DNA of 64,000 nt from NCBI RefSeq assembly GCF_014762705.1, contig NZ_JABURL010000068.1:1-64000 (forward strand), read 5' to 3'. The stretch is from Cyclobacterium sp. GTDB lineage: Bacteria; Bacteroidota; Bacteroidia; Cytophagales; Cyclobacteriaceae. A program made the position numbers and the translations under genes. Numbering within the stretch: position 1 is the stretch's first letter; each line of letters begins with the position of its first letter. The notes under the pieces are model-generated. The model did not search any database. It was not told the DNA's origin and was given only the letters and a program-made list of their open reading frames with translations. Shown one piece after another: positions 1-64,000 of the stretch.

Positions 1-137
1 CAATTGTCCGAAAGGATCGGCCTGACATGAAAGTTATAGCTGACCTGGTCTCCTGAATCGAGTATTTCCCCATTCTTTTGACCTTTATTACAACCTGAAA
101 TAAAAACTAATAAAATTAAACTACTGATTATTCTCAT
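1..137 (-). CDS. N-terminus of a PSCyt1-type lipoprotein (partial)
   Basis: The first 45 codons of a gene that runs off the left edge of the window. The start is the ATG whose complement lies at 135-137. It encodes a short hydrophobic signal with a lipobox ending FISGC at residues 12-16, so the product is a lipoprotein. The last visible residues (VSYNFHVRPILSDN, with the next codon starting TG) match the beginning of the planctomycete-type cytochrome domain PSCyt1, where the next residue is normally the first haem Cys of CxxCH. That domain usually precedes DUF1549/DUF1553. The gene lies on the same strand, downstream of the haloperoxidase, with 133 bases between them, and may be the last member of that operon. 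The family call rests on a short match. Confidence 0.6.
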   Translation of the reverse strand, partial: MRIISSLILLVFISGCNKGQKNGEILDSGDQVSYNFHVRPILSDN

Positions 138-270
138 CGATTACGGAAATAAACTTTGTTACTATAAAGAGAGAAAAAATGGGAAATCTCATCTTGCTCC
201 GAGTAAAACTAACCGGAAAATTAACAAAACGCTTACCAAATCAATCGTTTTCATTTTTAAGCCAAACCAA

Positions 271-1734
271 CTAATCCCCTACATGGGCATTATAAAAACC
301 CCATACCTCATTGGCAACATTCCGACCTAGTTCAAGTCCTTCCAAATTATCGGATTGGATGTGATACCCACCTAAAACTCTGGAAAAGCCGGCCATTTCC
401 GCTGTTTCGGTAAACGTAGGAAAATGCAGAACAACTGTATCTCCCAAAAAATCGGGCTCCGTCATGGCACCGGCCACCAGGGTTGCGCTTTCACCAAATT
501 CGTCACTTCCTGTCCATAATCTTAGTGCCTCCGCACAGGCACCACTAACGGCACTGTGACCTGAAACATAACTTGGAAAAGGGGGACAAAGGAAAACCTC
601 AGGCGAATAAGGCCGCCACTGATTCCCGGGCAACTGGCTCATTCCTGTCTTTTCCCCTGCCCATCCATAGATCTGCTGGTCTTCAAAAAGTGAATGAACC
701 AAGGCAAAAGGCCTTGCATAATCGTAAAACATCTTGGAATCCCAGGCAGCAATAAAAGCATCCATGGCCACTACCTGGTTATAGAAATACATTTTCACAT
801 CCTGATCAAGGGTATGCTTGTCTCGTCTTGAAACATCCTGTGCAAATCTCAGCCAATGACCTGCCTGCTGTACAGATTTAGGACCATCCCGCATGTACTC
901 TACCAATGCCTTTTGATAATCTGTTAAATTGGATTGAACATCCACCACTTCCTGAACTTCCATATTAAGCTTTTCGGATCCGATTTTGGGAGGAGGGCCG
1001 GGACGAAATTGGTCTGCTGATTTTAGCCCGATTGGTTTAACTCTATCCCAAAAAGGCGTCAAACATGGAGGCGCAAACCTACCTCCTTTGCCATCGGAAA
1101 AATATTTGGGTTGCCACCTGCCAAGGTCCGAATTTACATCTGCGGAGTTGGCGGGTTTGTATCCGGTATAATCAAAATAGGGAATTTTAGAAGAACCAGG
1201 TTCTTCACCATATTGGTTGGCACCATCACCTTTTCTGGAAGATATTACATAAAAAGCTGCCAAATTCCCGATGCCTTCAGGAGATTTGGGATCCTTAGAA
1301 GACAGGTCGGGATCCAAACCCAAATCCAGCATAAATCCTGTAAAAAGCAGGCTATCCCCCGGGAAATATTCCATAAGTGCACGAAATGCGGCATAGCTAA
1401 TGGCAATTTCCTTTTTTTCCAAAGTCCTTTCCTCCTCAGGTCTCCTGGATACATCTTTCAAATAGACAGGAACTGCTTTGCTATCATAAGCCGTCCAGGC
1501 ATCAAACATGGATACAAAAATCAAGGCCAGATAACGGGAAGTTACCGTCGGTCGGGGTTTAAATCTCTCGGTATCGTTAGCAGTGGCTTCCAGTGCAATT
1601 TGGGCCCATTTATAGGCCAGGTTATCTTCTCCTAAAGGACCCTGATTCAATTTTGTTGAAGCATTGGTGCCGCAACCAGTGAGAAGACCCAAACAAACCA
1701 CAACATAAAAGGAATATAGCTTACATTTCTTCAT
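271..1734 (-). CDS. vanadium-dependent haloperoxidase / PAP2-superfamily lipoprotein
   Basis: A 487-residue secreted lipoprotein with lipobox LLTGC near residue 21. It carries the complete vanadate/phosphate-binding signature of the family: K-x6-RP (KMFYDYARP), then PSYVSGH at about residues 388-396, then S-R-x5-H-x3-D ([12 protein letters not shown]) at about 452-463. This fold holds vanadate in haloperoxidases, which oxidise halide with peroxide, or phosphate in acid phosphatases. The length and the PSYxSGH form favour the haloperoxidase-like branch, but activity cannot be decided from sequence. Its ATG overlaps the end of the upstream DUF255 gene by 14 bases, so the two are translationally coupled. 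It belongs to the minus-strand run that starts at the SusC/SusD pair. Confidence 0.88.
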
Positions 1735-3832
1735 AAGATGTGTGGATTAATTCAATAGCTTGCTCCGGTAAAGCCACCGGAAGTTTACAGGTATTATTTT
1801 TACAGACATAAATCATGGTTTTCCCCGCATAGAACCTATTATTGAACAGGGGCAATCCATTTTCCTTTTCCGACCCTACAATCAAAGTGTTGGGCAGGTG
1901 TTTCTCATGCAATTGTTGGATCAATGTTTTTGAATTTTCACCAACCACGGCTACCTCCATGTAGGGAAGCGAAATATGCATCAATAATTCATTCCACTTC
2001 CCATATGCCTGACCGTCGGAAAGGATGCTTGGCATCATGGAGGCCACCATATTTTTCGACTTCTTCAAAAACTCTTGTTTACCTAAAATATGGCCTAAAT
2101 GAAACAAATTCAAAGCCATTGAAGCATTGGGAGAAGGCAAGACACCATCATGGGTTAGCACAAGCGGAGATATCAATTCCTCTTTCTGATTGAACTTAAA
2201 CATACCTGAACCCTGATCCGGGAAAGTATCGATCACATGGGAATTTAGGCTCACTGCCAGATTCAAATGATCCTGATTCAGGGTAAGGGTATATAATTTA
2301 ATTAATGCCTCAATGAGAAATGCATAATCCTCCAGAAATCCGGGCACATGACTGCCTCCTTCTTTGTAGGAATGAATCAATTGGTTTTCCCTGAGAGAAT
2401 ATTTTTTTAGAAATTCAAGTATTTCAAGTGATTTATTCAAAAAGGCCTCATTCCCCGAAGCACTATAAGCCTCCAAAAATCCAATCATGAGCAAGGAATT
2501 CCATGAGGTGATTACCTTATCGTCTTTTCGGGGAGCGATGCGCTTCTGCCGAATCCCTAAAAGAAGTGAATTCCACTTTAATTTTAAATCCCGGAATTCA
2601 GCATAAGAAATTCCATGGTCATTTGCAAAAAACTTATCCGGCTTATCCCTGAAAAGCACAATGGAACTATCCTCCATCATTCGCTGAGATGGGAGAGAAT
2701 AATAAGCGGAAAATAAATCAAAATCATCCTCCAAAACCGCTTTCAATTCCGCTTCTTGCCATAAATAATATTTTCCTTCAGTCCCCTCCGTATCTGCATC
2801 TAATGCAGCATAATATCCTCCAGAAGGATGTTTCATTTCACGTTCCAAAAAATCAGTGATTCCAACAACGATGTCCTTGTAAAGATCGGCATCAAATTCC
2901 TTCATTGCGGTGGAATAAATGCGCAGCATTTGGGCATTGTCATAAAGCATTTTTTCAAAATGGGGAACCTTCCAATACGTATCCGTACTGTATCTAAAAA
3001 AGCCTCCTCCTACCTGATCATATATTCCGCCAAGTGCCATTTTGTTTAGCGTGTTTTGAACATGCTCCATGGATTCCTCATCCTTTTTAATTGAAGAATA
3101 ATTCAATAAAAAAGAAAGGTTGGTAGGCATCATGAATTTTTCATCTCCCCTATCCCCTCCCCAATCCAAGTCCCAGGTGGTTTTCCATCTACTTATACTT
3201 TCTTGTAAATTAGCTGCGCTGGTTTCGTCGGAATGAGTTAGGGGAACAATCTTGTTGGTTTCCTGAATACCCTTTGCCAGCATTTCCCCGTATTCCTCAG
3301 CTTTCTGTGTATCTTCTGTATAAAATTTATTTACATCAAGCAAAACCTGCATCCACTGTTCCCTGGTATGGTAAGTGCCTCCATACAGTGGATTCCCATT
3401 TGGCAAGGTGATTACATTAAGCGGCCAGCCTCCACTCCCCGTAATTAACTGGAGGGCCGTCATGTATACATTATCTACATCCGGACGCTCTTCCCTGTCG
3501 ACTTTTATATTGATAAAATGTTCATTCATCAAGTCGGCCACTTCCTGATCTTCAAATGTTTCTGATTCCATCACATGACACCAATGGCAAGAAGCATATC
3601 CGATACTCACCAATACAAGCTTTCCTTCTGATTTGGCCTGCGCCAGGGCCTCTTTGCTCCATGGCACCCAATCAACCGGATTACTGGCGTGTTGCAATAA
3701 ATAGGGGCTGGTTTCATGAATGAGGGCATTGCTATCGGGATGAACTACATTTACTTGTTTCCCCCTGCCACATGCCGCTAAACCGATAAAAACGGCGAAA
3801 AACAAATAATTTATAATGGATGACTCCTTCAT
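1721..3832 (-). CDS. DUF255 thioredoxin-like lipoprotein (YyaL/SPATA20 family)
   Basis: About 703 residues. The ATG at 3832 is preferred over the in-frame ATG at 3850 because MKESSIINY is followed directly by a hydrophobic stretch and the lipobox GLAAC. Near residue 80 is the family motif [12 protein letters not shown], a thioredoxin-fold domain with CxxC, followed by DREERPDVD. The remaining about 500 residues form the alpha/alpha-toroid glycosidase-like region found in YyaL and SPATA20. Members are usually cytosolic, so the lipoprotein signal is a variation that places this one in the envelope. The biochemical function of the family is not established. It overlaps the haloperoxidase gene and follows the FG-GAP gene with 50 bases between, which suggests one operon. 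Confidence 0.87.
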
Positions 3833-3882
3833 ATATTTGGCAATAAGCATTTTTAAGGAAAGTCGGATTTCAATAGCAGAAG

Positions 3883-6800
3883 TTAAGGATTAATCGGAGA
3901 AATCGCTGTTAAATTTAGGTTTTCCTTTTTTTCAATCCGGATGAGCTGAAGAAAATCATTGTTTTTGGCAAATAAAATCCCCTCATCCCCTCCGGCCAAA
4001 TTCATCTTTTTTGCTGATTTCACTTCTCCCCGTATCATCAATCCGCTTTGATAAGGCATTTGGCTTTCAAATCCCCCGTTTCCATTACCCAATAGGAGCC
4101 CCCCGTAACTGGAATCATTTCGTGGCGTCTCCACTTCAGATCCGTACAAGTTACCCGCATAGATAATATCCTGGTGGCCGTCTTGATTTATATCCAGGGG
4201 CACAAGTGTATTGATGGAGGATATTTGGGAGAAAGTATCCAATGGGGAAATCCTGAATGTACCGTCTCCCAGGTTTTCCAGGTATTGATGGGCAAAACTT
4301 TTCACCTCATAATGTGTGGATTTCTCCAAATATTCAGTCGTATAAATTTGCTCCAAACTGGCAGAGGCATAGGATTTGTAATCCTTAAATTTTGCTTTTA
4401 TGGCTGGAATTTGCTGGGAGGAACATTCCCTCCCCCGGACAGGAACTCTCACTCCTTTGTCTAAGTAACTTAAAACAAGATCATCCTTACTGTCATTATC
4501 GTAATCGTAGACATAAAGGCTGAAAGGAGATGACTGGCTTGCCTGGTATTTGTAGTTTTTCCCCAGATTCCCAACAATGAAATCGATATCCCCATCATTG
4601 TCAAAGTCCTCTCCAATAAGTCCAAACCACCAACCTTTGGTATGCTCCAATCCTGCATTACTTGAAGCATTGATAAATTTACCTCCTTTATTTTTAAGGT
4701 AGGTTATTCCCATCCATTCGCCTACCAGCATTAAATCATCCAATTTATCCCCATCCACATCTACCCACATGGCCTGGGTCACCATTCCCAAATCCAGCAA
4801 CTCAGGCGCTACCTCTTCGGTAACATCATCAAATTTTATTTCATCTCCACTACTATTGTTCCTCAAAATTCGACTTTTTGGGGCATGGGGATAATTTCTA
4901 GGTGCTACCCTCCCTCCTACGAAAAGGTCCAGGTCTCCATCCTGATCTATGTCCGAGGCAACTGCTACCGATCCGCTTTCTCTCATGATAGGCAGAGCCG
5001 TTTCTGATTTTTCAAATAAGCCATCTCCCCTATTTATATAAAACTTATCCTGATAATAGGCATCTCCTTTACGAAGTTCGTTGCCACCGCATACCACATA
5101 AAGATCAGACAAGCCATCTCCGTTTGCATCAAAAAACATGGCCCCTACATCCTCCTGGAACTTATCCTTTTCCCATAGTTCATGAAGAATTTCAGCAAAG
5201 GTTCCATCCTGATTTTGTACAAACATTTTTCCACTTTGACCAGAGGCCCCTCCGATATAAAAATCATCCAAACCGTCATTATCGATGTCCCCAACTGCAA
5301 GTCCGGGCCCGTACTCCGAAATTTTGTGTGGCAACAATACCTGATATTGAAAATCATCAAAGGTGTTTTCAGTATGCTGGTGATCTATGGAGGTAAGGGA
5401 AGTAATGTCGCTGAATAAACCAGGCTGAGAAACCGACTTAGCAGGTCTAGCTTCCTCAGCATCGGAATCATTTAGTGTGATTCTTTGGTTTGCGGGAATG
5501 TTTTCCAGCAGACTTTCACGGCCATCGGGCCATAGAACCCTGATCTTCTTGATTGAACCTGCCTTTCCAATTCCAAAATGAATGATTGGGTCTACAGAAG
5601 ATTGAAAACCCCTGGTAAGCGTCAGTTCCTGGTACTGGGTTCCTGCATCCGTTTCCAACCAAATTTTGGCTCCAATACCCAAAGTGTTTGCGGCATTCCC
5701 CTTTAACTCAATTTGTAAAAAATTAGCACTATCCTTTTCACTGGCATTATTTTCATAAATGCTTGCCCGATCATCCAGGTTATTGATTACCAAATCCAGA
5801 TCCCCATCGTTATCCAGATCTGCGTATGCCACTCCATTAGAGAAGCCGTTAAAATTTATGCCCCAGCTTTCTGATACATCGGTAAAGGTTAAATCTCCTT
5901 TGTTTTGAAAGGCAAAGTTCTTGATTTTTTCAGATGGAATCTTTTTGGTCAGATCAAGTGAATTTCCTTCTTCGAAATTTTGCACCTCATCACTTCTGAA
6001 ATAATCACTATTGTTAATATCTCTTCTTACACCATTTGTTACATAAATATCCTTATAACCATCGTTATCAAAATCAGCAAACAGAGAGGCCCAACTCCAA
6101 TCTGTGGAGGATACCCCAGCCATTTTTCCGATATCTCCAAAACGCGGCAAACCATTGCTGTCATTACCCATATGCAGTTGGAGTGTATTAATAGAATATT
6201 GGTGGTGCATATCATTATTTACCATGGAATAAAAGCGATCTGGATCCATGCTATCCATGTTTTCCTTAGCCCTTCGGTAACTTTTGGGCATCATATCCAC
6301 CTGATAAATGTCCAAATAACCATCATTATTGAAATCAGCCACATCTGTTCCCATTCCAAAATAGGAGGTATGATTGGTGAGTTCCAGATTTAAATCTGTA
6401 AAAGTCCCGTCCTGATTATTGATGTAAAAAAAATCGGGGGTACTAAAATCATTGGACACATACAGGTCTTGCCAACCATCCTGATTAAAATCTCCAACTG
6501 ACACACCCAAAGACAATCCGTATTTATCAAGTCCGGCTTCCCGGGTCCGTTCAGTAAAGTTTCCATTCCCTTCATTTCTGTAAAGCCGGTCGCTGCGGTG
6601 ATAGGGTGCAGCATTACGGTAGGTAAGGTACTCCATCATACTTGTGCGTGAAGGCACAATCGGATAATTTATTACATACAGGTCCTGAAGACCATCTCCG
6701 TTATAATCAAAAAAGACAGCCTGAGTGCTATTTCCGGCGTCCGCCAATCCATAGGCTTCTCCCATTTCGGTGAAGGTGGGGATGTCACCTTCCTCGGCAT

Positions 6801-7302
6801 TGTTAATAAACAATAAATTTTTTGTTGTTGTCCATTTACCTGAAACACTGACATAAATATCCATCCAACCATCCTGATTTGCGTCACCAACCGTGACCCC
6901 CGTCATCCACCTGTCATCACCTGCAACACCAGCCAGTTCGGTTACATCCTCAAATTTCATGTTTCCTCTGTTGAGGTAAAGTTTGTTTGGGACCATATTT
7001 CCTGTAAAATAAAGATCTTGCAGGCCGTCATTGTTAAAGTCCCCTACAGCCACTCCTCCTCCCATATAAATATACATGTAGTTAAAATAGTTAATGGAAT
7101 CATTTTCCGTCAGATTATTCGAAAAGTCTATCCCCGTGGCAGGAATGGAAAGTTCGTCGAATAGGGGGTGTTCATCGCCAGGTATTTCACAGCCCAACAA
7201 AAAAAAGAACAAAGCAATAGAGAGTAGGCTACCCCATATGCTTGAAATTTTATAAAAATTAAAACAAAAACACAAGAAATTATTCATCTGAGACAGGATC
7301 AT
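3883..7302 (-). CDS. FG-GAP/VCBS-repeat protein with ASPIC/UnbV domain (CRTAC1-like lipoprotein)
   Basis: A 1139-residue outer-surface protein. Fourteen calcium-binding DxDxDG-type repeats can be counted: seven (first DFNNDGLQD, seventh DLDNDGDLD) precede an ASPIC/UnbV domain at about residues 525-605, and seven follow it (first DIDNDGLDD). Two late repeats deviate ([18 protein letters not shown]). Such repeats fold as beta-propellers, so two propellers separated by ASPIC are likely. A hydrophobic segment ending LLGC near residue 38 is a lipobox. The alternative ATG at 7287 would shorten the leader. It lies 106 bases downstream of the SusD gene, behind a strong hairpin. Proteins of this type often sit beside SusC/SusD pairs in Bacteroidota. 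The ligand is unknown. Confidence 0.88.
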
Positions 7303-7336
7303 TTAATTACGAACTTACGCAACTGCTAAGGCAAAA

Positions 7337-7380
7337 TTCCACAGAGAAGAAAGCGCAAATGTGCTTTCTTCTCTGTGGAA
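7337..7380 (-). terminator. 18-bp perfect hairpin between susD and the FG-GAP gene
   Basis: Arms 7337-7354 and 7363-7380 are perfectly complementary around an 8-base loop, 28 bases after the SusD stop. On the minus strand the stem is followed by the short T-rich stretch ATTTTG. It may terminate most transcripts after susD, or act as an mRNA-stabilising 3' hairpin that sets the ratio between SusC/SusD and the genes downstream. Confidence 0.55.
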
Positions 7381-7408
7381 AAATTCTATTAACAACTATA
7401 CCAACTTA

Positions 7409-9226
7409 TCAATCTTCATATCCGGGATTTTGCTCTATATTATTATTGCTGCGTTGAATTTCTTCTCTGGGTATTGGAAACCTATAATAGAAATCTCCCG
7501 GCCAGGGAAAGCGGGGATCCACCTCGGGTACTTCGCCATAGGTATAGTTTAAGGTACCCATTAAATCACCTTCTTCCGCTGTGGACCAATCCATTGTAAC
7601 ACTGGTTAGCCCTCTTATTGGATTGATGTCGATATTTCCGGGAGCAGCTTTCCAACGCAACAAATCCCAAAATCGCATGTCCTCCAGATGTAGTTCTACG
7701 GCACGTTCATTGCGATAATCCCTTACTAGATTATCACCAGAACTGGTAATTTCGGGCATATCGACGGAGGGTCTTTTTCTTACCCTATTTATGTATTCCC
7801 TGGCCAAATCTTCATTACCCAAAGCCATCTGAATTTCGGCATAATTGAGGTAAAATTCTGCCAATCGCATGAAAATCGTCGTTTGGCTGTAATCAAAATC
7901 AAAACTTGCCCTTGGGCCCTGAAAATCCAACAGCTTTCTAAACGTATAACCGGTCTGAACCCTCCAGTGAAAAGGAGTTAGTCCTTTTACCCAATAGGTT
8001 TTTGAATCCCTCCCAAAATCAAAAAGGGTCTGATTATTTATGGGATCAATTTTGTTGGGATTTTCATAGGGGGGTTGGTTGTCTGGATTAGGATTCGCAT
8101 CCTCCCAATATTCGTATAGTCTTTGCGTACTTTTTGACCCATCGATGATATTTACCGGCCCTGCACCCGGATATAAAATATAACTGTAGTACCTGGGATC
8201 CCTGTTTACATTTGGATTTTGTTCGTCATAACCGGAATTGGGGTTGACTGTCATTCCATCAGCTAAATAAGGGTATTCTCCATTCTCCATTTGAAACATA
8301 TTGATGAATTGCTGGGTAGGCATGAGTCGCTGCCGGGCATCAAAACCACTTGGCCAATAGTCATAATTATACCCCCAATCCGGGATTCTGGATCCGGCTG
8401 TATACGTTCTGCCAAAAACCGTTTCATTCGTTTCAAGAGGCTGAAGAAACAACTCCTCGTGATTTTCGTGAAGGGTAAAACCCGCATCGATCACGGCCTT
8501 AGTCGCTGCAGCTGCTGCCTGCCATTTACTCATGTCATTGGTCGGGTTATTGAGCGGGCTGGCCATGTACAACAACATTCGGGCCTTTAATCCCATGGCG
8601 GCTTCTTTGCTAATTTTACCGGCGGCTGGGGTTACACCTTCTAAAAGGGTAATGGCCAAATCAGCTTCATCCAAAACAAATTGGGCACACTCATCATAGG
8701 AATTTCTGGAAACATCGAAGGACTCATCACTCAAGCTAAAGCTTTGGGTAATTAAGGGTACCCCACCAAAGGTTCTGATCAGCTCAAAATACATCCAGGC
8801 CCGGAGGAAGTGTACTTCTCCCTTCATGCCGTTAAGGAGTTCTGCATCAATACTTGATCCTTCGGTTTTTTCAAAGAAAATATTGGCTCTACGAATAAAA
8901 TCATATTGCTCCGCCCAAATATTGGTCAATTGGGTAACATTGTCAGGGGTGATATTTCCCTCCAAATATTGGCGTATTCCAGCAGCCCTGTCGTGCGTAT
9001 CGGGAGCAGAAACTGCTATATCGGTCATACCAATATAGCCACCGCTACCTGGTCTCCAATGAGGTTTAATCCCGTTGTACATATTATATACATAATTCTG
9101 TAGAAAGGTGGGATCGGTAAATACATTTTCTTCGGAGATAGCATCCAGGGGAGTTACCTCAAGAAGGTCTTCGTTGCAGGCGGAGAAAACAAATCCAGTT
9201 AGCAGTATGATATAAAATTTTTTCAT
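7409..9226 (-). CDS. susD-like: SusD/RagB-family outer-membrane nutrient-binding lipoprotein
   Basis: About 605 residues. The ATG at 9226 gives a clean lipoprotein signal (MKKFYIILLTGFVFSAC), so it is preferred over in-frame ATGs at 9268 and 9256. The first of these overlaps the SusC stop by one base. Typical SusD features follow: N-terminal NEDLLEVTP, TPR-like helices, a C-terminal RagB/SusD region with YLNYAEI, the ERAVELHLEDMRFWDLLRW signature, and a final FPIPREEIQRSNN stretch. SusD proteins cap the SusC barrel and bind the substrate at the cell surface. The substrate cannot be read from sequence. No glycoside hydrolase lies in this operon, so it need not be a polysaccharide. Confidence 0.95.
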   Translation of the reverse strand: MKKFYIILLTGFVFSACNEDLLEVTPLDAISEENVFTDPTFLQNYVYNMYNGIKPHWRPGSGGYIGMTDIAVSAPDTHDRAAGIRQYLEGNITPDNVTQLTNIWAEQYDFIRRANIFFEKTEGSSIDAELLNGMKGEVHFLRAWMYFELIRTFGGVPLITQSFSLSDESFDVSRNSYDECAQFVLDEADLAITLLEGVTPAAGKISKEAAMGLKARMLLYMASPLNNPTNDMSKWQAAAAATKAVIDAGFTLHENHEELFLQPLETNETVFGRTYTAGSRIPDWGYNYDYWPSGFDARQRLMPTQQFINMFQMENGEYPYLADGMTVNPNSGYDEQNPNVNRDPRYYSYILYPGAGPVNIIDGSKSTQRLYEYWEDANPNPDNQPPYENPNKIDPINNQTLFDFGRDSKTYWVKGLTPFHWRVQTGYTFRKLLDFQGPRASFDFDYSQTTIFMRLAEFYLNYAEIQMALGNEDLAREYINRVRKRPSVDMPEITSSGDNLVRDYRNERAVELHLEDMRFWDLLRWKAAPGNIDINPIRGLTSVTMDWSTAEEGDLMGTLNYTYGEVPEVDPRFPWPGDFYYRFPIPREEIQRSNNNIEQNPGYED

Positions 9227-9267
9227 CAGGCTGCTTGTTTTAATGCTGATTTTCATAACGTTTTTCA

Positions 9268-12200
9268 TTAGAAAGAAAGATTAAGACCAAAACCCAGAGT
9301 TCTCATATTGGGGTATGTACCCCCTTTACCACTGAGAAACTCAGGATCACCTGCACCAAATTCTGCCAGATTATTGTAAATCATGAATAAATTTTCCCCT
9401 GATAAATACACCCGTAATCCAGAAATACCGATTCTATCCATAAGCGGTCCTGGTAAATTGTAACCCAACTCAGCAGATTTAAAGCGGACCCATCTGGCAT
9501 TGTGATACCAGAAATCATTGTTTTGTGCGGCAAAACCCACCGGCCGAATTCTAGGAAGGATTGCATCAGTATTCTCCAAATCATAAGTATTGTTGGCCAC
9601 ATAGGCCAATCCATTTCCATTGGCTCCCGTATCAAAGCCGTTGTCAAGCCTGAACTTCCCCCCGTCTTGCCCCTGAAGCAACATTGTCAGGTCGAAGTTT
9701 TTATAATCAAACCCTATGGTCATTCCAAATTGGGACCTGGGAAATGCGTTGATGTTGTAGCGGTATCGGTCATTCCCGTCAATGACACCATCGTTGTTCA
9801 AATCATTGAATATCAGACTCCCTAAAGTAGCATTGGGGTAGCTGACATAGGAATCCAGGTCATCCTGTGTACGGTAAATACCAATGGCATTGTAAACCAA
9901 TTCTGAACCTATAGGCATTCCTTCCAGATTTTGATAGGGCTCAGCCTGAGGTACTTCATCGAAGAATATGATTTCATTGTCGTTATAGGAATAATTGGCA
10001 CTAACTCTGTAATTGACCAGCCCAAAATGTTCCCTAAAACCCAATTGAAATTCTATCCCGTGACTTTTCATCTCGCCGATATTTTCATCGGGTAAAATCA
10101 GTCCGGTATAGCCTGGAATAGAAGCCTGCCTTCTGCCCAGGATATTGGTCGTGTATGTTCGGTAGACATCCGTTTCGAAAGTCAATCTATCCTGCAAAAA
10201 ACCCAGCTCCAATCCAATATCCGTTGATTCGGAAACTTCCCAAGTTATATTGGGATTTGGAGTTGTCAGAGCCGCTATTCCCCGTACATCGGCACCATTT
10301 ACTACCCAACCAGGTCCGTATCCAAACCGGCCAATGTACTGAAAAGGGTCTACCCTGTCATTTCCCAGTTTGCCCCAGGATGCTCTTAGTTTTAAATTAC
10401 TAAAAAGGTTGTCCGACATAAATGCCTCTTCACTTACTACCCATCCTGCCGACAAGCCCGGAAAAAAGCCCCATCTGGTTTCCTTTGGAAAAATGGGGGA
10501 TCCATCATACCGGAAGTTAAAACCAAACAAGTACTTGTTGCTGAACTCATAATTTAAGCGTCCAAAGTAGTTTTGCCGGGCATTTTCGCTGGCACCTCCA
10601 CTATTGTTCCATTGACTCCTGTTTTCGCTACCTGCGAAAAGCTGGTCAATTTGGGGAGAATCAAATCCTAACCTTTGCGCCCAAAAGAAATTGTCATCAT
10701 AGGTCATTTGCTCGTAAGCAATGAATCCACTTACCCTATGATTGGTTTTGATAACCCTATCATAAGCTATTTTCGAATTCAGGGTTATCATCGTACTTTG
10801 GTTAAAATCCTCCCTTAACCCGATATCCTCAACAGTACGCGAGGTTCTTTTTACAATAACTCCTTCGGAGTTTCTCTCGTAATAATCCCATACGTAATCA
10901 AAGGATTTATTGTAATTGAAAGTCTTTACAATAGAGGCAAAACCGTCCACCGACAAGCCTTCCACAAATGGAATCTTGTATTTATACCTGAAGGTACCAT
11001 TGGCTACATCTCCTGTATTTCGTCTATATCCCGGACTTAAAAGCCGGGCGGCAGGATTTAAATGGGACCAACCTTCTCCAGGATATCTGTAATCCCCTCC
11101 AATATAAGCCTCCTGCAAGGGACTGGTGGAAGCAAAGGCCCCAATAGCACCTGAGCCACCTTGAGGAGATTGCGTGAATTTTTGTCGGATCGACAGATCA
11201 ATTCCAACTTCCAAATCATCCGTAACGGTTACGTCCAGGTTTGCACGTACATTGTATTGTTTGAGCTTCGTAATATCATCGGCGCGGAGTATACCTCCCT
11301 GATTGACCATTCCTACAGAAGTAAAATACCTAATCCTGTCAGATCCGCCACGCATGGTTAATGATTGCCTGGAAATGATTGCGGGAGGGTCTACCAAGGC
11401 ATCCCACCAATCTTCCGCACGACGGCTCCCATTTCTGAAAGACTCCACCAAATCGTCTGGGAATACTGCTCCACCACCTTCCAGTACCCTATTCCGGTTC
11501 AAAACATCCATGTAGTCAAAAACACCTGCCGACTTAACCTTCATGGTAGGCGACTGAAACAAATGGGAAGTGGAAAAATTAAAAGTTGGTTTCCCGGTCT
11601 TTCCTCGTTTTGTAGTAACCAAAATCACTCCACCAGCAGATTGGGCTCCATAAATAGCTGCTGAGGCATCTTTTAAAACAGAAATGGATTCTATATCATT
11701 CGGGTCCAATCGGTTGAGCCCATCAGGATCTGCGTTAGCTACACCATCAATTACAATTAATGCCGAATTATTTCTGGTGGTATTGAATCCCCTTACCAGT
11801 ATTTGCGCATCATCGAAACCTGGAACTGCACTTCGCTGGTTGACATATAAGCCTGCCAACCTTCCAGATAAGGCGTTGGAGAGGGATACCGCTGATGACT
11901 TTTTAACCTCCTCACCGGAGGTTTGAACCACTGCATTGGTTAGTTCGGATTTCTTTTGAGTACCATAACCGAGAACAATAACTTCGTCGAGTGCCTGTGC
12001 ACTCTGCTCCATGGTAATGTTAATGGTGGTTTGATTTCCCACTTCTACCGTCTGACTCTCAAACCCAATAAAGGAAAAGACAAGGGAGGAGCCTTCGGGA
12101 ACGACTATCGAATATTTTCCATCCATATCGGTGGCTGTTCCTGAGTTGGTACCGGGAACAAATACCGTCACCCCTGGTATGGGGTCACCATTTGCATCCA

Positions 12201-12618
12201 CAACCGTACCAGTAATCGTTACTTCAACGAGTACAGCTTTCGACCTGTCTTTTGATTTCGAAAATTTTACGCTGATTTTATCATCCACCTGCTTAAAGGC
12301 CAATTGGTGGGAAGAAGAAAGGGATAACAAAACGGATTCCAGTGTCTGATCCTCAATCTGAATACTTACCTGATCTGCGCCTTCAAGCAGACGATCGTCG
12401 TAAATAAAAGAAAACTCCGTTAACCTCATTATCTCAGAAAAAGTCTCTTCCAAAGAAACATCTTCAAGGTCTAAACTCAGGTGAACTTGCTTAATATCCA
12501 GTGAACCCTGGGCATTGGAAGGAGCCGCATAGATCAGTGGTAAAAAAAGCATCTGGATCAGAAATCCATACAAATAGTATTTTCCTATCATACATAGGGC
12601 ATGTAATAATTTTTCCAT
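9268..12618 (-). CDS. susC-like: SusC/RagA TonB-dependent receptor with signalling STN domain
   Basis: 1116 residues. After the signal peptide comes an STN (secretin/TonB short N-terminal) domain at about residues 45-115, then a CarboxypepD_reg-like domain (ITGTVVDANGDPIPGVTV) at about 133-215, the TonB-box region near LDEVIVLGYGTQKKSE, a plug domain, and the beta-barrel ending in an aromatic residue (LNLSF). The STN domain is the part that, in FecA-type systems, contacts a FecR anti-sigma factor. A FecR gene and an ECF sigma gene lie directly upstream, so this receptor probably reports substrate binding to transcription as well as importing. The stop codon overlaps the first possible ATG of susD. 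Its leader contains strong inverted repeats (12658-12726). Confidence 0.95.
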   Translation of the reverse strand: MEKLLHALCMIGKYYLYGFLIQMLFLPLIYAAPSNAQGSLDIKQVHLSLDLEDVSLEETFSEIMRLTEFSFIYDDRLLEGADQVSIQIEDQTLESVLLSLSSSHQLAFKQVDDKISVKFSKSKDRSKAVLVEVTITGTVVDANGDPIPGVTVFVPGTNSGTATDMDGKYSIVVPEGSSLVFSFIGFESQTVEVGNQTTINITMEQSAQALDEVIVLGYGTQKKSELTNAVVQTSGEEVKKSSAVSLSNALSGRLAGLYVNQRSAVPGFDDAQILVRGFNTTRNNSALIVIDGVANADPDGLNRLDPNDIESISVLKDASAAIYGAQSAGGVILVTTKRGKTGKPTFNFSTSHLFQSPTMKVKSAGVFDYMDVLNRNRVLEGGGAVFPDDLVESFRNGSRRAEDWWDALVDPPAIISRQSLTMRGGSDRIRYFTSVGMVNQGGILRADDITKLKQYNVRANLDVTVTDDLEVGIDLSIRQKFTQSPQGGSGAIGAFASTSPLQEAYIGGDYRYPGEGWSHLNPAARLLSPGYRRNTGDVANGTFRYKYKIPFVEGLSVDGFASIVKTFNYNKSFDYVWDYYERNSEGVIVKRTSRTVEDIGLREDFNQSTMITLNSKIAYDRVIKTNHRVSGFIAYEQMTYDDNFFWAQRLGFDSPQIDQLFAGSENRSQWNNSGGASENARQNYFGRLNYEFSNKYLFGFNFRYDGSPIFPKETRWGFFPGLSAGWVVSEEAFMSDNLFSNLKLRASWGKLGNDRVDPFQYIGRFGYGPGWVVNGADVRGIAALTTPNPNITWEVSESTDIGLELGFLQDRLTFETDVYRTYTTNILGRRQASIPGYTGLILPDENIGEMKSHGIEFQLGFREHFGLVNYRVSANYSYNDNEIIFFDEVPQAEPYQNLEGMPIGSELVYNAIGIYRTQDDLDSYVSYPNATLGSLIFNDLNNDGVIDGNDRYRYNINAFPRSQFGMTIGFDYKNFDLTMLLQGQDGGKFRLDNGFDTGANGNGLAYVANNTYDLENTDAILPRIRPVGFAAQNNDFWYHNARWVRFKSAELGYNLPGPLMDRIGISGLRVYLSGENLFMIYNNLAEFGAGDPEFLSGKGGTYPNMRTLGFGLNLSF

Positions 12619-12625
12619 AAATTTG
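12618..12625 (+). promoter_or_regulatory. candidate -7 box (TAAATTTG) for an antisense transcript
   Basis: A perfect match to the Bacteroidota -7 element TAnnTTTG, on the strand opposite to susC and starting at the first base of the susC start codon. No TTG is seen at the usual -33 spacing. It stands upstream of two stem-loops and a T-tract on the same strand. Confidence 0.4.
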
Positions 12626-12631
12626 GGTGTT

Positions 12632-12734
12632 TTATTGTGAGTTTTCAGTAAAACAAAGGCAAATAGGTAACATCTGATAAATCTTTCTATTTGCCGGACA
12701 AAGTCAATGAGAAATCATTGGCTTTGTTTTTTTA
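12632..12734 (+). ncRNA. candidate cis-antisense small RNA over the susC leader
   Basis: On the plus strand the FecR-susC gap holds a -7 box at 12618-12625, then a perfect 9-bp stem (12658-12666 with 12687-12695, 20-base loop), then a 12-bp stem with one G-T wobble (12699-12710 with 12715-12726, loop GAAA) followed directly by a run of T. The last element looks like an intrinsic terminator pointing away from susC, where no plus-strand gene needs one. This predicts an RNA of roughly 100 bases antisense to the susC 5' leader. Cis-encoded antisense RNAs that repress susC-like genes (DonS type) are known in Bacteroides polysaccharide loci with sigma/anti-sigma control. The transcript start is inferred and the RNA itself unproven. 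The stems could also act in the sense susC leader. Confidence 0.42.
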
Positions 12735-12761
12735 TCGATCTGTTTTCTTCATCCAATTTGA

Positions 12762-13817
12762 TTAATGTTCGAAAACTAACTTAACTTTTTTTTGATCAAT
12801 GATGTGATTGAACCCGTATGCATATCCAACGGATTCCAAAACATTACTTAAATAGCTGTCCTTGAATTCCCCCGATATTTTTAACTTCTGTTTTGGCTTA
12901 TTCTCCAGAGAAATTTCTACCCCATACCATCGCTCAAGTGTTAGTTCAAATTCAGAAAGCGAGGCATTGTCAAAAAACAAAACTCCTGATTTCCAGGAAA
13001 AGGCTTTTTTTGGATTAAATTTACTCTTGGTGATTTTTTGGTTTCCAACAGATGTCACTTCCTCTCCTGGCTCAAGAAAAACAAGTTGATTTTCCAGCAG
13101 CTCATTTACGACCTCAACCTTACCTGTAGCAAGTTGAACCTTAATTTTTTCGGGATTATAGGATTGAATATTGAAGGAAGTACCAAGGGCAGTAGTGATG
13201 ACTTTCCCGGAAAATACCCGAAAAGGTAATAAACTATCCGGGACCACTTCGAAAAAAGATTCACCAATCAAATGAATCTCCCGATTATTCACGCCAAAAT
13301 CACTCCTGTATTTGATTTCACTATCGGCATTGATGATTACCGTGCTGCCATCTGGCAAATGAATCTTTGATTTTTGCCCTTTTGGATTGAATTTGGTTAT
13401 CCAATGTGGCTTATTTTCAGTTTTTCCCAATTCTGGTGCTGTATGATACTTTACCACATCAAATGCCAAAAACCCCATCATTGAAATGAAAATCACTAAC
13501 AAAAGCATCGAAAACCTCCTCCAATGATTTTTATTGGAATGGTCTAATTTCACTGTGTAATGCCCCCTCCCGGGTTTTCCTTGCTGAATATTTTGGTGGA
13601 TACTGGAAAGCAACAAAAGTTGATCCTGTTCTTCCCAATCCTCCCCGGTCGCTTGAAATTCCAGCAAAATTAACCTGGCCTGGTTTAAAATTATTCCTTT
13701 CTCCTTATCTGAAGCCATTTTTTCCCAAAAACAACCGTTCGAAGTATCATCATGTAATACCCAGGATAAAAAGGATTTATCCTGCAAAAAATCTTCTATG
13801 GTGTTGTATGACTTCAT
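12762..13817 (-). CDS. FecR-family anti-sigma factor
   Basis: 351 residues. The cytoplasmic N-terminal part (about 1-95) is followed by one membrane span near 102-122 (MLLLVIFISMMGFLAFDV). Next is the periplasmic FecR domain, with IHLPDGSTVIINADSEI, the GESFFEVVPD block and TTALGTSFNIQSY. The C-terminal DUF4974 part (LERWYGVEISLENK) is related to STN. It sits between the ECF sigma gene (139 bases upstream) and susC (143 bases downstream), the standard order of a trans-envelope signalling unit. It is expected to hold the sigma factor until the SusC STN domain signals. Confidence 0.93.
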   Translation of the reverse strand: MKSYNTIEDFLQDKSFLSWVLHDDTSNGCFWEKMASDKEKGIILNQARLILLEFQATGEDWEEQDQLLLLSSIHQNIQQGKPGRGHYTVKLDHSNKNHWRRFSMLLLVIFISMMGFLAFDVVKYHTAPELGKTENKPHWITKFNPKGQKSKIHLPDGSTVIINADSEIKYRSDFGVNNREIHLIGESFFEVVPDSLLPFRVFSGKVITTALGTSFNIQSYNPEKIKVQLATGKVEVVNELLENQLVFLEPGEEVTSVGNQKITKSKFNPKKAFSWKSGVLFFDNASLSEFELTLERWYGVEISLENKPKQKLKISGEFKDSYLSNVLESVGYAYGFNHIIDQKKVKLVFEH

Positions 13818-13871
13818 TAATCTTCTGCTATATGTATTAAAGAGAAAATAGTGCTACAAATCTCATCTCCA

Positions 13872-13902
13872 ATTCCAAAAAAATTTAATATTTTTTTGGA
13901 AT
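13872..13902 (-). repeat. 13-bp perfect AT-rich hairpin between sigma and fecR
   Basis: Arms 13872-13884 and 13890-13902 (ATTCC, seven A, T and its exact complement) with a 5-base loop. No T-run follows on either strand, so it is not a classical terminator. It may attenuate or stabilise the message between the sigma and anti-sigma genes. Confidence 0.5.
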
Positions 13903-13956
13903 ACTTGAGGTATTAACCAATAAATTAAACCTAAAGAAGTGTTTTAACCAATTTAA

Positions 13957-14562
13957 TTAATACCAATGCAAATTAAAATAGAATAAAAAAATAACTTTGG
14001 ACGTGAAATCACTGTGTGACAAAACGGTCTTTAAGGATTTGATTCCCTTAAATATTAAATTGTAGATTGAAGGAATTTGAACTCCCATTAATTCAGAGAT
14101 TTCGTCATAGGTCAATTCCTGAAGATACCTCAAATAGATTGCCTCTTTTTGCCTTAGAGGTAAAGCGTCAATTGCTCGACTAAGTTTGTGGGTTGAATCA
14201 AGGCTGATCTGATTTTCCTCTAATATTTCCTGAAAAGATACTTCCCAGGAAATTTTAGAATGGTAATCCTCAATACTCTCGTATTTACAGGCTACGTTGA
14301 CACGCTTGATTACCTCCCTCCTAAAGCATGAAAAAAGATAGAATTTTATTGACTTATTGATGAAAAGCACATTTTTGGACTCCCAAATATGAATGAAAAC
14401 ATCTTGTATTACGTCCTTGATCAATTCCGTATCCTGCGTGAATCGAAATCCATATTTGTATAAGTCTTTGGCATGGGTTAGATAAATATGATCAAAGGCT
14501 GTTTGATCACCATCTGCCACCAATTTCCAAAGTTCAATGTCTTTTAGTATGTGAAACTTCAT
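13957..14562 (-). CDS. ECF-type RNA polymerase sigma factor (sigma-70 family, FecI-like)
   Basis: 201 residues. Region 2 covers about 10-75 (QTAFDHIYLTHAKDLYKYG, then DVIQDVFIHIWE). Region 4 covers about 125-180, with LPLRQKEAIYLRYLQELTY and a helix-turn-helix around DEISELMGVQIPSIYNLI. There is no region 1 or 3, as expected for the extracytoplasmic-function class. It is the first gene of the minus-strand sigma/FecR/SusC/SusD run and probably activates the susC promoter. The C-terminus is longer and more hydrophobic (VIFLFYFNLHWY) than usual. A -7 box lies 38 bases upstream. Confidence 0.94.
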   Translation of the reverse strand: MKFHILKDIELWKLVADGDQTAFDHIYLTHAKDLYKYGFRFTQDTELIKDVIQDVFIHIWESKNVLFINKSIKFYLFSCFRREVIKRVNVACKYESIEDYHSKISWEVSFQEILEENQISLDSTHKLSRAIDALPLRQKEAIYLRYLQELTYDEISELMGVQIPSIYNLIFKGIKSLKTVLSHSDFTSKVIFLFYFNLHWY

Positions 14563-14600
14563 TGAACATAAGGTTATAAAATGGGTTTAATTGAATATAT

Positions 14601-14608
14601 CAAACATA
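14601..14608 (-). promoter_or_regulatory. -7 box (TATGTTTG) for the ECF sigma gene
   Basis: Perfect TAnnTTTG on the minus strand, 38 bases before the sigma ATG. The nearest TTG upstream is about 26 bases away, longer than the usual 17-23. Confidence 0.4.
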
Positions 14609-14661
14609 CGATAATTTGAAAAATAAATTACTTACAAACGAAAAGAAATTCAAATTATTAA

Positions 14662-14685
14662 AATACCAAACCTTTAATTGGTATT
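14662..14685. promoter_or_regulatory. inverted repeat, candidate operator
   Basis: AATACCAA (14662-14669) and TTGGTATT (14678-14685) are perfect 8-base arms with an 8-base spacer. They lie in the divergent region between the sigma gene and the flavin oxidoreductase, upstream of a -7 box on each side. The form fits a dimeric regulator site. No regulator gene lies nearby. Confidence 0.4.
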
Positions 14686-14782
14686 GAAAGAAATTTTATT
14701 ACTTTTTTTAGTTTTTATCCTCATTTCAATTTTTACCGAAAAAGAAACTATTATGTATAAACATAGGTTGTATGTACATTAA

Positions 14783-14790
14783 TAGGTTTG
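14783..14790 (+). promoter_or_regulatory. -7 box (TAGGTTTG) for the OYE-family gene
   Basis: Perfect TAnnTTTG in the plus direction, 67 bases before the preferred ATG at 14858. The only TTG upstream (14768-14770) is too close, with a spacer of 12. Confidence 0.35.
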
Positions 14791-14857
14791 TTTTGTTTAT
14801 TTAATATTTTAATCCAGCAATCAAATTATGCTAACTAATAGAAAATCAAATACATAC

Positions 14858-15964
14858 ATGGAAAAACAACCTTTATTGGAAAAATTAAAGATGGGTGACC
14901 TCTTACTCAACAACAGAGTAGTGATGGCCCCCATGACACGAAGCAGGGCTGATAACCCTGACAATGCGCCAACCGAACTTCAGGTTAATTACTACACCCA
15001 ACGAGCTAGTGCAGGGCTGATCATAACAGAGGGATCACAAATTTCCAAAAAAGCAGTGGGCTACATCAATACTCCCGGTATCCATACTGCTGCTCAAATG
15101 GAGGGTTGGAAAAAAGTGACATCTGCCGTACACGCGCAGGGGGGTAAAATATTCGTACAGTTATGGCATGTAGGCAGGATTTCTCATCCGGACTTTCACA
15201 ATGGAGAATTGCCCCTGGCCCCTTCTGCCATCAATCCCAATTCCAAAGCCTACACTCCAAAAGGTTTTAAGGAAACGGTAACACCAAAAGAAATGAGCCT
15301 TGAAGAAATCAAGGAAACCATACAGGATTTCAGAAATGCTGCAAAAAATGCCTGGACGGCTGGTTTTGACGGGGTAGAAATACACTCCTCCAATGGGTAC
15401 CTCTTGCACCAGTTTTTCAACAGGACATCTAATGTCAGGACAGATGAATATGGAGGCAGTATAACCAATCGAACGAAAATCCTTTTTGAGATCATTGATG
15501 CCATCAAAAAAGAGATACCGGAAAACCGTATTGGCTTGAGATTAAACCCTTCGCTTCATGGTTTGTTTGGCATGAGCATGGATGAAGAGACCATACCTGC
15601 CTTCGACCATATCATCGAAAAACTCAATGACTACGACCTCGCTTACCTGCACCTTTCAGAACCATTTAATGATGTTTCGGAAATTCCTTACGCAGAAACA
15701 AACATTGCCGAAAGGTACCGACCCCTGTTTAAAGGTACACTTATCATAAATGCTGGCTTTGATAAAGAAAAGGGTAACCGGTTTATCAGTGAAGGATTGG
15801 CAGATGCAGTAGCCTTTGGCAAACCTTATATTTCCAATCCCGACCTGGTAGAAAGATTCAGGCAGGATGCTCCGCTGGCAGAGTGGGATCAGGACACCTT
15901 TTATACGCCGGGTTCAAAGGGATATACAGACTACCCCAAATTGGAAGCAACACCACAAAGTTAA
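14858..15964 (+). CDS. Old Yellow Enzyme family NADH:flavin oxidoreductase (alkene reductase)
   Basis: About 368 residues from the ATG at 14858, which gives the family's usual beginning (MEKQPLLEKLKMGDLLLNNR). The ATG at 14828 would add ten unsupported residues. FMN-binding TIM barrel: VVMAPMTRSRA near the N-terminus, QLWHVGRISHP, the active-site stretch HSSNGYLLHQF (His and Asn for substrate carbonyl binding, Tyr as proton donor), then DEYGGSITNR and the C-terminal GFDKEKGNRFISEGLADAVAFGKPYISNPDL. Relatives (NemA, OPR) reduce activated C=C bonds and some nitro compounds with NAD(P)H. It is cytosolic, stands alone, and is closed by a terminator. HSSN in place of the commoner HGAN is a conservative variation. 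Confidence 0.93.
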   Translation: MEKQPLLEKLKMGDLLLNNRVVMAPMTRSRADNPDNAPTELQVNYYTQRASAGLIITEGSQISKKAVGYINTPGIHTAAQMEGWKKVTSAVHAQGGKIFVQLWHVGRISHPDFHNGELPLAPSAINPNSKAYTPKGFKETVTPKEMSLEEIKETIQDFRNAAKNAWTAGFDGVEIHSSNGYLLHQFFNRTSNVRTDEYGGSITNRTKILFEIIDAIKKEIPENRIGLRLNPSLHGLFGMSMDEETIPAFDHIIEKLNDYDLAYLHLSEPFNDVSEIPYAETNIAERYRPLFKGTLIINAGFDKEKGNRFISEGLADAVAFGKPYISNPDLVERFRQDAPLAEWDQDTFYTPGSKGYTDYPKLEATPQS

Positions 15965-15981
15965 TTTAGCTTTACCTTAAC

Positions 15982-16020
15982 TAAAAAGCCATTTCTGTTC
16001 TGAGATGGCTTTTTAAGTTT
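15982..16020 (+). terminator. intrinsic terminator after the OYE gene
   Basis: An 11-bp perfect stem (15982-15992 with 16005-16015, 12-base loop). The 3' arm itself ends in T5, followed by AGTTT. Confidence 0.7.
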
Positions 16021-16228
16021 TTCCCGAAATCAGCAATCCTATCAGCACTGTAGAGGGATAAACCAGCAAACAATCGGGTGAATTCTGATTTTATAAAAGG
16101 AATCGACCGAATGAAGGAATTTACTACGGGTTTGTGGCATTTTCCCTCCATTACTCCTCAATCTGTGGATTTTAATTTCCTTGTTTAGAAGCAGGAACCA
16201 AAAAAAGGTCTCAATAGTTTTAATACCT

Positions 16229-17257
16229 ATGTCTACAAATATTCCCTTTTCCATACTTGATTTGGCCATTTTAAAAAAGGACCATGATGCTTCAGATGCC
16301 TACTCCAGGAGCCTGGACCTGGCCAGACATGCAGAAAGATGGGGCTACAATAGGTTTTGGCTGGCAGAGCACCACAACATGCCACATGTAGGAAGTTCTT
16401 CTCCTATAGTTTTAATGGGTTATATAGCTCAGGGAACCCAGCATATACGGGTCGGGTCAGGGGGTATCATGCTCCCCAATCACAGCCCCTTGATGGTGGC
16501 AGAACAAATCGGCACTTTGGCCACTTTGTATCCTGGAAGGATTGACCTGGGTCTGGGAAGAGCTCCGGGTACGGATCAAAAAACCGCAGCAGTTTTGAGG
16601 CGCGGAAGAATGGAAACCGTCCAGGAATTTCCTCAGGACCTGGAGGAGTTACAACAATTTTTCTCGGTAGACAATTTGGACGCTGAGGTAAGGGCATTCC
16701 CTGCCGAGGGATTAACAGTGCCCATATATTTACTTGGGTCCAGCATGGACAGCGCCTACCTGGCTGCATCCCGGGGCTTGCCCTATGTTTTTGCCAGTCA
16801 CTTTGCTCCCAATTATTTCCAGCAGGCATCGGCTTATTATCAAAACAATTTTCAGGCTTCGGCGAATTGCCCCAAGCCCTATCTGATAGCCTGCGTCAAT
16901 GTAATCGTTGCAGATACGGATGATGAAGCCCAATTTCTGGCCAGTTCTTTTTATCAAATGGCATTGGGAATCATCCGCAGACGCTCCTACCCCTTGTCAG
17001 CACCTGTAGAAGATATGGATCAAATCTGGTCCATACAAGAGGCCGCCGCCTTACAGCACATGATGCAATATTCCTTTATTGGGAGTCAGGCGACAGTCAA
17101 AGCCGGACTGGAAAAATTTGTAAACCGGCATAAAATTGATGAACTGATGGTCACCACCAATTTATATGACCATAAAAAGCGATTGTACTCTTTTGAACTG
17201 ACTGCAGCTGCCATACAATCCTTCCAGGCAGACCATTTGGTGCACAATCATGCATGA
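16229..17257 (+). CDS. LLM-class flavin-dependent oxidoreductase (luciferase-like monooxygenase)
   Basis: About 342 residues from the ATG at 16229, where [15 protein letters not shown] starts the conserved first strand. The ATG at 16181 would add a non-conserved leader. Bacterial-luciferase-like TIM barrel: [61 protein letters not shown] and LLGSSMDSA are typical of the MsnO8/YhbW group, which uses reduced FMN and O2. The physiological substrate is not known for this group. Downstream the convergent four-helix-bundle gene ends only 10 bases away. It probably has its own promoter, but no -7 match was seen close to the start. Confidence 0.9.
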
Positions 17258-17267
17258 GTGCGTGATT

Positions 17268-17897
17268 TTAGTTTAAATTGGGGTTTTCCGGAATTTTAAA
17301 TCCATTGCTGGTTTTTGAAGCAAAAAACAGGGCCTGTATCAATAAGCAGATAATGATCAGGACCACCATTTCAAATTGCAACAGGATGCTTCCCATGGAA
17401 AAAATTTTGTCTGTTTTTGATTTTAACTTATCCGCCTCATTCAATTGGATCTGAGAAAGGGAATGCAGGTCTAAAAGTGCTGAACGGATCATCGGTTCCT
17501 CGCTATCCAAATCACCAGCTTTTAACCTTAGGTCCATTTCATGGGTGAGTCCTGTAAAGTGGACAAAATACCGGGCCTCTTCATCTGTCAGTCGGGTAGC
17601 TTCATACAAATGATTGAGGGTATCGATTTCATTAAGAATCTTGTTGGCAATTTCCTGTTTTTTTAAAAAGGGTAAAGCCGGATCGTTGATCGCATCATGC
17701 ATGTCATGAAGCTTTTCCGAGAAATCCAATATATAGCTTTCTGCAACCAGCCTGTCTTTGTAAATGGACTCAAAGGCAGATTTCAGCTCTTCAATTTGGT
17801 TGCGTTGATTAAAATTGATCAGCAAAACAACCACGATTACCCCAAATAACAAGCTTGCTGCTGTTATTTTATTTTTTACACTGTATGTCCACTTCAT
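17268..17897 (-). CDS. orphan four-helix-bundle chemoreceptor-type sensor, two membrane spans
   Basis: About 209 residues from the ATG at 17897 (MKWTYSVKNKITAASLL). The longer frame from 18014 begins in the tail of the next gene and adds an implausible Trp/Cys/Phe-rich leader. A membrane span at about residues 11-28 (ASLLFGVIVVVLLINF) is followed by a helical, charged extracytoplasmic region resembling the 4HB_MCP ligand-binding domain, and then by a second span (MVVLIIICLLIQALFFA) and a short tail. No HAMP, methyl-accepting, kinase or cyclase domain is attached, so output must come from a partner or the protein is structural. It is 107 bases downstream of the feo genes on the same strand. 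Function unknown. Confidence 0.7.
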   Translation of the reverse strand: MKWTYSVKNKITAASLLFGVIVVVLLINFNQRNQIEELKSAFESIYKDRLVAESYILDFSEKLHDMHDAINDPALPFLKKQEIANKILNEIDTLNHLYEATRLTDEEARYFVHFTGLTHEMDLRLKAGDLDSEEPMIRSALLDLHSLSQIQLNEADKLKSKTDKIFSMGSILLQFEMVVLIIICLLIQALFFASKTSNGFKIPENPNLN

Positions 17898-18004
17898 GAT
17901 TCTTAGAACCGGATCCTTACCCGTATCATTTCTTAATGGAAAATTAAACCAGCACCAAATGTAATTGTTAAAAGGGAAAAAGAAACAGCAATCCACAAAA
18001 GAGT

Positions 18005-18127
18005 TTATCCACATTTGTCACAGCCACAGCCATTCTGGCCCTTCACCCGTTTTTTAATCCAGGTCCTGTAAATCCAGAAGAAGATAACTCCGGTAAACAA
18101 TATACCCACAATAATTTCCTGCCACAT
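18005..18127 (-). CDS. FeoB-associated Cys-rich membrane protein (40 aa)
   Basis: A 40-residue gene starting at the ATG at 18127, two bases after the FeoB stop. It has one N-terminal membrane span (EIIVGILFTGVIFFWIY), a basic linker (RTWIKKRVKG) and a C-terminal Cys cluster (CGCDKCG). This layout defines the small partner found after feoB in many bacteria, comparable in position to FeoC, probably helping iron handling or FeoB assembly. A longer frame from 18256 overlaps feoB and is not credible. Confidence 0.85.
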   Translation of the reverse strand: MWQEIIVGILFTGVIFFWIYRTWIKKRVKGQNGCGCDKCG

Positions 18128-18129
18128 GA

Positions 18130-20241
18130 TTAACTCCAGATTTGATAGGTGATCAATGCACCCAGATAGGCCACAATCGTCATACCAATAGTTTGCAAAA
18201 CCGGCCATTTCCAACTTTTCGTTTCCCGGTAAACCACGGCAACCGTACTCATGCATTGCATGGCAAGCGCATAAAATACCATTAGAGAAAATCCTGTTGC
18301 CCGGGTAAACACCTTTTCTCCGGTGTCGGCATGCACTTGCTTATTCAGCTTTTCTCTGATAGTCAACTCATCCTCAACATTTTCTCCCACACTGTAGATG
18401 GTAGCTACAGTGGCGACAAAGACCTCTCTGGCCGCAAATGAAGTCAATAAAGCAATCCCAATCTTCCAATCATAGCCCAAAGGCCGAATGGCTGGTTCAA
18501 TGGCTTTTCCCAAAATCCCAATGTAGGAAGCCTCCAGCTTCCTGGATGCAAATTCATTGGTCAGTTCAAACTTTTGTTCCTCCACTACATTTTCCAACAT
18601 GGCTTTCTCCTCAGCTTCAATGGCTTCCATTTCTCCGGAAGGCCCATAACTGGCCAGGACCCAAAGCACAATGGATATGGCAAGTATTACCTTTCCTGCT
18701 TCCAAAACAAAAATCTTCGATTTGTTGAACATGGTCAGCAATACCGTCTGCCAGCGAGGCATTCTGTAAATGGGCAATTCCGTCATCAGGAAGCTTTTTT
18801 CCTGGGACTTCAATACAAATTTTAAGGCAAAAGCCCCCAAAAGGGTAAAAGCAGCGCCTATCAGGTACATCACCAAAAGGGCTAAAGCCTGAAGGTTTAT
18901 CCCCAACCAGGCCTCATCAGGTACGGTAAGTCCAATCAATATGATGTAAACCGGGAGTCTGGCAGAACAACTCATCCATGGAGTTACCAGAATAGTAATC
19001 AATCTTTCTTTGGTATTGCTGATATTCCTGGTGGCCATGATCCCGGGAATGGCACAGGCCATTCCGGAAATGAGGGGGACAATGCTCTTTCCATGCAATC
19101 CAAATGGCCGCATGAGCCTGTCCATCAGAAAAACCACTCTGGAAAAGTATCCCGTATCTTCCAATAAAGCCAGGAATCCAAACAATAGCGCAATTTGAGG
19201 GATAAAAATAACTACTCCTCCTATTCCGGTGATAATACCTTCGGAAAGCAAGTCTGTCAAAACCCCCGGCGGAAGGGTATCCGAAACCCATCCGCTCAAG
19301 GCGGCAAAAACACCGTCAATTAAATCCATTGGTGCTTCGGCCCAGGCAAAAATGGCCTGAAAAATCAACAACATAATCCCTAAAAAAGTAACATACCCCC
19401 AAACAGGATGCATCAATACCTTATCCAAAGTGGCATGAAACTTTTTGGGCTTACCACTACCTGAAGATTGAGTCCTGCTCAGCGTGGATTTAATTTTTTC
19501 GAAGCGTTGATTGGTTTCCCTGGTTTGCTGAATCTGGCTGTCAAAACCATGGCTCCTGGCTTTATCTTCCAGCCACTGTTTCCTTTCCTGGTCAAGCATT
19601 GGGTCATACCCGGCAAACACCAACTGTTGAAATGCCTGATAGGGAGTTTCAAACCCGAATTTCAGTCTGACTTCTTCCAACAGTGCTGCAAAACCCAACT
19701 CATAAAATGGTTTTCCTACTGCGAAATCATCATTGGATAACAGGTCCCGGACTGCTTCCAGCCCCTGGTTGTTTCTGGCATCTGTCAGCACCAGGGGAAC
19801 ACCCAATTCCTTATACAATGCAAAAGTCTGAATGGAAAGCCCTCGCTTTTCAGCCAAATCTTTCATGTTGACCACAAATGCCATAGGGATGCCCAAATCC
19901 AACACTTGTGTTCCCAGTAGAAGGCTGCGCTCCAGGTTACAGGCATCCAAAACCACCAATGCCGCATCAGGCTTTTCCATCCCAAGCCCGTTCAATACCT
20001 TTTGTGCAATGATTTCATCCTCAGACTTGGGATACAAACTATAGGTACCTGGTAAATCTATCAACTCAAAGCTTTTATTTCCTATCTGAAAATAGCCCAT
20101 CATTTTGTCTACCGTCATTCCCGGATAGTTTCCTATCTTCTGATTTAATCCGGTAAGCTGATTGAAAATACTCGATTTACCTACATTGGGGTTACCTATA
20201 ATCGCAATGCTTTTTACAGCTTTCTTTTCTGACACTTCCAT
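18130..20241 (-). CDS. feoB: ferrous iron transporter FeoB
   Basis: 703 residues, the normal length. The cytosolic G domain has G1 GNPNVGKSS at residues 15-23, G3 DLPGTYSLYP and G4 NMKD. A helical spacer to about residue 260 is followed by a polytopic membrane region with two gate-type repeats (the first near GIGGVVIFIPQIALLFGFLALLEDTGY). The Cys-containing stretch SGMACAIPGIMATR and the matching C-terminal half (FAAREVFVATVATIY) are present. FeoB imports Fe2+ across the inner membrane with GTP hydrolysis. It is three bases after feoA and two bases before the small Cys-rich partner, so the three form one operon. Confidence 0.97.
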   Translation of the reverse strand: MEVSEKKAVKSIAIIGNPNVGKSSIFNQLTGLNQKIGNYPGMTVDKMMGYFQIGNKSFELIDLPGTYSLYPKSEDEIIAQKVLNGLGMEKPDAALVVLDACNLERSLLLGTQVLDLGIPMAFVVNMKDLAEKRGLSIQTFALYKELGVPLVLTDARNNQGLEAVRDLLSNDDFAVGKPFYELGFAALLEEVRLKFGFETPYQAFQQLVFAGYDPMLDQERKQWLEDKARSHGFDSQIQQTRETNQRFEKIKSTLSRTQSSGSGKPKKFHATLDKVLMHPVWGYVTFLGIMLLIFQAIFAWAEAPMDLIDGVFAALSGWVSDTLPPGVLTDLLSEGIITGIGGVVIFIPQIALLFGFLALLEDTGYFSRVVFLMDRLMRPFGLHGKSIVPLISGMACAIPGIMATRNISNTKERLITILVTPWMSCSARLPVYIILIGLTVPDEAWLGINLQALALLVMYLIGAAFTLLGAFALKFVLKSQEKSFLMTELPIYRMPRWQTVLLTMFNKSKIFVLEAGKVILAISIVLWVLASYGPSGEMEAIEAEEKAMLENVVEEQKFELTNEFASRKLEASYIGILGKAIEPAIRPLGYDWKIGIALLTSFAAREVFVATVATIYSVGENVEDELTIREKLNKQVHADTGEKVFTRATGFSLMVFYALAMQCMSTVAVVYRETKSWKWPVLQTIGMTIVAYLGALITYQIWS

Positions 20242-20244
20242 GTA

Positions 20245-20472
20245 TTAGGATCCTTTTATTTGGATAAGGTCGGCTTCTTCTATTCTTAATGCGAGAATAT
20301 TTCCTTCGATTAAAAATGCCATGGGCCCCTTAAATGGAGCTTTTTGGAGAAGACTGATGCTTTTACCGGGCATTACCCCCATTTCCATCATCCTTACCAT
20401 CAGGGGTGATGCGGAGATACCTTCGATTTCGTATGTTTGGTTGATTTTAAGTCCGGTTGCAGTCATGAGCAT
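20245..20472 (-). CDS. feoA: FeoA-domain protein
   Basis: 75 residues with the SH3-like FeoA fold: VRMMEMGVMPGKSISLLQKAPFKGP, then the last strands NILALRIEEADLIQI. FeoA is a small cytosolic protein that supports FeoB-dependent Fe2+ uptake. It is the first gene of the feo operon. An in-frame ATG two codons on is equally possible as start. The 374-base gap upstream holds no TAnnTTTG match on this strand and no clear Fur box, only the short palindrome noted at 20556-20576. Confidence 0.95.
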   Translation of the reverse strand: MLMTATGLKINQTYEIEGISASPLMVRMMEMGVMPGKSISLLQKAPFKGPMAFLIEGNILALRIEEADLIQIKGS

Positions 20473-20555
20473 TTTGAATTAAAGACCAATTCCGTTAGAT
20501 GATTTGAAAAGGCAATTTTAATATATTTTTTGCGGAATAATAAGTATTTCAGCCT

Positions 20556-20576
20556 TTATTTAGATTGAATAAATAA
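20556..20576. promoter_or_regulatory. AT-rich palindrome upstream of feoA
   Basis: TTATTTA and TAAATAA (20556-20562, 20570-20576) with a 7-base spacer, 84 bases before feoA. This is the only symmetrical site seen in the gap 20473-20846, which is otherwise featureless and contains no gene. It could be an iron-regulator operator, but its low complexity makes chance likely. Confidence 0.25.
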
Positions 20577-20846
20577 TAATGACAAACTCAGTTCTTTCAA
20601 TTACATCCATCACCAACTCCATTCAAAAGGAGAGGATTGCCGGGGTTTCCTACAAAGCACTGTTAAAACAAGCGCATTCAATTTCATAAACCGGAATTCA
20701 ATTATTATTATAGCTGTAAATGGTTTCCGTAATAATTATCACATCCCGGGAAATCAGTAATGCTTAAACTTGCATAAGATTTGGGTGAACCTACTTCTGG
20801 TCCACCCGTTTGAAAAATGAATAAATGATAAACTAAAAAAATAGCG

Positions 20847-22229
20847 ATGTTTTTCGAATTAGTATATGACAAAAGTTTGGCGCAAGCCAGTTATGTAATA
20901 GGATGTCAGGCAGGAGGTGTAGCCGCTGTGATTGATCCAAAAAGAGATGTGGACACCTATCTGGAAATAGCCAAAGCCAATAATATGAAAATCACTCATA
21001 TTTTGGAAACACACATCCATGCTGACTTTCTGAGTGGTTCCCGGGAGCTGGCCAAACTGACAGGTGCGCAGATGTACCTTTCCGATATGGGAGATAAAGA
21101 CTGGAAATATGAATTTCCCCACAACAAACTGAAGGAAGGGGATCATGTTAAATTGGGCAATCTGGACTTCGAAGTGTTGCATACTCCGGGCCATACCCCG
21201 GAAAGTATTAGTTTTCTGCTTACCGACAATCCCGCCACCCAGGAACCGGTAATGCTTTTCACGGGAGATTTCGTGTTTGTAGGGGATGTGGGAAGACCAG
21301 ATTTGCTTGAACAAGCTGCAGGATTGAAAGGCACCCAGGATATTGGCGCAGCCCAAATGTACGATTCCCTTAAGACATTTAACAAACTACAAGATTTTAT
21401 TCAGGTCTGGCCTGGTCATGGAGCCGGCTCTGCCTGTGGAAAATCTCTCGGAGCGGTACCCGTCTCCACTGTTGGCTATGAGAAAATCAGGAATTGGGCT
21501 TTACAGTTGCTAGCCGATAAAGCAGCATTCAGCAAAGAGCTTTTGGCTGATCAGCCAGAGCCTCCCCGGTATTTTGCCATGATGAAAAAGCTCAACAAAG
21601 TTGACCGAAAGCTGTTGACCGAAGTACCGAAAATCGAAAACCTTACCCAAAAGGCATTTGAAAAAGCCAAAAAAGAAGGATTGAAAATCATCGATGTTCG
21701 CACACCGGAAGCTTTTTCCAAGGGTTTTCTGAAAGGTTCTCTGAACATCCCGAATACCAACACCTTCTCCACCTGGATGGGCTGGTACATGGATTATGAT
21801 GAATTCTTTGTGCTGATCGCCGAAGAAAATGAGGTAGAAGAGCTTACCCGTAAATTGATGAGAATCGGTTTGGATAACATACAAGGATACATTACTCCCG
21901 GACAATTGGCCGACATTGAAGGAAAAGCCTTGGAAAATTACCAGGCCATCGATAAAAAGGAGGTTGAGCAGCAGCTCGAAAAAGGAACCGTGCAGGTAAT
22001 TGATGTGCGGGGAGCCTCTGAATACAAAAAAGGCCATATCGAAGGGGCGAAAAATCTTTTTGTAGGTAAGCTGGACCAGAACCTGGATAAAGTTTCCAGG
22101 GAAAAGCCCGTAATTGTCCATTGTCAAAGTGGTGGCCGGGCGGCCATCGCCTATTCTCTGCTAAGGGCCAATGGCTTCGATAATATTTCCAACTATGCCG
22201 GAGGCTGGGAAGACTGGAGCAATAATTAA
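20847..22229 (+). CDS. MBL-fold / double-rhodanese protein (persulfide dioxygenase-like)
   Basis: 460 residues. The metallo-beta-lactamase part (about 1-250) has THIHAD at 55-60, HTPGHTPES, FTGDFVFVGDVGRPD and WPGHGAGSACGK. These are the ETHE1-type iron ligands and glutathione-pocket motifs. Two rhodanese domains follow. The first (KIIDVRTPEAFSKGF) has lost its Cys loop. The second (VQVIDVRGASEYKKGH) keeps the active loop HCQSGGRA. Such fusions oxidise glutathione persulfide to sulfite and move sulfane sulfur. It stands alone on the plus strand between feo and the pyruvate-kinase-like gene, and a second gene of the same architecture is at 56475-57896. It is closed by a strong terminator. Confidence 0.92.
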   Translation: MFFELVYDKSLAQASYVIGCQAGGVAAVIDPKRDVDTYLEIAKANNMKITHILETHIHADFLSGSRELAKLTGAQMYLSDMGDKDWKYEFPHNKLKEGDHVKLGNLDFEVLHTPGHTPESISFLLTDNPATQEPVMLFTGDFVFVGDVGRPDLLEQAAGLKGTQDIGAAQMYDSLKTFNKLQDFIQVWPGHGAGSACGKSLGAVPVSTVGYEKIRNWALQLLADKAAFSKELLADQPEPPRYFAMMKKLNKVDRKLLTEVPKIENLTQKAFEKAKKEGLKIIDVRTPEAFSKGFLKGSLNIPNTNTFSTWMGWYMDYDEFFVLIAEENEVEELTRKLMRIGLDNIQGYITPGQLADIEGKALENYQAIDKKEVEQQLEKGTVQVIDVRGASEYKKGHIEGAKNLFVGKLDQNLDKVSREKPVIVHCQSGGRAAIAYSLLRANGFDNISNYAGGWEDWSNN

Positions 22230-22252
22230 TAAGCCAAACAGCTGACAGTAAG

Positions 22253-22286
22253 GCGGGACATCCCATGGATGCCCCGCTTTTTTTTT
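22253..22286 (+). terminator. intrinsic terminator after the MBL/rhodanese gene
   Basis: GC-rich stem 22253-22263 with 22267-22277 (one A-C mismatch, loop CAT), followed by nine T. Confidence 0.88.
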
Positions 22287-22442
22287 AAGGCAATTTTTCG
22301 GTTTCAATCATGCCGGTTGACGCTCCATTTGGCATTGAAAAAGGGGGTGTGTTTAATAATCGGATTAATTTTCGTTTGAAACCATGTTTTGGCACCATTC
22401 TGGGGATTAAAATGCCCGGAATAACTTCTATATTTACCCCGG

Positions 22443-23909
22443 ATGAAAACAGCATTAGAACAACTGAATAAGGAACTGGCAAGCCTGGAGCAGGCCTTAA
22501 TAGAAACCAGCCAAAAGCATCAAAAATACATAGAAGGGATTCCTGAAAGCTCCCAGGCAGCTGCCAGAAACCTGATCCAATACCTCTTTTTCAGAAGTGA
22601 GGACAGGAAAGCTTTGCAGGAAAAGCTGCATTTGTACGGCCTCTCCGCACTATCCAACTCAGAAAACCATATTCACAGGCAAATTCAGGTCATTCGGGAA
22701 CGCCTTGGGCACCACTACAAGCCGGAGGAACTCAACCCCTGCACCTATACGTACAGCCAGGCTCAATTGGCAGAGAACAGCCGGGTTTTATTTGGCCCAC
22801 CAGAAAATCAGGGAGTACCGACAATAATGGTAACCTTTGACACGGGTTTTGCCGATGATCCGGATTTGGTGGAAAACCTAATGGTCCAGGGCATGAATGT
22901 GGCCCGAATCAACTGCGCCCACGATGATGAAAAGGTCTGGAAAGCCATGATTGACCAAATTCGTGAGGCAGAAAAAAAGACAGGAAAGCATTGCAAGATA
23001 CACATGGACCTGGCAGGTCCAAAAATCAGAACCGTATTATTGGGTAAGGGCAAAAAGAAAGGAAAGGTTAAAGTATCCGTAGGGGATACCATTTGGCTTT
23101 CCGAGAACATGGACCATTTCAGCGAGGATCAGGTCGTGTTGCATCCGAATGAGGAGGGCATTATTTCTTCCTTGGTACCCGGGCACCGGGTTTTTATTGA
23201 TGACGGGGAGATCGGAGGTAGGGTCACTCAAACCGAAAATGGAAACGCAGCTGTGGTCCTGGACAGGGTTTCTTCCAAAAAAGGAAAGATCAAATCAGAG
23301 AAAGGCATCAATTTTCCGGACACCACCTTCAACATCTCCTCTTTGACCGATTATGACAAGACATGCCTGCCTTTTATTTGCAGCCATGCAGACCTCATTG
23401 GCTATTCCTTCGTGAAAAACACAGGAGATATTCGACATCTTCGGAAAGAGTTGCAAAAAATAGGTGGTCGCCGTCCTGACCTGGTGTATCAAATCGAAAC
23501 TACGGATTCAGTGGCCAATTTACCGGCATTGCTTTCGGAAGGCATGATGCACCCACCTTGTGTAATCATGATTGCCCGTGGATACCTGGCCGTAGAAATT
23601 GGTTTTGAACGTATGGGAGAAATTCAGGAGGAAATCCTTTGGATCTGCGAAGCTGCCCATGTGCCTGTAGTATGGGCCACACAGGTATTGGAAAACCTAC
23701 ATAAATCTGGAATGCCCACCCGCTCTGAAATAACCGATGCAGGCCAGGCTGCACTTGCTGAATGCATCATGATTAATAAAGGCAAGCACACAATCTCCGT
23801 TTTGAAAAGCCTTAAAAAAATCATGAAATGGACAGGCGGACGCAGAACTAAAAAGAGATTTACCCTTAGCCGCTTGTCCATTGCGGAAAACTTTATTCAA
23901 TCTACTTAA
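22443..23909 (+). CDS. pyruvate-kinase-like protein lacking key catalytic residues
   Basis: 488 residues. The first about 115 form a charged helical extension not found in ordinary pyruvate kinase. After it the barrel and B domain are recognisable: GMNVARINCAHD, HMDLAGPKIRT, VFIDDGEI, SFVKNTGDI, IMIARGYLAVEI, WATQVLENL and PTRSEITDA. The catalytic Lys of the KIE motif is Gln350 (QIET). The adjacent Glu352 is kept, but the second metal ligand, Asp of RGDL, is Tyr381 (RGYL). The MLSGETA motif and the C-terminal regulatory domain are missing. It is therefore either inactive as pyruvate kinase or has another activity. A normal pyruvate kinase is presumably encoded elsewhere. It stands alone, with no recognised -7 box. 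Confidence 0.85.
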   Translation: MKTALEQLNKELASLEQALIETSQKHQKYIEGIPESSQAAARNLIQYLFFRSEDRKALQEKLHLYGLSALSNSENHIHRQIQVIRERLGHHYKPEELNPCTYTYSQAQLAENSRVLFGPPENQGVPTIMVTFDTGFADDPDLVENLMVQGMNVARINCAHDDEKVWKAMIDQIREAEKKTGKHCKIHMDLAGPKIRTVLLGKGKKKGKVKVSVGDTIWLSENMDHFSEDQVVLHPNEEGIISSLVPGHRVFIDDGEIGGRVTQTENGNAAVVLDRVSSKKGKIKSEKGINFPDTTFNISSLTDYDKTCLPFICSHADLIGYSFVKNTGDIRHLRKELQKIGGRRPDLVYQIETTDSVANLPALLSEGMMHPPCVIMIARGYLAVEIGFERMGEIQEEILWICEAAHVPVVWATQVLENLHKSGMPTRSEITDAGQAALAECIMINKGKHTISVLKSLKKIMKWTGGRRTKKRFTLSRLSIAENFIQST

Positions 23910-24053
23910 AGTGGGGCGGTTATTCTTTGACAGCAGCTGGCTTCATTTTTTACCAGGCTCATTATCAAAATAGTTGCTTGATTCGTCTTGGAAAGTCATT
24001 TGTACAGATAGCTAAAAAAATCGCAAATAGAAAGCCAAAAATTAGTAATTGTA

Positions 24054-25220
24054 TTAGTTGGAATCCGGTTCCAAATTAAAGTATAATACTGGTTTTTTTG
24101 TTTTATCGCCGCTGCCACTGGCGAAAAAAGACACCTGTAAGCTTCCCAATGAGAAGAAAACCAGTCCTTTACTGCGTCCGCTAATCAGTCTCTGTAATAC
24201 ATTTGGCGGCAAGGGGATATCCATTACCTGATCATTACCCTTTGGTACAAACATATCGATAATCATTTGTTCGTTAAAAAGTTCTGTCTTTACACGTCCT
24301 TGTGCCAATGATTCATAGGTGAGTGTAGTTGCATCCCAATCTGTATTTCCACCAATAATTTCTACGACCCTGAGTCTGCAAAACTCATCTTCCGGCACGG
24401 GCACCTGTTGGCTCGAAAAGACGGCCAATCTCAACAATCCCCAACCATCAACAGTCCCCTTGACCTGAGAAAGATCCCATTTTAACAATGTGCTCAGCTC
24501 ATGAGAAACACTCAAAAGTGGAATATCACCAGTACCCCAACCTGACAGATTTTTGTCAGTATATTTAAAATCAACCATTCCCGCATCATCTACTACCACC
24601 GAATTGCCAAAGGAGGCCGGCTTTTTTGGTTCTGGGTGGTAGGGCAGAGCATTTGCCGATGGACTCAGGTTTTCGTCTTTATCGTAAAAAACCCTTACAT
24701 TCCGGACATCGAGGTAATACGCATTGACACCCCAGTCCATCAGCGCAAAATGGCCTGTCAACTGATCTCCTTTTTGATAGTCCAAATTGTCGGGACTAAA
24801 CCTTATCGTATACCAGGTGGCAGTATCTTCCAAATCAAATTCCATTAAATTCGAATGATGGTCTACCCCTTTCTGATTAGGGGAAAATAAGCGCATGTTA
24901 ATTCTCCGGATTGGATGGCTTGATCTTACTTCGGCTTCCATCCAAAGGGGCACCCCGGAAGGGATTTCCTTGGGTAAGGTTATGGGGTGTTGCATGATCG
25001 CCCACCAGACATTATACCTGTCATCCTCCGCATTTACATGGAAGCGTAAAAATCCATTTTGTCGTTCAATTGAGGTCTCAACCTGCCCATCGCCATAGAG
25101 CGAATTCCAGGTTATCGGATCAGCTGCCTGGTAATCCATGGCATCAGTCCACTCAAATTGTTGGCCTGATGAAAAATTTGCTAAAAAAGTGAACAGTAGA
25201 TAAGTGATTAGTTTTTTCAT
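24054..25220 (-). CDS. secreted protein, probable carbohydrate-binding (DNRLRE/CBM96-like C-terminus)
   Basis: 388 residues with a Sec signal (MKKLITYLLFTFLANFSSGQ) and no lipobox Cys. The N-terminal half (about 25-190) reads as a jelly-roll of the carbohydrate-binding type, with alternating strands and many aromatics (NVWWAIMQHP, RRINMRLFSPNQ, ATWYTIRFSPD). The C-terminal half (about 215-385) has LLKWDLSQVKG, GLLRLAVFSS and TDWDATTLTYESL, the pattern of DNRLRE/CBM96-like modules. No catalytic motif is visible. It is divergent from the GH78 rhamnosidase gene across 262 bases, so the two may share regulation and substrate. The family call is weak; secretion is certain. Confidence 0.55.
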   Translation of the reverse strand: MKKLITYLLFTFLANFSSGQQFEWTDAMDYQAADPITWNSLYGDGQVETSIERQNGFLRFHVNAEDDRYNVWWAIMQHPITLPKEIPSGVPLWMEAEVRSSHPIRRINMRLFSPNQKGVDHHSNLMEFDLEDTATWYTIRFSPDNLDYQKGDQLTGHFALMDWGVNAYYLDVRNVRVFYDKDENLSPSANALPYHPEPKKPASFGNSVVVDDAGMVDFKYTDKNLSGWGTGDIPLLSVSHELSTLLKWDLSQVKGTVDGWGLLRLAVFSSQQVPVPEDEFCRLRVVEIIGGNTDWDATTLTYESLAQGRVKTELFNEQMIIDMFVPKGNDQVMDIPLPPNVLQRLISGRSKGLVFFSLGSLQVSFFASGSGDKTKKPVLYFNLEPDSN

Positions 25221-25264
25221 TTATGTATTTTAAAATATCAATCATTTGCCCCATTGTCAAATTA

Positions 25265-25279
25265 TCATCCATAGGATGA
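25265..25279. promoter_or_regulatory. 15-bp palindrome, candidate operator for the divergent sugar genes
   Basis: TCATCC-ATA-GGATGA is perfectly symmetrical and lies 45 bases before the minus-strand gene and about 200 before the rhamnosidase. The rest of the gap 25221-25482 shows no TAnnTTTG match. Confidence 0.35.
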
Positions 25280-25482
25280 CAGTTAATATACGAATAAAGA
25301 ACACTGTACGCTTAATTCGCCCGCGATAAACAGTTTTTATTAAGTAAGAAATTCTGTTTTTGAAAGAATTTAGTCCTATTTTAAGAATATATTTCTTCGG
25401 TTTTATCCTATCAAACGGGACAGTGCGGGACAGGCTATTCCCAAAACTTGCTTATTTTTACTCAATCCTAATGCCTTTTCTT

Positions 25483-28344
25483 ATGAAAAACATCGTGATT
25501 TGTTGGCTGCTTTCCCTGCTGCTATACCATTCTGCCCTGGCCGGCGGCGATTTGACTCCTACCTTCCTCAGGGTGGAATACCGAACGAATCCCTTTACTG
25601 ACGAGGAAAAACCCCGTTTTAGCTGGATTCTGGAATCAGCCACAAAGGATCAATACCAAACTGCTTATCGGGTGCTGGTGGCAAGTGATGCTGCGCTATT
25701 GGAAGCAGGTAAAGCCGACTTGTGGGACAGCGGCAAAATCAGCGGCGAACAGACTTCTCAGATCGAGTATCAAGGCAAGCCGCTTTCCTCCCGGCAACAG
25801 TGCTTCTGGAAAGTACTTAGCTGGGATAAGCACGGAGAGCAGGGCAGGTGGAGTGATGCTGCCACCTGGGAAATGGCCTTACTGCACCCGGGTGATTGGC
25901 AAAGTGCCTGGATTGGAAAGGATTTTAGTGCCAGGACAGCGCCGGTACCATTCAAAGGAAAGGAATTGCACCTGCCTCCCGCCCCCATTTTCCGAAAAGA
26001 AATCTACATTGAGCAAAAAGTAAAGAAAGCCCGATTATATATCACTGCATTAGGACTCTACGAATTTAAAATAAATGGCAACCGGGTAGGTAAGGATTAC
26101 CTGGCACCGGGCTGGACAGACTACGACAAGCGGGTATACTACCAGGCATACGATGTCACCGATCAATTAACGGCAGGAACACAGGTTTTGCAGGCCCGCT
26201 TATCCTACGGCTGGTATAGCGGCTATATTGGATATGCATTATTGGTTGGCAACCCCGTGGCGAGGGCATTCTATGGGGACATACCGGCACTGAAAGCACA
26301 GCTGGAACTCACTTATGAAAACGGGCAAACCCTGACCGTGGCAACAGGTCCTGACTGGAAGGTAAACTCCGGGGGGCTTTTGGAATCGGATATCTTACAT
26401 GGAGAAACCTACGATGCAGGTAAGGAGCCAGAAGGCTGGCACCTCCCCGGATACGAAGACAGCGGTTGGGATCCGGCCGAACGCATTGCTGTTGGCGAAC
26501 GCAATTTGCAGCTATATCCCGCACAGCCGGTTCAGGTCACGGACAGCCTTTCGCCAGTGTCCATTAGAGAACTGGAAGACGGAAAACACATCATAGACAT
26601 GGGACAAAATTTCGCCGGCCTGATTCAGTTAAATGTAAAGGGGCAGGCAGGAGATAAAATCGTACTCCGGTTTGGGGAAATGCTTCATCCGGACGGACGC
26701 CTTATGGTCGAAAATCTCCGCATGGCAAGAGCTACGGACACCTACATTTTAAAAGGTGATCCAGAGGGAGAGGAATGGGTTCCTGGTTTTACCTATCACG
26801 GTTTCCAATACGTAGAGGTGACAGGCTTTCCGGGGACGCCCAAAAAAGAAAATTTTACTGGTTTAGTGCTCGGATCAAATACGCCCAAAGCGGGGCATTT
26901 TGAAACCGATCATCCCATGGTTAACCAACTGTACAAAAACATCGTTTGGACGCAGCGGGCCAATTTTGTAGATATCCCTACAGATTGTCCGCAGCGGGAC
27001 GAACGGATGGGTTGGACCGGAGACGCCCAGATTTATGGCGGCACCTCGGCTTTAAATATGGATGTGGCCGCTTTTTTCACCAAATGGATCCGGGATTTGC
27101 AGGATGCTCAATGGGATTACGGTGCCTATCCCGACTATGCGCCTGCTCCACGCGTAAGGGCTACCGATACCTTTGCCCCCGGTTGGATGGAGGCGGGCAT
27201 CATCAATCCCTATGAGATGTACCGTGCCTATGGAGATACCCGGATCATAGAGAGGTCCTGGGAAAACATGGAAAAATTCATGGCTTTTCATGGCAAACGA
27301 AGTGGCGAACAGTATTTTTATCCGGAAGGATCTTTTGCAGATCTAAACCCAAAAGGGGGATACGGAGATTGGCTTTCCGTCGGAAAGAAGACTCCTCCTG
27401 ATTTACTAGCTACGATATATTACGGTTATACAGCCCAATTGATGGCCGAAATGGCCAATGCCATTGGCAAACCTTCCCGGTACCAACACTATCGCCAACT
27501 GGCCGGAAAAATCAAATCTGCTTTTGCTGCCCATTACCTTGATGAGGCCTCAGGCAAGCTGACTACTAACCCCAAACCCTACGGAGATGGAGCCGGATAC
27601 GTGGACGGACAGCTGGGTTTTTCGGGACATACCCAGACTGCTTATGCCAATGCCATTTACCATGATTTTCTTACCGAATCGCAAGAAAAAGTGGCAGGAA
27701 TACATCTGGCCGGCCTGGTGGAAGAAAATGACGGCAAACTGGCCACCGGTTTTCTAGGCGTAAAACAATTGTTGCCCGCATTGTCAGCAACAGGCCGGTC
27801 CGATCTGGCCTTTCAATTGCTATTAAACACCGAATATCCTTCCTGGGGCTTTGAGATTGAAAACGGAGCTACCACCATATGGGAACGCTGGGACAGCTAT
27901 GTAAAAAATGATCCTGAAAAAATGGAATCTTTAAATGCGGGCATGAATTCATTTAGCCACTATGCTTTTGGTTCCGTTTATGAATGGATGTTTCGAAATA
28001 TGGTAGGTATTAAACCTGATTTACCCGGGTACAAGTCCTTTACCATTGCCCCTGAGATCCCAGTAAATGAAATCAGACGGGTGCATGGAAGCTACCATTC
28101 CATTCATGGAGAAATCATCAGCTCCTGGAGGAAAATTAAAGATAACCTGGTTCTTGAAGTGCTCATCCCGGTAAATACCAGAGCAGTTATTCTGATCCCA
28201 ACAAGTGATCCGAATTCGGTGTCACTTGACGATAAATCCCTGCAAGAACATAAGGACCTAAACCCTGGTCCTTTTACCGGGGGAAAGCTGGAGCTAACGC
28301 TGGGATCGGGCAGGTATCGGATTGAAAGCAAGTTGGGTCACTGA
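25483..28344 (+). CDS. GH78 alpha-L-rhamnosidase, secreted
   Basis: About 953 residues from the ATG at 25483 (MKNIVICWLLSLLLYHSALAGG), which gives a clean signal peptide. The frame opens at 25360, but those residues are not signal-like. Domain order is as in bacterial GH78: an N-terminal fibronectin-like domain (TPTFLRVEYRTNPF), rhamnosidase N and D domains, the alpha/alpha-barrel catalytic domain and a C-terminal beta domain. Catalytic motifs: TDCPQRDERMGWTGDAQ at about 500-516 (Glu507 is the likely general acid) and TIWERWDSY with Glu801 as the likely base. It removes terminal alpha-L-rhamnose from glycans or glycosides in the periplasm. It is divergent from a secreted binding protein, and sugar dehydrogenases lie 2 kb downstream. 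Confidence 0.95.
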   Translation: MKNIVICWLLSLLLYHSALAGGDLTPTFLRVEYRTNPFTDEEKPRFSWILESATKDQYQTAYRVLVASDAALLEAGKADLWDSGKISGEQTSQIEYQGKPLSSRQQCFWKVLSWDKHGEQGRWSDAATWEMALLHPGDWQSAWIGKDFSARTAPVPFKGKELHLPPAPIFRKEIYIEQKVKKARLYITALGLYEFKINGNRVGKDYLAPGWTDYDKRVYYQAYDVTDQLTAGTQVLQARLSYGWYSGYIGYALLVGNPVARAFYGDIPALKAQLELTYENGQTLTVATGPDWKVNSGGLLESDILHGETYDAGKEPEGWHLPGYEDSGWDPAERIAVGERNLQLYPAQPVQVTDSLSPVSIRELEDGKHIIDMGQNFAGLIQLNVKGQAGDKIVLRFGEMLHPDGRLMVENLRMARATDTYILKGDPEGEEWVPGFTYHGFQYVEVTGFPGTPKKENFTGLVLGSNTPKAGHFETDHPMVNQLYKNIVWTQRANFVDIPTDCPQRDERMGWTGDAQIYGGTSALNMDVAAFFTKWIRDLQDAQWDYGAYPDYAPAPRVRATDTFAPGWMEAGIINPYEMYRAYGDTRIIERSWENMEKFMAFHGKRSGEQYFYPEGSFADLNPKGGYGDWLSVGKKTPPDLLATIYYGYTAQLMAEMANAIGKPSRYQHYRQLAGKIKSAFAAHYLDEASGKLTTNPKPYGDGAGYVDGQLGFSGHTQTAYANAIYHDFLTESQEKVAGIHLAGLVEENDGKLATGFLGVKQLLPALSATGRSDLAFQLLLNTEYPSWGFEIENGATTIWERWDSYVKNDPEKMESLNAGMNSFSHYAFGSVYEWMFRNMVGIKPDLPGYKSFTIAPEIPVNEIRRVHGSYHSIHGEIISSWRKIKDNLVLEVLIPVNTRAVILIPTSDPNSVSLDDKSLQEHKDLNPGPFTGGKLELTLGSGRYRIESKLGH

Positions 28345-28378
28345 TCCGCTAAAGTGGGATTACAGGAAACACTTTATG

Positions 28379-29353
28379 CTACCCATCCTGCTGAATGTAC
28401 CGTTCCATCAGCGCCAAATAGACGCTTTGATCTTTTCGTTTATCTTCCGAGGGATCCATTCCCAAAACCTTTGCCCGAATATTGGCCCGCAAACATTTAA
28501 AATAATTAAATATTGCTTTATCCCTGCCCGGATCCAGTACAGGAATTTTTTTTAGATACGTTTCCAAAAACAAAGCCGACCAGTCCTCTTTGCCAAAACG
28601 CTCCAGATCCATGCAGATAAAAGCTACCTCGTAAAGCAGGTCTATGGTACGCATGCTTTTACTGAACTCTATGCAATCAAAAATAACCGGGGGGTCGGTC
28701 AGAAAGACATTGCCCGTGTGCAGGTCTCCGTGCAAATCACGCACCCAACCTAAACTGGCCCTTTCCCTTAATCTCCTGCTGTGTTTCTCCAAAAACAAAT
28801 CGCTCCATTGAACGGCCTTTTGAAGAAATTCCTCCTGCTCATCGGTATACTTGTGGGCATTATTTAAAATATCGTTAAAAATACCCCTCGCCTCCTTTAC
28901 ATTGAATAGCGAATTGTCTGCGGGCTGACTGCGGTGAAATAAGGCCACTTTATTGGCAAGCTTCTCGATCAGAAAGGGAGCACCCTCTCCTGATTGCAAC
29001 ATCTTATCCATCCTGTGATCCTCCGGTAAACGTTTCATCATTACGGCATAATCATGAATGACCCCTCTTTTTCCATTCATTTCCCATTTCCCATCATTCC
29101 AGGTAATCGGACAGCTCCGGATATAAATGGAAGAAAAACGAGCATTCAATTGAATCTCCTGGTCGCAAAAATAAGCTCTTGATTCAAGGCTGGAATAATC
29201 CAGAAATGAAAGCCTGATCGGTTTTTTGATTTTAAAGACCCACATATGGCTTAAAATGACCCAGGAAATATGGGTTTCCACTACTTCTCCTTCAATCCTT
29301 CGGCCCAGATAAAGCCCTTCTCTGGCCAATAATTGGATGTCCTCAGCTTTCAT
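28379..29353 (-). CDS. aminoglycoside-phosphotransferase-fold kinase
   Basis: 324 residues of the APH/ChoK superfamily. It has the catalytic loop HGDLHTGNVFL and the metal-binding stretch VIFDCIEFSKSMRTIDLLYEVAF. The family member seen most often in bacteria is fused to a C-terminal P-loop kinase domain (about 500 residues). Here the two halves are separate genes, and the P-loop gene lies upstream and overlaps by 11 bases. The substrate is unknown. There is no evidence for antibiotic resistance, and the spread of this pair argues for a small metabolite or sugar. It ends 34 bases from the convergent rhamnosidase. Confidence 0.85.
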   Translation of the reverse strand: MKAEDIQLLAREGLYLGRRIEGEVVETHISWVILSHMWVFKIKKPIRLSFLDYSSLESRAYFCDQEIQLNARFSSIYIRSCPITWNDGKWEMNGKRGVIHDYAVMMKRLPEDHRMDKMLQSGEGAPFLIEKLANKVALFHRSQPADNSLFNVKEARGIFNDILNNAHKYTDEQEEFLQKAVQWSDLFLEKHSRRLRERASLGWVRDLHGDLHTGNVFLTDPPVIFDCIEFSKSMRTIDLLYEVAFICMDLERFGKEDWSALFLETYLKKIPVLDPGRDKAIFNYFKCLRANIRAKVLGMDPSEDKRKDQSVYLALMERYIQQDG

Positions 29354-29846
29354 TTCGGTTTTCTAAATAATTAACTGCTTTTTGTATCATACCAGCTATT
29401 TTACCGTCTTCCGATTGGATGTCCAGGTAATTACCTATTATCGGGTCGAAGTCCCTTTTCAATTTTTGATATACCCAAAAATCCGCATCGCTTTCCTCCC
29501 TGCTTTTTGACAGTCGTTTTTCAATCAAATCCTCCTCAGCCCAAACCCGGATACAGATAAAGGATTGTCCCATTTTCAGAGCTATTTCCTGAAATGTCAA
29601 TCTGTTTTCATTGCTTTGAAAGGTGGCGTCCACCAAAACCGATTTCCCCGCTTGTAAAAATTTCTGAGCCCTCTCTGCCATCTCGTCATAAACCTTTTGC
29701 CGGTCATGGCTACTGTATTGGCCTCTTAATCCCATTTCCATCCTAACCTGATCACTACTCAGGTAAATCATACTGGTTTCAGCTGCCAGCTTATTGGCAA
29801 AATAGCTTTTTCCAGACCCAGGTAATCCCATTACCAATAGTAACAT
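29343..29846 (-). CDS. P-loop (zeta/gluconate-kinase-like) ATPase
   Basis: 167 residues with Walker A GLPGSGKS at 8-15 and the lid and helix pattern of small P-loop kinases (VLVDATFQSNENR, IRVWAEEDLIEKRL). It corresponds to the ATP-binding half of the fused 'aminoglycoside phosphotransferase/ATP-binding' proteins, but as a separate gene placed before the APH-like gene. The stop overlaps that gene's ATG, so both are probably made together. Likely cytosolic; substrate unknown. Confidence 0.82.
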   Translation of the reverse strand: MLLLVMGLPGSGKSYFANKLAAETSMIYLSSDQVRMEMGLRGQYSSHDRQKVYDEMAERAQKFLQAGKSVLVDATFQSNENRLTFQEIALKMGQSFICIRVWAEEDLIEKRLSKSREESDADFWVYQKLKRDFDPIIGNYLDIQSEDGKIAGMIQKAVNYLENRNES

Positions 29847-29893
29847 TCAAAAGAAATTTTAACCCCATGACTTATTAAAACCATTCATCGAAA

Positions 29894-30910
29894 TTATCCA
29901 TTCATATGCAGCACTTCTTCCCAGATTTCCGCTGCTACAGGTACACCCAATGCCAGATTTTCTTTTCTCCTCTGAAAAGATTTTTCGCCAGGATAGCTCA
30001 CCTCCATGCCTTCAAATACGGCGGTAGCCTTCAAATCTTCTACTACCTCTGCCAACTTTTTGTCCAACTCAAGGGGAGCAATTCCCAATTTCTCCAGATG
30101 GAAAGATAGAAAAAACTGAGAGATTCCGTATTCTTCCCCCTGCAGTCCAATTTCCCGGGTAGTCTTTCCTTTGGATAATCCGGAAGCCAGCAAATCCAGC
30201 ATCAGAGATAAGCCTGCCCCTTTCCATAGGCCAATGGGTAAAGCCAATTGTTTTGCCAAAACATGGATGGGGTTTTTTGTTAGTTCGCCTTTGCTATCAA
30301 AACCTGCGGCATACGGCATGGAAGCCTTTTCCTTCTCGAAAATACTCATTTTGCCATAGGAATATTGTGTCATGGCCATGTCCAGCACAACTGCTTCATT
30401 TCTGAAAGGAACTGCTATCACCAGAGGATTATTACCCAATTTTGGCTCGCTTCCGCCCCAGGCAGGCATATTGGGAATGGTATTGGTAAAGCAAATGCCA
30501 ATGCATCCGGCTTTTGCCGCCTGCCAGCCATAGTTTCCTGCTCTCATCCAATGATTGGTGTTGTTTAAAGCCACACAGCCCATTCCATTTTCAGTGGCCA
30601 TCGAAATGGCCCTGCCCATGGCAAAATGGGCATTGTACATCCCCGGTCCGAGCTTTCCATTCCAGCGTTCCATCACCGGAAGAGAAAATTCCTGTTCTGG
30701 CATGGCATCCACCTTCACATGTCCTTTCCTGACCTGTTCCAGAAAGGTGGGAAAACGGTTCAAGCCATGAGAAGCCACCCCATCCAAACTGGCTTTGGCA
30801 AAGAGAGCGGCACAAACTGAGGCTTTTTCCGAATCAAATCCAGATTTTTGCAGAATTGAACCCAATATTGATTCCAATTGCCCTAATGGGATGCGTATAT
30901 TACTTCTCAT
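29894..30910 (-). CDS. Ldh-family (malate/L-lactate, YiaK-like) NAD(P)-dependent oxidoreductase
   Basis: 338 residues with the conserved blocks of the type-2 malate/lactate dehydrogenase family: SHGLNRFP (with the catalytic His), NTNHWMRAGNYGWQAA, CFTNTIPNMPAWGG, LGNNPLVIAVP and GLWKGAGLSLMLDLLA. The spacing is closest to 2,3-diketo-L-gulonate reductase (YiaK/DlgD). The family reduces 2-oxoacids, including sugar-acid intermediates, which fits the neighbouring rhamnosidase and the zinc dehydrogenase. It is divergent from that dehydrogenase. The substrate remains inferred. Confidence 0.88.
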   Translation of the reverse strand: MRSNIRIPLGQLESILGSILQKSGFDSEKASVCAALFAKASLDGVASHGLNRFPTFLEQVRKGHVKVDAMPEQEFSLPVMERWNGKLGPGMYNAHFAMGRAISMATENGMGCVALNNTNHWMRAGNYGWQAAKAGCIGICFTNTIPNMPAWGGSEPKLGNNPLVIAVPFRNEAVVLDMAMTQYSYGKMSIFEKEKASMPYAAGFDSKGELTKNPIHVLAKQLALPIGLWKGAGLSLMLDLLASGLSKGKTTREIGLQGEEYGISQFFLSFHLEKLGIAPLELDKKLAEVVEDLKATAVFEGMEVSYPGEKSFQRRKENLALGVPVAAEIWEEVLHMNG

Positions 30911-31154
30911 TTATTTCAGACGCTTTATAAAGATGAGTTACCAATAACGGGATTTTTTTTAGCTCTTAAAAGTACAATTTACAATCATTGGCAATGATTA
31001 TACGGAATAGACCACTTTAAAGATGATGAATAAATATAAGCTATTTATCGAGCGTATAGGACGCTTAAAATCAATTTCTTTAAAAGTTTTATGGGTCTTA
31101 CCCTGGCTTTCTTTACTTTTACAAATAGCATCCGATAAATGCAATCCAGAAAAC

Positions 31155-32162
31155 ATGAAGGCAATCCGTTGTGAGCAACCTGGCTCATTGAAACAGCAGC
31201 ACATAGAGGTACCAGCCCCGGCGCAGAATGAGGTACAGGTTAAAATCAAAAAAATCGGCGTATGTGGAACGGACCTGCACGCATTTGCCGGAAACCAGGC
31301 GTTTTTTAGCTATCCCCGGATATTAGGGCATGAAATTGCAGCAACAATCAGCCAGTCCAACGGTTCCCATTTTCAATCCGGAGATCCTGTCGTCGTGATA
31401 CCTTACATTCATTGCGGCGTTTGTAATGCCTGCTTGTCGGGAAAAACCAATTGCTGCACAACACTCAAGGTTTTGGGAGTGCACATTGATGGGGCCATGC
31501 AGGAATACATGTCTCTTCCCGCCCATCTTTTACTTCCCAGCCCCGAATTGAGCTGGACTGAAATGGCCATGGTAGAACCGCTCTCCGTTGCGGCTCATGC
31601 CGTAAGGCGGGCAGGAGTTCAGGCCGGGGAGGAAATACTGGTCATGGGTTGTGGCCCTATTGGCCTGGCCATAATGGTATTTGCACACCATGCAGGAGCG
31701 AAGGTAACAGCATTGGACACCAATCAGGAACGCCTTCTATTGGCAAAAGATCATTTCCATGCAGAAAACACCATTGATGCAGCACAACTCCTATCAAAAC
31801 CCGGTTATAAGGCAAAGTTTGGAGCAGGTTTTAATACCGTTTTTGATGCTACAGGAAACAAAGAAGCCATGGAATCCGGGCCATTTTTCGCTGCCCATGG
31901 CGGAAAATATATTTTAGTAGGACTTTACAAAGATCAGCTTAGTTTCCATCATCCTTCCATCCATGCCAAGGAATTGAGTTTGTTATGCAGCAGAAATGCA
32001 ACCAAACCTGATTTCCTTGAAGTAATGAAAATTTTAGCTTTGAAAAAGTTCCCCACAGAAAATTACCATACCCATGATTTGGGATTTGATGAGGTTCCTG
32101 TAAAGTTTACCGACCTGACCCTTCCATCCAACCAGGTAATCAAAGCCATGATAACCATTTAA
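31155..32162 (+). CDS. zinc-dependent medium-chain dehydrogenase (sugar/polyol type)
   Basis: About 335 residues from the ATG at 31155 (MKAIRCEQPGSL), the normal family start. The frame open from 31023 adds a hydrophobic stretch unlike the family. Catalytic zinc ligands are in GVCGTDLHAF and LGHEIA. Structural zinc Cys are in CGVCNACLSGKTNCC. The Rossmann motif is MGCGPIGLAIM. Relatives include L-gulonate/L-galactonate 5-dehydrogenase and sorbitol dehydrogenase. Together with the divergent YiaK-like reductase it suggests sugar-acid catabolism downstream of the rhamnosidase, although rhamnose itself is not shown. Confidence 0.9.
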   Translation: MKAIRCEQPGSLKQQHIEVPAPAQNEVQVKIKKIGVCGTDLHAFAGNQAFFSYPRILGHEIAATISQSNGSHFQSGDPVVVIPYIHCGVCNACLSGKTNCCTTLKVLGVHIDGAMQEYMSLPAHLLLPSPELSWTEMAMVEPLSVAAHAVRRAGVQAGEEILVMGCGPIGLAIMVFAHHAGAKVTALDTNQERLLLAKDHFHAENTIDAAQLLSKPGYKAKFGAGFNTVFDATGNKEAMESGPFFAAHGGKYILVGLYKDQLSFHHPSIHAKELSLLCSRNATKPDFLEVMKILALKKFPTENYHTHDLGFDEVPVKFTDLTLPSNQVIKAMITI

Positions 32163-32258
32163 TTTCGGACCATTAAAAAAAACTTTGTACCGATTGTGGA
32201 GAGGTTTTTGTTATTCCTTTTGAAAATTACCAGATTGAAATTAAGAAATGATTCGGTT

Positions 32259-32732
32259 ATGAATAAGTTAATGCTGTTGCTACTCACAATTTCAGGATTG
32301 GTAACTTTTCCTTCTATTAGTCAAGGGCAAGTGCAGGCTGGCTATGAAGTGCTAAAAACCAACCGGGCATATGTGATCAAAATGAAAGCTATGGATTATA
32401 CCCGAATAGATACCGAAGGGTTAAGCCTGGATTGCTCATCAACGGACTTGAGCAAAGAACTAAATTTCGATCACATTGCCTCCTATTTTGATGAAGACAC
32501 CAAAACCTTGTTTCGAAACATAAAAATTCAAAGCAGGGTATACATTGATATTCGCGGTGATGTTCAGGAGCTTTATTTTATCTGTGAAAATGATCCGGAA
32601 AAGCATGCTGTTGATTTCGAAAAATTGGAAAAGGTAATCAAAAGAAAAATGAAAGTGGAGAATAACAGGGATTGTCTTACAAAATTCGAGGACAAATACA
32701 TCAGTTGGTACATTCCACTTTACAATTATTAA
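32259..32732 (+). CDS. secreted protein of unknown function
   Basis: About 157 residues from the ATG at 32259, giving a signal peptide (MNKLMLLLLTISGLVTFPSISQGQ). The frame opens at 32196, with a less likely start. The mature part is small, charged and without recognised motifs. Two Cys (CSSTDLSKE and FICEND regions) and a third near the end (NRDCLTKF) might pair after export. It follows the zinc dehydrogenase by 96 bases on the same strand. I do not recognise the family. Confidence 0.6.
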   Translation: MNKLMLLLLTISGLVTFPSISQGQVQAGYEVLKTNRAYVIKMKAMDYTRIDTEGLSLDCSSTDLSKELNFDHIASYFDEDTKTLFRNIKIQSRVYIDIRGDVQELYFICENDPEKHAVDFEKLEKVIKRKMKVENNRDCLTKFEDKYISWYIPLYNY

Positions 32733-32995
32733 AGGTTTTGTGGGTCAGCCCTTCACCAACACCTGAAAATTTTGCGGATTTCAGAAACTATCACCTTGTT
32801 TGGATGACAGGAACACCTATAAACTACCTTTGAAAAGACTGCTTTAATAACTATCCGAATGCCCAAAAGGCAGGGCTGCGATTTTTTTTTGATTAGTCCC
32901 CAGGTAATTAAATGCGAAATATGCATTAGCCTATCTATTACGAATCCTAAGGCATAATCCGGGTTAAATCCAAAATCACAAATCCTACACTGGTC

Positions 32996-33026
32996 AAAAA
33001 AAAAGCCCGGAAAAACTCCAGGCTTT
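32996..33026 (-). terminator. intrinsic terminator of glnN
   Basis: Minus-strand stem formed by 33017-33026 and 33002-33011 (one mismatch), followed by a run of T, 25 bases after the glnN stop. The rest of the gap 32733-33051 holds no gene or other clear signal. Confidence 0.85.
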
Positions 33027-33051
33027 AATATTGAAATATAATTAATGATCC

Positions 33052-35214
33052 TTACTTCAGGAAGAGCATCTCCCTGTACTTGACCAAAGGCCAGTATTCA
33101 TCATCTACCAGCAGTTCCATCTTATCAACCGCATATCTTATTTTATCAAAATAAGCATCTTTCACTTCAGCGCTGTACAATTTGGCTTTTTCGGTTATAT
33201 CCTCTACCTTATTTACCCTTTTTCGCGCTTCAATCATGTTGCTAACATTTGACTTAAGGGCTTCGATGTGTTTTGAAACTTCTTCAATAGTCTCTATGGC
33301 TGCACGGTGGTCTAACCCTAATCCTTTAAGACCATTGGCGTTGACGATAAGCTGATTTTGATAACGGATCGCCGTAGGGATGATATGGTTCAATGCAAGA
33401 TCTCCCATCACCCTGGATTCGATCTGTACCTTCATGACATAATTCTCCAATCTGATCTCATGACGGGCATGCAGTTCCTTTTCATTCAATACATTGTGCC
33501 GCTTGTAAAGATCAGTGACTTGCTTGGACAATAAAATGTCCAGTGCCTCTGCAGTACTTTTTAGGTTTGAAAGCCCTCTTTTCTCCGCTTCTTTTTCCCA
33601 CTCCTCAGAGTAGCCGTCTCCTTCAAACCTAATTTTCTTGCTTTCTTTAATGTATTTTCTCAATACATTTACAATTGCGATTTTCTTTTCCTTACCGCCT
33701 TCTATTTCCTTGTCAATGTCCTTCTTAAGTTCTTTTAAGACATCAGCCACAATCACGTTCAAAGCCGTCATTGGACCGGCAGGATTGGCACTGGAACCTA
33801 CAGCCCGGAATTCAAATTTGTTTCCGGTAAAGGCAAATGGAGAAGTTCTGTTACGGTCGGTGTTGTCCAATATGATTTCAGGAATTTTAGAAATTCCAAG
33901 TTTCATGTACATATTGTCACCTTTTTCAATTTTAATATTTCCGTTTTTCTCCAACTCATCCAAAATCCCGGTAAGTGTTGATCCAAGGAAAACAGAAATA
34001 ATGGCAGGAGGTGCCTCATTGGCTCCCAACCTGAAATCGTTACCTGCAGATGCAATACTGGCTCTCAATAAATCAGCATTTTTGTAAACGGCTTTCAGGG
34101 TTGCCACCAGAAAACAAAGGAATTGGAGGTTTTCTCTGGCCGAATTACTGGGCTGAAAAAGATTGACACCGGTATCTGTGATCAGGGACCAGTTGTTGTG
34201 CTTGCCACTACCATTCAGTCCTGCAAAGGGCTTTTCATGAAACAGTACTTTTAGCCCGTGTTTTTCAGCCACTTTTTCCATCACATCCATCAACAACAGA
34301 TTATGATCGGTAGCTTTATTGATATCTTCAAACAATGGTGCTACCTCAAACTGCCCGGGAGCCACTTCATTGTGTCTGGTGGAAACAGGAATACCCAATT
34401 TAAGTGCTTCTATTTCGAAGTCCTTCATGTACTCCTTCACCCGGGATGGAATTGATCCAAAATAATGATCATCCAATTGCTGACCTCTGGCTGGATTATG
34501 ACCGAAAACGGTCCTTCCTGCCATCACCAAATCCGGACGGGTCGCATAGAGTGCCCTGTCTATTACAAAATACTCCTGCTCTACTCCCAAAGAAGGATTT
34601 ACTTTTTTTACATTTCGGTCAAAATACTGGCAAATTTCAACTGCAGCATTATTGATGGCTTCAGTTGATCTGATGAGTGGGGTTTTAAAATCCAGGGCTT
34701 CCCCTGTAAAAGAAACAAAGATTGTTGGAATGCAAAGGGTCTGATTGAAAATAAAGATGGGAGAACTTGGATCCCAGGCAGTATATCCACGGGCTTCAAA
34801 AGTGGTTCTTATGCCTCCACTCGGGAAAGATGAAGCATCGGGCTCCTGTTGTACAAGCGCACTCCCCTTGAATTTCTCCATGCCTGACATGGCGTCAAAG
34901 AAAGTGTCATGCTTTTCGGCAGTCGATCCGGTTAAAGGTTGAAACCAATGTGTATAATGCGTGGCTCCTTTGGATAGAGCCCAACTTTTTACAGCAGTAG
35001 CCACCTCATCTGCGGTGGACATATCTATCTTGGTTCCCTTGTCGATAGCGGTGCTGACTTTCTTGAAAACAGGTGTCGCCAGGGTTTCCTGCATTTCTTT
35101 CAAGCCAAAAACCTGCGATCCAAAATAATCGGAAATTTTTAAGGAGGGCGCAACTGCAGAAACCTGTGGTCTTCCCTGCACCTTCATTAATGCTTTTTGT
35201 CTTAATGTTGCCAT
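33052..35214 (-). CDS. glnN: glutamine synthetase type III
   Basis: 720 residues, the length of the dodecameric GSIII class (about 700-730) and well above GSI or GSII. Diagnostic stretches: SLGVEQEYFVIDR, RHNEVAPGQFEVAPLFED, FAGLNGSGKHNNWS (ATP and glutamate site) and RTSPFAFTGNKFEFRAVG. It makes glutamine from glutamate, ammonia and ATP in the cytosol. GSIII is the main or only form in many Bacteroidota. It is monocistronic, with a good promoter just upstream and a terminator just downstream, and is divergent from mtaB. Confidence 0.97.
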   Translation of the reverse strand: MATLRQKALMKVQGRPQVSAVAPSLKISDYFGSQVFGLKEMQETLATPVFKKVSTAIDKGTKIDMSTADEVATAVKSWALSKGATHYTHWFQPLTGSTAEKHDTFFDAMSGMEKFKGSALVQQEPDASSFPSGGIRTTFEARGYTAWDPSSPIFIFNQTLCIPTIFVSFTGEALDFKTPLIRSTEAINNAAVEICQYFDRNVKKVNPSLGVEQEYFVIDRALYATRPDLVMAGRTVFGHNPARGQQLDDHYFGSIPSRVKEYMKDFEIEALKLGIPVSTRHNEVAPGQFEVAPLFEDINKATDHNLLLMDVMEKVAEKHGLKVLFHEKPFAGLNGSGKHNNWSLITDTGVNLFQPSNSARENLQFLCFLVATLKAVYKNADLLRASIASAGNDFRLGANEAPPAIISVFLGSTLTGILDELEKNGNIKIEKGDNMYMKLGISKIPEIILDNTDRNRTSPFAFTGNKFEFRAVGSSANPAGPMTALNVIVADVLKELKKDIDKEIEGGKEKKIAIVNVLRKYIKESKKIRFEGDGYSEEWEKEAEKRGLSNLKSTAEALDILLSKQVTDLYKRHNVLNEKELHARHEIRLENYVMKVQIESRVMGDLALNHIIPTAIRYQNQLIVNANGLKGLGLDHRAAIETIEEVSKHIEALKSNVSNMIEARKRVNKVEDITEKAKLYSAEVKDAYFDKIRYAVDKMELLVDDEYWPLVKYREMLFLK

Positions 35215-35244
35215 TGTTTTAGTTTATGGTTTAAAAACTACTTA

Positions 35245-35276
35245 CAAAATTAGAAAAATAAATGAATCTTCAACAA
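35245..35276 (-). promoter_or_regulatory. Bacteroidota-type promoter of glnN (-33/-7)
   Basis: On the minus strand TTG (35271-35273, with a second TTG at 35274-35276) is followed after 18 bases by a perfect -7 box TAATTTTG (35245-35252). The ATG lies 30 bases further on. Confidence 0.7.
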
Positions 35277-35414
35277 AAATGGTCAGAAATTGAGGTCACA
35301 AACAAGAAAATTACACTTTTGACATAAAATAAAGGACTAATAGCCATCAATTGAGGTGAAAAAACCAGATTTCAAATCAAATTTTACGAAAATGGAAAAT
35401 TCGTCAATAATTCC

Positions 35415-35422
35415 TACCTTTG
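35415..35422 (+). promoter_or_regulatory. -7 box (TACCTTTG) of mtaB
   Basis: Perfect TAnnTTTG, 26 bases before the TTG start codon of mtaB. No TTG at -33. The expected transcript start leaves a leader of about 20 bases. Confidence 0.5.
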
Positions 35423-35448
35423 GACGTTAAAATCAAATGGTTTGAAAT

Positions 35449-36771
35449 TTGAAAAAAGTAGCATTTTATACACTGGGTTGTAAATTAAACTATGCCGAAA
35501 CCTCCACTATCAGCAGGATGTTCGAGAAAAAAGGCTATGTAAAAGTGGGTTTTGAGGATAGACCGGATATTTTCATTATCAATACCTGCTCGGTTACCGA
35601 AAATGCAGATAAAAAATGTAAAAAGATCGTTAAAGAGGCCAAAAAAATTTCCCCCGATGGGTTTGTAGCCATAATCGGTTGTTATGCCCAGTTAAAACCC
35701 CGTGAAATAGCTACCATTCAAGGGGTGGATGCGGTATTGGGAGCCGCAGAAAAATTCAGGCTTATCGAATTACTGGATGGTTTTGCTGCCAGTCAGGAAG
35801 CAAAGGTTTTTGCCTCGGAGATCAAGGAAGCCCAGGATTTCAACCATGCCTTCAGCATGCATGACCGGACCCGTACTTTTCTTAAAGTACAGGATGGCTG
35901 TAATTATGGCTGTGCCTTTTGCACCATACCATTGGCCAGGGGCAAAAGCAGAAGTGACACTATTGAAAATATCCTGGTCACGGCTAATGAAATTGCAAAT
36001 ACCGATGTAAAGGAAGTGGTCCTAACAGGGGTAAATATAGGCGATTTTGGCATAGAAGGAGGAAAAAGAAAGGAAAGCTTCTTAGACTTGATCCGCTCTC
36101 TGGACCTGGTAGAAGGAATTGACAGGTTTAGGATTTCTTCTATTGAACCCAACCTTTTGACCAATGAGGCCATTCAGTTTGTTTCTGAATCCAGCCATTT
36201 CGTTCCTCATTTTCACATACCATTGCAATCCGGAAGTAATACCCTGCTCCGGAAAATGGGCAGAAGATACCTGCGTGAATTGTATGAAGACCGTGTATAC
36301 AAGATCAAAAGCCTCATGCCCCATTGTTGTATTGGGACAGATGTGATCGTAGGTTTTCCAGGTGAAACAGAGGCATTGTTCATGGAGACCTACAACTTCC
36401 TGAAAGAATTGCCCGTTTCTTACCTCCATGTATTCACTTATTCAGAAAGGGCTAATACAAGGGCAGCTGAGATGGAGGATGTTGTTCCCATGAAAATCAG
36501 AAATAAACGCTCAAAAATGCTACGTATTTTGTCTGAAAAGAAAAGAAGGGCATTTTATGAAGAAAACCTGGGCAAGACCTTCCAGGTCCTTTTTGAAGAG
36601 GACATTGAGGAGGGTAAAATGCATGGTTTTACGGAAAACTATATCAGGATTAGTGCCAAATATGATCCACTACTGATCAATGAAATAAAGGAAGTCACCT
36701 TAAGTGATATCAATGAGAAAGGAACGGTGGAAGTTTTGGAACCCGAAAACGGGTTGATTGCTCATGAATAA
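35449..36771 (+). CDS. mtaB: tRNA t6A37 methylthiotransferase MtaB, TTG start
   Basis: 440 residues. The N-terminal UPF0004 domain has FYTLGCKLNYAET, NTCSVTENADKK and GCYAQLKP, whose three Cys bind one 4Fe-4S cluster. The radical-SAM domain has CNYGCAFCTIPLARG, and a C-terminal TRAM-like domain follows. The enzyme adds the methylthio group to t6A at position 37 of tRNAs. The start is TTG: reading back, the codons are AAT and then TGA, so no ATG is available until residue 25, after the first cluster Cys. It is monocistronic and divergent from glnN. Confidence 0.95.
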   Translation: MKKVAFYTLGCKLNYAETSTISRMFEKKGYVKVGFEDRPDIFIINTCSVTENADKKCKKIVKEAKKISPDGFVAIIGCYAQLKPREIATIQGVDAVLGAAEKFRLIELLDGFAASQEAKVFASEIKEAQDFNHAFSMHDRTRTFLKVQDGCNYGCAFCTIPLARGKSRSDTIENILVTANEIANTDVKEVVLTGVNIGDFGIEGGKRKESFLDLIRSLDLVEGIDRFRISSIEPNLLTNEAIQFVSESSHFVPHFHIPLQSGSNTLLRKMGRRYLRELYEDRVYKIKSLMPHCCIGTDVIVGFPGETEALFMETYNFLKELPVSYLHVFTYSERANTRAAEMEDVVPMKIRNKRSKMLRILSEKKRRAFYEENLGKTFQVLFEEDIEEGKMHGFTENYIRISAKYDPLLINEIKEVTLSDINEKGTVEVLEPENGLIAHE

Positions 36772-36803
36772 GGGAATTTCATCCCCCGGCATACCGTTGG
36801 AAT

Positions 36804-36811
36804 TAATTTTG
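36804..36811 (+). promoter_or_regulatory. -7 box (TAATTTTG) before the BNR_4/ThuA gene
   Basis: Perfect TAnnTTTG, 56 bases before the ATG at 36868, with no TTG at the -33 position. Confidence 0.35.
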
Positions 36812-36867
36812 AGGTTTTTTATCCCATTTTCTGTGATGAATTGGCAAGGATAGTTTAATTTAACCCC

Positions 36868-38958
36868 ATGATATCCTTCATTAAAATTTGGCAATTGCCC
36901 CTTATAACTGGCAAAACATGCTTTCTTTTTGCATGTTTGTTTTTCTATATCAGCTCCACATTTTGTTTTTCTCAAGACTCCCTGAGAGAAAATGAGGATC
37001 CGTTCCAGCCCAAACTATTGTCAGAAGATGGCAGCTGGTGCTGGTTTCAGGACAAACGTGCTTTATTACTGGAAGATAAAGTTTTTTTTACAGGAGTTAC
37101 TGCCGAAGGCTTTAACACGGTCAGCGAATGGGATTTGTCCAATAATGAAACATTTACAAAAACATTGACCCGGGGTACCCTGCCGCCCGATGACCACAAT
37201 GTTGGTGCTCTCATGCTCAGGCCTGATGGGAAATTACTTACGGTCTATGCCGGTCACAGCATAGACAGCCTGGTGAGGTACAGAAGCACCAGGTCGGGTC
37301 TGGATATAAGGGATTGGCAGGATGAATCGGTTTTTGAAACCAATGGAAGGGTTTGCTATGCCAATCTCTTTTACCTGGAAGCCACTGGCGAAACCTTTAA
37401 CTTTTTCAGGGGCAATGAGAACAATCCGCATTACCTGCTTTCCAGAGATGAAGGGGAAAGCTGGGAATTTGGCGGAAGACTATTTCAGTTTGAGGGCAGA
37501 TCCTACCTCAAATATGCTTCCGATGGACAGCAGCGGATACACTTCATTACCACGGATGGCCATCCGCGTCATTTCAACAACAACATTTACCATGGTTACC
37601 TGGAGAATGGAAATGCCTATCGATCAGACGGAAGTCTGGTGGGCCCATTAAGTACCGCCGATACAAGCAATTTGAAACCTTCAGATTTTACCCTTGTCTA
37701 TGACGGAGACCTGAATACAAGGACAGATGTGGCCTGGACCAGTGACCTTCAGCTGGATGAATCGGGTTTCCCCTATTTGGTTTTTTCTGTTACCAAAGAT
37801 CCCATAACAAGGGGGGAAACCCTAAATACTTCCCTGGGAGGTTTTGACCACCGCTATCACCATGCCCGTTGGGATGGCAGCGAATGGATAGAAGAGGAAA
37901 TCGCATTTGCAGGCAGCCGGTTGTATCCGGGGGAAAATGAATATACCGGACTGATCAGCCTACACCCCGGGAATAAAAATGTACTTTATTTTTCTGCAGA
38001 TGTCCATCCCGTTACAGGAGCACCCATGCTGGTGGATGGCGAAAGAAGGTATGAAATCTTTAGAGCAGAAAGATTGGACGACCATAACAGCTGGCACTTT
38101 AGTCCTGTAACCTACCAATCCAAAACAGACAATATTCGGCCGATTGTCCTGGCAGACCAAAACAGAGAAATCGTCCTTTGGCTTACTGGTCGCTACAGCA
38201 GCTACCGGGATTATCAATTGAAGGTCTATGGAAAGATTCTGCCTCAACCAAAGAACAAGTTGGAAGCTGAAAAGAAGAAAATCACCTTTTTGACCAGCAG
38301 AGATCCCGACAATTATGCGGCAGATATGACTATTCCCTATTATGCGATGAAACTGAGCAAGGAAAAGGGATACCAAACTCAGGTCATTACCGGCGAAGGG
38401 GAAAGAAACGCCTTCCATTTACCGGGGCTTGAAAATATCGGCAACAGTGATTTATTGGTCTTTTTTTTAAGGAGAGTTGCTCTTTCAAGTGCCCAAATGG
38501 CATTGATAAAAAAACACATTGATGCAGGAAAACCGGTCCTGGGCATCAGAACCGCCAATCATGCTTTTTCCGTGAGGGAGGATGACATCTCTACCGGATT
38601 TGAGGATTGGTGGGAATTTGTCCCAGAGGTATTGGGCCATGAAAACCAGGGTTATGGCCCGGCCACCGCAATAACGAAGGTTTTGCCAGAGAAGAAATTT
38701 GGAAAACGCCTTTTAAAGGATATCCCTGAACAGCCCTGGACAAGCCAGGGCAATCTGTACCTGATGGGAGAAAGTTTGGACCCCAGTGCCAATGTCCTGC
38801 TTTCGGGAAGCTCTGCCAAGCTAAAAGCACCTGTGGCCTACACCAGGAAATCGGGAAAGGGCAAAGTGTTTTACACCTCCCTGGGCTACCCTACCGACTT
38901 CACCCATCCCGCATTCCTCCAATTACTGGAAAATGCCATCGCCTGGTCGCTAAAATGA
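36868..38958 (+). CDS. BNR_4 beta-propeller fused to a ThuA-like domain, secreted
   Basis: 696 residues with a signal peptide (ending near FCFSQ). Residues about 45-460 are a BNR_4 propeller: DGSWCWFQDKRALLL, DDHNVGALMLRPDGKL, YAGHSID, NPHYLLSRDEGESW and WTSDLQLDESGFPYLVFS. BNR_4 proteins include rhamnose/glucuronate-active lyases and hydrolases (PL24, PL25, PL27, GH145 types). Residues about 470-696 are a ThuA-like, class-I-amidotransferase-fold domain (KKITFLTSRDPDNYA to the C-terminal YTSLGYPTDF). ThuA domains occur with 3-keto-sugar pathways. The fusion is unusual. The next gene, 37 bases on, encodes a DUF1080 protein, which often goes with ThuA. The substrate is probably a glycan; specificity is unproven. 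Confidence 0.75.
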   Translation: MISFIKIWQLPLITGKTCFLFACLFFYISSTFCFSQDSLRENEDPFQPKLLSEDGSWCWFQDKRALLLEDKVFFTGVTAEGFNTVSEWDLSNNETFTKTLTRGTLPPDDHNVGALMLRPDGKLLTVYAGHSIDSLVRYRSTRSGLDIRDWQDESVFETNGRVCYANLFYLEATGETFNFFRGNENNPHYLLSRDEGESWEFGGRLFQFEGRSYLKYASDGQQRIHFITTDGHPRHFNNNIYHGYLENGNAYRSDGSLVGPLSTADTSNLKPSDFTLVYDGDLNTRTDVAWTSDLQLDESGFPYLVFSVTKDPITRGETLNTSLGGFDHRYHHARWDGSEWIEEEIAFAGSRLYPGENEYTGLISLHPGNKNVLYFSADVHPVTGAPMLVDGERRYEIFRAERLDDHNSWHFSPVTYQSKTDNIRPIVLADQNREIVLWLTGRYSSYRDYQLKVYGKILPQPKNKLEAEKKKITFLTSRDPDNYAADMTIPYYAMKLSKEKGYQTQVITGEGERNAFHLPGLENIGNSDLLVFFLRRVALSSAQMALIKKHIDAGKPVLGIRTANHAFSVREDDISTGFEDWWEFVPEVLGHENQGYGPATAITKVLPEKKFGKRLLKDIPEQPWTSQGNLYLMGESLDPSANVLLSGSSAKLKAPVAYTRKSGKGKVFYTSLGYPTDFTHPAFLQLLENAIAWSLK

Positions 38959-38995
38959 GCCTGAAAAAAGATAACCACCTTAAATCAATTTAAAT

Positions 38996-39697
38996 ATGAA
39001 ATGCCCAAAACATTTAGTCTTTCTCTTATTGTATGTCTGTTTTTCACTGCCCATTTCAACTTCATTGGCCCAATCCAATGGATACGAAATGCTATTCGAT
39101 GGGAACTCAGTAGAAAAATGGCGCAGTAAACAATCCAGCTCCTTTCCCGAAAAAGGATGGAAGGTGGCAGACGGACAGCTATTTTTGGATAGCAAGGGTG
39201 GTGGAGATATCATTACCCGGGAAAAATTCTCTGATTTTGAATTGGTATTTGAATTTAACCTTACAGCAGGAGCCAACAGTGGTATTAAATATTTTGTTGA
39301 CACCATTTACAATGAAAAAACTGGTAAAATGATGGTCAATGGCCCGGAATACCAGATCATAGACGACTTTAATTATCCTGGAATAAAAGAAGACCCAAAC
39401 GGTCTGAGCTCTACTGCTGCTGCCTACCTTTTTTATCCTCCCAAAAACAAAACCCTCCGGCCACATGGTGAGTGGAATACCGGAAAAATTGTGGCCAGGG
39501 GAAATAAAGTCACCCACTGGTTGAATGGAAAAAAGGTAGTGACGTATCAAAGGGGCAGCAAGGATTTCCTGAGTAAAAAGCAGGAGAACAAATTTAAAGA
39601 TGATGCCCGGTATGGGGAATTGGAAGCCGGCCATATACTCCTAACCGACCATGGAGATAAAGTTTACTTCAGAAACATCAAAATCAAAAAGCTCTAA
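38996..39697 (+). CDS. DUF1080 (3-keto-disaccharide hydrolase-like) secreted protein
   Basis: 233 residues with a signal peptide (to about residue 25, TSLAQS). Jelly-roll DUF1080 fold: YEMLFDGNSVEKWRSK, WKVADGQLFLDSKGGGDIIT, FSDFELVFEFNLTAGANSGIKYF and TGKIVARGNKVTHWLNGKKVV. Some DUF1080 members cleave 3-keto-glycosides made by Gfo/Idh-type dehydrogenases. No such dehydrogenase lies in the window, but the upstream gene carries a ThuA-like domain, a usual partner. Probably in an operon with that gene. Confidence 0.88.
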   Translation: MKCPKHLVFLLLYVCFSLPISTSLAQSNGYEMLFDGNSVEKWRSKQSSSFPEKGWKVADGQLFLDSKGGGDIITREKFSDFELVFEFNLTAGANSGIKYFVDTIYNEKTGKMMVNGPEYQIIDDFNYPGIKEDPNGLSSTAAAYLFYPPKNKTLRPHGEWNTGKIVARGNKVTHWLNGKKVVTYQRGSKDFLSKKQENKFKDDARYGELEAGHILLTDHGDKVYFRNIKIKKL

Positions 39698-40101
39698 CCA
39701 GAATTCGTATCTCTTTTTTTGTCGCCGAGTAGGCAAACACAAAGGGAACGTATGTTTTTTTGAAATTACATCGTAACCTGAATTCGAATTAAGATCGTCA
39801 ATAAAACCGATTGAATCGTCACGGCGAGAATTAACTTTTTAAAAACCGAAGAAATCAGGATGAGGATGGGTTTTTTGCATTATATGGGAATATAAACTTC
39901 TCATTGTTTAATGGATAATGGTGAGTCAAAGGCTATTTATGGTATTTTAGCTTGTTTCTATTGTACTTTTTCTCCCGATTCGCTGTGCTGCTCGGGACAG
40001 GCTTTGATGAAAAAGTACCAAACCCGCCTCCCGGAGGGCAGGAAATCAAGACAAAAAAATCCTTCCTCCCACAAGCCTCCTGCGCACCTCCTGAGAAATA
40101 T

Positions 40102-40136
40102 CAGGACAGGCCGCTGACTACTGCCAGGACAGGCCG
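40102..40136. repeat. 12-bp direct repeat CAGGACAGGCCG
   Basis: Two exact copies (40102-40113 and 40125-40136), 11 bases apart, in a GC-rich stretch (39975-40150). This stretch also holds CGGGACAGGCT, a word that recurs in the gap before the rhamnosidase (25432-25442). Possibly relics of a dispersed repeat. Confidence 0.45.
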
Positions 40137-40254
40137 GTTTTTTGTCGGGCCTGCGCTCTTTCCGTTTTTAATTTATAGGTGTTCTTTTCTATAAAATTTT
40201 TTCAGGAGTTATACTTTAAAAGAAATATTTTTAATTGCGTCATCGGTAATTAGC

Positions 40255-40316
40255 AAATCCCTCCGCCGCGGCGGAGGGCATAGCTTGTCCCGACCAGAGT
40301 CGGGAGGGGATTTTTT
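40255..40316. repeat. cloverleaf-like inverted-repeat element
   Basis: Three nested symmetries: an outer stem AAATCCC/GGGATTT (40255-40261 with 40307-40313), a perfect 20-bp GC palindrome (40259-40278), and a 7-bp stem TCCCGAC/GTCGGGA (40288-40294 with 40299-40305). Six T follow on the plus strand, so it could also terminate transcription coming from the DUF1080 gene. Confidence 0.55.
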
Positions 40317-40595
40317 CGGTAACGTCCCAAATATCTATTCGTAAGTAGTTACTTTTTTTAAGATCTTTACAGATGTCGGCCCAAACCACTTTGCGTATTT
40401 AAAATTTAGTCCTTCTTTTTGTCATAATTTTTCAAAAGGTATACTTTAAAAAAAGCAGCTTTAAATACGTCATCGGTAGCACTAACATTTTAAAGAACGC
40501 AGAAATCGGGATGACGTTGTTTGTTTTTATCATGTTGATTTTCAGAGGATTAATAAACACGTCATCGGTAGGGTGCGTTTTTGAATAATAAAACC

Positions 40596-40640
40596 TATCG
40601 TCATCCAAATGTGTGAGGTTCTCGTCACCCTCGATTTCAG
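40596..40640. repeat. partial copy of the hairpin/CGATTTCA repeat
   Basis: Matches the longer copies at 46991-47118 and 63144-63272: ATC..TCATCC, GTGTG, a hairpin (TGAGG-TTCT-CGTCA, one mismatch) and TCGATTTCA. It lies 5 bases beyond the stop of the six-hairpin lipoprotein gene. Confidence 0.5.
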
Positions 40641-40644
40641 GTAT

Positions 40645-42777
40645 TTATTGATAATCCTCCAACATGAGGTCAAGGCGATCCTCCATCTGTGTTGCGATAT
40701 CAGAATCCTGAGTCAAATCCCAATAGCTCTGCTCTTGCAAGACCAACACCTGTGTGGCCACAATCCAACTTTGGGTCCAACCGGTGAGCGTACCCCAGGC
40801 ACCCCATCCCACATCTGCATTGGAAGCCCAGAATTCCCATTTGTCAAAGTCAAATGCCCGAAACCAGGCCCCATCCAGGTCATAAAAGCGGTCACTTTTT
40901 ACCTGAATCCGTGTAAGGAAATCCGAAAGTTTATTCAATGCCTCATGATATTGTGGATTACCGGTAGCATGTGCAGCTTCATTGAGGCTGAAAAAAGCAA
41001 AATTGCTCGTATACAGCATGTCTGCAATCGGGTCTCCGTTTTCAAAAATCAAAGGGGCCTCATGAAGGCCATATTCCTCATTTGAACGGGTCCTGCCATA
41101 CCTGCCTTTATCCGTTCCCCCCAATTCTTCCCTGATTGCCCCATTGGCTTCCTGATTTTCCAATAGTTTGCTTACCACAGTATCCAGCCATTTCCGGTGT
41201 TCGGGTGTATCTTCCACCCTCACCAGCCAGGCCAGAGGTAGAATCATCCTTGCCCGTTCCTGCTGAATCCCGTTTGTCCACAACCATTCATCTGGATAGC
41301 CTTCCATGGTAATCCTGATGGCTGTTTTGGTTTTTTCCAACAGGGGCTCATAGCCGGTTTTGTCATAAAGCCAAAGGTATACCGCCCACATCCATGATTC
41401 GAAGTGGGGGGCAGGATTGACGACATCCCTGTTCCAGTAATGCTTCCAGCCTTCCCGTTGAAGATCGCGGTTTTCTATACGGTTAATCCTGAATCCATTC
41501 TTACCGGTGGTTCGGAAATTTCCCAAAATGGCTTCCAGTATTTCCTGATTCCAATCCTGCTTTTCCAGATGTGCCATGGCTCCCAGAATGCCCAAAATTG
41601 CCCTGGCATTGTCGTCTCCATAATATACATGGGGATGGGTATGGGACCAACCTATCAATCCAAAAGCAGCTGAATCGGGATGGTTCCTGGGCCCTCCCCT
41701 CAAATTTTCGCGAAACAGAAAGTCAATCAGGTTTACTGCCCGCTTATCATATTCTTGTTCATCCAAAAGCTTACCTGCAGCGGCCAGGGCATAGGCCCCT
41801 TCCCCCTGAACATCTGCCCTGATCCAGTAGCGGTATTGCTGGCTACCATCATGGTATATATTGGAAGAATGACCTTCCAATAATCCTTCCCTGCCATCAC
41901 CTGTTGGTAAATAGCCAGGTACTGGTGGACCAACCGGATTGGTTCCATCCCCCTGATATTCCAACCACCTGTCCTTCCAATCCTCATGAATGAAAAAATT
42001 CCCCTTAAAAAACCAGTCCACTCCTCTTTTAACACTATTTACTTTATCCGTATCGGAAATTGCCTCATTCTCATCAAAATTCGGTTCCAGATACCTGGGC
42101 CATGTATCAAAAGAAAATGATTTTTTGCCGCTAAGTTGGCTTATCAGGTAGCCCCACACGGATTTCCAATGGTCCTGGGGGCCAAACCGCCCTTTTGCAA
42201 AATCAGAAAGCTTGGTCAAGGCAATGAAACCAGATCCTTTTGCATACAATATAGGATAAACCGGCACCCCCTCCAGCCCATAAGCAGCATGATCCAAACC
42301 GGCCACTTTTGCCAGAACCAATAAAGGATCATTTACAGCTGCAGGGATCAGGTGACAATCGTTTATGCCCAAAATCCGCATAGGGGGGAGTTGGTCACCA
42401 AAAACATCCGCTACCACCACTCCCCTTTCCAGCCTGGTTTGCAGTATTTCTCCCGTACTTTCCAGCCCATCAAAATCGGAAGGGTATTCCAGGTAATAAC
42501 GTATTTCCTTTTCTTCCAATAAAGCAATCAACCCTTCCGGAATATCCACCCTGTCCTGAGGGTAATTTTCAGAAAGTATCAGTAAGATGGCCTCTCTTCC
42601 CATGCGGTCTGCCGCATCCAGGGGATCCTCATGGAATTTCAGTTGAAAACCTTCACCCTCAAGCCATAGTACCAAATCATTATTGGCTGAACCGACAACA
42701 TGTATTACCTCCGAATTTCCTGTACTACAAGAAAGCAAAGCATAGAAAACCAACAAAATAAAACAGGACCTTAACAT
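40645..42777 (-). CDS. lipoprotein with six-hairpin (alpha/alpha-barrel) glycosidase-like domain
   Basis: About 710 residues from the ATG at 42777, where MLRSCFILLVFYALLSC is a clean lipoprotein signal. The ATG at 42828 adds a second hydrophobic stretch. Residues about 20-190 look like a small alpha/beta domain (IHVVGSANNDLVLWL, ILLILSENYPQ, VVVADVFGD). The rest is helical and rich in aromatics, with repeated hairpins (ADVQGEGAYALAAAGKLL, GDDNARAILGILGAMAHL, FESWMWAVYLWLYDK), as in six-hairpin glycosidases. Candidate acidic residues exist, but I cannot assign a GH family. It lies between the DUF1080 and the SGNH/esterase genes and is divergent from the latter, which suggests a role in the same glycan system. 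Confidence 0.65.
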   Translation of the reverse strand: MLRSCFILLVFYALLSCSTGNSEVIHVVGSANNDLVLWLEGEGFQLKFHEDPLDAADRMGREAILLILSENYPQDRVDIPEGLIALLEEKEIRYYLEYPSDFDGLESTGEILQTRLERGVVVADVFGDQLPPMRILGINDCHLIPAAVNDPLLVLAKVAGLDHAAYGLEGVPVYPILYAKGSGFIALTKLSDFAKGRFGPQDHWKSVWGYLISQLSGKKSFSFDTWPRYLEPNFDENEAISDTDKVNSVKRGVDWFFKGNFFIHEDWKDRWLEYQGDGTNPVGPPVPGYLPTGDGREGLLEGHSSNIYHDGSQQYRYWIRADVQGEGAYALAAAGKLLDEQEYDKRAVNLIDFLFRENLRGGPRNHPDSAAFGLIGWSHTHPHVYYGDDNARAILGILGAMAHLEKQDWNQEILEAILGNFRTTGKNGFRINRIENRDLQREGWKHYWNRDVVNPAPHFESWMWAVYLWLYDKTGYEPLLEKTKTAIRITMEGYPDEWLWTNGIQQERARMILPLAWLVRVEDTPEHRKWLDTVVSKLLENQEANGAIREELGGTDKGRYGRTRSNEEYGLHEAPLIFENGDPIADMLYTSNFAFFSLNEAAHATGNPQYHEALNKLSDFLTRIQVKSDRFYDLDGAWFRAFDFDKWEFWASNADVGWGAWGTLTGWTQSWIVATQVLVLQEQSYWDLTQDSDIATQMEDRLDLMLEDYQ

Positions 42778-42952
42778 AGAAAATGGAAAACTGGTTAAAA
42801 ACAACAGGCAATATACATTTATCCTCACATTTCTGAAATTTATGGATTGGTAGAAATTAATGGTAAAAAACCCCGAATAATTTTAAATTATAAAATATTG
42901 GCTGACAAATAATTAGGATACAATACGAAATAATAATTTTTACTTGGTTAAT

Positions 42953-42960
42953 TAAATTTG
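42953..42960 (+). promoter_or_regulatory. -7 box (TAAATTTG) of the SGNH/esterase gene
   Basis: Perfect TAnnTTTG, 41 bases before the ATG at 43002, no TTG at -33. Confidence 0.45.
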
Positions 42961-43001
42961 AAATTCTTAAATTTAAAAAAACATGGTTTAGATTATTAAA
43001 A

Positions 43002-44810
43002 ATGCATTTCAAATATCTTTTCCTTATCGCCTGTTTTCTGGCCAATTTGAATTTATCCCTGGCTGAGACTGCCTTTTTAAAGGATTCTACCTTAATGGAC
43101 AAAGAGGCGTCTGCACCCAGATGGAGCATCATCAACAAAGGAGCGGGAAACAACAATTCCCTGGACCTTTTGGCAAGATTGGACGAGGATGTCATCAGCG
43201 AAAATCCGGATATGGTTTTCATCATGGTAGGCATTCATGACATGATCAACCTGCATAAGTTTTTGGATTACGGTACCTATCGCAAAGCTTACCAAAAGAT
43301 CATTTCCAGGCTCCAGCATGCAGGAATAGAAACCGTGTTGCTCAACCTTATCCCGGTAGACACCAATGCCATTTCCAACAGGTACCAGTTGGATTTTTTT
43401 GATTCTCCTCCCCTGGTAAAAATAAAAAAAGCCAATGAGATCATTGCCGATCTGGCCAGAACAAACGGTCTTAAAACAATCGATCTTTATCAGGAATTCA
43501 TCAAAAGAGAATCCCCAAATCCCGGAAAAGCTTCCCTGATCATGAATGTGGCGAATTCAGGTAAACCGGATGGGGTGCATCCCACCAGTGAGGGCAACCG
43601 GATCATTGCCGAAAAGATTTTTAATTTCCTGGTAGCAACTCAAAAAATCAACCACAAGAAGAAAATGGTTTTTTTTGGTGACAGTATCATTTTCGGTCAG
43701 GGAGTGGAAGGCAGTGGCACCAGCGAGGGGCAAACTTTTCCTGCCTACCTGAAAAAAATGATCCAATGGGATGAATTGGCACCTTATTTTTCAGTGCCTT
43801 ATGAATATGAAGATGTAGAAGGGGATTTCAGTGACCCTTTCGTTTTTGAGGACGGCACAGTGGTAAATGACCTTGCAGACTGGAAGGAAAGGAGAAAGGA
43901 GATCCTTAAAAAATGGCACGACCACATGGGACAATGGCCAGAAATGATCAGCAACCCTTCTTTTGAGGTATTGCATACGGTGGAAAAAGAAAGCTTTGTA
44001 CAAAAAAAGATCAAATTTGAATGGGTTCCAGGGCAAATGACGGAAGGTTATTTGTTAATACCTTATGGCGCTAAAAACAACCCTGCTGTGGTAACGGTAT
44101 ATTATGAACCGGAAACAGCCATAGGAAAGGGAAAGCCAGACAGGGATTTTGCTTTGCAACTGGCCAAACGGGGTTTTGTCACCCTTTCCCTGGGCACCAC
44201 AGAAACTACTGAAAATGAAACCTATTCCATTTACTACCCCCATATAGATAGTGCCACTGTACAACCCTTATCCATGCTGGCCTATGCAGCAGGAAATGCC
44301 TGGCATTTGTTGGCCAGTCTAGCTGAGGTAAATGCAGACAAAATAGGCATCACCGGTCATTCCTATGGAGGAAAATGGGCGATGTTCGCTTCCTGTTTGT
44401 TTGAAAAATATGCTGCTGCAGCCTGGTCTGATCCAGGTATTGTTTTTGATCAGAATAAACCAAACATCAACTATTGGGAACCCTGGTACCTGGGATACCA
44501 CCCACAACCCTGGAGAAAAAGAGGATTACCGACCGAAGACAACCCGGCAAAGGGCCTGTACCCGGAATTGCTGGAGAATAAAATGGATTTGCATGAACTT
44601 CATGTACTCATGGCCCCAAGACCATTTTTGGTTTCCGGGGGTGCCGAAGATCCCGTCGATCGTTGGGTCCCCCTGAATTACAGCCTTCGAGCCAATGAAC
44701 TCTTAGGTGTAAAAAACCGGGTTGGTATGAGCAATCGGAAAGAACATTCCCCCAACAAGGAATCCAATGAAATCATCTACTCTTTTTTCGAATATTACCT
44801 TGCCCCTTGA
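43002..44810 (+). CDS. secreted fusion: SGNH-hydrolase domain in permuted order plus alpha/beta-hydrolase esterase
   Basis: 602 residues with a signal peptide (to about residue 21). Residues about 40-210 contain SGNH block II (NKGAGNNNS, from Asn45), block III in the form GIHD (77-80, usually GxND) and block V DGVHP (190-194), but no block I before them. Block I (FFGDSIIFG, Ser228) comes after block V, followed by the helix that normally leads into block II. The order II-III-V-I is that of a circular permutation. Residues about 250-600 are an esterase of the acetyl-xylan/glucuronoyl type with nucleophile elbow GHSYGG (Ser454), GAEDPVDRW near 547 and a His near 582. It probably removes acyl groups from glycans. 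The 3' end overlaps the convergent aldolase gene by 16 bases. Confidence 0.75.
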   Translation: MHFKYLFLIACFLANLNLSLAETAFLKDSTLMDKEASAPRWSIINKGAGNNNSLDLLARLDEDVISENPDMVFIMVGIHDMINLHKFLDYGTYRKAYQKIISRLQHAGIETVLLNLIPVDTNAISNRYQLDFFDSPPLVKIKKANEIIADLARTNGLKTIDLYQEFIKRESPNPGKASLIMNVANSGKPDGVHPTSEGNRIIAEKIFNFLVATQKINHKKKMVFFGDSIIFGQGVEGSGTSEGQTFPAYLKKMIQWDELAPYFSVPYEYEDVEGDFSDPFVFEDGTVVNDLADWKERRKEILKKWHDHMGQWPEMISNPSFEVLHTVEKESFVQKKIKFEWVPGQMTEGYLLIPYGAKNNPAVVTVYYEPETAIGKGKPDRDFALQLAKRGFVTLSLGTTETTENETYSIYYPHIDSATVQPLSMLAYAAGNAWHLLASLAEVNADKIGITGHSYGGKWAMFASCLFEKYAAAAWSDPGIVFDQNKPNINYWEPWYLGYHPQPWRKRGLPTEDNPAKGLYPELLENKMDLHELHVLMAPRPFLVSGGAEDPVDRWVPLNYSLRANELLGVKNRVGMSNRKEHSPNKESNEIIYSFFEYYLAP

Positions 44811-45874
44811 TTTTGATTTAAAAATTGAGACAGATTTTTGAGAACAAATTCATCATCATTTAATTCGGGGTAATCTGAACAGACCCTTTCTATCTCCTCC
44901 ATTTGACCAGGGGAAAGTGTTTCCTGTGGATTCAAACACCACCTTCCCTCTAAGAGACCTTGCCGTCGCAACACCTCGTGAATACCTGGTATACAGCCTT
45001 TGAACTGGTGGTGGGGATCAAATATTGCTGCGTTGGTATCTGTTATTTGCACACCTAAAGCCAAGAGATCAGCTATTCCCTCTCCATCTCTTTCCAGACA
45101 AAGCTTTATCCTGGCCAACAATTCTACGGCCCGTCTGGTCCAAACAGCCCAATGTCCCAATAATCCCCCAACGATCCTTTTGGTGACCAATTGCCCTTCT
45201 ACCATAAAGGAAAATGAGCTGAGCAAATCGGCCACTATGTTATCATCATTTCCCGTATACAGGGCAATTTCATGTCGTCTTTCCGAAGCGCATACAGCTC
45301 TTACCACGTCCAGGGTTTGGTACCTGTTAAACGGCGCCATTTTTATCGCATGCACGTTTGGGATAGCTGCAAAATCCTTCCAGAATTCATGGCTGAGCAG
45401 CCTCCCGCCTGCTGAAGGCTGTAGGTAAAAGCCAAAAAGAGGAATCAGTTCTGCGACTTTCTCTGCCCTTTTTATCAATTTACTTTCAGACCAGTCTCCC
45501 AACCCCCCAGCACTCAATAAGCCTAAATCATAACCCAGACTTTTGGCCAGGTAGGCCTCTTCCAGGGCTTGATCTGTATCCCCAACAATTCCGGAAACCA
45601 TCAAAAAAGGCTTTTCAAGTTTTGCTGCCTGCACTTCTTCCATGGCCATTTTCAGTACAGGCTCCAGCAGCCCATGTTTTTTATCCCTGATTTCAAACTG
45701 GGTACTATGCACGGCCACAGCCATACCTCCAGCTCCGGAGGCCAGGTAATACCTGCTAAGCGCCCGTTGATGTGTTTCGTCTAATTTCCTGCCGGAGTCC
45801 AGGGCCAATGGATGGGCCGGAATGACCAGGCCTTCCTGCAAATACTTGTTTTTTTGGGGGTCTATTTGATTCAT
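44795..45874 (-). CDS. dihydrodipicolinate synthase/N-acetylneuraminate lyase family aldolase
   Basis: 359 residues, longer than DapA (about 290). TIM-barrel class I aldolase features: an early SGAGGMAVAVHSTQFE in the place of the GTTGE loop, a Tyr in GFYLQPSAGG, and the Schiff-base Lys in HAIKMAPFNRY. In this family such paralogs often cleave 2-keto-3-deoxy sugar acids and are not lysine-biosynthetic enzymes. It starts three bases after the epimerase gene, so the two are co-transcribed. With the neighbouring glycan enzymes this suggests sugar-acid catabolism. The substrate is not determined. Confidence 0.85.
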   Translation of the reverse strand: MNQIDPQKNKYLQEGLVIPAHPLALDSGRKLDETHQRALSRYYLASGAGGMAVAVHSTQFEIRDKKHGLLEPVLKMAMEEVQAAKLEKPFLMVSGIVGDTDQALEEAYLAKSLGYDLGLLSAGGLGDWSESKLIKRAEKVAELIPLFGFYLQPSAGGRLLSHEFWKDFAAIPNVHAIKMAPFNRYQTLDVVRAVCASERRHEIALYTGNDDNIVADLLSSFSFMVEGQLVTKRIVGGLLGHWAVWTRRAVELLARIKLCLERDGEGIADLLALGVQITDTNAAIFDPHHQFKGCIPGIHEVLRRQGLLEGRWCLNPQETLSPGQMEEIERVCSDYPELNDDEFVLKNLSQFLNQNQGAR

Positions 45875-45877
45875 GAT

Positions 45878-46894
45878 TTAGAATTTTCCTTCTCGTTCCT
45901 GAAAATGCGTAGGTTTGTTTAATATTTCTCCTTTCTGAAGTATCCATTCAGCGGTCATTTCTATCATTTCAAGCAAGGATGTCCCGGGATACCCAAACAG
46001 GCGGTGACAGCGGGAAGCATTATTGAGTAATACATAAGGTTCCGGTTCATTTTTAAAAACCGGAGCCCTTCCGAAAATCCTTCCAAAAATATCGGCCACC
46101 TGATGGATGCTGATGGTTTCAGGGCCTGTAACGTTAAGCAGTTTTGGGGGGCTGCTTGTATGTAAAAGCGAACGAATGGCGATTTCGTTGGCGTCCCCTT
46201 GCCATATGACGTTCATATGTCCGCTTCTCAGGTCAATGGCTTGTCCTTCGGAAACCATTTTCCCGATTTCAAGTAAGTTTCCATAACGCATGTCAATGGC
46301 ATAATTTAACCGGTAAATGAGCATGGGAATGCCATAGCGATGACTGAAATATTCGAATATCCTTTCCCTGCCCAGGCATGATTGGGCATATTCACCCAGA
46401 GGTTCAGGGGCTGTATCTTCCGTGGCACCTCCAGAGGCATAGTGTACAAAAGGATAAATATTTCCACTGGAAAAAATGACCATCCTCGAGTTTTTATATT
46501 TTTCTGAAACCCGGCCGGGAAGGTAGGCATTCATGGCCCAGGTAGTATGTGCATCTCCGGAGGTTCCAAATTTTTTCCCTGCCATATAAATTACATTTTC
46601 AGCCTGGGGTAGGGCCTGTAAAGCTTCATCATCCAATAAATCGGCACTGATACACTGAAGTCCGTGGTCCTGAAGATCGGCCTTTGTGCCCGCGTCTGAA
46701 AATCGAGAGACACCGATTACCTTTTTTTTCAGGTTGGCAGAATTAACGGCTCTTAGGATCAGTTTTGCAAGGCTGGGTCCCATCTTTCCTCCTACTCCCA
46801 AAATAATAATGTCCCCCTCAATCCTTTTTAAATCATTAATGAGCGCTTTAGAGGGGCTACTGAGTCTTTCTTCAAGTTCTGCTATGGATTTCAT
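45878..46894 (-). CDS. NAD-dependent epimerase/dehydratase with altered active site
   Basis: 338 residues of the extended SDR family. The nucleotide-binding motif is ILGVGGKMGPSLA near residues 31-43, followed by MAGKKFGTSG and FSSGNIYPF. At the catalytic YxxxK position the sequence reads YAQSC, with Tyr169 present and Cys173 where Lys is expected. Loss of this Lys is unusual for an active epimerase, though an Arg four residues on (GRERIFEY) might serve. It is the first gene of a two-gene operon with the aldolase. The leader contains the dispersed repeat at 46991-47118. Confidence 0.82.
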   Translation of the reverse strand: MKSIAELEERLSSPSKALINDLKRIEGDIIILGVGGKMGPSLAKLILRAVNSANLKKKVIGVSRFSDAGTKADLQDHGLQCISADLLDDEALQALPQAENVIYMAGKKFGTSGDAHTTWAMNAYLPGRVSEKYKNSRMVIFSSGNIYPFVHYASGGATEDTAPEPLGEYAQSCLGRERIFEYFSHRYGIPMLIYRLNYAIDMRYGNLLEIGKMVSEGQAIDLRSGHMNVIWQGDANEIAIRSLLHTSSPPKLLNVTGPETISIHQVADIFGRIFGRAPVFKNEPEPYVLLNNASRCHRLFGYPGTSLLEMIEMTAEWILQKGEILNKPTHFQEREGKF

Positions 46895-46990
46895 AAGATT
46901 ATTATTGTTTTTTAGCGGCCATATGGCATCTTTGACGATTTAAATAATTATTGCCCTGCGTGTTTAATGAATGATTTTAATCGTGTCGAT

Positions 46991-47118
46991 TTCATGTGTT
47001 TATAATTGTCTCTAAGTTGCCACATGGTATCTCGCATGTTGGATAATCATTCCTCCGTGTGTCGCTTGCGACATGCTCGATTTCATCGGATTATATTTTA
47101 TTTTTCAAAGGTCATAAA
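46991..47118. repeat. about 130-bp dispersed intergenic repeat (copy 1)
   Basis: Aligns over its whole length with 63144-63272: TTTCATGTGTTTATAATT, then GCCACATGG, ATCTCGCATG, TAATCAT, GTGTG, a hairpin, ATGCTCGATTTCAT and GGTCATAA. The hairpin is TGTCG-CTTG-CGACA (47060-47073) here and TGACG-TTCT-CGTCA in the other copy. It lies in the 398-base gap 46895-47292, which has no gene. Confidence 0.65.
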
Positions 47119-47125
47119 ATACCCA

Positions 47126-47144
47126 CCCGCCACTATAAGGCGGG
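47126..47144 (-). terminator. weak hairpin downstream of the Nramp-related gene
   Basis: CCCGCC/GGCGGG (47126-47131 with 47139-47144). On the minus strand it is followed by GGGTATTTTAT, so it may end Nramp transcripts at some distance from the stop. Confidence 0.3.
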
Positions 47145-47180
47145 CTGGCTGGCCTGAACCGTTTTTTTTTTTCGGTGGAA

Positions 47181-47240
47181 ATGCGCATGGCCAATAATCA
47201 TCCCTGTGTTTGACGATTTCAACATGGTTGATTTAATGGA
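47181..47240. repeat. degenerate copy of the dispersed repeat
   Basis: GCGCATGG, AATAATCATCCC, GTGT, TGACG and GATTT appear in the same order as in the full copies at 46991 and 63144, without a clean hairpin. Confidence 0.4.
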
Positions 47241-47292
47241 TTAAACAGAGCTTTACCATAGTTTTGTATTTCTAATATGATTCGGGCACTAT

Positions 47293-48489
47293 TCATTTCA
47301 AAAATAAATTTACACCATTGCTTACCGCCAGGGTAAGCAAAACGAGCAAGCCAAGAACCCCAAGAATATTTGACAGTTTTTTATTCTTCAATTCGCCCAT
47401 GATATTAGCATCATTTCCGATCAGAAACAAACCAAATCCTATGAATGGAACGGCAAAAATAGTGATCCCCTGGGCAAAAACAATCAGCTCCAGCGGAAGG
47501 CGTCCAAAAATGAGTGCCACTGCAGCTCCGATAACAATCACCAGAGAAATCAGTAATTTAACAGGAAGCCCATTCAGATCTCTTCCAAGGGATAAGGCAT
47601 CCGCCAGGAGTGTACCCCCTATACTGGCATTTCCAAGTAAGGAGGAGAAAGAAGCCCCAAACAAACCCACCATAAATACCAGAAAGGAAAACTGACCATA
47701 AACCGGTGCCAAAGCAAGCCCCATATCCCCGGCAGAACTTACTCCCACACCTTTAGGGTACAAAATTGTGGCCGCACTCAACATGATCATAGATGAGATG
47801 ATACCCAAAACCATTATTCCTGTAAAACTTTCGGTAAGGGCTTCTTGCTTTTGAGATTTTTTCCAGCCTTTTTCCTGGACCAAATAGGACTGGTAAAATG
47901 CTCCGGCAATGGAAAAACTGGATGCTACCAGGGCAATTACCAAAACAAAAGAACCTTTGGGTATGGCAGGAAACAATCCATTTACTACCTCTCCAAAATC
48001 AGGAGGAGCCAAGACAAGCGTAAGAAGGAAAGAGATCAGCATGATGGCCACCATCAGAATCATCACTTTTTCCAGTACTTTATAAAAGCTCTTGAAAAAC
48101 AGCAATGAAATCGCCAATAATGAAATAAATACAATCCATAAGGCATTTGACCCCCCCAGGAATTCGGAAAGGGCCAGACCCGCCCCAACGGTATTTCCTG
48201 CCTGGAAAGAGGCTGTCACAAAGAAAAGACCAAAGCCGGCAATCCATGCAGCGGCTTTTCCCCACTTTTCTCTGAATAAGTTGATCAGGGAAGTATTTGC
48301 AGCCAAGCCAATCCTTGCCCCCATTCCGGTAAAAGTTAACATCAAAACAACGGCTACAAGGATCACCCAAAGTAACTGATAGCCATAAACTGCCCCAAGT
48401 TTGGAAGTAATGGTAAGACTTCCCGGGCCAAACACCAAAGCGGCAGTAATCAATCCTGGCCCCAGGGATTTTATCCAGCGAATGATCAC
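47293..48489 (-). CDS. Nramp-related transporter lacking the canonical metal-site motifs
   Basis: 398 residues, about eleven membrane spans. The overall frame is Nramp: SLGPGLITAALVFGPGS at the first span and FYQSYLVQEKGWKK after the sixth. The metal-binding DPGN is replaced by GPGS at residues 21-24, and the MPH motif of span six is absent (SIAGAFYQ, 193-200). Canonical Mn2+/Fe2+ transporters need the Asp, Asn and Met, so this is a member of the Nramp-related group, which includes Mg2+ transporters (NRMT) and proteins of unknown substrate. It stands alone, 56 bases behind a small membrane-anchored protein gene. Confidence 0.85.
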   Translation of the reverse strand: MIIRWIKSLGPGLITAALVFGPGSLTITSKLGAVYGYQLLWVILVAVVLMLTFTGMGARIGLAANTSLINLFREKWGKAAAWIAGFGLFFVTASFQAGNTVGAGLALSEFLGGSNALWIVFISLLAISLLFFKSFYKVLEKVMILMVAIMLISFLLTLVLAPPDFGEVVNGLFPAIPKGSFVLVIALVASSFSIAGAFYQSYLVQEKGWKKSQKQEALTESFTGIMVLGIISSMIMLSAATILYPKGVGVSSAGDMGLALAPVYGQFSFLVFMVGLFGASFSSLLGNASIGGTLLADALSLGRDLNGLPVKLLISLVIVIGAAVALIFGRLPLELIVFAQGITIFAVPFIGFGLFLIGNDANIMGELKNKKLSNILGVLGLLVLLTLAVSNGVNLFLK

Positions 48490-48545
48490 AGGTTAATGGA
48501 TTTATACATCAGGGGAATAATTCTTTTACGGAGACTGATAAGCAA

Positions 48546-49046
48546 TTAAAAATGTCTTCTATTGAAAATTTCAGTTAATATCACTGCATCTCTGGCAGAG
48601 TCGGTATTTTTTAAAATCCTGGCATATTTGCTCCTTCCTGAATATTCTTCTGCTACATCCACCACCTCACCCAGGATCTTTTTGTCATCCTCCAGATCCA
48701 CCTGATCATCTAGTTTTACCAAAGGTTGCTTGATATCCCGGTACGGGTCTTTATACGAACCCTCAATTTCGGGAATTGTAGCAGGTTCCGGCTTGACAGG
48801 CTTTCTGGAAAATTCAGGTTCCGATTCCGTAACCACTTCCTCACCATCGTATTCCAGATCCCTTTCCCTCTCCGACTGCTCATTGCGAATTTCCCTGAGC
48901 AACTCTTCAAATGAAGGACCTTTCTTAGGGACCTTATCTGTTGTCTCCGGATCATTCTCCATCTCCGGGGTTTTCTTCTTGGCAAAAGAAGTGTAAATAA
49001 AATAAATGATGATGGCAATGATATAGAATATCGTTCCTGAATCCAT
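48546..49046 (-). CDS. membrane-anchored hypothetical protein
   Basis: 166 residues. One N-terminal span (TIFYIIAIIIYFIYTSF) is followed by a highly charged cytosolic tail with many Glu, Lys and Pro (EDPETT-like stretches, VTESEPEFSRKPVKPEP). No enzyme motif was found. The type is common in Bacteroidota, where it is annotated only as hypothetical. A -7 box lies 44 bases upstream. Function unknown. Confidence 0.7.
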   Translation of the reverse strand: MDSGTIFYIIAIIIYFIYTSFAKKKTPEMENDPETTDKVPKKGPSFEELLREIRNEQSERERDLEYDGEEVVTESEPEFSRKPVKPEPATIPEIEGSYKDPYRDIKQPLVKLDDQVDLEDDKKILGEVVDVAEEYSGRSKYARILKNTDSARDAVILTEIFNRRHF

Positions 49047-49090
49047 TGTACTGTCGCTTTAAAACTTCAATTTACAAAAATTAATCGTTT

Positions 49091-49098
49091 CAAACTTA
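49091..49098 (-). promoter_or_regulatory. -7 box (TAAGTTTG) of the membrane-anchored hypothetical gene
   Basis: Perfect TAnnTTTG on the minus strand, 44 bases before the ATG at 49046, no clear -33. Confidence 0.4.
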
Positions 49099-49335
49099 CT
49101 TTTTGGACGGAAGACCTGAATTTAATAATGGCCTGACAAAGGTTTTCCAATTCACAAATGAATTACAACCAACTTGAATCGCTTCAGAACCAGTCCTCCA
49201 AATGAGATAATTATATGATTTAGCTCAGTTTTCAATAAGAAAAGCAATTTTTATTGTAATATTTAAATTTATTTTTTTTATATTCATATTACAAAAAAGA
49301 GGTAGTAAAACCAATTACATTAACCCTACGCTGAG

Positions 49336-49878
49336 ATGAAAACTAAAAAAAGAACACCCGACGTACTTGATGAAATGCAGATTGATTTTCCGAATCTTCT
49401 CGTGAAAACCCAACATGGAAATGTTTACTTAAAATCGATGATCAACAACAAAAGGACGATCCTGTGCATCAATCCTTCAGAAATAATCCCATCAAATACG
49501 GCAGAAACGAAGGATTTTATTGGTATCCTGAAAAAATTAAAAGACATGAATTTTCACCTGATCGGCTTCAACAGAAAGTCATTCAGAGAGCACTTAAAAT
49601 CTTTGAATTGGGTCAATTCTTATATCAGGGAAGAATTGATTTTTCCTATATTTTATCAGGCTGAGAATGAGCAAAAAGAATATCTGGAAGAAAAACTATC
49701 TGAAACAAATGACCTGAAAAACCCTGTCTATTTTCTCGATAAAAACGGAACCATAAAAATGATTTTGAACGGTGACAAACCTGACAACCGGAGTCTGGAA
49801 AAAATCATGGAACTTGCATCCAAATTGGTATTGGGAGAACAAAGTTTCCAGAAGGACATGGTACTAAGGGACAATTGA
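49336..49878 (+). CDS. peroxiredoxin-like protein without peroxidatic cysteine
   Basis: 180 residues. The pattern follows 1-Cys peroxiredoxins: a first strand pair (FPNLLVKTQHGNVYL), then NPSEIIPSNTAE at residues 46-57, which aligns with the active loop HPADFTPVCTTE. The helix DFIGILKKLKDMNFHLIGFNRKSFREHLKSL follows, and then the C-terminal strands NPVYFLDKNGTIKMILNG. Asn54 stands where the peroxidatic Cys should be, and the conserved Thr of PxxxTxxC is Ile51. One Cys (44) lies nearby in the strand. It cannot work as an ordinary peroxidase and may be a binding or regulatory protein. No signal peptide. It is convergent with the bactofilin gene. Confidence 0.55.
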   Translation: MKTKKRTPDVLDEMQIDFPNLLVKTQHGNVYLKSMINNKRTILCINPSEIIPSNTAETKDFIGILKKLKDMNFHLIGFNRKSFREHLKSLNWVNSYIREELIFPIFYQAENEQKEYLEEKLSETNDLKNPVYFLDKNGTIKMILNGDKPDNRSLEKIMELASKLVLGEQSFQKDMVLRDN

Positions 49879-49904
49879 TCCCTTAGCACCATATACCGCC
49901 TAGC

Positions 49905-50372
49905 TCAGTTTTCAATGGATTCCTTCATCAACTGTGGATGGAGATTGTTGTCTTTTAATTTGCCTATTTTACTCTTATTATCCTCTTTTTCAGTTTTACT
50001 CATTTCTTTGTTTTCGCTGTATTTCTTAATACAAGCTTCCACTTCGGCACCGGTCTCAATTTTTATTTTATTGGAAAGTACCGAACCATGAACTACACCA
50101 GTTTCACCAATGATGGTGATGTCTGTAGCCACAACCTCACCTACAACCTCCCCTAAAATTGAAATGTGACTGGCTTTAACATTGCCAATGATCTGTCCGG
50201 TCTTGCCTATGATCACCTTTTTGGTGGTAGTCAGGTTGCCCTGAATGATTCCTTCAACCCTAATATCATTGCTGGAATCAATGTCTCCTATCATCCTGAA
50301 CCCAGGAGCAAAAAAGGAGGTTGAACTTGGCCCATCCATAGCAGGGTTGGATTTTTTTTCTGAGGTCCACAT
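49905..50372 (-). CDS. bactofilin (polymer-forming cytoskeletal protein)
   Basis: 155 residues with the beta-helical bactofilin core at about 20-110: RMIGDIDSSNDIRVEGIIQGNL, VIIGKTGQIIGNVKASHISILGEVVGEVV, ITIIGETGVVHGSV. A Lys/Glu-rich tail follows. Bactofilins form filaments at the inner membrane without nucleotide and support cell shape or localisation. It stands alone, convergent with the peroxiredoxin-like gene. Confidence 0.92.
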   Translation of the reverse strand: MWTSEKKSNPAMDGPSSTSFFAPGFRMIGDIDSSNDIRVEGIIQGNLTTTKKVIIGKTGQIIGNVKASHISILGEVVGEVVATDITIIGETGVVHGSVLSNKIKIETGAEVEACIKKYSENKEMSKTEKEDNKSKIGKLKDNNLHPQLMKESIEN

Positions 50373-51028
50373 GATCTTTTCTTATTAAGTTAAAAACGCT
50401 TTAAGTGATTAATTTACCTAGTTCAAATAATACAATAATCTCTAATTATATTTTAAATATAGAACTTAAAAAAATGATGTGCAAGAAAAAATTTTACAAA
50501 GCATTTTCTAGTAATTTAAATTATTTTTACCGTATATATTATTGGTTTTTAATTTTTCATTGTTATTTATACTCATTTAATAGGCCATTTATCAAATTTA
50601 TCGGTAAAGGGTAATGAAATATTATATACCTTTTTCAATATTATTTTTCACTAATCAAAACTTACGGATATGAAACTCAATAAACAGGCACCCAAATGCA
50701 TAAATCTAGAACTATTATCCCAAATCCAATATTTTTTTTATTCAGGCTACTTTAGTTTAAATAATTTACAAGTGAGGTTTATCCATAGATAAAAACCATT
50801 TTAATTGTAACTTTTAGCAAACAGACCAAAACACAGCAACTTCCGAACAATTTAAAATTATAATTAATATTTTTTCATTTATATATATTTGAATATAGGT
50901 TATTTTTTTGAATTCAAACCTTATTTTTTTAAATTCGGTTTTGTTTATCTTGTATTAAGTCATAAATTCGAAATACAGAAGATTAAATTTTAAAAAGCTG
51001 GATTTCCGGGTTAAATTAAAGTTGCAGC
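50373..51028. other. AT-rich gap with direct repeats, no gene seen
   Basis: 656 bases between the bactofilin and response-regulator starts, very rich in A and T. A 69-codon frame at 50405 is low-complexity and not credible. An imperfect direct repeat (TTATTTTTTT followed by G/A and AATTC) starts at 50900 and again at 50924. No -7 box stands at the expected distance before either gene. Confidence 0.5.
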
Positions 51029-51457
51029 ATGAAACAGAAACTTGAAACCATAATTGTGGATGACGATATTTTGACGCTACATTATATAAAGAAAATTGTC
51101 AAAACATCACCGATTGATGGCCCGATACATACTTCGGAGAATGGAAAACTTGCATTTCAGATTCTGGAAAACAGGAAAGATGATTTTGATACCATATTGG
51201 TCTTTTTGGATATCAACATGCCTGTAATGGATGGATGGTCATTTTTGGAATTGCTGCAGGAAAAAACCTATAAAAACAAAATTCAGGTGGTTATGGTGAC
51301 TTCTTCCACTGACCCTGCAGACAAAGCCAGATCCAACAAATACCCACAGGTAATCGGTTACCTTGAAAAACCCGTCTATCCACAGGTATTTACAGAAATC
51401 TACAACCTGTTCGATAAAAACATTGTCATAACCAAAAACAAAGATTCCATCAATTGA
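51029..51457 (+). CDS. single-domain response regulator (CheY-like)
   Basis: 142 residues, a receiver domain only: IIVDDDILTL (acidic pocket), FLDINMPVMDGWSF (phospho-acceptor Asp), MVTSSTDPADKARS (switch Ser/Thr) and GYLEKPVYP (Lys). There is no output domain, so it acts by protein contact, for example in a phosphorelay. No histidine kinase lies nearby. It is followed at 139 bases by smc, which has its own promoter. Confidence 0.93.
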   Translation: MKQKLETIIVDDDILTLHYIKKIVKTSPIDGPIHTSENGKLAFQILENRKDDFDTILVFLDINMPVMDGWSFLELLQEKTYKNKIQVVMVTSSTDPADKARSNKYPQVIGYLEKPVYPQVFTEIYNLFDKNIVITKNKDSIN

Positions 51458-51544
51458 TGGCAGATCCATACCAAACCCGGTCAAACAGACAAATCCGCTA
51501 ATCCCCTGACTTGATTTTTCTTCTATATCCATGCTCCTGCTTCC

Positions 51545-51574
51545 TTGCAAATTGCAGGGATTGGGTTAAATTTG
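51545..51574 (+). promoter_or_regulatory. Bacteroidota-type promoter of smc (-33/-7)
   Basis: TTG (51545-51547), a 19-base spacer and the perfect -7 box TAAATTTG (51567-51574), 21 bases before the smc ATG. Confidence 0.75.
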
Positions 51575-51595
51575 TTTGGCATTAAATGAACCTGC

Positions 51596-54500
51596 ATGCA
51601 GCTTTCCAAACTAGAGATTAGAGGCTTTAAAAGTTTCGGTGACAAGGTATTGATCCATTTTGATAAGGGTATCACCGGTATTGTTGGGCCAAATGGTTGC
51701 GGGAAATCAAATGTGGTAGATGCTATCCGCTGGGTTTTGGGCGAGCAAAAAACCAGGATGCTCCGTTCCGACAAGATGGAAAATGTCATTTTTAACGGAA
51801 CAAAAAACCGCAAACCACTGAACATGGCAGAAGTCTCCCTGACTTTTGAGAACACCAAAAACCTACTGCCCACAGAATACACCCATGTAACCATAACCAG
51901 AAGGTACTACCGCTCTGGTGAAAGTGAATACTTGCTCAACGGAGTCACCTGCCGCTTGAAGGACATTACCAACCTTTTTCTGGATACTGGCATCAACTCC
52001 AATAGCTATGCCATCATCGAATTGAAAATGATCGATGAACTGCTCAACGATAAAAACAATTCCAGACGGGATTTATTTGAGGAGGCAGCAGGAATATCCA
52101 AGTTTAAAACCCGGAAAAAAGAGACTTTAAGAAAATTAGAGGATACCGATGCGGACCTGGACCGCGTTGAAGACCTCTTGTTTGAAATAGAAAAAAACCT
52201 CAAATCCCTGGAAAAGCAAGCCAGACAGGCGGTTCGCTATTTCGAACTAAAAAAAGAATACAAATCTCTGAGCATCGCCCTTGCAAAAAAGGGAGTGAAA
52301 GACCATAGGGACACCCTTATCAGTCTCAATCAAAAATTAGAAGCAGAAAGTGACCAAAAAGTACAACTGAATTCAGCCATTGCAGCAAAGGAGGCAGCCC
52401 TGGAAGCATTAAAATCGGGCATGGTGAATAAGGAAAAGCTACTGTCCACCCGGCAAAAAACACTCAATGAACATGTGCTGAAAATCCGTCAGTTTGAAAG
52501 CGATAAAAAAATAAAAAACGAACGACTGCGCTTTCTTCAGGATAAATCAGAGCAGCTCAGAACACAAATAGACCAGGACAAAAAAAGCAATGAAAGAGCG
52601 GGGTTTAGTATTAAATCTTTGGAGCAGGAAAAACAGGTTGCCGAGAAGCTGATTGCAGAAAAAGAACAACTGGTTCAGGAACTGAAAGCGGTCTATGAAG
52701 AAAAAAAACTACAGCATGGCAGCTATCAGGAAAAACAAAAAGTCCTGCAAAGCAACTATTCCCGAAAAAGGGATGAGATGTATCAGCTCAGTAAGAATCA
52801 GGAAATAAAACAAATCCAACTCAACAGCCTGAAACAGGAGTTGGAAAAAACCGCCACGGATGACAGTAGCCAGGTGGAAAATCTGGCTGGATTTACCGAG
52901 AGTTTGAAAGCAATCCAGGATCAATTGGACAAAGAAAACCGGGAATTACGGCAAATAAAGGCTGAGGAAGAAAGTCATCAGCTGAAATTGGAAGAAGCCA
53001 CCCGTACCCTGGACCTTATACGTGATGAATCGACCCAGATCAACAGGAAGCTGGATGCCAAAAGTAATGAGTTTCAACTCACCAAGTCCCTGGTAGACAA
53101 CCTGGAAGGATTTCCGGAGGCCATTAAATTTTTAAAGAAAAACAGCAACTGGGGCAAAAACAAACCTCTGCTTTCGGATATATTGACAACTGATGAGAAG
53201 TACCGCGTCACCATAGAAAATTTTCTGGAAAACTACATGAATTACTATGTGGTTGAAACAGAAAAGGAAGCCATAGAAGCCGTAAAATTATTGAGTGATG
53301 CAGGGAAGGGAAAGGCACATTTTTTTATTTTGGACAGGTTTGAAAAATTCCGACCTTCTCAGAACAAACTGTTCTCAGACGCAGTGGCCGCCACTGAGAT
53401 TATTGAATATGATGGTAAATACGCACCACTTGTAGCCTATCTCCTGGACGATGTATATATTTTTAATGGTGATATCCATCAGGTTCCCAAAACACAGGAA
53501 GCGATTTTTATTACAGAAAGCGGTAAATTTATAGACCGTCAATTCACCATTTCGGGCGGATCTGTTGGCCTGTTTGAAGGCAAAAGGATAGGAAGGGCCA
53601 AAAATCTGGAGAAATTGGACAAAGAAATCAAGTCCCTGCAAAAAAAGATCACTGAGGTCCGAACCAATTTGGATAAAAAAGCAGCAGAGGTTTCTAAATT
53701 AAAAGCACTTAATTTCAAGCAGCCCCTTGAGGAAAAACAAAAAATTGTCAATGAACTGAACCAGGAGCACATCTCTTTAAAAACCAAAAAGGAGCAATTG
53801 GCAGAAATGCTTTCCTCCAATGCCAACAAAAAAGAGGACATCCAGGAAAAACTTTATCAGCTATCCGAAGAATTAGAGGCGTTGGTACCGCAGCTTGCCA
53901 ATCAAAAGGAGGATTTTGCCGATCTTGAGGAAGAAATCAACGAAATAAACCTGGCCTTACAGGAAGCTGCCGAAGATCTCTCCCTCCGCTCTTCTCAATA
54001 CAATGAGGAGAATATTCAATATCACCAACACCTGAATAAATTACAAAGCATCGAGCAGGAAATAGGTTTCAAACAAAGTACTTATGAAAACAGCAAGGAA
54101 CGCATAGAAACCGCTCAACTCGAGATGGGTCGCACAGATCAGGAAATCAAATCGTTGATTGACAATAATGAAATCAAAGATGATGAGCTCATCGAACTAT
54201 ATGGAGAAAAAGAAGATATAGAAGAAGGAGTCAATGAGGCGGAAAAAGACTACTACGCTGTTCGGGGAGAAATCGATGAAGTAGAAAAATCCATTAGAGA
54301 AATCCAGAAACGCAAAGAACAGGTAGATAGCCTGGTGATGGAATTGCAGCAGGCAGCCAATGAAATCAATCTCAAGCTCAACGGTTTAAAAGAGAGATTA
54401 AGTGTGGAGTTTGAAATTGACCTGGATCAACTGATGCAGGATGATCCGGAACCGGATGCGCAATTTGAAGGAAAGGATGAGGCCTTCATCAAAGAAGAGG

Positions 54501-55156
54501 TCAGCAAAGTCAAGCAAAAGCTTGAAAGAATGGGACCGGTAAATCCCATGGCCATGGAAGCTTATGATGAAATTAAAGAAAGACATACCTTTATTACGGA
54601 ACAAAGAGATGATTTGCAAAAAGCAAAAGCATCTTTGGTGACCACCATTAACGAAATCGACCAGGTGGCCCGGGAGACATTCCTGGATGCCTTTGACAAA
54701 ATAAAAACCAATTTCGTCAAAGTATTCAGGTCGCTTTTTACAGAAGAGGATGATTGTGACCTCAAATTGGCAGATCCGGATTTACCATTGGAAAGCAGCA
54801 TAGAAATCATTGCCAAACCAAAGGGAAAAAGGCCTTTATCCATCAACCAGCTATCGGGAGGAGAAAAAACGCTGACTGCTACTTCTCTGCTATTCTCCAT
54901 CTACCTTCTGAAACCAGCTCCCTTTTGTATTTTTGATGAGGTGGATGCTCCTCTTGATGATGCCAATATTGATAAATTCAATCAAATCATTCAGAAATTC
55001 TCCAATGAATCCCAATTCATCATCGTCACACACAATAAACGAACGATGGCAAGTACAGACATCATCTATGGCATTACCATGATAGAAGCTGGAATTTCAA
55101 GAGTGGTGCCTGTGGATTTGCGGGAACTTGTAGAGAATGACGGTGAAGAGATATAA
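51596..55156 (+). CDS. smc: chromosome segregation protein SMC
   Basis: 1186 residues, full length. Walker A GPNGCGKSNVVDAIRW lies near residues 32-47 and the Q-loop region follows. Two long coiled coils flank a hinge at about 505-670 (FPEAIKFLKKN, LLSDILTTDEKYR, ISGGSVGLFEGK). The C-terminal head has the ABC signature LSGGEKTLTATSLLFSIYL and Walker B PFCIFDEVDAPLDDANID. It forms the ATP-driven condensin that organises the chromosome, normally with ScpA and ScpB, which are not in the window. Its stop codon lies at the edge of the terminator of the opposing sulfur operon. Confidence 0.98.
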   Translation: MQLSKLEIRGFKSFGDKVLIHFDKGITGIVGPNGCGKSNVVDAIRWVLGEQKTRMLRSDKMENVIFNGTKNRKPLNMAEVSLTFENTKNLLPTEYTHVTITRRYYRSGESEYLLNGVTCRLKDITNLFLDTGINSNSYAIIELKMIDELLNDKNNSRRDLFEEAAGISKFKTRKKETLRKLEDTDADLDRVEDLLFEIEKNLKSLEKQARQAVRYFELKKEYKSLSIALAKKGVKDHRDTLISLNQKLEAESDQKVQLNSAIAAKEAALEALKSGMVNKEKLLSTRQKTLNEHVLKIRQFESDKKIKNERLRFLQDKSEQLRTQIDQDKKSNERAGFSIKSLEQEKQVAEKLIAEKEQLVQELKAVYEEKKLQHGSYQEKQKVLQSNYSRKRDEMYQLSKNQEIKQIQLNSLKQELEKTATDDSSQVENLAGFTESLKAIQDQLDKENRELRQIKAEEESHQLKLEEATRTLDLIRDESTQINRKLDAKSNEFQLTKSLVDNLEGFPEAIKFLKKNSNWGKNKPLLSDILTTDEKYRVTIENFLENYMNYYVVETEKEAIEAVKLLSDAGKGKAHFFILDRFEKFRPSQNKLFSDAVAATEIIEYDGKYAPLVAYLLDDVYIFNGDIHQVPKTQEAIFITESGKFIDRQFTISGGSVGLFEGKRIGRAKNLEKLDKEIKSLQKKITEVRTNLDKKAAEVSKLKALNFKQPLEEKQKIVNELNQEHISLKTKKEQLAEMLSSNANKKEDIQEKLYQLSEELEALVPQLANQKEDFADLEEEINEINLALQEAAEDLSLRSSQYNEENIQYHQHLNKLQSIEQEIGFKQSTYENSKERIETAQLEMGRTDQEIKSLIDNNEIKDDELIELYGEKEDIEEGVNEAEKDYYAVRGEIDEVEKSIREIQKRKEQVDSLVMELQQAANEINLKLNGLKERLSVEFEIDLDQLMQDDPEPDAQFEGKDEAFIKEEVSKVKQKLERMGPVNPMAMEAYDEIKERHTFITEQRDDLQKAKASLVTTINEIDQVARETFLDAFDKIKTNFVKVFRSLFTEEDDCDLKLADPDLPLESSIEIIAKPKGKRPLSINQLSGGEKTLTATSLLFSIYLLKPAPFCIFDEVDAPLDDANIDKFNQIIQKFSNESQFIIVTHNKRTMASTDIIYGITMIEAGISRVVPVDLRELVENDGEEI

Positions 55157-55187
55157 AAAAACCGGGCCACGATGGAAAATGGCCCGG
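55156..55187 (-). terminator. intrinsic terminator of the sulfur operon
   Basis: Perfect 8-bp GC stem CCGGGCCA/TGGCCCGG (55162-55169 with 55180-55187). On the minus strand it is followed by T7. Its T-tract abuts the smc stop codon (55154-55156). Confidence 0.8.
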
Positions 55188-55210
55188 AAAATATCAATAA
55201 TTGAAAAGAA

Positions 55211-55699
55211 TCAGTTGGGTAATTTATCGGCAAATTTACCATATACCCAGGTTCCTGCAATGGCACTTAGCAAGGTAACAGCCACCACAGAGAATCCTGA
55301 TCCGATTTGTGCAAACAACGGCCCGGGACAAGCTCCGGTCAGGGCCCAACCCAAGCCGAAAATAAATCCTCCAATAATCTGCCCTTTCCTGAATTCCTTA
55401 TCCGCAATCTTGATTGGTTCACCACCAAGAGTTTTGATGCCAAATCTTTTGATCAATTGAATTGAGATAAGACCTACCAAAATGGCGGACCCTATTACCC
55501 CATACATGAAAAATGACTGTAACCTGAACATCTCCTGAATACGAAACCAGGATATGACTTCGGCTTTGACAAATACTATCCCAAACAAAACACCCACAAT
55601 CAGGTACCTCATTAGTTTCCAACCGGACTCACCGGATTTCCCCATATTGGGGGCTTCACACTCCACCGGATTGGATTCGATTTTTTCCTTTACTTTCAT
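55211..55699 (-). CDS. YeeE/YedE-family half-transporter (C-terminal half type)
   Basis: 162 residues, four membrane spans, with the conserved Cys motif TGACPGPLFAQIGSG and GWALTGACPG. The single-chain YeeE thiosulfate transporter has about 350 residues. Here the protein is half-size and pairs with the gene 38 bases upstream. A role in import of a small sulfur compound into the cytosol is inferred from the family and from the adjacent persulfide-dioxygenase-like gene. Last gene of the minus-strand operon. Confidence 0.85.
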   Translation of the reverse strand: MKVKEKIESNPVECEAPNMGKSGESGWKLMRYLIVGVLFGIVFVKAEVISWFRIQEMFRLQSFFMYGVIGSAILVGLISIQLIKRFGIKTLGGEPIKIADKEFRKGQIIGGFIFGLGWALTGACPGPLFAQIGSGFSVVAVTLLSAIAGTWVYGKFADKLPN

Positions 55700-55737
55700 A
55701 ATATGTTGATTTGAAATGTAATCCTATTTCATTTTTT

Positions 55738-56328
55738 TTATAACCCGACCCATTGCATGATATAGGGAAGCAACAAATGGGTCATCACAAATCCGCCAAG
55801 CATAAAGAAGATTGTGGCAACCAGTGAAGGCCATTGAAGGTTACTGATACCCATGATGGCATGCCCTGAAGTACAGCCTCCGGCATAACGCGTCCCAAAA
55901 CCTACCAGAAAACCGCCGATCACAAAAAAGAACAAGCCTTTTAAGGTGAATAAGTTGCTCCAGCTAAAGATATCTGCGGGTAGCAAATTTCTGAAATCAG
56001 TGATTCCCAATTGTATCAGGTCCTGCTGGGTACTTTCTGCCAGCACTATGGCATCCGGATTGGAAAGAAATACGGAGGCGATTACTCCACCCAGGAATAT
56101 ACCTGCTACAAATAGGATATTCCATATTTCCTTTTTCCAGTCATACTGGAAAAAAGGGATTTTGGCTGGTATACAGGCTGCGCAGGCATGCCGCAAAGAG
56201 GAGCTGATGCCGAAGGATTTATTTCCGATGATCAATAACGCAGGCACGGTCAACCCTATCAAGGGGCCGGCTACATACCATGGCCAGGGTTGGCTGATCC
56301 AATCTATTAATTGTTCCATTTTTTTCAC
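55738..56328 (-). CDS. YeeE/YedE-family half-transporter (N-terminal half type)
   Basis: 196 residues, about five spans, with the YeeE Cys motif [13 protein letters not shown] and a second Cys pair in [11 protein letters not shown]. The motif Cys is thought to relay thiosulfate or another sulfur anion through the channel. It probably forms a heteromer with the next gene (38 bases). The gap of 146 bases upstream to the MBL/rhodanese gene contains no recognised promoter. Confidence 0.87.
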
Positions 56329-56474
56329 TTTGTTTTATTTTTTTTAATCTATCATTAATGTTAACAGGAAATTCGCTCAGATTTATCCATTTGATGCTGT
56401 CTCTTTTGGTTGAGGGTTATAAAAATGGCAGGAAGCCAGGTCCTGCCATTAACCAACACATCAACCAAAATAGC

Positions 56475-57896
56475 TCACAATAAAGTCGTAGGACAAACGT
56501 AATCGCTCACCGCAAACTTACCTGATGCTTTTATAGCGTCAAAACCACCTTGAATATCCACCAGATTATCGTAGCCCCTGGCCCTTAATACAGAGTTGAA
56601 AATCATGGAACGATACCCGCCAGCACAGTGCACATAGTAGGGCTTTTCTTTGTCGATTTCGGCCATGTGTTCATTGATGTAATCCAGCGGTAAGTTCTCC
56701 GCACCAATCAGGTGTTCGCTTTGATGCTCACTGGCCTTTCTCACATCTAAAATTTTTAAATCCTTAACCTTAGCAACCAGGGATGCCAATTCGTCAACAG
56801 ATATCATTGAAATGGTGTCTATATCCCTACCGGACTTTTTCCAGGCAGCTATTCCCCCTTTCAAATAACCAATTGCATGGTCATATCCAACCCTTGCCAG
56901 TCGGGTAATGACTTCCTCTTCCCTACCCTTATCGGCTACTACCAGAATTTCTTGCTTCACATCCGGAATCAATGTTCCTACCCAAACGGCAAAGCTGCCA
57001 TCAATACCAATATTAATGGCATTGGGGATAAAACCTTTGGCAAATTGTTCAGGAGCCCGGGTATCCAACACAACAGCCCCTGTTTCATTGGCTGCAGCTT
57101 CAAATGCACCAGGAGACAAAGCCTGTTGCCCCCTGTCCAATACCGTATCAATACTGTCATATCCCTGGATGTTCATCAAAACATTTTGCGGGAAATAGGC
57201 TGGTGGAGGCGTGAGACCGGTAAGCACCTCTTTAATAAAAGCTTCCTTACTCATTGCCTGCAACGCGTAGTTGGTTTTCTTTTGGTTTCCAAGGGTATCA
57301 CTGGTCTCCTTACTCATATTTTTGCCACAAGCACTTCCAGCTCCATGAGCTGGATATACTATCAGGTGATCCGGCAGGGGCATTATTTTTTCCCTTAAGG
57401 AATCATACAAATGCGCTGCAAGCTTTTCCTGTGTCAGGTCTTTGATTACCTTTTGCGCAAGATCTGGTCTGCCCACATCTCCAATAAACAAGGTATCGCC
57501 AGTGAATAAAGCCACTTCTTTTCCTGCCTCGTCTGACAATAAAAAGACAGCACTCTCCATCGTATGTCCCGGGGTATGAATTACTTTCACAGTAGCTCCC
57601 CCCAATTGGAATTCCTGACCATCCCTGGCAACAATGGCATCAAAACCCAAAGCCATTTCAGTAGGCCCAAATACGATCTTTGCCCCGGTTTTAGCAGACA
57701 AATCCTGATGCCCGGAGACAAAATCAGCATGAAAATGGGTCTCAAATATATATTTGATGGTAGCCCCATTCCTTTCGGCCTTATCCATATAAGGCTGTAC
57801 CTCCCGAAGGGGATCCACTATGGCTGCTTCCCCATTCGACTCAATATAGTAGGCTCCCTGAGCCAGACAACCGGTATAAATTTGTTCTATTTTCAT
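56475..57896 (-). CDS. MBL-fold / double-rhodanese protein (persulfide dioxygenase-like)
   Basis: 473 residues. THFHAD at 53-58, HTPGHTMES, FTGDTLFIGDVGRPD and YPAHGAGSACGK mark the ETHE1-like metallo-beta-lactamase part. The first rhodanese domain (VVLDTRAPEQF) has no Cys in its loop (VVADKGREE). The second (KILDVRKASEH) has the active loop HCAGGYRS. It probably oxidises glutathione persulfide and transfers sulfur. The architecture is the same as at 20847-22229, but the sequence is clearly different, so the two are paralogs and not a recent duplication. Context: rhodanese gene upstream, YeeE/YedE pair downstream. Confidence 0.93.
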   Translation of the reverse strand: MKIEQIYTGCLAQGAYYIESNGEAAIVDPLREVQPYMDKAERNGATIKYIFETHFHADFVSGHQDLSAKTGAKIVFGPTEMALGFDAIVARDGQEFQLGGATVKVIHTPGHTMESAVFLLSDEAGKEVALFTGDTLFIGDVGRPDLAQKVIKDLTQEKLAAHLYDSLREKIMPLPDHLIVYPAHGAGSACGKNMSKETSDTLGNQKKTNYALQAMSKEAFIKEVLTGLTPPPAYFPQNVLMNIQGYDSIDTVLDRGQQALSPGAFEAAANETGAVVLDTRAPEQFAKGFIPNAINIGIDGSFAVWVGTLIPDVKQEILVVADKGREEEVITRLARVGYDHAIGYLKGGIAAWKKSGRDIDTISMISVDELASLVAKVKDLKILDVRKASEHQSEHLIGAENLPLDYINEHMAEIDKEKPYYVHCAGGYRSMIFNSVLRARGYDNLVDIQGGFDAIKASGKFAVSDYVCPTTLL

Positions 57897-57975
57897 AGGT
57901 AGTATGATTAATGATTGGTGTACAAATTAAAGTACTTTTGACAAGGCTCAATAGGACTTTGGTCACACAGGAATT

Positions 57976-58302
57976 TTAATAGGGCCAGGAAATGATCCCA
58001 CCTGCCAGGTTATATACCTTTTCAAAACCTAAATCTGCCATCATCGCACAGGCATGGCCACTTCTGTTTCCACTCCTGCAATACAGGTAATAAGACTTGT
58101 CTTTAGGAAGGTTCTGGACTTGCTTCTTAAAATCTGAGGACATCATATCCAGGTTCCTGGCTTTGGGTAACTTCCCCTGGTTAAATTCCCCTGCCGTTCT
58201 AACATCAATGACAACAGCATCCTTATCCTGGATACCCTGGTGAAAGTCTTCAGCACCGAGATCTGAATACTGCTTAATTTGCTTATGAAAGAGATTGAAC
58301 AT
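57976..58302 (-). CDS. single-domain rhodanese
   Basis: 108 residues: VVIDVRTAGEFNQGKLPKA, then the active-site loop YCRSGNRSG with catalytic Cys, then GFEKVYNLAGGIISW. A cytosolic sulfane-sulfur transferase without signal peptide. It is the first gene of the minus-strand sulfur operon, 79 bases before the MBL/rhodanese gene, with a -7 box 25 bases upstream of its ATG. Confidence 0.93.
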   Translation of the reverse strand: MFNLFHKQIKQYSDLGAEDFHQGIQDKDAVVIDVRTAGEFNQGKLPKARNLDMMSSDFKKQVQNLPKDKSYYLYCRSGNRSGHACAMMADLGFEKVYNLAGGIISWPY

Positions 58303-58327
58303 TTTTTTCTTTTGTTAAGTGACACAA

Positions 58328-58335
58328 CAAAAGTA
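58328..58335 (-). promoter_or_regulatory. -7 box (TACTTTTG) of the sulfur operon
   Basis: Perfect TAnnTTTG on the minus strand, 25 bases before the rhodanese ATG, no TTG at -33. Confidence 0.45.
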
Positions 58336-58386
58336 GGGTAAGAAAAAAGGAGAAAAAGTAATTTTTATCACATTACCCGCAAAGGC

Positions 58387-58416
58387 AAAAAAAAAGCCAT
58401 CCAAATGGACGGCTTT
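58387..58416 (-). terminator. intrinsic terminator of the ExbB/ExbD operon
   Basis: Minus-strand stem AAAGCC-G-TCC with GGA-T-GGCTTT (58407-58416 and 58393-58402, one mismatch) followed by a run of T, 28 bases after the last ExbD stop. Confidence 0.87.
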
Positions 58417-58443
58417 CAATGATTTTATCAATATAACTCAAGG

Positions 58444-58908
58444 TCAGTTGTTTTCGACCCTGCCTACAGATGCATACATCAATTTCCTGGCATCCGCTTC
58501 TCTCAATTCAAACTGAATATCACTAATGGGACCCATTTTTACATCTCTATCAGCTTTAAGAGAAATCCATATTTGGTCTCTCTCTGCCTCGGAAAGGTTA
58601 TCTTTTTCCTGGTTTACCCAAAGCACGATATCAGAGGTATTGATCAAAACATCATTTGCCTGGATCCTTGGTTCTGAACCATACATGGAAGTATTCTTAG
58701 GTTTACCCACGTACAAATAGGAAATCAGTGTCTTTTTCTGAATCTTTTGAAGCTGGGTAGCCTGAGGAATCTTTTGTTCTACCAAAATCTCCTGCTCTCT
58801 CAATACCGTTGTCACCATAAAAAAGAACAACAACATAAAGATAATATCGGGAAGAGCTGAGGTAGGAATATTGGTTTCCGCTTTGGTTTTCTTTTTAAAC
58901 TTTGACAT
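58444..58908 (-). CDS. exbD: ExbD/TolR-family protein (second copy)
   Basis: 154 residues. One N-terminal span contains the functional Asp (TSALPDIIFMLLFFFMVTT). The rest is a periplasmic ExbD-type domain, with ILVEQKIPQATQLQ and ISLKADRDVKMGPISDI. It uses the proton gradient with ExbB to energise TonB-dependent receptors or Tol functions. It is two bases after the other ExbD gene. Paired, non-identical ExbD proteins are the rule in Bacteroidota. Confidence 0.93.
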   Translation of the reverse strand: MSKFKKKTKAETNIPTSALPDIIFMLLFFFMVTTVLREQEILVEQKIPQATQLQKIQKKTLISYLYVGKPKNTSMYGSEPRIQANDVLINTSDIVLWVNQEKDNLSEAERDQIWISLKADRDVKMGPISDIQFELREADARKLMYASVGRVENN

Positions 58909-58910
58909 AA

Positions 58911-59546
58911 TTAGCTTCCGATTTTATCAGGTTCTGCGATAGAGATGGCCATAGGTATACCTTCCTTACCTCTGTCCAGCAGTTCTTGTTCAGCAGCTGT
59001 CTGACCAGATAAGGCGCGGTATTCTTCCCCGGAAAGACCGACCCGCTCACCATAAATTTCAAAATATGCTTTTTTCACCTCATCCAGAACCTCCAGGTAG
59101 GTCTCATAACTGGTACCTCTATTGGTCTTGATTGAAATTACTGCACCTCCGGACATCGGGTGATCAGAAGATTCCGGGCTTTGGTCAGCCATACCTTTCA
59201 AAGAAGGCGGAAGGCTGTTAAACAGAGCTACTGCATCCTCATCCGGATTTCCAAAATTCAGCACAAAGCTTTTGATTTCGTCAGATAGTCCATCTGTACT
59301 GTTGCGAAATTCACCTTCAATCAAAAGATCATCATTCAGGTTGATCAAAATATTGAAAATGTTTCGTTCGTTCAATTCCACCTCCGGTGGTGGCTGATTC
59401 GGATCCTTTTTAGGAGGAAGGATATTCATGATACCCTTATCCGAAGCGATTGTCGTGGTTACGAGAAAGAAGATAAGCAACAAGAAGGCGATGTCTGCCA
59501 TCGATCCTGCATTTACCTCCTGACTCATTCTACCTCTCTTGCCCAT
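58911..59546 (-). CDS. exbD: ExbD/TolR-family protein (first copy, with periplasmic insert)
   Basis: 211 residues. The span with functional Asp is SMADIAFLLLIFFLVTT. The periplasmic domain is longer than in E. coli ExbD (about 141 residues in total) owing to an insert at about 70-130 (DGLSDEIKSFVLNFGNPDED and neighbours). It then resumes with AVISIKTNRGTSYETYLEVLDEV. It is two bases after the small membrane protein gene and two before the next exbD, so it is tightly co-translated. Confidence 0.92.
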   Translation of the reverse strand: MGKRGRMSQEVNAGSMADIAFLLLIFFLVTTTIASDKGIMNILPPKKDPNQPPPEVELNERNIFNILINLNDDLLIEGEFRNSTDGLSDEIKSFVLNFGNPDEDAVALFNSLPPSLKGMADQSPESSDHPMSGGAVISIKTNRGTSYETYLEVLDEVKKAYFEIYGERVGLSGEEYRALSGQTAAEQELLDRGKEGIPMAISIAEPDKIGS

Positions 59547-59548
59547 AA

Positions 59549-59878
59549 TTACTTGACTATTTTAGTGATTTCTGTGACTACAATCCCAAAGATTGCAAGT
59601 ATGGCAAGCGCATACACAGTAATAAGCACGCCACCTACCATTTTCGCTCCCTCAGGTGTAATGTTAAAGGGATCTGCAGCATACTTGGCAGCAATATCAC
59701 CACTAGCAGTGCTGTAGGCAATACCAAACAAAGCACCAATGACTACCACACCAATGACTGTTTTCAACAGACTCTTGGGGTTATCAAAGGACTTGATCAA
59801 AGGCATAAGTATAGCAAACACTGCTCCTATGATGATCAGCAAGTACCCTGCATATAAGAATATATCAGTAGTATCCAT
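59549..59878 (-). CDS. small three-span membrane protein of the ExbB/ExbD operon
   Basis: 109 residues with three hydrophobic spans (YAGYLLIIIGAVFAILMPLI, TVIGVVVIGALFGIAYS, VLITVYALAILAIFGIVV). It has no enzymatic motif. A gene of this size regularly sits between exbB and exbD in Bacteroidota. It is probably a structural part of the energising complex, but its role is not established. Confidence 0.85.
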   Translation of the reverse strand: MDTTDIFLYAGYLLIIIGAVFAILMPLIKSFDNPKSLLKTVIGVVVIGALFGIAYSTASGDIAAKYAADPFNITPEGAKMVGGVLITVYALAILAIFGIVVTEITKIVK

Positions 59879-59937
59879 TTTATCTTAAATCTAAAGTGAA
59901 ATAAATCATTTATTGGGTTAAAACAAAATGACCAGAA

Positions 59938-60750
59938 TTACCTGGTCAATTTATGCTTCACCAAAATGTCTACTAAGCTGATAGACGCATCTTCCATATC
60001 ATTCACGATAGAATCGATTTTCGCCACACAATAGTTATAGAACAACTGTAGGATAATGGCTACAATCAGACCAGCTACTGTTGTCAAAAGGGCGATTTTG
60101 ATACCACCAGCAACCAATGATGGAGAGATGTCCCCTGCTGCTTCAATTGAATCAAAAGCACCAATCATACCGATTACCGTACCCATGAAACCCAACATAG
60201 GAGCCAGGGAGATAAACAGGGAGATCCATACAAGACCTTTTTCAAGACGGCCCATTTCTACTGAACCATAGGCAATAATGGATTTTTCCACCATATCGAT
60301 TCCTTCAGAATACCGCATCAACCCTTGCGTAAAGATAGAAGCTACAGGGCCTCTGGTGGACTTGGTAACATCCTTAGCGGCCTCAATCCCACCTTCTTCC
60401 AATGCATTTTCTACCTTAGCCAAAAGTTTTTTGGTATTGGTAGTGGATAGATTCAGGGTGATAATTCTTTCCAGGGCAACTGCCAAACCCAAAATCAAAC
60501 ACAACAACACAGGAGTCATGTAGGTAGGATCTCCTTCAATGAACTTGTCTTTAATAACCTGATGAAAAGATTGCTCTTCGGCAACAATTTCATCATCAGT
60601 CATGACTGGTGTTGGATCTGGTTCCGGAGCTGGGGCAGCAGCCTCTTCAGTGGTGTCAGCTTCTGCTTCTTCTGTTTCTTCTTGTGCTTTTGTGATCATC
60701 GGAGAAAATAAAATTCCGAAAAGCATGAACAAAGCGATTAACTTTTTCAT
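59938..60750 (-). CDS. exbB: ExbB/TolQ/MotA-family proton channel protein
   Basis: 270 residues. A signal-like N-terminus (MKKLIALFMLFGILFSPM) is followed by an acidic, Ala/Pro-rich periplasmic stretch to about residue 65 and three spans. The MotA_ExbB domain includes GLVWISLFISLAPMLGFMGTVIGMIGAFD and the last span GGIKIALLTTVAGLIVAIILQL. With the two ExbD proteins it forms the motor that powers TonB, and so potentially receptors such as the SusC in this window. First gene of a four-gene operon closed by a terminator. Confidence 0.94.
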   Translation of the reverse strand: MKKLIALFMLFGILFSPMITKAQEETEEAEADTTEEAAAPAPEPDPTPVMTDDEIVAEEQSFHQVIKDKFIEGDPTYMTPVLLCLILGLAVALERIITLNLSTTNTKKLLAKVENALEEGGIEAAKDVTKSTRGPVASIFTQGLMRYSEGIDMVEKSIIAYGSVEMGRLEKGLVWISLFISLAPMLGFMGTVIGMIGAFDSIEAAGDISPSLVAGGIKIALLTTVAGLIVAIILQLFYNYCVAKIDSIVNDMEDASISLVDILVKHKLTR

Positions 60751-61049
60751 AATGTAGTTTTTAATAGACTTTTAAAGGTTGAACGGTTTCTAAATTCGAA
60801 TTAAGTTTTTAAAGTTATAATTTTTTCAGCTCAAATTGCAAATGAATCCATTATAATTTCTCAGAAAACAATTATTGGGTAAATGATTTTAACAGATTTC
60901 TAATCTATCCCAATGCTTTGGAACCTGTAATTTAATTTACTTCAATGGAAATTGCACTATTTGAGCGGAAAAAATCCAGACAGTATTTCAATTACCGGCT
61001 TTTCCTTTCAAATAAAAGTGATCTTTTATCACTTTTTGCCTGAAATCTG

Positions 61050-61137
61050 CAGAGAGGAAGGGATTCGAACCCTCGATACCCTTTAGGGGTATACACGCTT
61101 TCCAGGCGTGCTCCTTCGACCGCTCGGACACCTCTCT
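61050..61137 (-). tRNA. tRNA-Ser (anticodon GGA)
   Basis: 88 bases on the minus strand. The acceptor stem is AGAGAGG with CCTCTCT and discriminator G at 61050. The D-arm begins TCCGAG. The anticodon arm is CACGC-CTGGAAA-GCGTG with anticodon GGA. A long variable arm (TACCC-CTAAA-GGGTA) marks class II (Ser), and the T-loop is TTCGAAT. CCA is not encoded. It lies alone between exbB and the asparaginase gene. The gap 60751-61049 holds nothing else recognisable. Confidence 0.97.
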
Positions 61138-61299
61138 TTTTGTGTTTTTTTTAATTGTTGCAGCGACAAATAAAATTATAAAATTCAGCCCATGCAAATA
61201 ATTGTCTGCTTTATTATTGAAAAAAAACAGGGTTCGAAAGTATTCTTTTTGCCTATGAAAGCTATGGGATTGATGGTCAAAGCCTTGATTGGCCCTTTT

Positions 61300-62376
61300 T
61301 CATTGGCTCAAAACGGACATTTCTCCCGCCAGAGGCATCATCATCTTCCTTTTTATTTCGGTTTCATCTGTTTCATTGGCCAAAATAAACATCATTTTGG
61401 TGACAGCCGCCTCGGTAGTAATGTCTCCTCCACTCAATACCCCTACCCTTTTGAGATCTTTACTGGTTTGGTACCTGCCCTGTATCACCCTTCCTCCATT
61501 GCATTGGGAAACATTCAAGATCAGCAAACCTTTTTCTACTGCCTCTTCCATGGATTGGATAAACCAGTCCTCACTTGGACTGTTGCCAGATCCGTAGGTT
61601 TCCAGTACCATCCCCTTTAAACCCTCCATTTGTAAACAGTGCTGTACGACATTTTTGGTAATCCCTGGAAAGAGTTTCAACACCATCACATTGTTATCCA
61701 ACTTATTCAGGTATTTGAGCTTTTTTCCCTCCTCATAAGGCCTGATGGAAGCATAATTGTAATCGATGACAATGCCCGATTCTGCCAGCGCCGGATAATT
61801 CTCAGACTCAAAGGCATCAAAATGCACACTCTGTACCTTTTTGGCCCGGTTTCCACGCAACAACATGTGGTTGAAAAAAATGCAGACCTCAGGTACTACC
61901 GGCTTTCCATTCGCCTTGGAAATGGCTATCTCAAGCGAAGTCATCAGGTTCTCCCGGGCATCCGAGCGCATGGCACTAATGGGAAGCTGCGCACCGGTAA
62001 AAATAACGGGCTTATTCAGACCCTTCAGCATATAGCTGAGCATGGAAGCACTGTATGCCATCGTGTCTGTCCCGTGCAACACCACAAAACCATCATAGGT
62101 ATCGTAATTCTCATAGATGATATAAGCCATATCTACCCAATGCTGCAGGTTGATATTGGAAGAATCGATCGGCTCAGGAAAAGAAATGACAGTAATGCTA
62201 ATGTTCAGGTTATTGAGATTGGGGATTTTTTCCAAAATCTTACCAAAATTAAATGGTACCAGGGCTCCCTGCTCATCATAGGCCATTCCCAATGTACCTC
62301 CGGTATAAATGATCAGCACCGCATGTTCAATCTCCTGCTTGGCTGCTGTATTTAACCTTACAATTTTATAATTCAT
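61300..62376 (-). CDS. ansA: type I L-asparaginase
   Basis: About 358 residues from the ATG at 62376 (MNYKIVRLNTAAK). The open frame reaches 62406, but that part overlaps tatD and is not conserved. The first catalytic motif is IIYTGGTLGM (Thr nucleophile), the second VLHGTDTMAYSASMLSYML (Thr-Asp pair), followed by FTGAQLPISAMRSDARENL. No signal peptide, so cytosolic type I: it hydrolyses asparagine to aspartate and ammonia. Its ATG overlaps the tatD stop by 11 bases, so the two are coupled. Confidence 0.95.
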   Translation of the reverse strand: MNYKIVRLNTAAKQEIEHAVLIIYTGGTLGMAYDEQGALVPFNFGKILEKIPNLNNLNISITVISFPEPIDSSNINLQHWVDMAYIIYENYDTYDGFVVLHGTDTMAYSASMLSYMLKGLNKPVIFTGAQLPISAMRSDARENLMTSLEIAISKANGKPVVPEVCIFFNHMLLRGNRAKKVQSVHFDAFESENYPALAESGIVIDYNYASIRPYEEGKKLKYLNKLDNNVMVLKLFPGITKNVVQHCLQMEGLKGMVLETYGSGNSPSEDWFIQSMEEAVEKGLLILNVSQCNGGRVIQGRYQTSKDLKRVGVLSGGDITTEAAVTKMMFILANETDETEIKRKMMMPLAGEMSVLSQ

Positions 62377-63148
62377 GAGAATGTTGTTTGAACACTTCCA
62401 GGGCATTTCTTCCCGTGACTTCAGCTACCTCCTGCAGTGAAGTCCCGGTGAAGTGAGCCATTTTTTCTGCAATATGGGGAATATATTCGGGGGAATTGCG
62501 CTTGCCCCGGAATGGTACGGGGGCCAAAAAGGGACTGTCGGTTTCCAAAACCAGTCTGTCCAGTCCGGTTGCTGCAATGACCTGCCCTACGCCACTGTTT
62601 TTATACGTCAACGTACCTCCGATCCCCAAATAAAAACCCATTTCAATGATACTTCTGGCCTGCTCCAGACTACCTGAAAAACAATGAAAAATTCCAGTTA
62701 ACTGTTCGTCGTTCATGGATTGAACCAGGTCAATGGTTTCCTGCATGGATTCCCTGCAATGCAGGATCAATGGCAGCTGCTTTTCTTTGGCCCATTGGAT
62801 GTGTCTTTTCAAGGATTCCTGCTGCTGCTCAAAGTAAGTCTTGTCCCAGTATAGGTCAATGCCCGTCTCCCCAACGGCACAAAATTTGTGTTTTCCCCAC
62901 CATTGCTCCATTTGGGAAAGTTGTTTTTCAAAGTCCTCCCCCACATCACAGGGGTGTAGGCCCAGCATGGGATAACAAACCCCGGGAAAGTCCCTTTCTA
63001 CGGCCAGCATCCCTTCAATGGAATCCAGGTCAATATTGGGCATAAAAATCTTCTCGATACCTGCATCAATGGCATTTTGGATAACCTGATTCCGGTCCTG
63101 ATCAAATTTTTTACTGTATATATGGGCGTGGGTTTCTATGAATTTCAT
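62366..63148 (-). CDS. tatD: TatD-family metal-dependent deoxyribonuclease
   Basis: 260 residues. TIM-barrel amidohydrolase with ETHAHIYSK (HxH metal ligands), GLHPCDVGE, CAVGETGIDLYWDK, LILHCRESMQ, IFHCFSGSLEQA and the C-terminal ETDSPFLAPVPFRGKRN. The family digests DNA 3'-5' and takes part in DNA repair and fragmentation. First gene of the tatD-ansA pair. The dispersed repeat at 63144-63272 begins at its start codon and forms its leader. Confidence 0.95.
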   Translation of the reverse strand: MKFIETHAHIYSKKFDQDRNQVIQNAIDAGIEKIFMPNIDLDSIEGMLAVERDFPGVCYPMLGLHPCDVGEDFEKQLSQMEQWWGKHKFCAVGETGIDLYWDKTYFEQQQESLKRHIQWAKEKQLPLILHCRESMQETIDLVQSMNDEQLTGIFHCFSGSLEQARSIIEMGFYLGIGGTLTYKNSGVGQVIAATGLDRLVLETDSPFLAPVPFRGKRNSPEYIPHIAEKMAHFTGTSLQEVAEVTGRNALEVFKQHSHEL

Positions 63149-63272
63149 GTGTTTATAATTTGTTCTTAAAAGGCCACATGGAATCTCGCATGGTTAATAA
63201 TCATCCCAGTGTGTGACGTTCTCGTCATGCTCGATTTCATCTTTTTATAATTTGTATTTAATAGGTCATAAC
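63144..63272. repeat. about 130-bp dispersed intergenic repeat (copy 2)
   Basis: Same order of blocks as at 46991-47118. The hairpin is TGACG-TTCT-CGTCA (63214-63227), with the stem kept although the third pair is swapped relative to the other copy. The copy reaches the tatD start codon, so it is transcribed as tatD leader if the promoter lies upstream. Confidence 0.65.
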
Positions 63273-63308
63273 TTGTCCCGCACCGAAGTTAGGGAAGCCT
63301 GTCTCCTC

Positions 63309-63373
63309 CCGATAGCTATCGGTGCATCCCGCTGTATGTCGATTGCAACCTGCCAGTATGCATCAGGCAGGTT
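63309..63373. repeat. two palindromes between tatD and the glycosyltransferase
   Basis: CCGATAGCTATCGG (63309-63322) is a perfect 14-bp palindrome. AACCTGCC/GGCAGGTT (63347-63354 with 63366-63373) is a perfect 8-bp stem directly followed by CGATTTCA, whose TCA is the complement of the glycosyltransferase stop. The same hairpin-plus-CGATTTCA layout occurs in the dispersed repeat. Confidence 0.5.
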
Positions 63374-63378
63374 CGATT

Positions 63379-64000
63379 TCAGGTGTATGTTCGGTTCTTC
63401 CATTTGATGCCTGTTGGCCAGAAATAATACAAAACGGTAGACCAGCTGACCAGCCAATTGTAAATTTCAAATCCTGATAATGGCAAAATACCAATTTTAG
63501 TTTCCGTTTTCCCTGCAAAAGTGCTAATGAATAAGGATTGAAAGCAAATTTTAACTCCCCAAATACCTGCTGCCAACCAAAAAGAATGGACCAGGGCCAC
63601 AAGCAGTGCCAAATAAAAAGCCACCTGAAGCCCCAAAAGCAACTGCCAGTACCAGGGAAGTGAAAAAGCACCCCTCGCCCATCTTTTCCGCTGCTCCATA
63701 AGTGAGATAAAGTTTTTTTCTGGTTTTGTCTTTACCAAAACGTCCTTGTTCACCAGATGGGCAGGCCGGTACCCCTGCTGAAACAAAATTTTGGAAAGGG
63801 CCAGATCCTCCGTTACCTGATCCTTAACCACTGAAAATCCACCCGATTGCCGATAGGCCTTCTGCCCGACCAGCATATTATTGCCCATGGCCGTAAGGGA
63901 AAAGCCCATATCCGCCACCGCCTTTACCTTTCCCAGTGTAAGCCACCAATCCAATGACTGCATCAGGTGAAAAAAACTGTTTCCGGATATCATGGTAGTC
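63379..64000 (-). CDS. family 2 glycosyltransferase, C-terminal part
   Basis: The C-terminal about 207 codons of a gene that enters from the right edge. The frame is open to the end of the window, and the internal ATG at 63993 is probably not the start. Motifs: MGNNMLVGQKAYRQSGGF, VTEDLALSKILFQQG (TED) and MEQRKRWARG (QxxRW) are the processive GT2 set. At least two C-terminal spans follow (LLLGLQVAFYLALLVALVHSFWLAA and later). It transfers sugar from a nucleotide donor at the inner membrane. The acceptor is unknown. Confidence 0.88.
   Translation of the reverse strand, partial: TTMISGNSFFHLMQSLDWWLTLGKVKAVADMGFSLTAMGNNMLVGQKAYRQSGGFSVVKDQVTEDLALSKILFQQGYRPAHLVNKDVLVKTKPEKNFISLMEQRKRWARGAFSLPWYWQLLLGLQVAFYLALLVALVHSFWLAAGIWGVKICFQSLFISTFAGKTETKIGILPLSGFEIYNWLVSWSTVLYYFWPTGIKWKNRTYT

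Follow-up and report, generated by a model that had tools for sequence, protein, structure and literature searches.

A candidate DonS-type antisense RNA with conserved hairpins opposite the leader of a FecR-linked susC gene in Cyclobacterium

The antisense RNA DonS is linked to sigma/anti-sigma control, and in the plasmid antisense RNAs CopA and RNAI, which consist of stem-loops, pairing may begin between the loops of the RNA and their mirror images in the target leader. Several small RNAs are described at susC homologs. The DonS family comprises cis-antisense RNAs of 78 to 128 nt that are encoded against, and negatively affect, susC homologs and that are tied to mucosal glycan PULs; the same paper gives a canonical promoter for 52% of the cis-antisense candidates of Bacteroides thetaiotaomicron (PMC7366714). 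In this species 32 PUL-associated asRNAs are reported, some of them anti-correlated and others positively correlated with their PULs (PMC10994844). asRNAs are also reported at 15 PULs in Bacteroides fragilis, and antisense RNAs in general in Flavobacterium psychrophilum (PMC9723704). FopS and GibS of B. thetaiotaomicron are small RNAs that address the translation start region of susC homologs; as excerpted, FopS acts in trans through a 5' seed, and 9 of 14 are classed as intergenic and 4 as antisense (PMC11697453). None of the best-ranked literature matches described an antisense RNA to a susC leader outside Bacteroides.

Here we describe an element on the strand opposite a susC leader in a 64,000-nt stretch of DNA from Cyclobacterium sp. 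(herein the window). Its best explanation, which on the sequence evidence we hold to be likely, would be a cis-antisense RNA of the DonS type, about 105 nt long, that pairs with the susC leader.

Layout of the antisense element and its locus

The features of the locus, in window coordinates, are as follows.

12618 to 12625, plus strand: −7 box TAAATTTG, a perfect match, sharing base 12618 with the susC start codon
12629 to 12735, plus strand: predicted antisense small RNA of about 102 to 107 nt, with an inferred start at about 12629 to 12632 and an inferred end in the T-run
12629 to 12654, plus strand: H1, 5' hairpin of 9 pairs with an 8-nt loop, directly 3' of the promoter element
12658 to 12695, plus strand: H2, hairpin of 9 to 10 pairs with a long apical loop (one G-U pair, added by RNAfold, besides 9 Watson-Crick pairs)
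12696 to 12733, plus strand: H3, intrinsic terminator with a 15-pair stem (12696 to 12729), a GAAA loop and a T-run (12727 to 12733)
7409 to 9268, minus strand: susD-like gene, from a domain scan
9268 to 12618, minus strand: susC-like TonB-linked receptor gene (L270), the presumed target, with its start codon at the 12618 end
12762 to 13817, minus strand: FecR-like anti-sigma gene with FecR and FecR_C domains
13957 to 14562, minus strand: ECF-type sigma factor gene with sigma-70 regions 2 and 4

The locus thus holds a susC/susD pair together with a sigma/FecR pair. The gap between fecR and susC is 143 nt; both genes are on the minus strand, and the antisense element lies on the plus strand opposite the susC leader (12618 to 12735), a cis position. 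CAT, the complement of the susC ATG, occupies 12616 to 12618 on the plus strand and overlaps the −7 box at base 12618. An initial annotation of this DNA had given the −7 box with its correct sequence and coordinates, and the nine Watson-Crick pairs that it claimed for H2 were found. The terminator with its GAAA loop and T-tract is there as well; the stem, given as 12 bp from 12699, has 15 pairs from 12696, includes G-U pairs and runs into the T-run. H1 had been overlooked. The core of the H2 apical loop reads CTGA in the window and CCTGA in most relatives. No TTG or TTTG was found at the −33 position of the focal antisense promoter; the −33 motif was likewise not identified in Flavobacterium johnsoniae, according to PMC7366714. 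Upstream of the antisense −7 box, the early susC codons (12590 to 12606) are unchanged, or nearly so, in DNA among orthologs and paralogs.

In a protein search the SusC is 99% identical to one of Cyclobacterium plantarum, which fits the earlier placing of the locus in a different order from Bacteroides. Downstream of susCD, genes for FG-GAP/ASPIC-UnbV, DUF255 and VCPO/PAP2-like proteins occupy 271 to 7302 on the minus strand. A glycoside hydrolase was absent among the 7 scanned genes of the locus, which is not an obvious polysaccharide locus. An Rfam scan of the window returned no family for the antisense element, its sole match being a tRNA gene at 61050 to 61137 (minus strand), and a DNA search of the own genome gave short matches and no second copy of the element.

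Within the window, TAnnTTTG occurs 27 times on the plus and 26 times on the minus strand (CATAnnTTTG, 4 and 0 times), so the −7 box alone is weak evidence. Terminator-like sites on both strands between 8000 and 18000 show no excess (9 vs. 11.0 expected). The plus strand from 12630 to 12737 folds at −34.4 kcal/mol (z = −6.2), with 0 of 200 shuffles as good; the minus strand of the gap has z = −4.1, likewise with 0 of 200 shuffles as good. Since the box is common and terminator-like sites are not in excess, the case for the element rests on comparison with relatives, and conservation, rather than the terminator count, is what makes the predicted element significant.

The comparison with DonS drawn in the initial annotation is apt. 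Like RNAs of the DonS type, the focal RNA would be short and cis-encoded against a susC homolog; its predicted length of 102 to 107 nt, between inferred ends, falls within the 78 to 128 nt published (PMC7366714, as excerpted), and it has a canonical −7 box and its own terminator as sequence elements, without a −33 box. Unlike the Bacteroides cases it belongs to another order, and whereas the published RNAs, in the excerpt, lie at mucosal glycan PULs, the focal locus has no glycoside hydrolase among its 7 genes. The three-hairpin fold with covariation is described here for the focal element. By its position, promoter element, terminator and sigma/anti-sigma link, taken as sequence features, the focal RNA would work like the DonS type and is probably of that kind. 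It resembles FopS and GibS in a predicted action at the susC start region but, going by the excerpt on FopS, differs in that FopS acts in trans, whereas the focal RNA would act in cis with full complementarity. CopA and RNAI are likewise stem-loop antisense RNAs, with a different target and biology; a loop contact of their kind is only suggested here, by the strand-neutral conservation of H2.

Association with FecR-linked susC genes

As a control within the own genome, 30 of the 56 susC matches were examined and assigned by coordinates as FecR-linked (11) or unlinked (19). An antisense terminator was found at 8 of the 11 FecR-linked genes vs. 1 of the 19 unlinked ones, and the antisense box at 9 of 11 vs. 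1 of 19. The two Pedobacter relatives of the SusC (67 to 68% identical) lack, by eye, both the box and the hairpin set around the start codon; their genes have no fecR upstream and an opposite-strand gene in its place. The arrangement therefore follows sigma/FecR control and not susC as such. The link to sigma/anti-sigma control proposed in the initial annotation is borne out by these counts and by the sigma and FecR genes upstream of the focal susC.

We then considered 157 FecR loci: 17 from the own genome, 60 from 11 of 12 other family genomes (among the matches listed; one genome has 93 matches) and 80 from 26 genomes within a sample of the phylum (among the matches listed, about 85 of which were FecR-sized), in which 28 of 51 genomes had a FecR_C match. 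Removal of 9 loci with no start found and 4 with a gap above 300 nt left 144, with 74 gaps of 85 to 300 nt and 70 shorter ones; the 85-nt cut was set after the gap lengths were seen, and next-gene start codons were chosen by rule, so that some may be wrong. The gene that follows matches the SusC/RagA model after 72 of the 74 long gaps and 54 of the 70 short ones.

Antisense terminators scoring −11 kcal/mol or better are present in 57 of the 74 long gaps, where shuffles predict about 7. Orthologous pairs within a genus (e.g., L112/L115 and L137/L142) occur among the phylum loci, which makes these counts partly non-independent. Sense terminators occur in 7 of the 74, above the shuffle expectation of about 1.2, and 5 of those 7 gaps carry both. 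Antisense terminators were found in 3 of 74 sigma-fecR control windows and in 4 of the 70 short gaps. For the own genome, the family and the phylum sample, respectively, antisense terminators number 12 of 15, 19 of 27 and 26 of 32 (2.3, 2.2 and 2.8 expected from shuffles) and sense terminators 0, 2 and 5 (0.0, 0.2 and 1.0 expected); equal windows before fecR hold 1, 2 and 0 antisense and 1, 2 and 4 sense terminators. At −8 kcal/mol the long gaps yield 59 antisense (about 20.5 expected) and 12 sense terminators (2.1 expected). The 17 long gaps with no scored antisense terminator include L037, which has a 12-pair stem that fails the T-run rule. Positive loci of the phylum sample fall in six families (11 of 11, 7 of 7 and 5 of 7 loci, and three families represented by a single locus each, including that of the window); in three further families, 0 of 4 loci have an antisense terminator.

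The box shows the same distribution. TAnnTTT lies near the start codon on the antisense strand in 41 of the 57 terminator-positive loci, vs. 8 of 70 short-gap loci and 10 of 155 fecR starts, and in 5 of the 17 long gaps with no scored terminator; for TAnnTTTG the counts are 21 of 57, 0 of 70 and 1 of 155. The register CATAnnTTT is exact in 39 of the 41 loci, and a spacer survey of the same 41 gave no clear peak for TTG at −33. The first 45 nt after the box have a mean z of −2.08 on the antisense strand vs. −0.44 for the reverse complement, with z below −1.5 in 26 of 41 and 8 of 41 loci, respectively. As these 45 nt fold well in 26 of the 41 loci, a 5' hairpin appears to be usual.

Two loop types were seen in these gaps. 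A terminator loop G-TT[AG]N[AC]G-C recurs in 9 of the 57 loci, from different families (L036, L040, L048, L050, L110, L118, L137, L142 and L191); counted over the 74 gaps it occurs in antisense orientation in 10 and in sense orientation in 4, with 1.2 expected from mononucleotide shuffles. A second type, ATTTGGCGATGG, is common to three paralogous fecR-susC gaps of the own genome (L042, L043 and L044), in which the middle hairpin apparently doubles as the terminator.

Conservation, strand preference and alternative explanations

Relatives of the element were compared in a MAFFT alignment of 11 sequences that was not fitted to structure (A1) and in two alignments fitted to a model, A2 and A3 (the wider set, 30 rows), which lean towards structure. 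When 12 genomes of the genus were searched with the DNA, long matches turned up in 9 (the own genome included) and a short one in G010, which nevertheless has a covariance-model match; G003 and G009 gave no DNA match to the element. Further named relatives came from the protein search with SusC. The box region CATAAATTTG is invariant in all 11 rows of A1, and the full box CATAnnTTTG is present in 23 of the 30 rows of A3, with 7 deviating. Over H1, H2 and H3, 94.9% of pair cells are kept in A1 (97.3% paired in H1), and the covariation of 0.244 compares with 0.176 ± 0.013 in shuffled alignments, none of 500 being as high; it also exceeds that of all slid versions. In the 30 rows, 24 of 32 pairs show two-sided changes, vs. 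12.4 when shuffled (0 of 500 as high): 8 of 8 modelled pairs in H2, 13 of 14 in H3 and 3 of 10 in H1, where 7 have one-sided changes. The sequence of H3 is mostly divergent in L016, L017, L019 and L034, with pairing and T-run still kept. The conservation check that the initial annotation had proposed thus finds stems, T-run and −7 box kept, with compensatory changes, in antisense orientation at fecR-susC gaps, and supports its reading of a small antisense RNA of about 100 bases.

A covariance model built from A1 (R1) found more members, both within the genus and in further genera of its family. Of 245 family genomes, 26 have R1 matches at E = 1e-3 or better. Among 22 family loci examined (L085 to L106), whose context was judged from ORF ends, 16 have a FecR-like ORF on one side and a susC-like start on the other, in the same orientation, and 6 (L097 and L099 to L103) are unrelated terminators. 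The 15 weaker genus loci comprise 8 in fecR-susC gaps, 5 unrelated and 2 ambiguous (L080 and L081). L080 (L034:12348-12471) is a three-hairpin copy (E = 2.6e-11) whose flanking ORFs resemble neither FecR nor an intact SusC start, and is perhaps a decayed paralogous locus. A second model (R2), run on 296 phylum and 292 order genomes under strict filters and rough calibration, had the focal element as its sole match at E = 1e-4; these samples may or may not include genomes matched by R1, and the result would say little beyond the narrow covariance subfamily.

If the element encodes an antisense RNA, the sign of its regulation is the least certain step. The RNA could be mainly an activator or stabilizer of the leader, or act in trans on susC genes that share the loop, instead of serving as a brake in cis. 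The CCTGA core of the H2 loop is present in 25 of the 30 rows, across paralogs; several genomes have 2 to 4 model matches, of which context confirms only part; and some asRNA-PUL pairs are positively correlated (PMC10994844). DonS, the one case described as validated, represses, however, as told in PMC10994844 and PMC7366714, and full complementarity speaks for action in cis, so that we regard this alternative as unlikely, though with some weight.

For the terminator another role can be imagined, namely that it only halts stray antisense transcription before fecR and the sigma gene, with no discrete regulatory RNA. A strong terminator would suffice for this, and a position beside fecR fits. 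Such a role leaves unexplained the conserved H1 and H2 with their paired changes, the −7 box in fixed register and the rarity of the arrangement at susC genes without FecR (1 of 19), and we consider it very unlikely.

What pairs as G-U in one strand becomes an A-C mismatch in its complement, and the changes within the stems therefore bear on the strand that is selected. Two weak rows of A2 were removed before this count, whereas A3 retains L081 and the L080-type row of L034. For the plus strand, G-U cells outnumber A-C cells 53 to 1 in H1 and 60 to 6 in H3; the ratios are 30 to 0 and 38 to 2 in the 19 rows outside model building, and 23 to 1 and 22 to 4 in A1. As G-U is far above A-C in both, H1 and H3 are selected as plus-strand RNA. 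H2 has no plus-strand preference (G-U 6 vs. A-C 7; in A1, 2 vs. 5), and this hairpin is compatible with either strand.

These counts weigh against a structured leader of the susC mRNA, formed by the minus strand as an attenuator or a cis-regulatory fold, of which the plus-strand hairpins would be the mirror image. The sense strand preserves H2 just as well, and in the window this sense hairpin is followed by a T-rich stretch and scores −10.8 as a sense terminator; the gap folds on that strand too (z = −4.1), and in 4 of 11 rows (L034, L016, L017 and L019) the sense z is about as low as the antisense z or lower. The changes in H1 and H3, however, would be mismatches on the minus strand, and a T-run adjoins H3 on the plus strand only. 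The T-rich stretch 3' of H2 on the sense strand is interrupted in relatives (e.g., CATCGTTTCA in L016), which disfavors a sense attenuator. Across the 74 gaps antisense terminators predominate over sense ones (57 vs. 7), and the 5'-terminal 45 nt of the RNA fold better than their reverse complement at the 41 loci (mean z of −2.08 vs. −0.44). A sense leader as the basis of the conservation is, on balance, highly improbable.

On the sense strand, a GCCTATG block followed by an A-rich stretch lies near the fecR stop, just before the antisense T-run (e.g., L036, L040, L043, L046, L137 and L142), and often runs at once into ATG-TAA or ATG-AAA-TAA. GCCTATG-like sequences (pattern NCYTATGNA) are enriched in the long gaps (20 of 74, compared with 4 of 74 control windows and 1 of 70 short gaps), but a search upstream of GCCTATG revealed no second block that is constant. 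The block could be part of a sense promoter or a minimal ORF. The H2 loop was considered as part of an ECF promoter and is disfavored because the spacing between AGTTT and the H1 GTTT varies, by eye, from about 25 to 29 nt, whereas that of a promoter is fixed. That the conserved blocks are DNA elements (an ECF sigma promoter or an operator) with an incidental fold would fit the conservation of the H2 loop and of the GCCTATG block near the fecR end, but has next to no probability given stems that change in sequence yet keep pairing (H3 is largely different in L016, L017 and L034) and the missing constant block upstream of GCCTATG.

Proposed mechanism and significance

Returning to the cis-antisense RNA, the element is, judging from its conservation and setting, probably a real regulator of its susC. 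In the mechanism that we infer, the housekeeping sigma factor would transcribe the plus strand via the −7 box, whose first base is common to the susC start codon. The RNA would fold as three hairpins and end at the intrinsic terminator just before the fecR end. The part of the susC leader that it covers would lie about 11 to 117 nt ahead of the AUG, on the assumption that the leader mRNA overlaps this region. With the sigma/FecR system off, the RNA would most likely pair with susC leader transcripts that arise from fecR read-through or leaky initiation. The first contact would probably be made between the H2 loop of the RNA and that of the susC leader, loop-first contact being the simplest reading of an H2 conserved without strand preference. 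Pairing would then block ribosome access or trigger cleavage of the duplex. Once the sigma factor is active, sense transcripts would outnumber the antisense RNA and override the brake.

More tentatively, and as a proposal that may well prove too broad, such an antisense layer could extend over at least several families of the phylum, tied to sigma/FecR/SusC signaling rather than to susC genes or PULs generally, with the box fused to the start codon, a 5' hairpin and an end before fecR; in one clade a middle hairpin would be under constraint in both strands as the contact loop, possibly shared in trans among the loci of a genome.

Sigma/anti-sigma pairs control many SusC systems of the Bacteroidota, and the papers cited above place such antisense RNAs in gut Bacteroides. 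A layout that is conserved, strand-specific and, in the own genome, largely confined to FecR-linked genes would make this a class that is predictable from sequence and testable in free-living species. The base shared by the start codon and the antisense promoter would mean that the beginning of the susC coding sequence evolves together with the promoter of the RNA.
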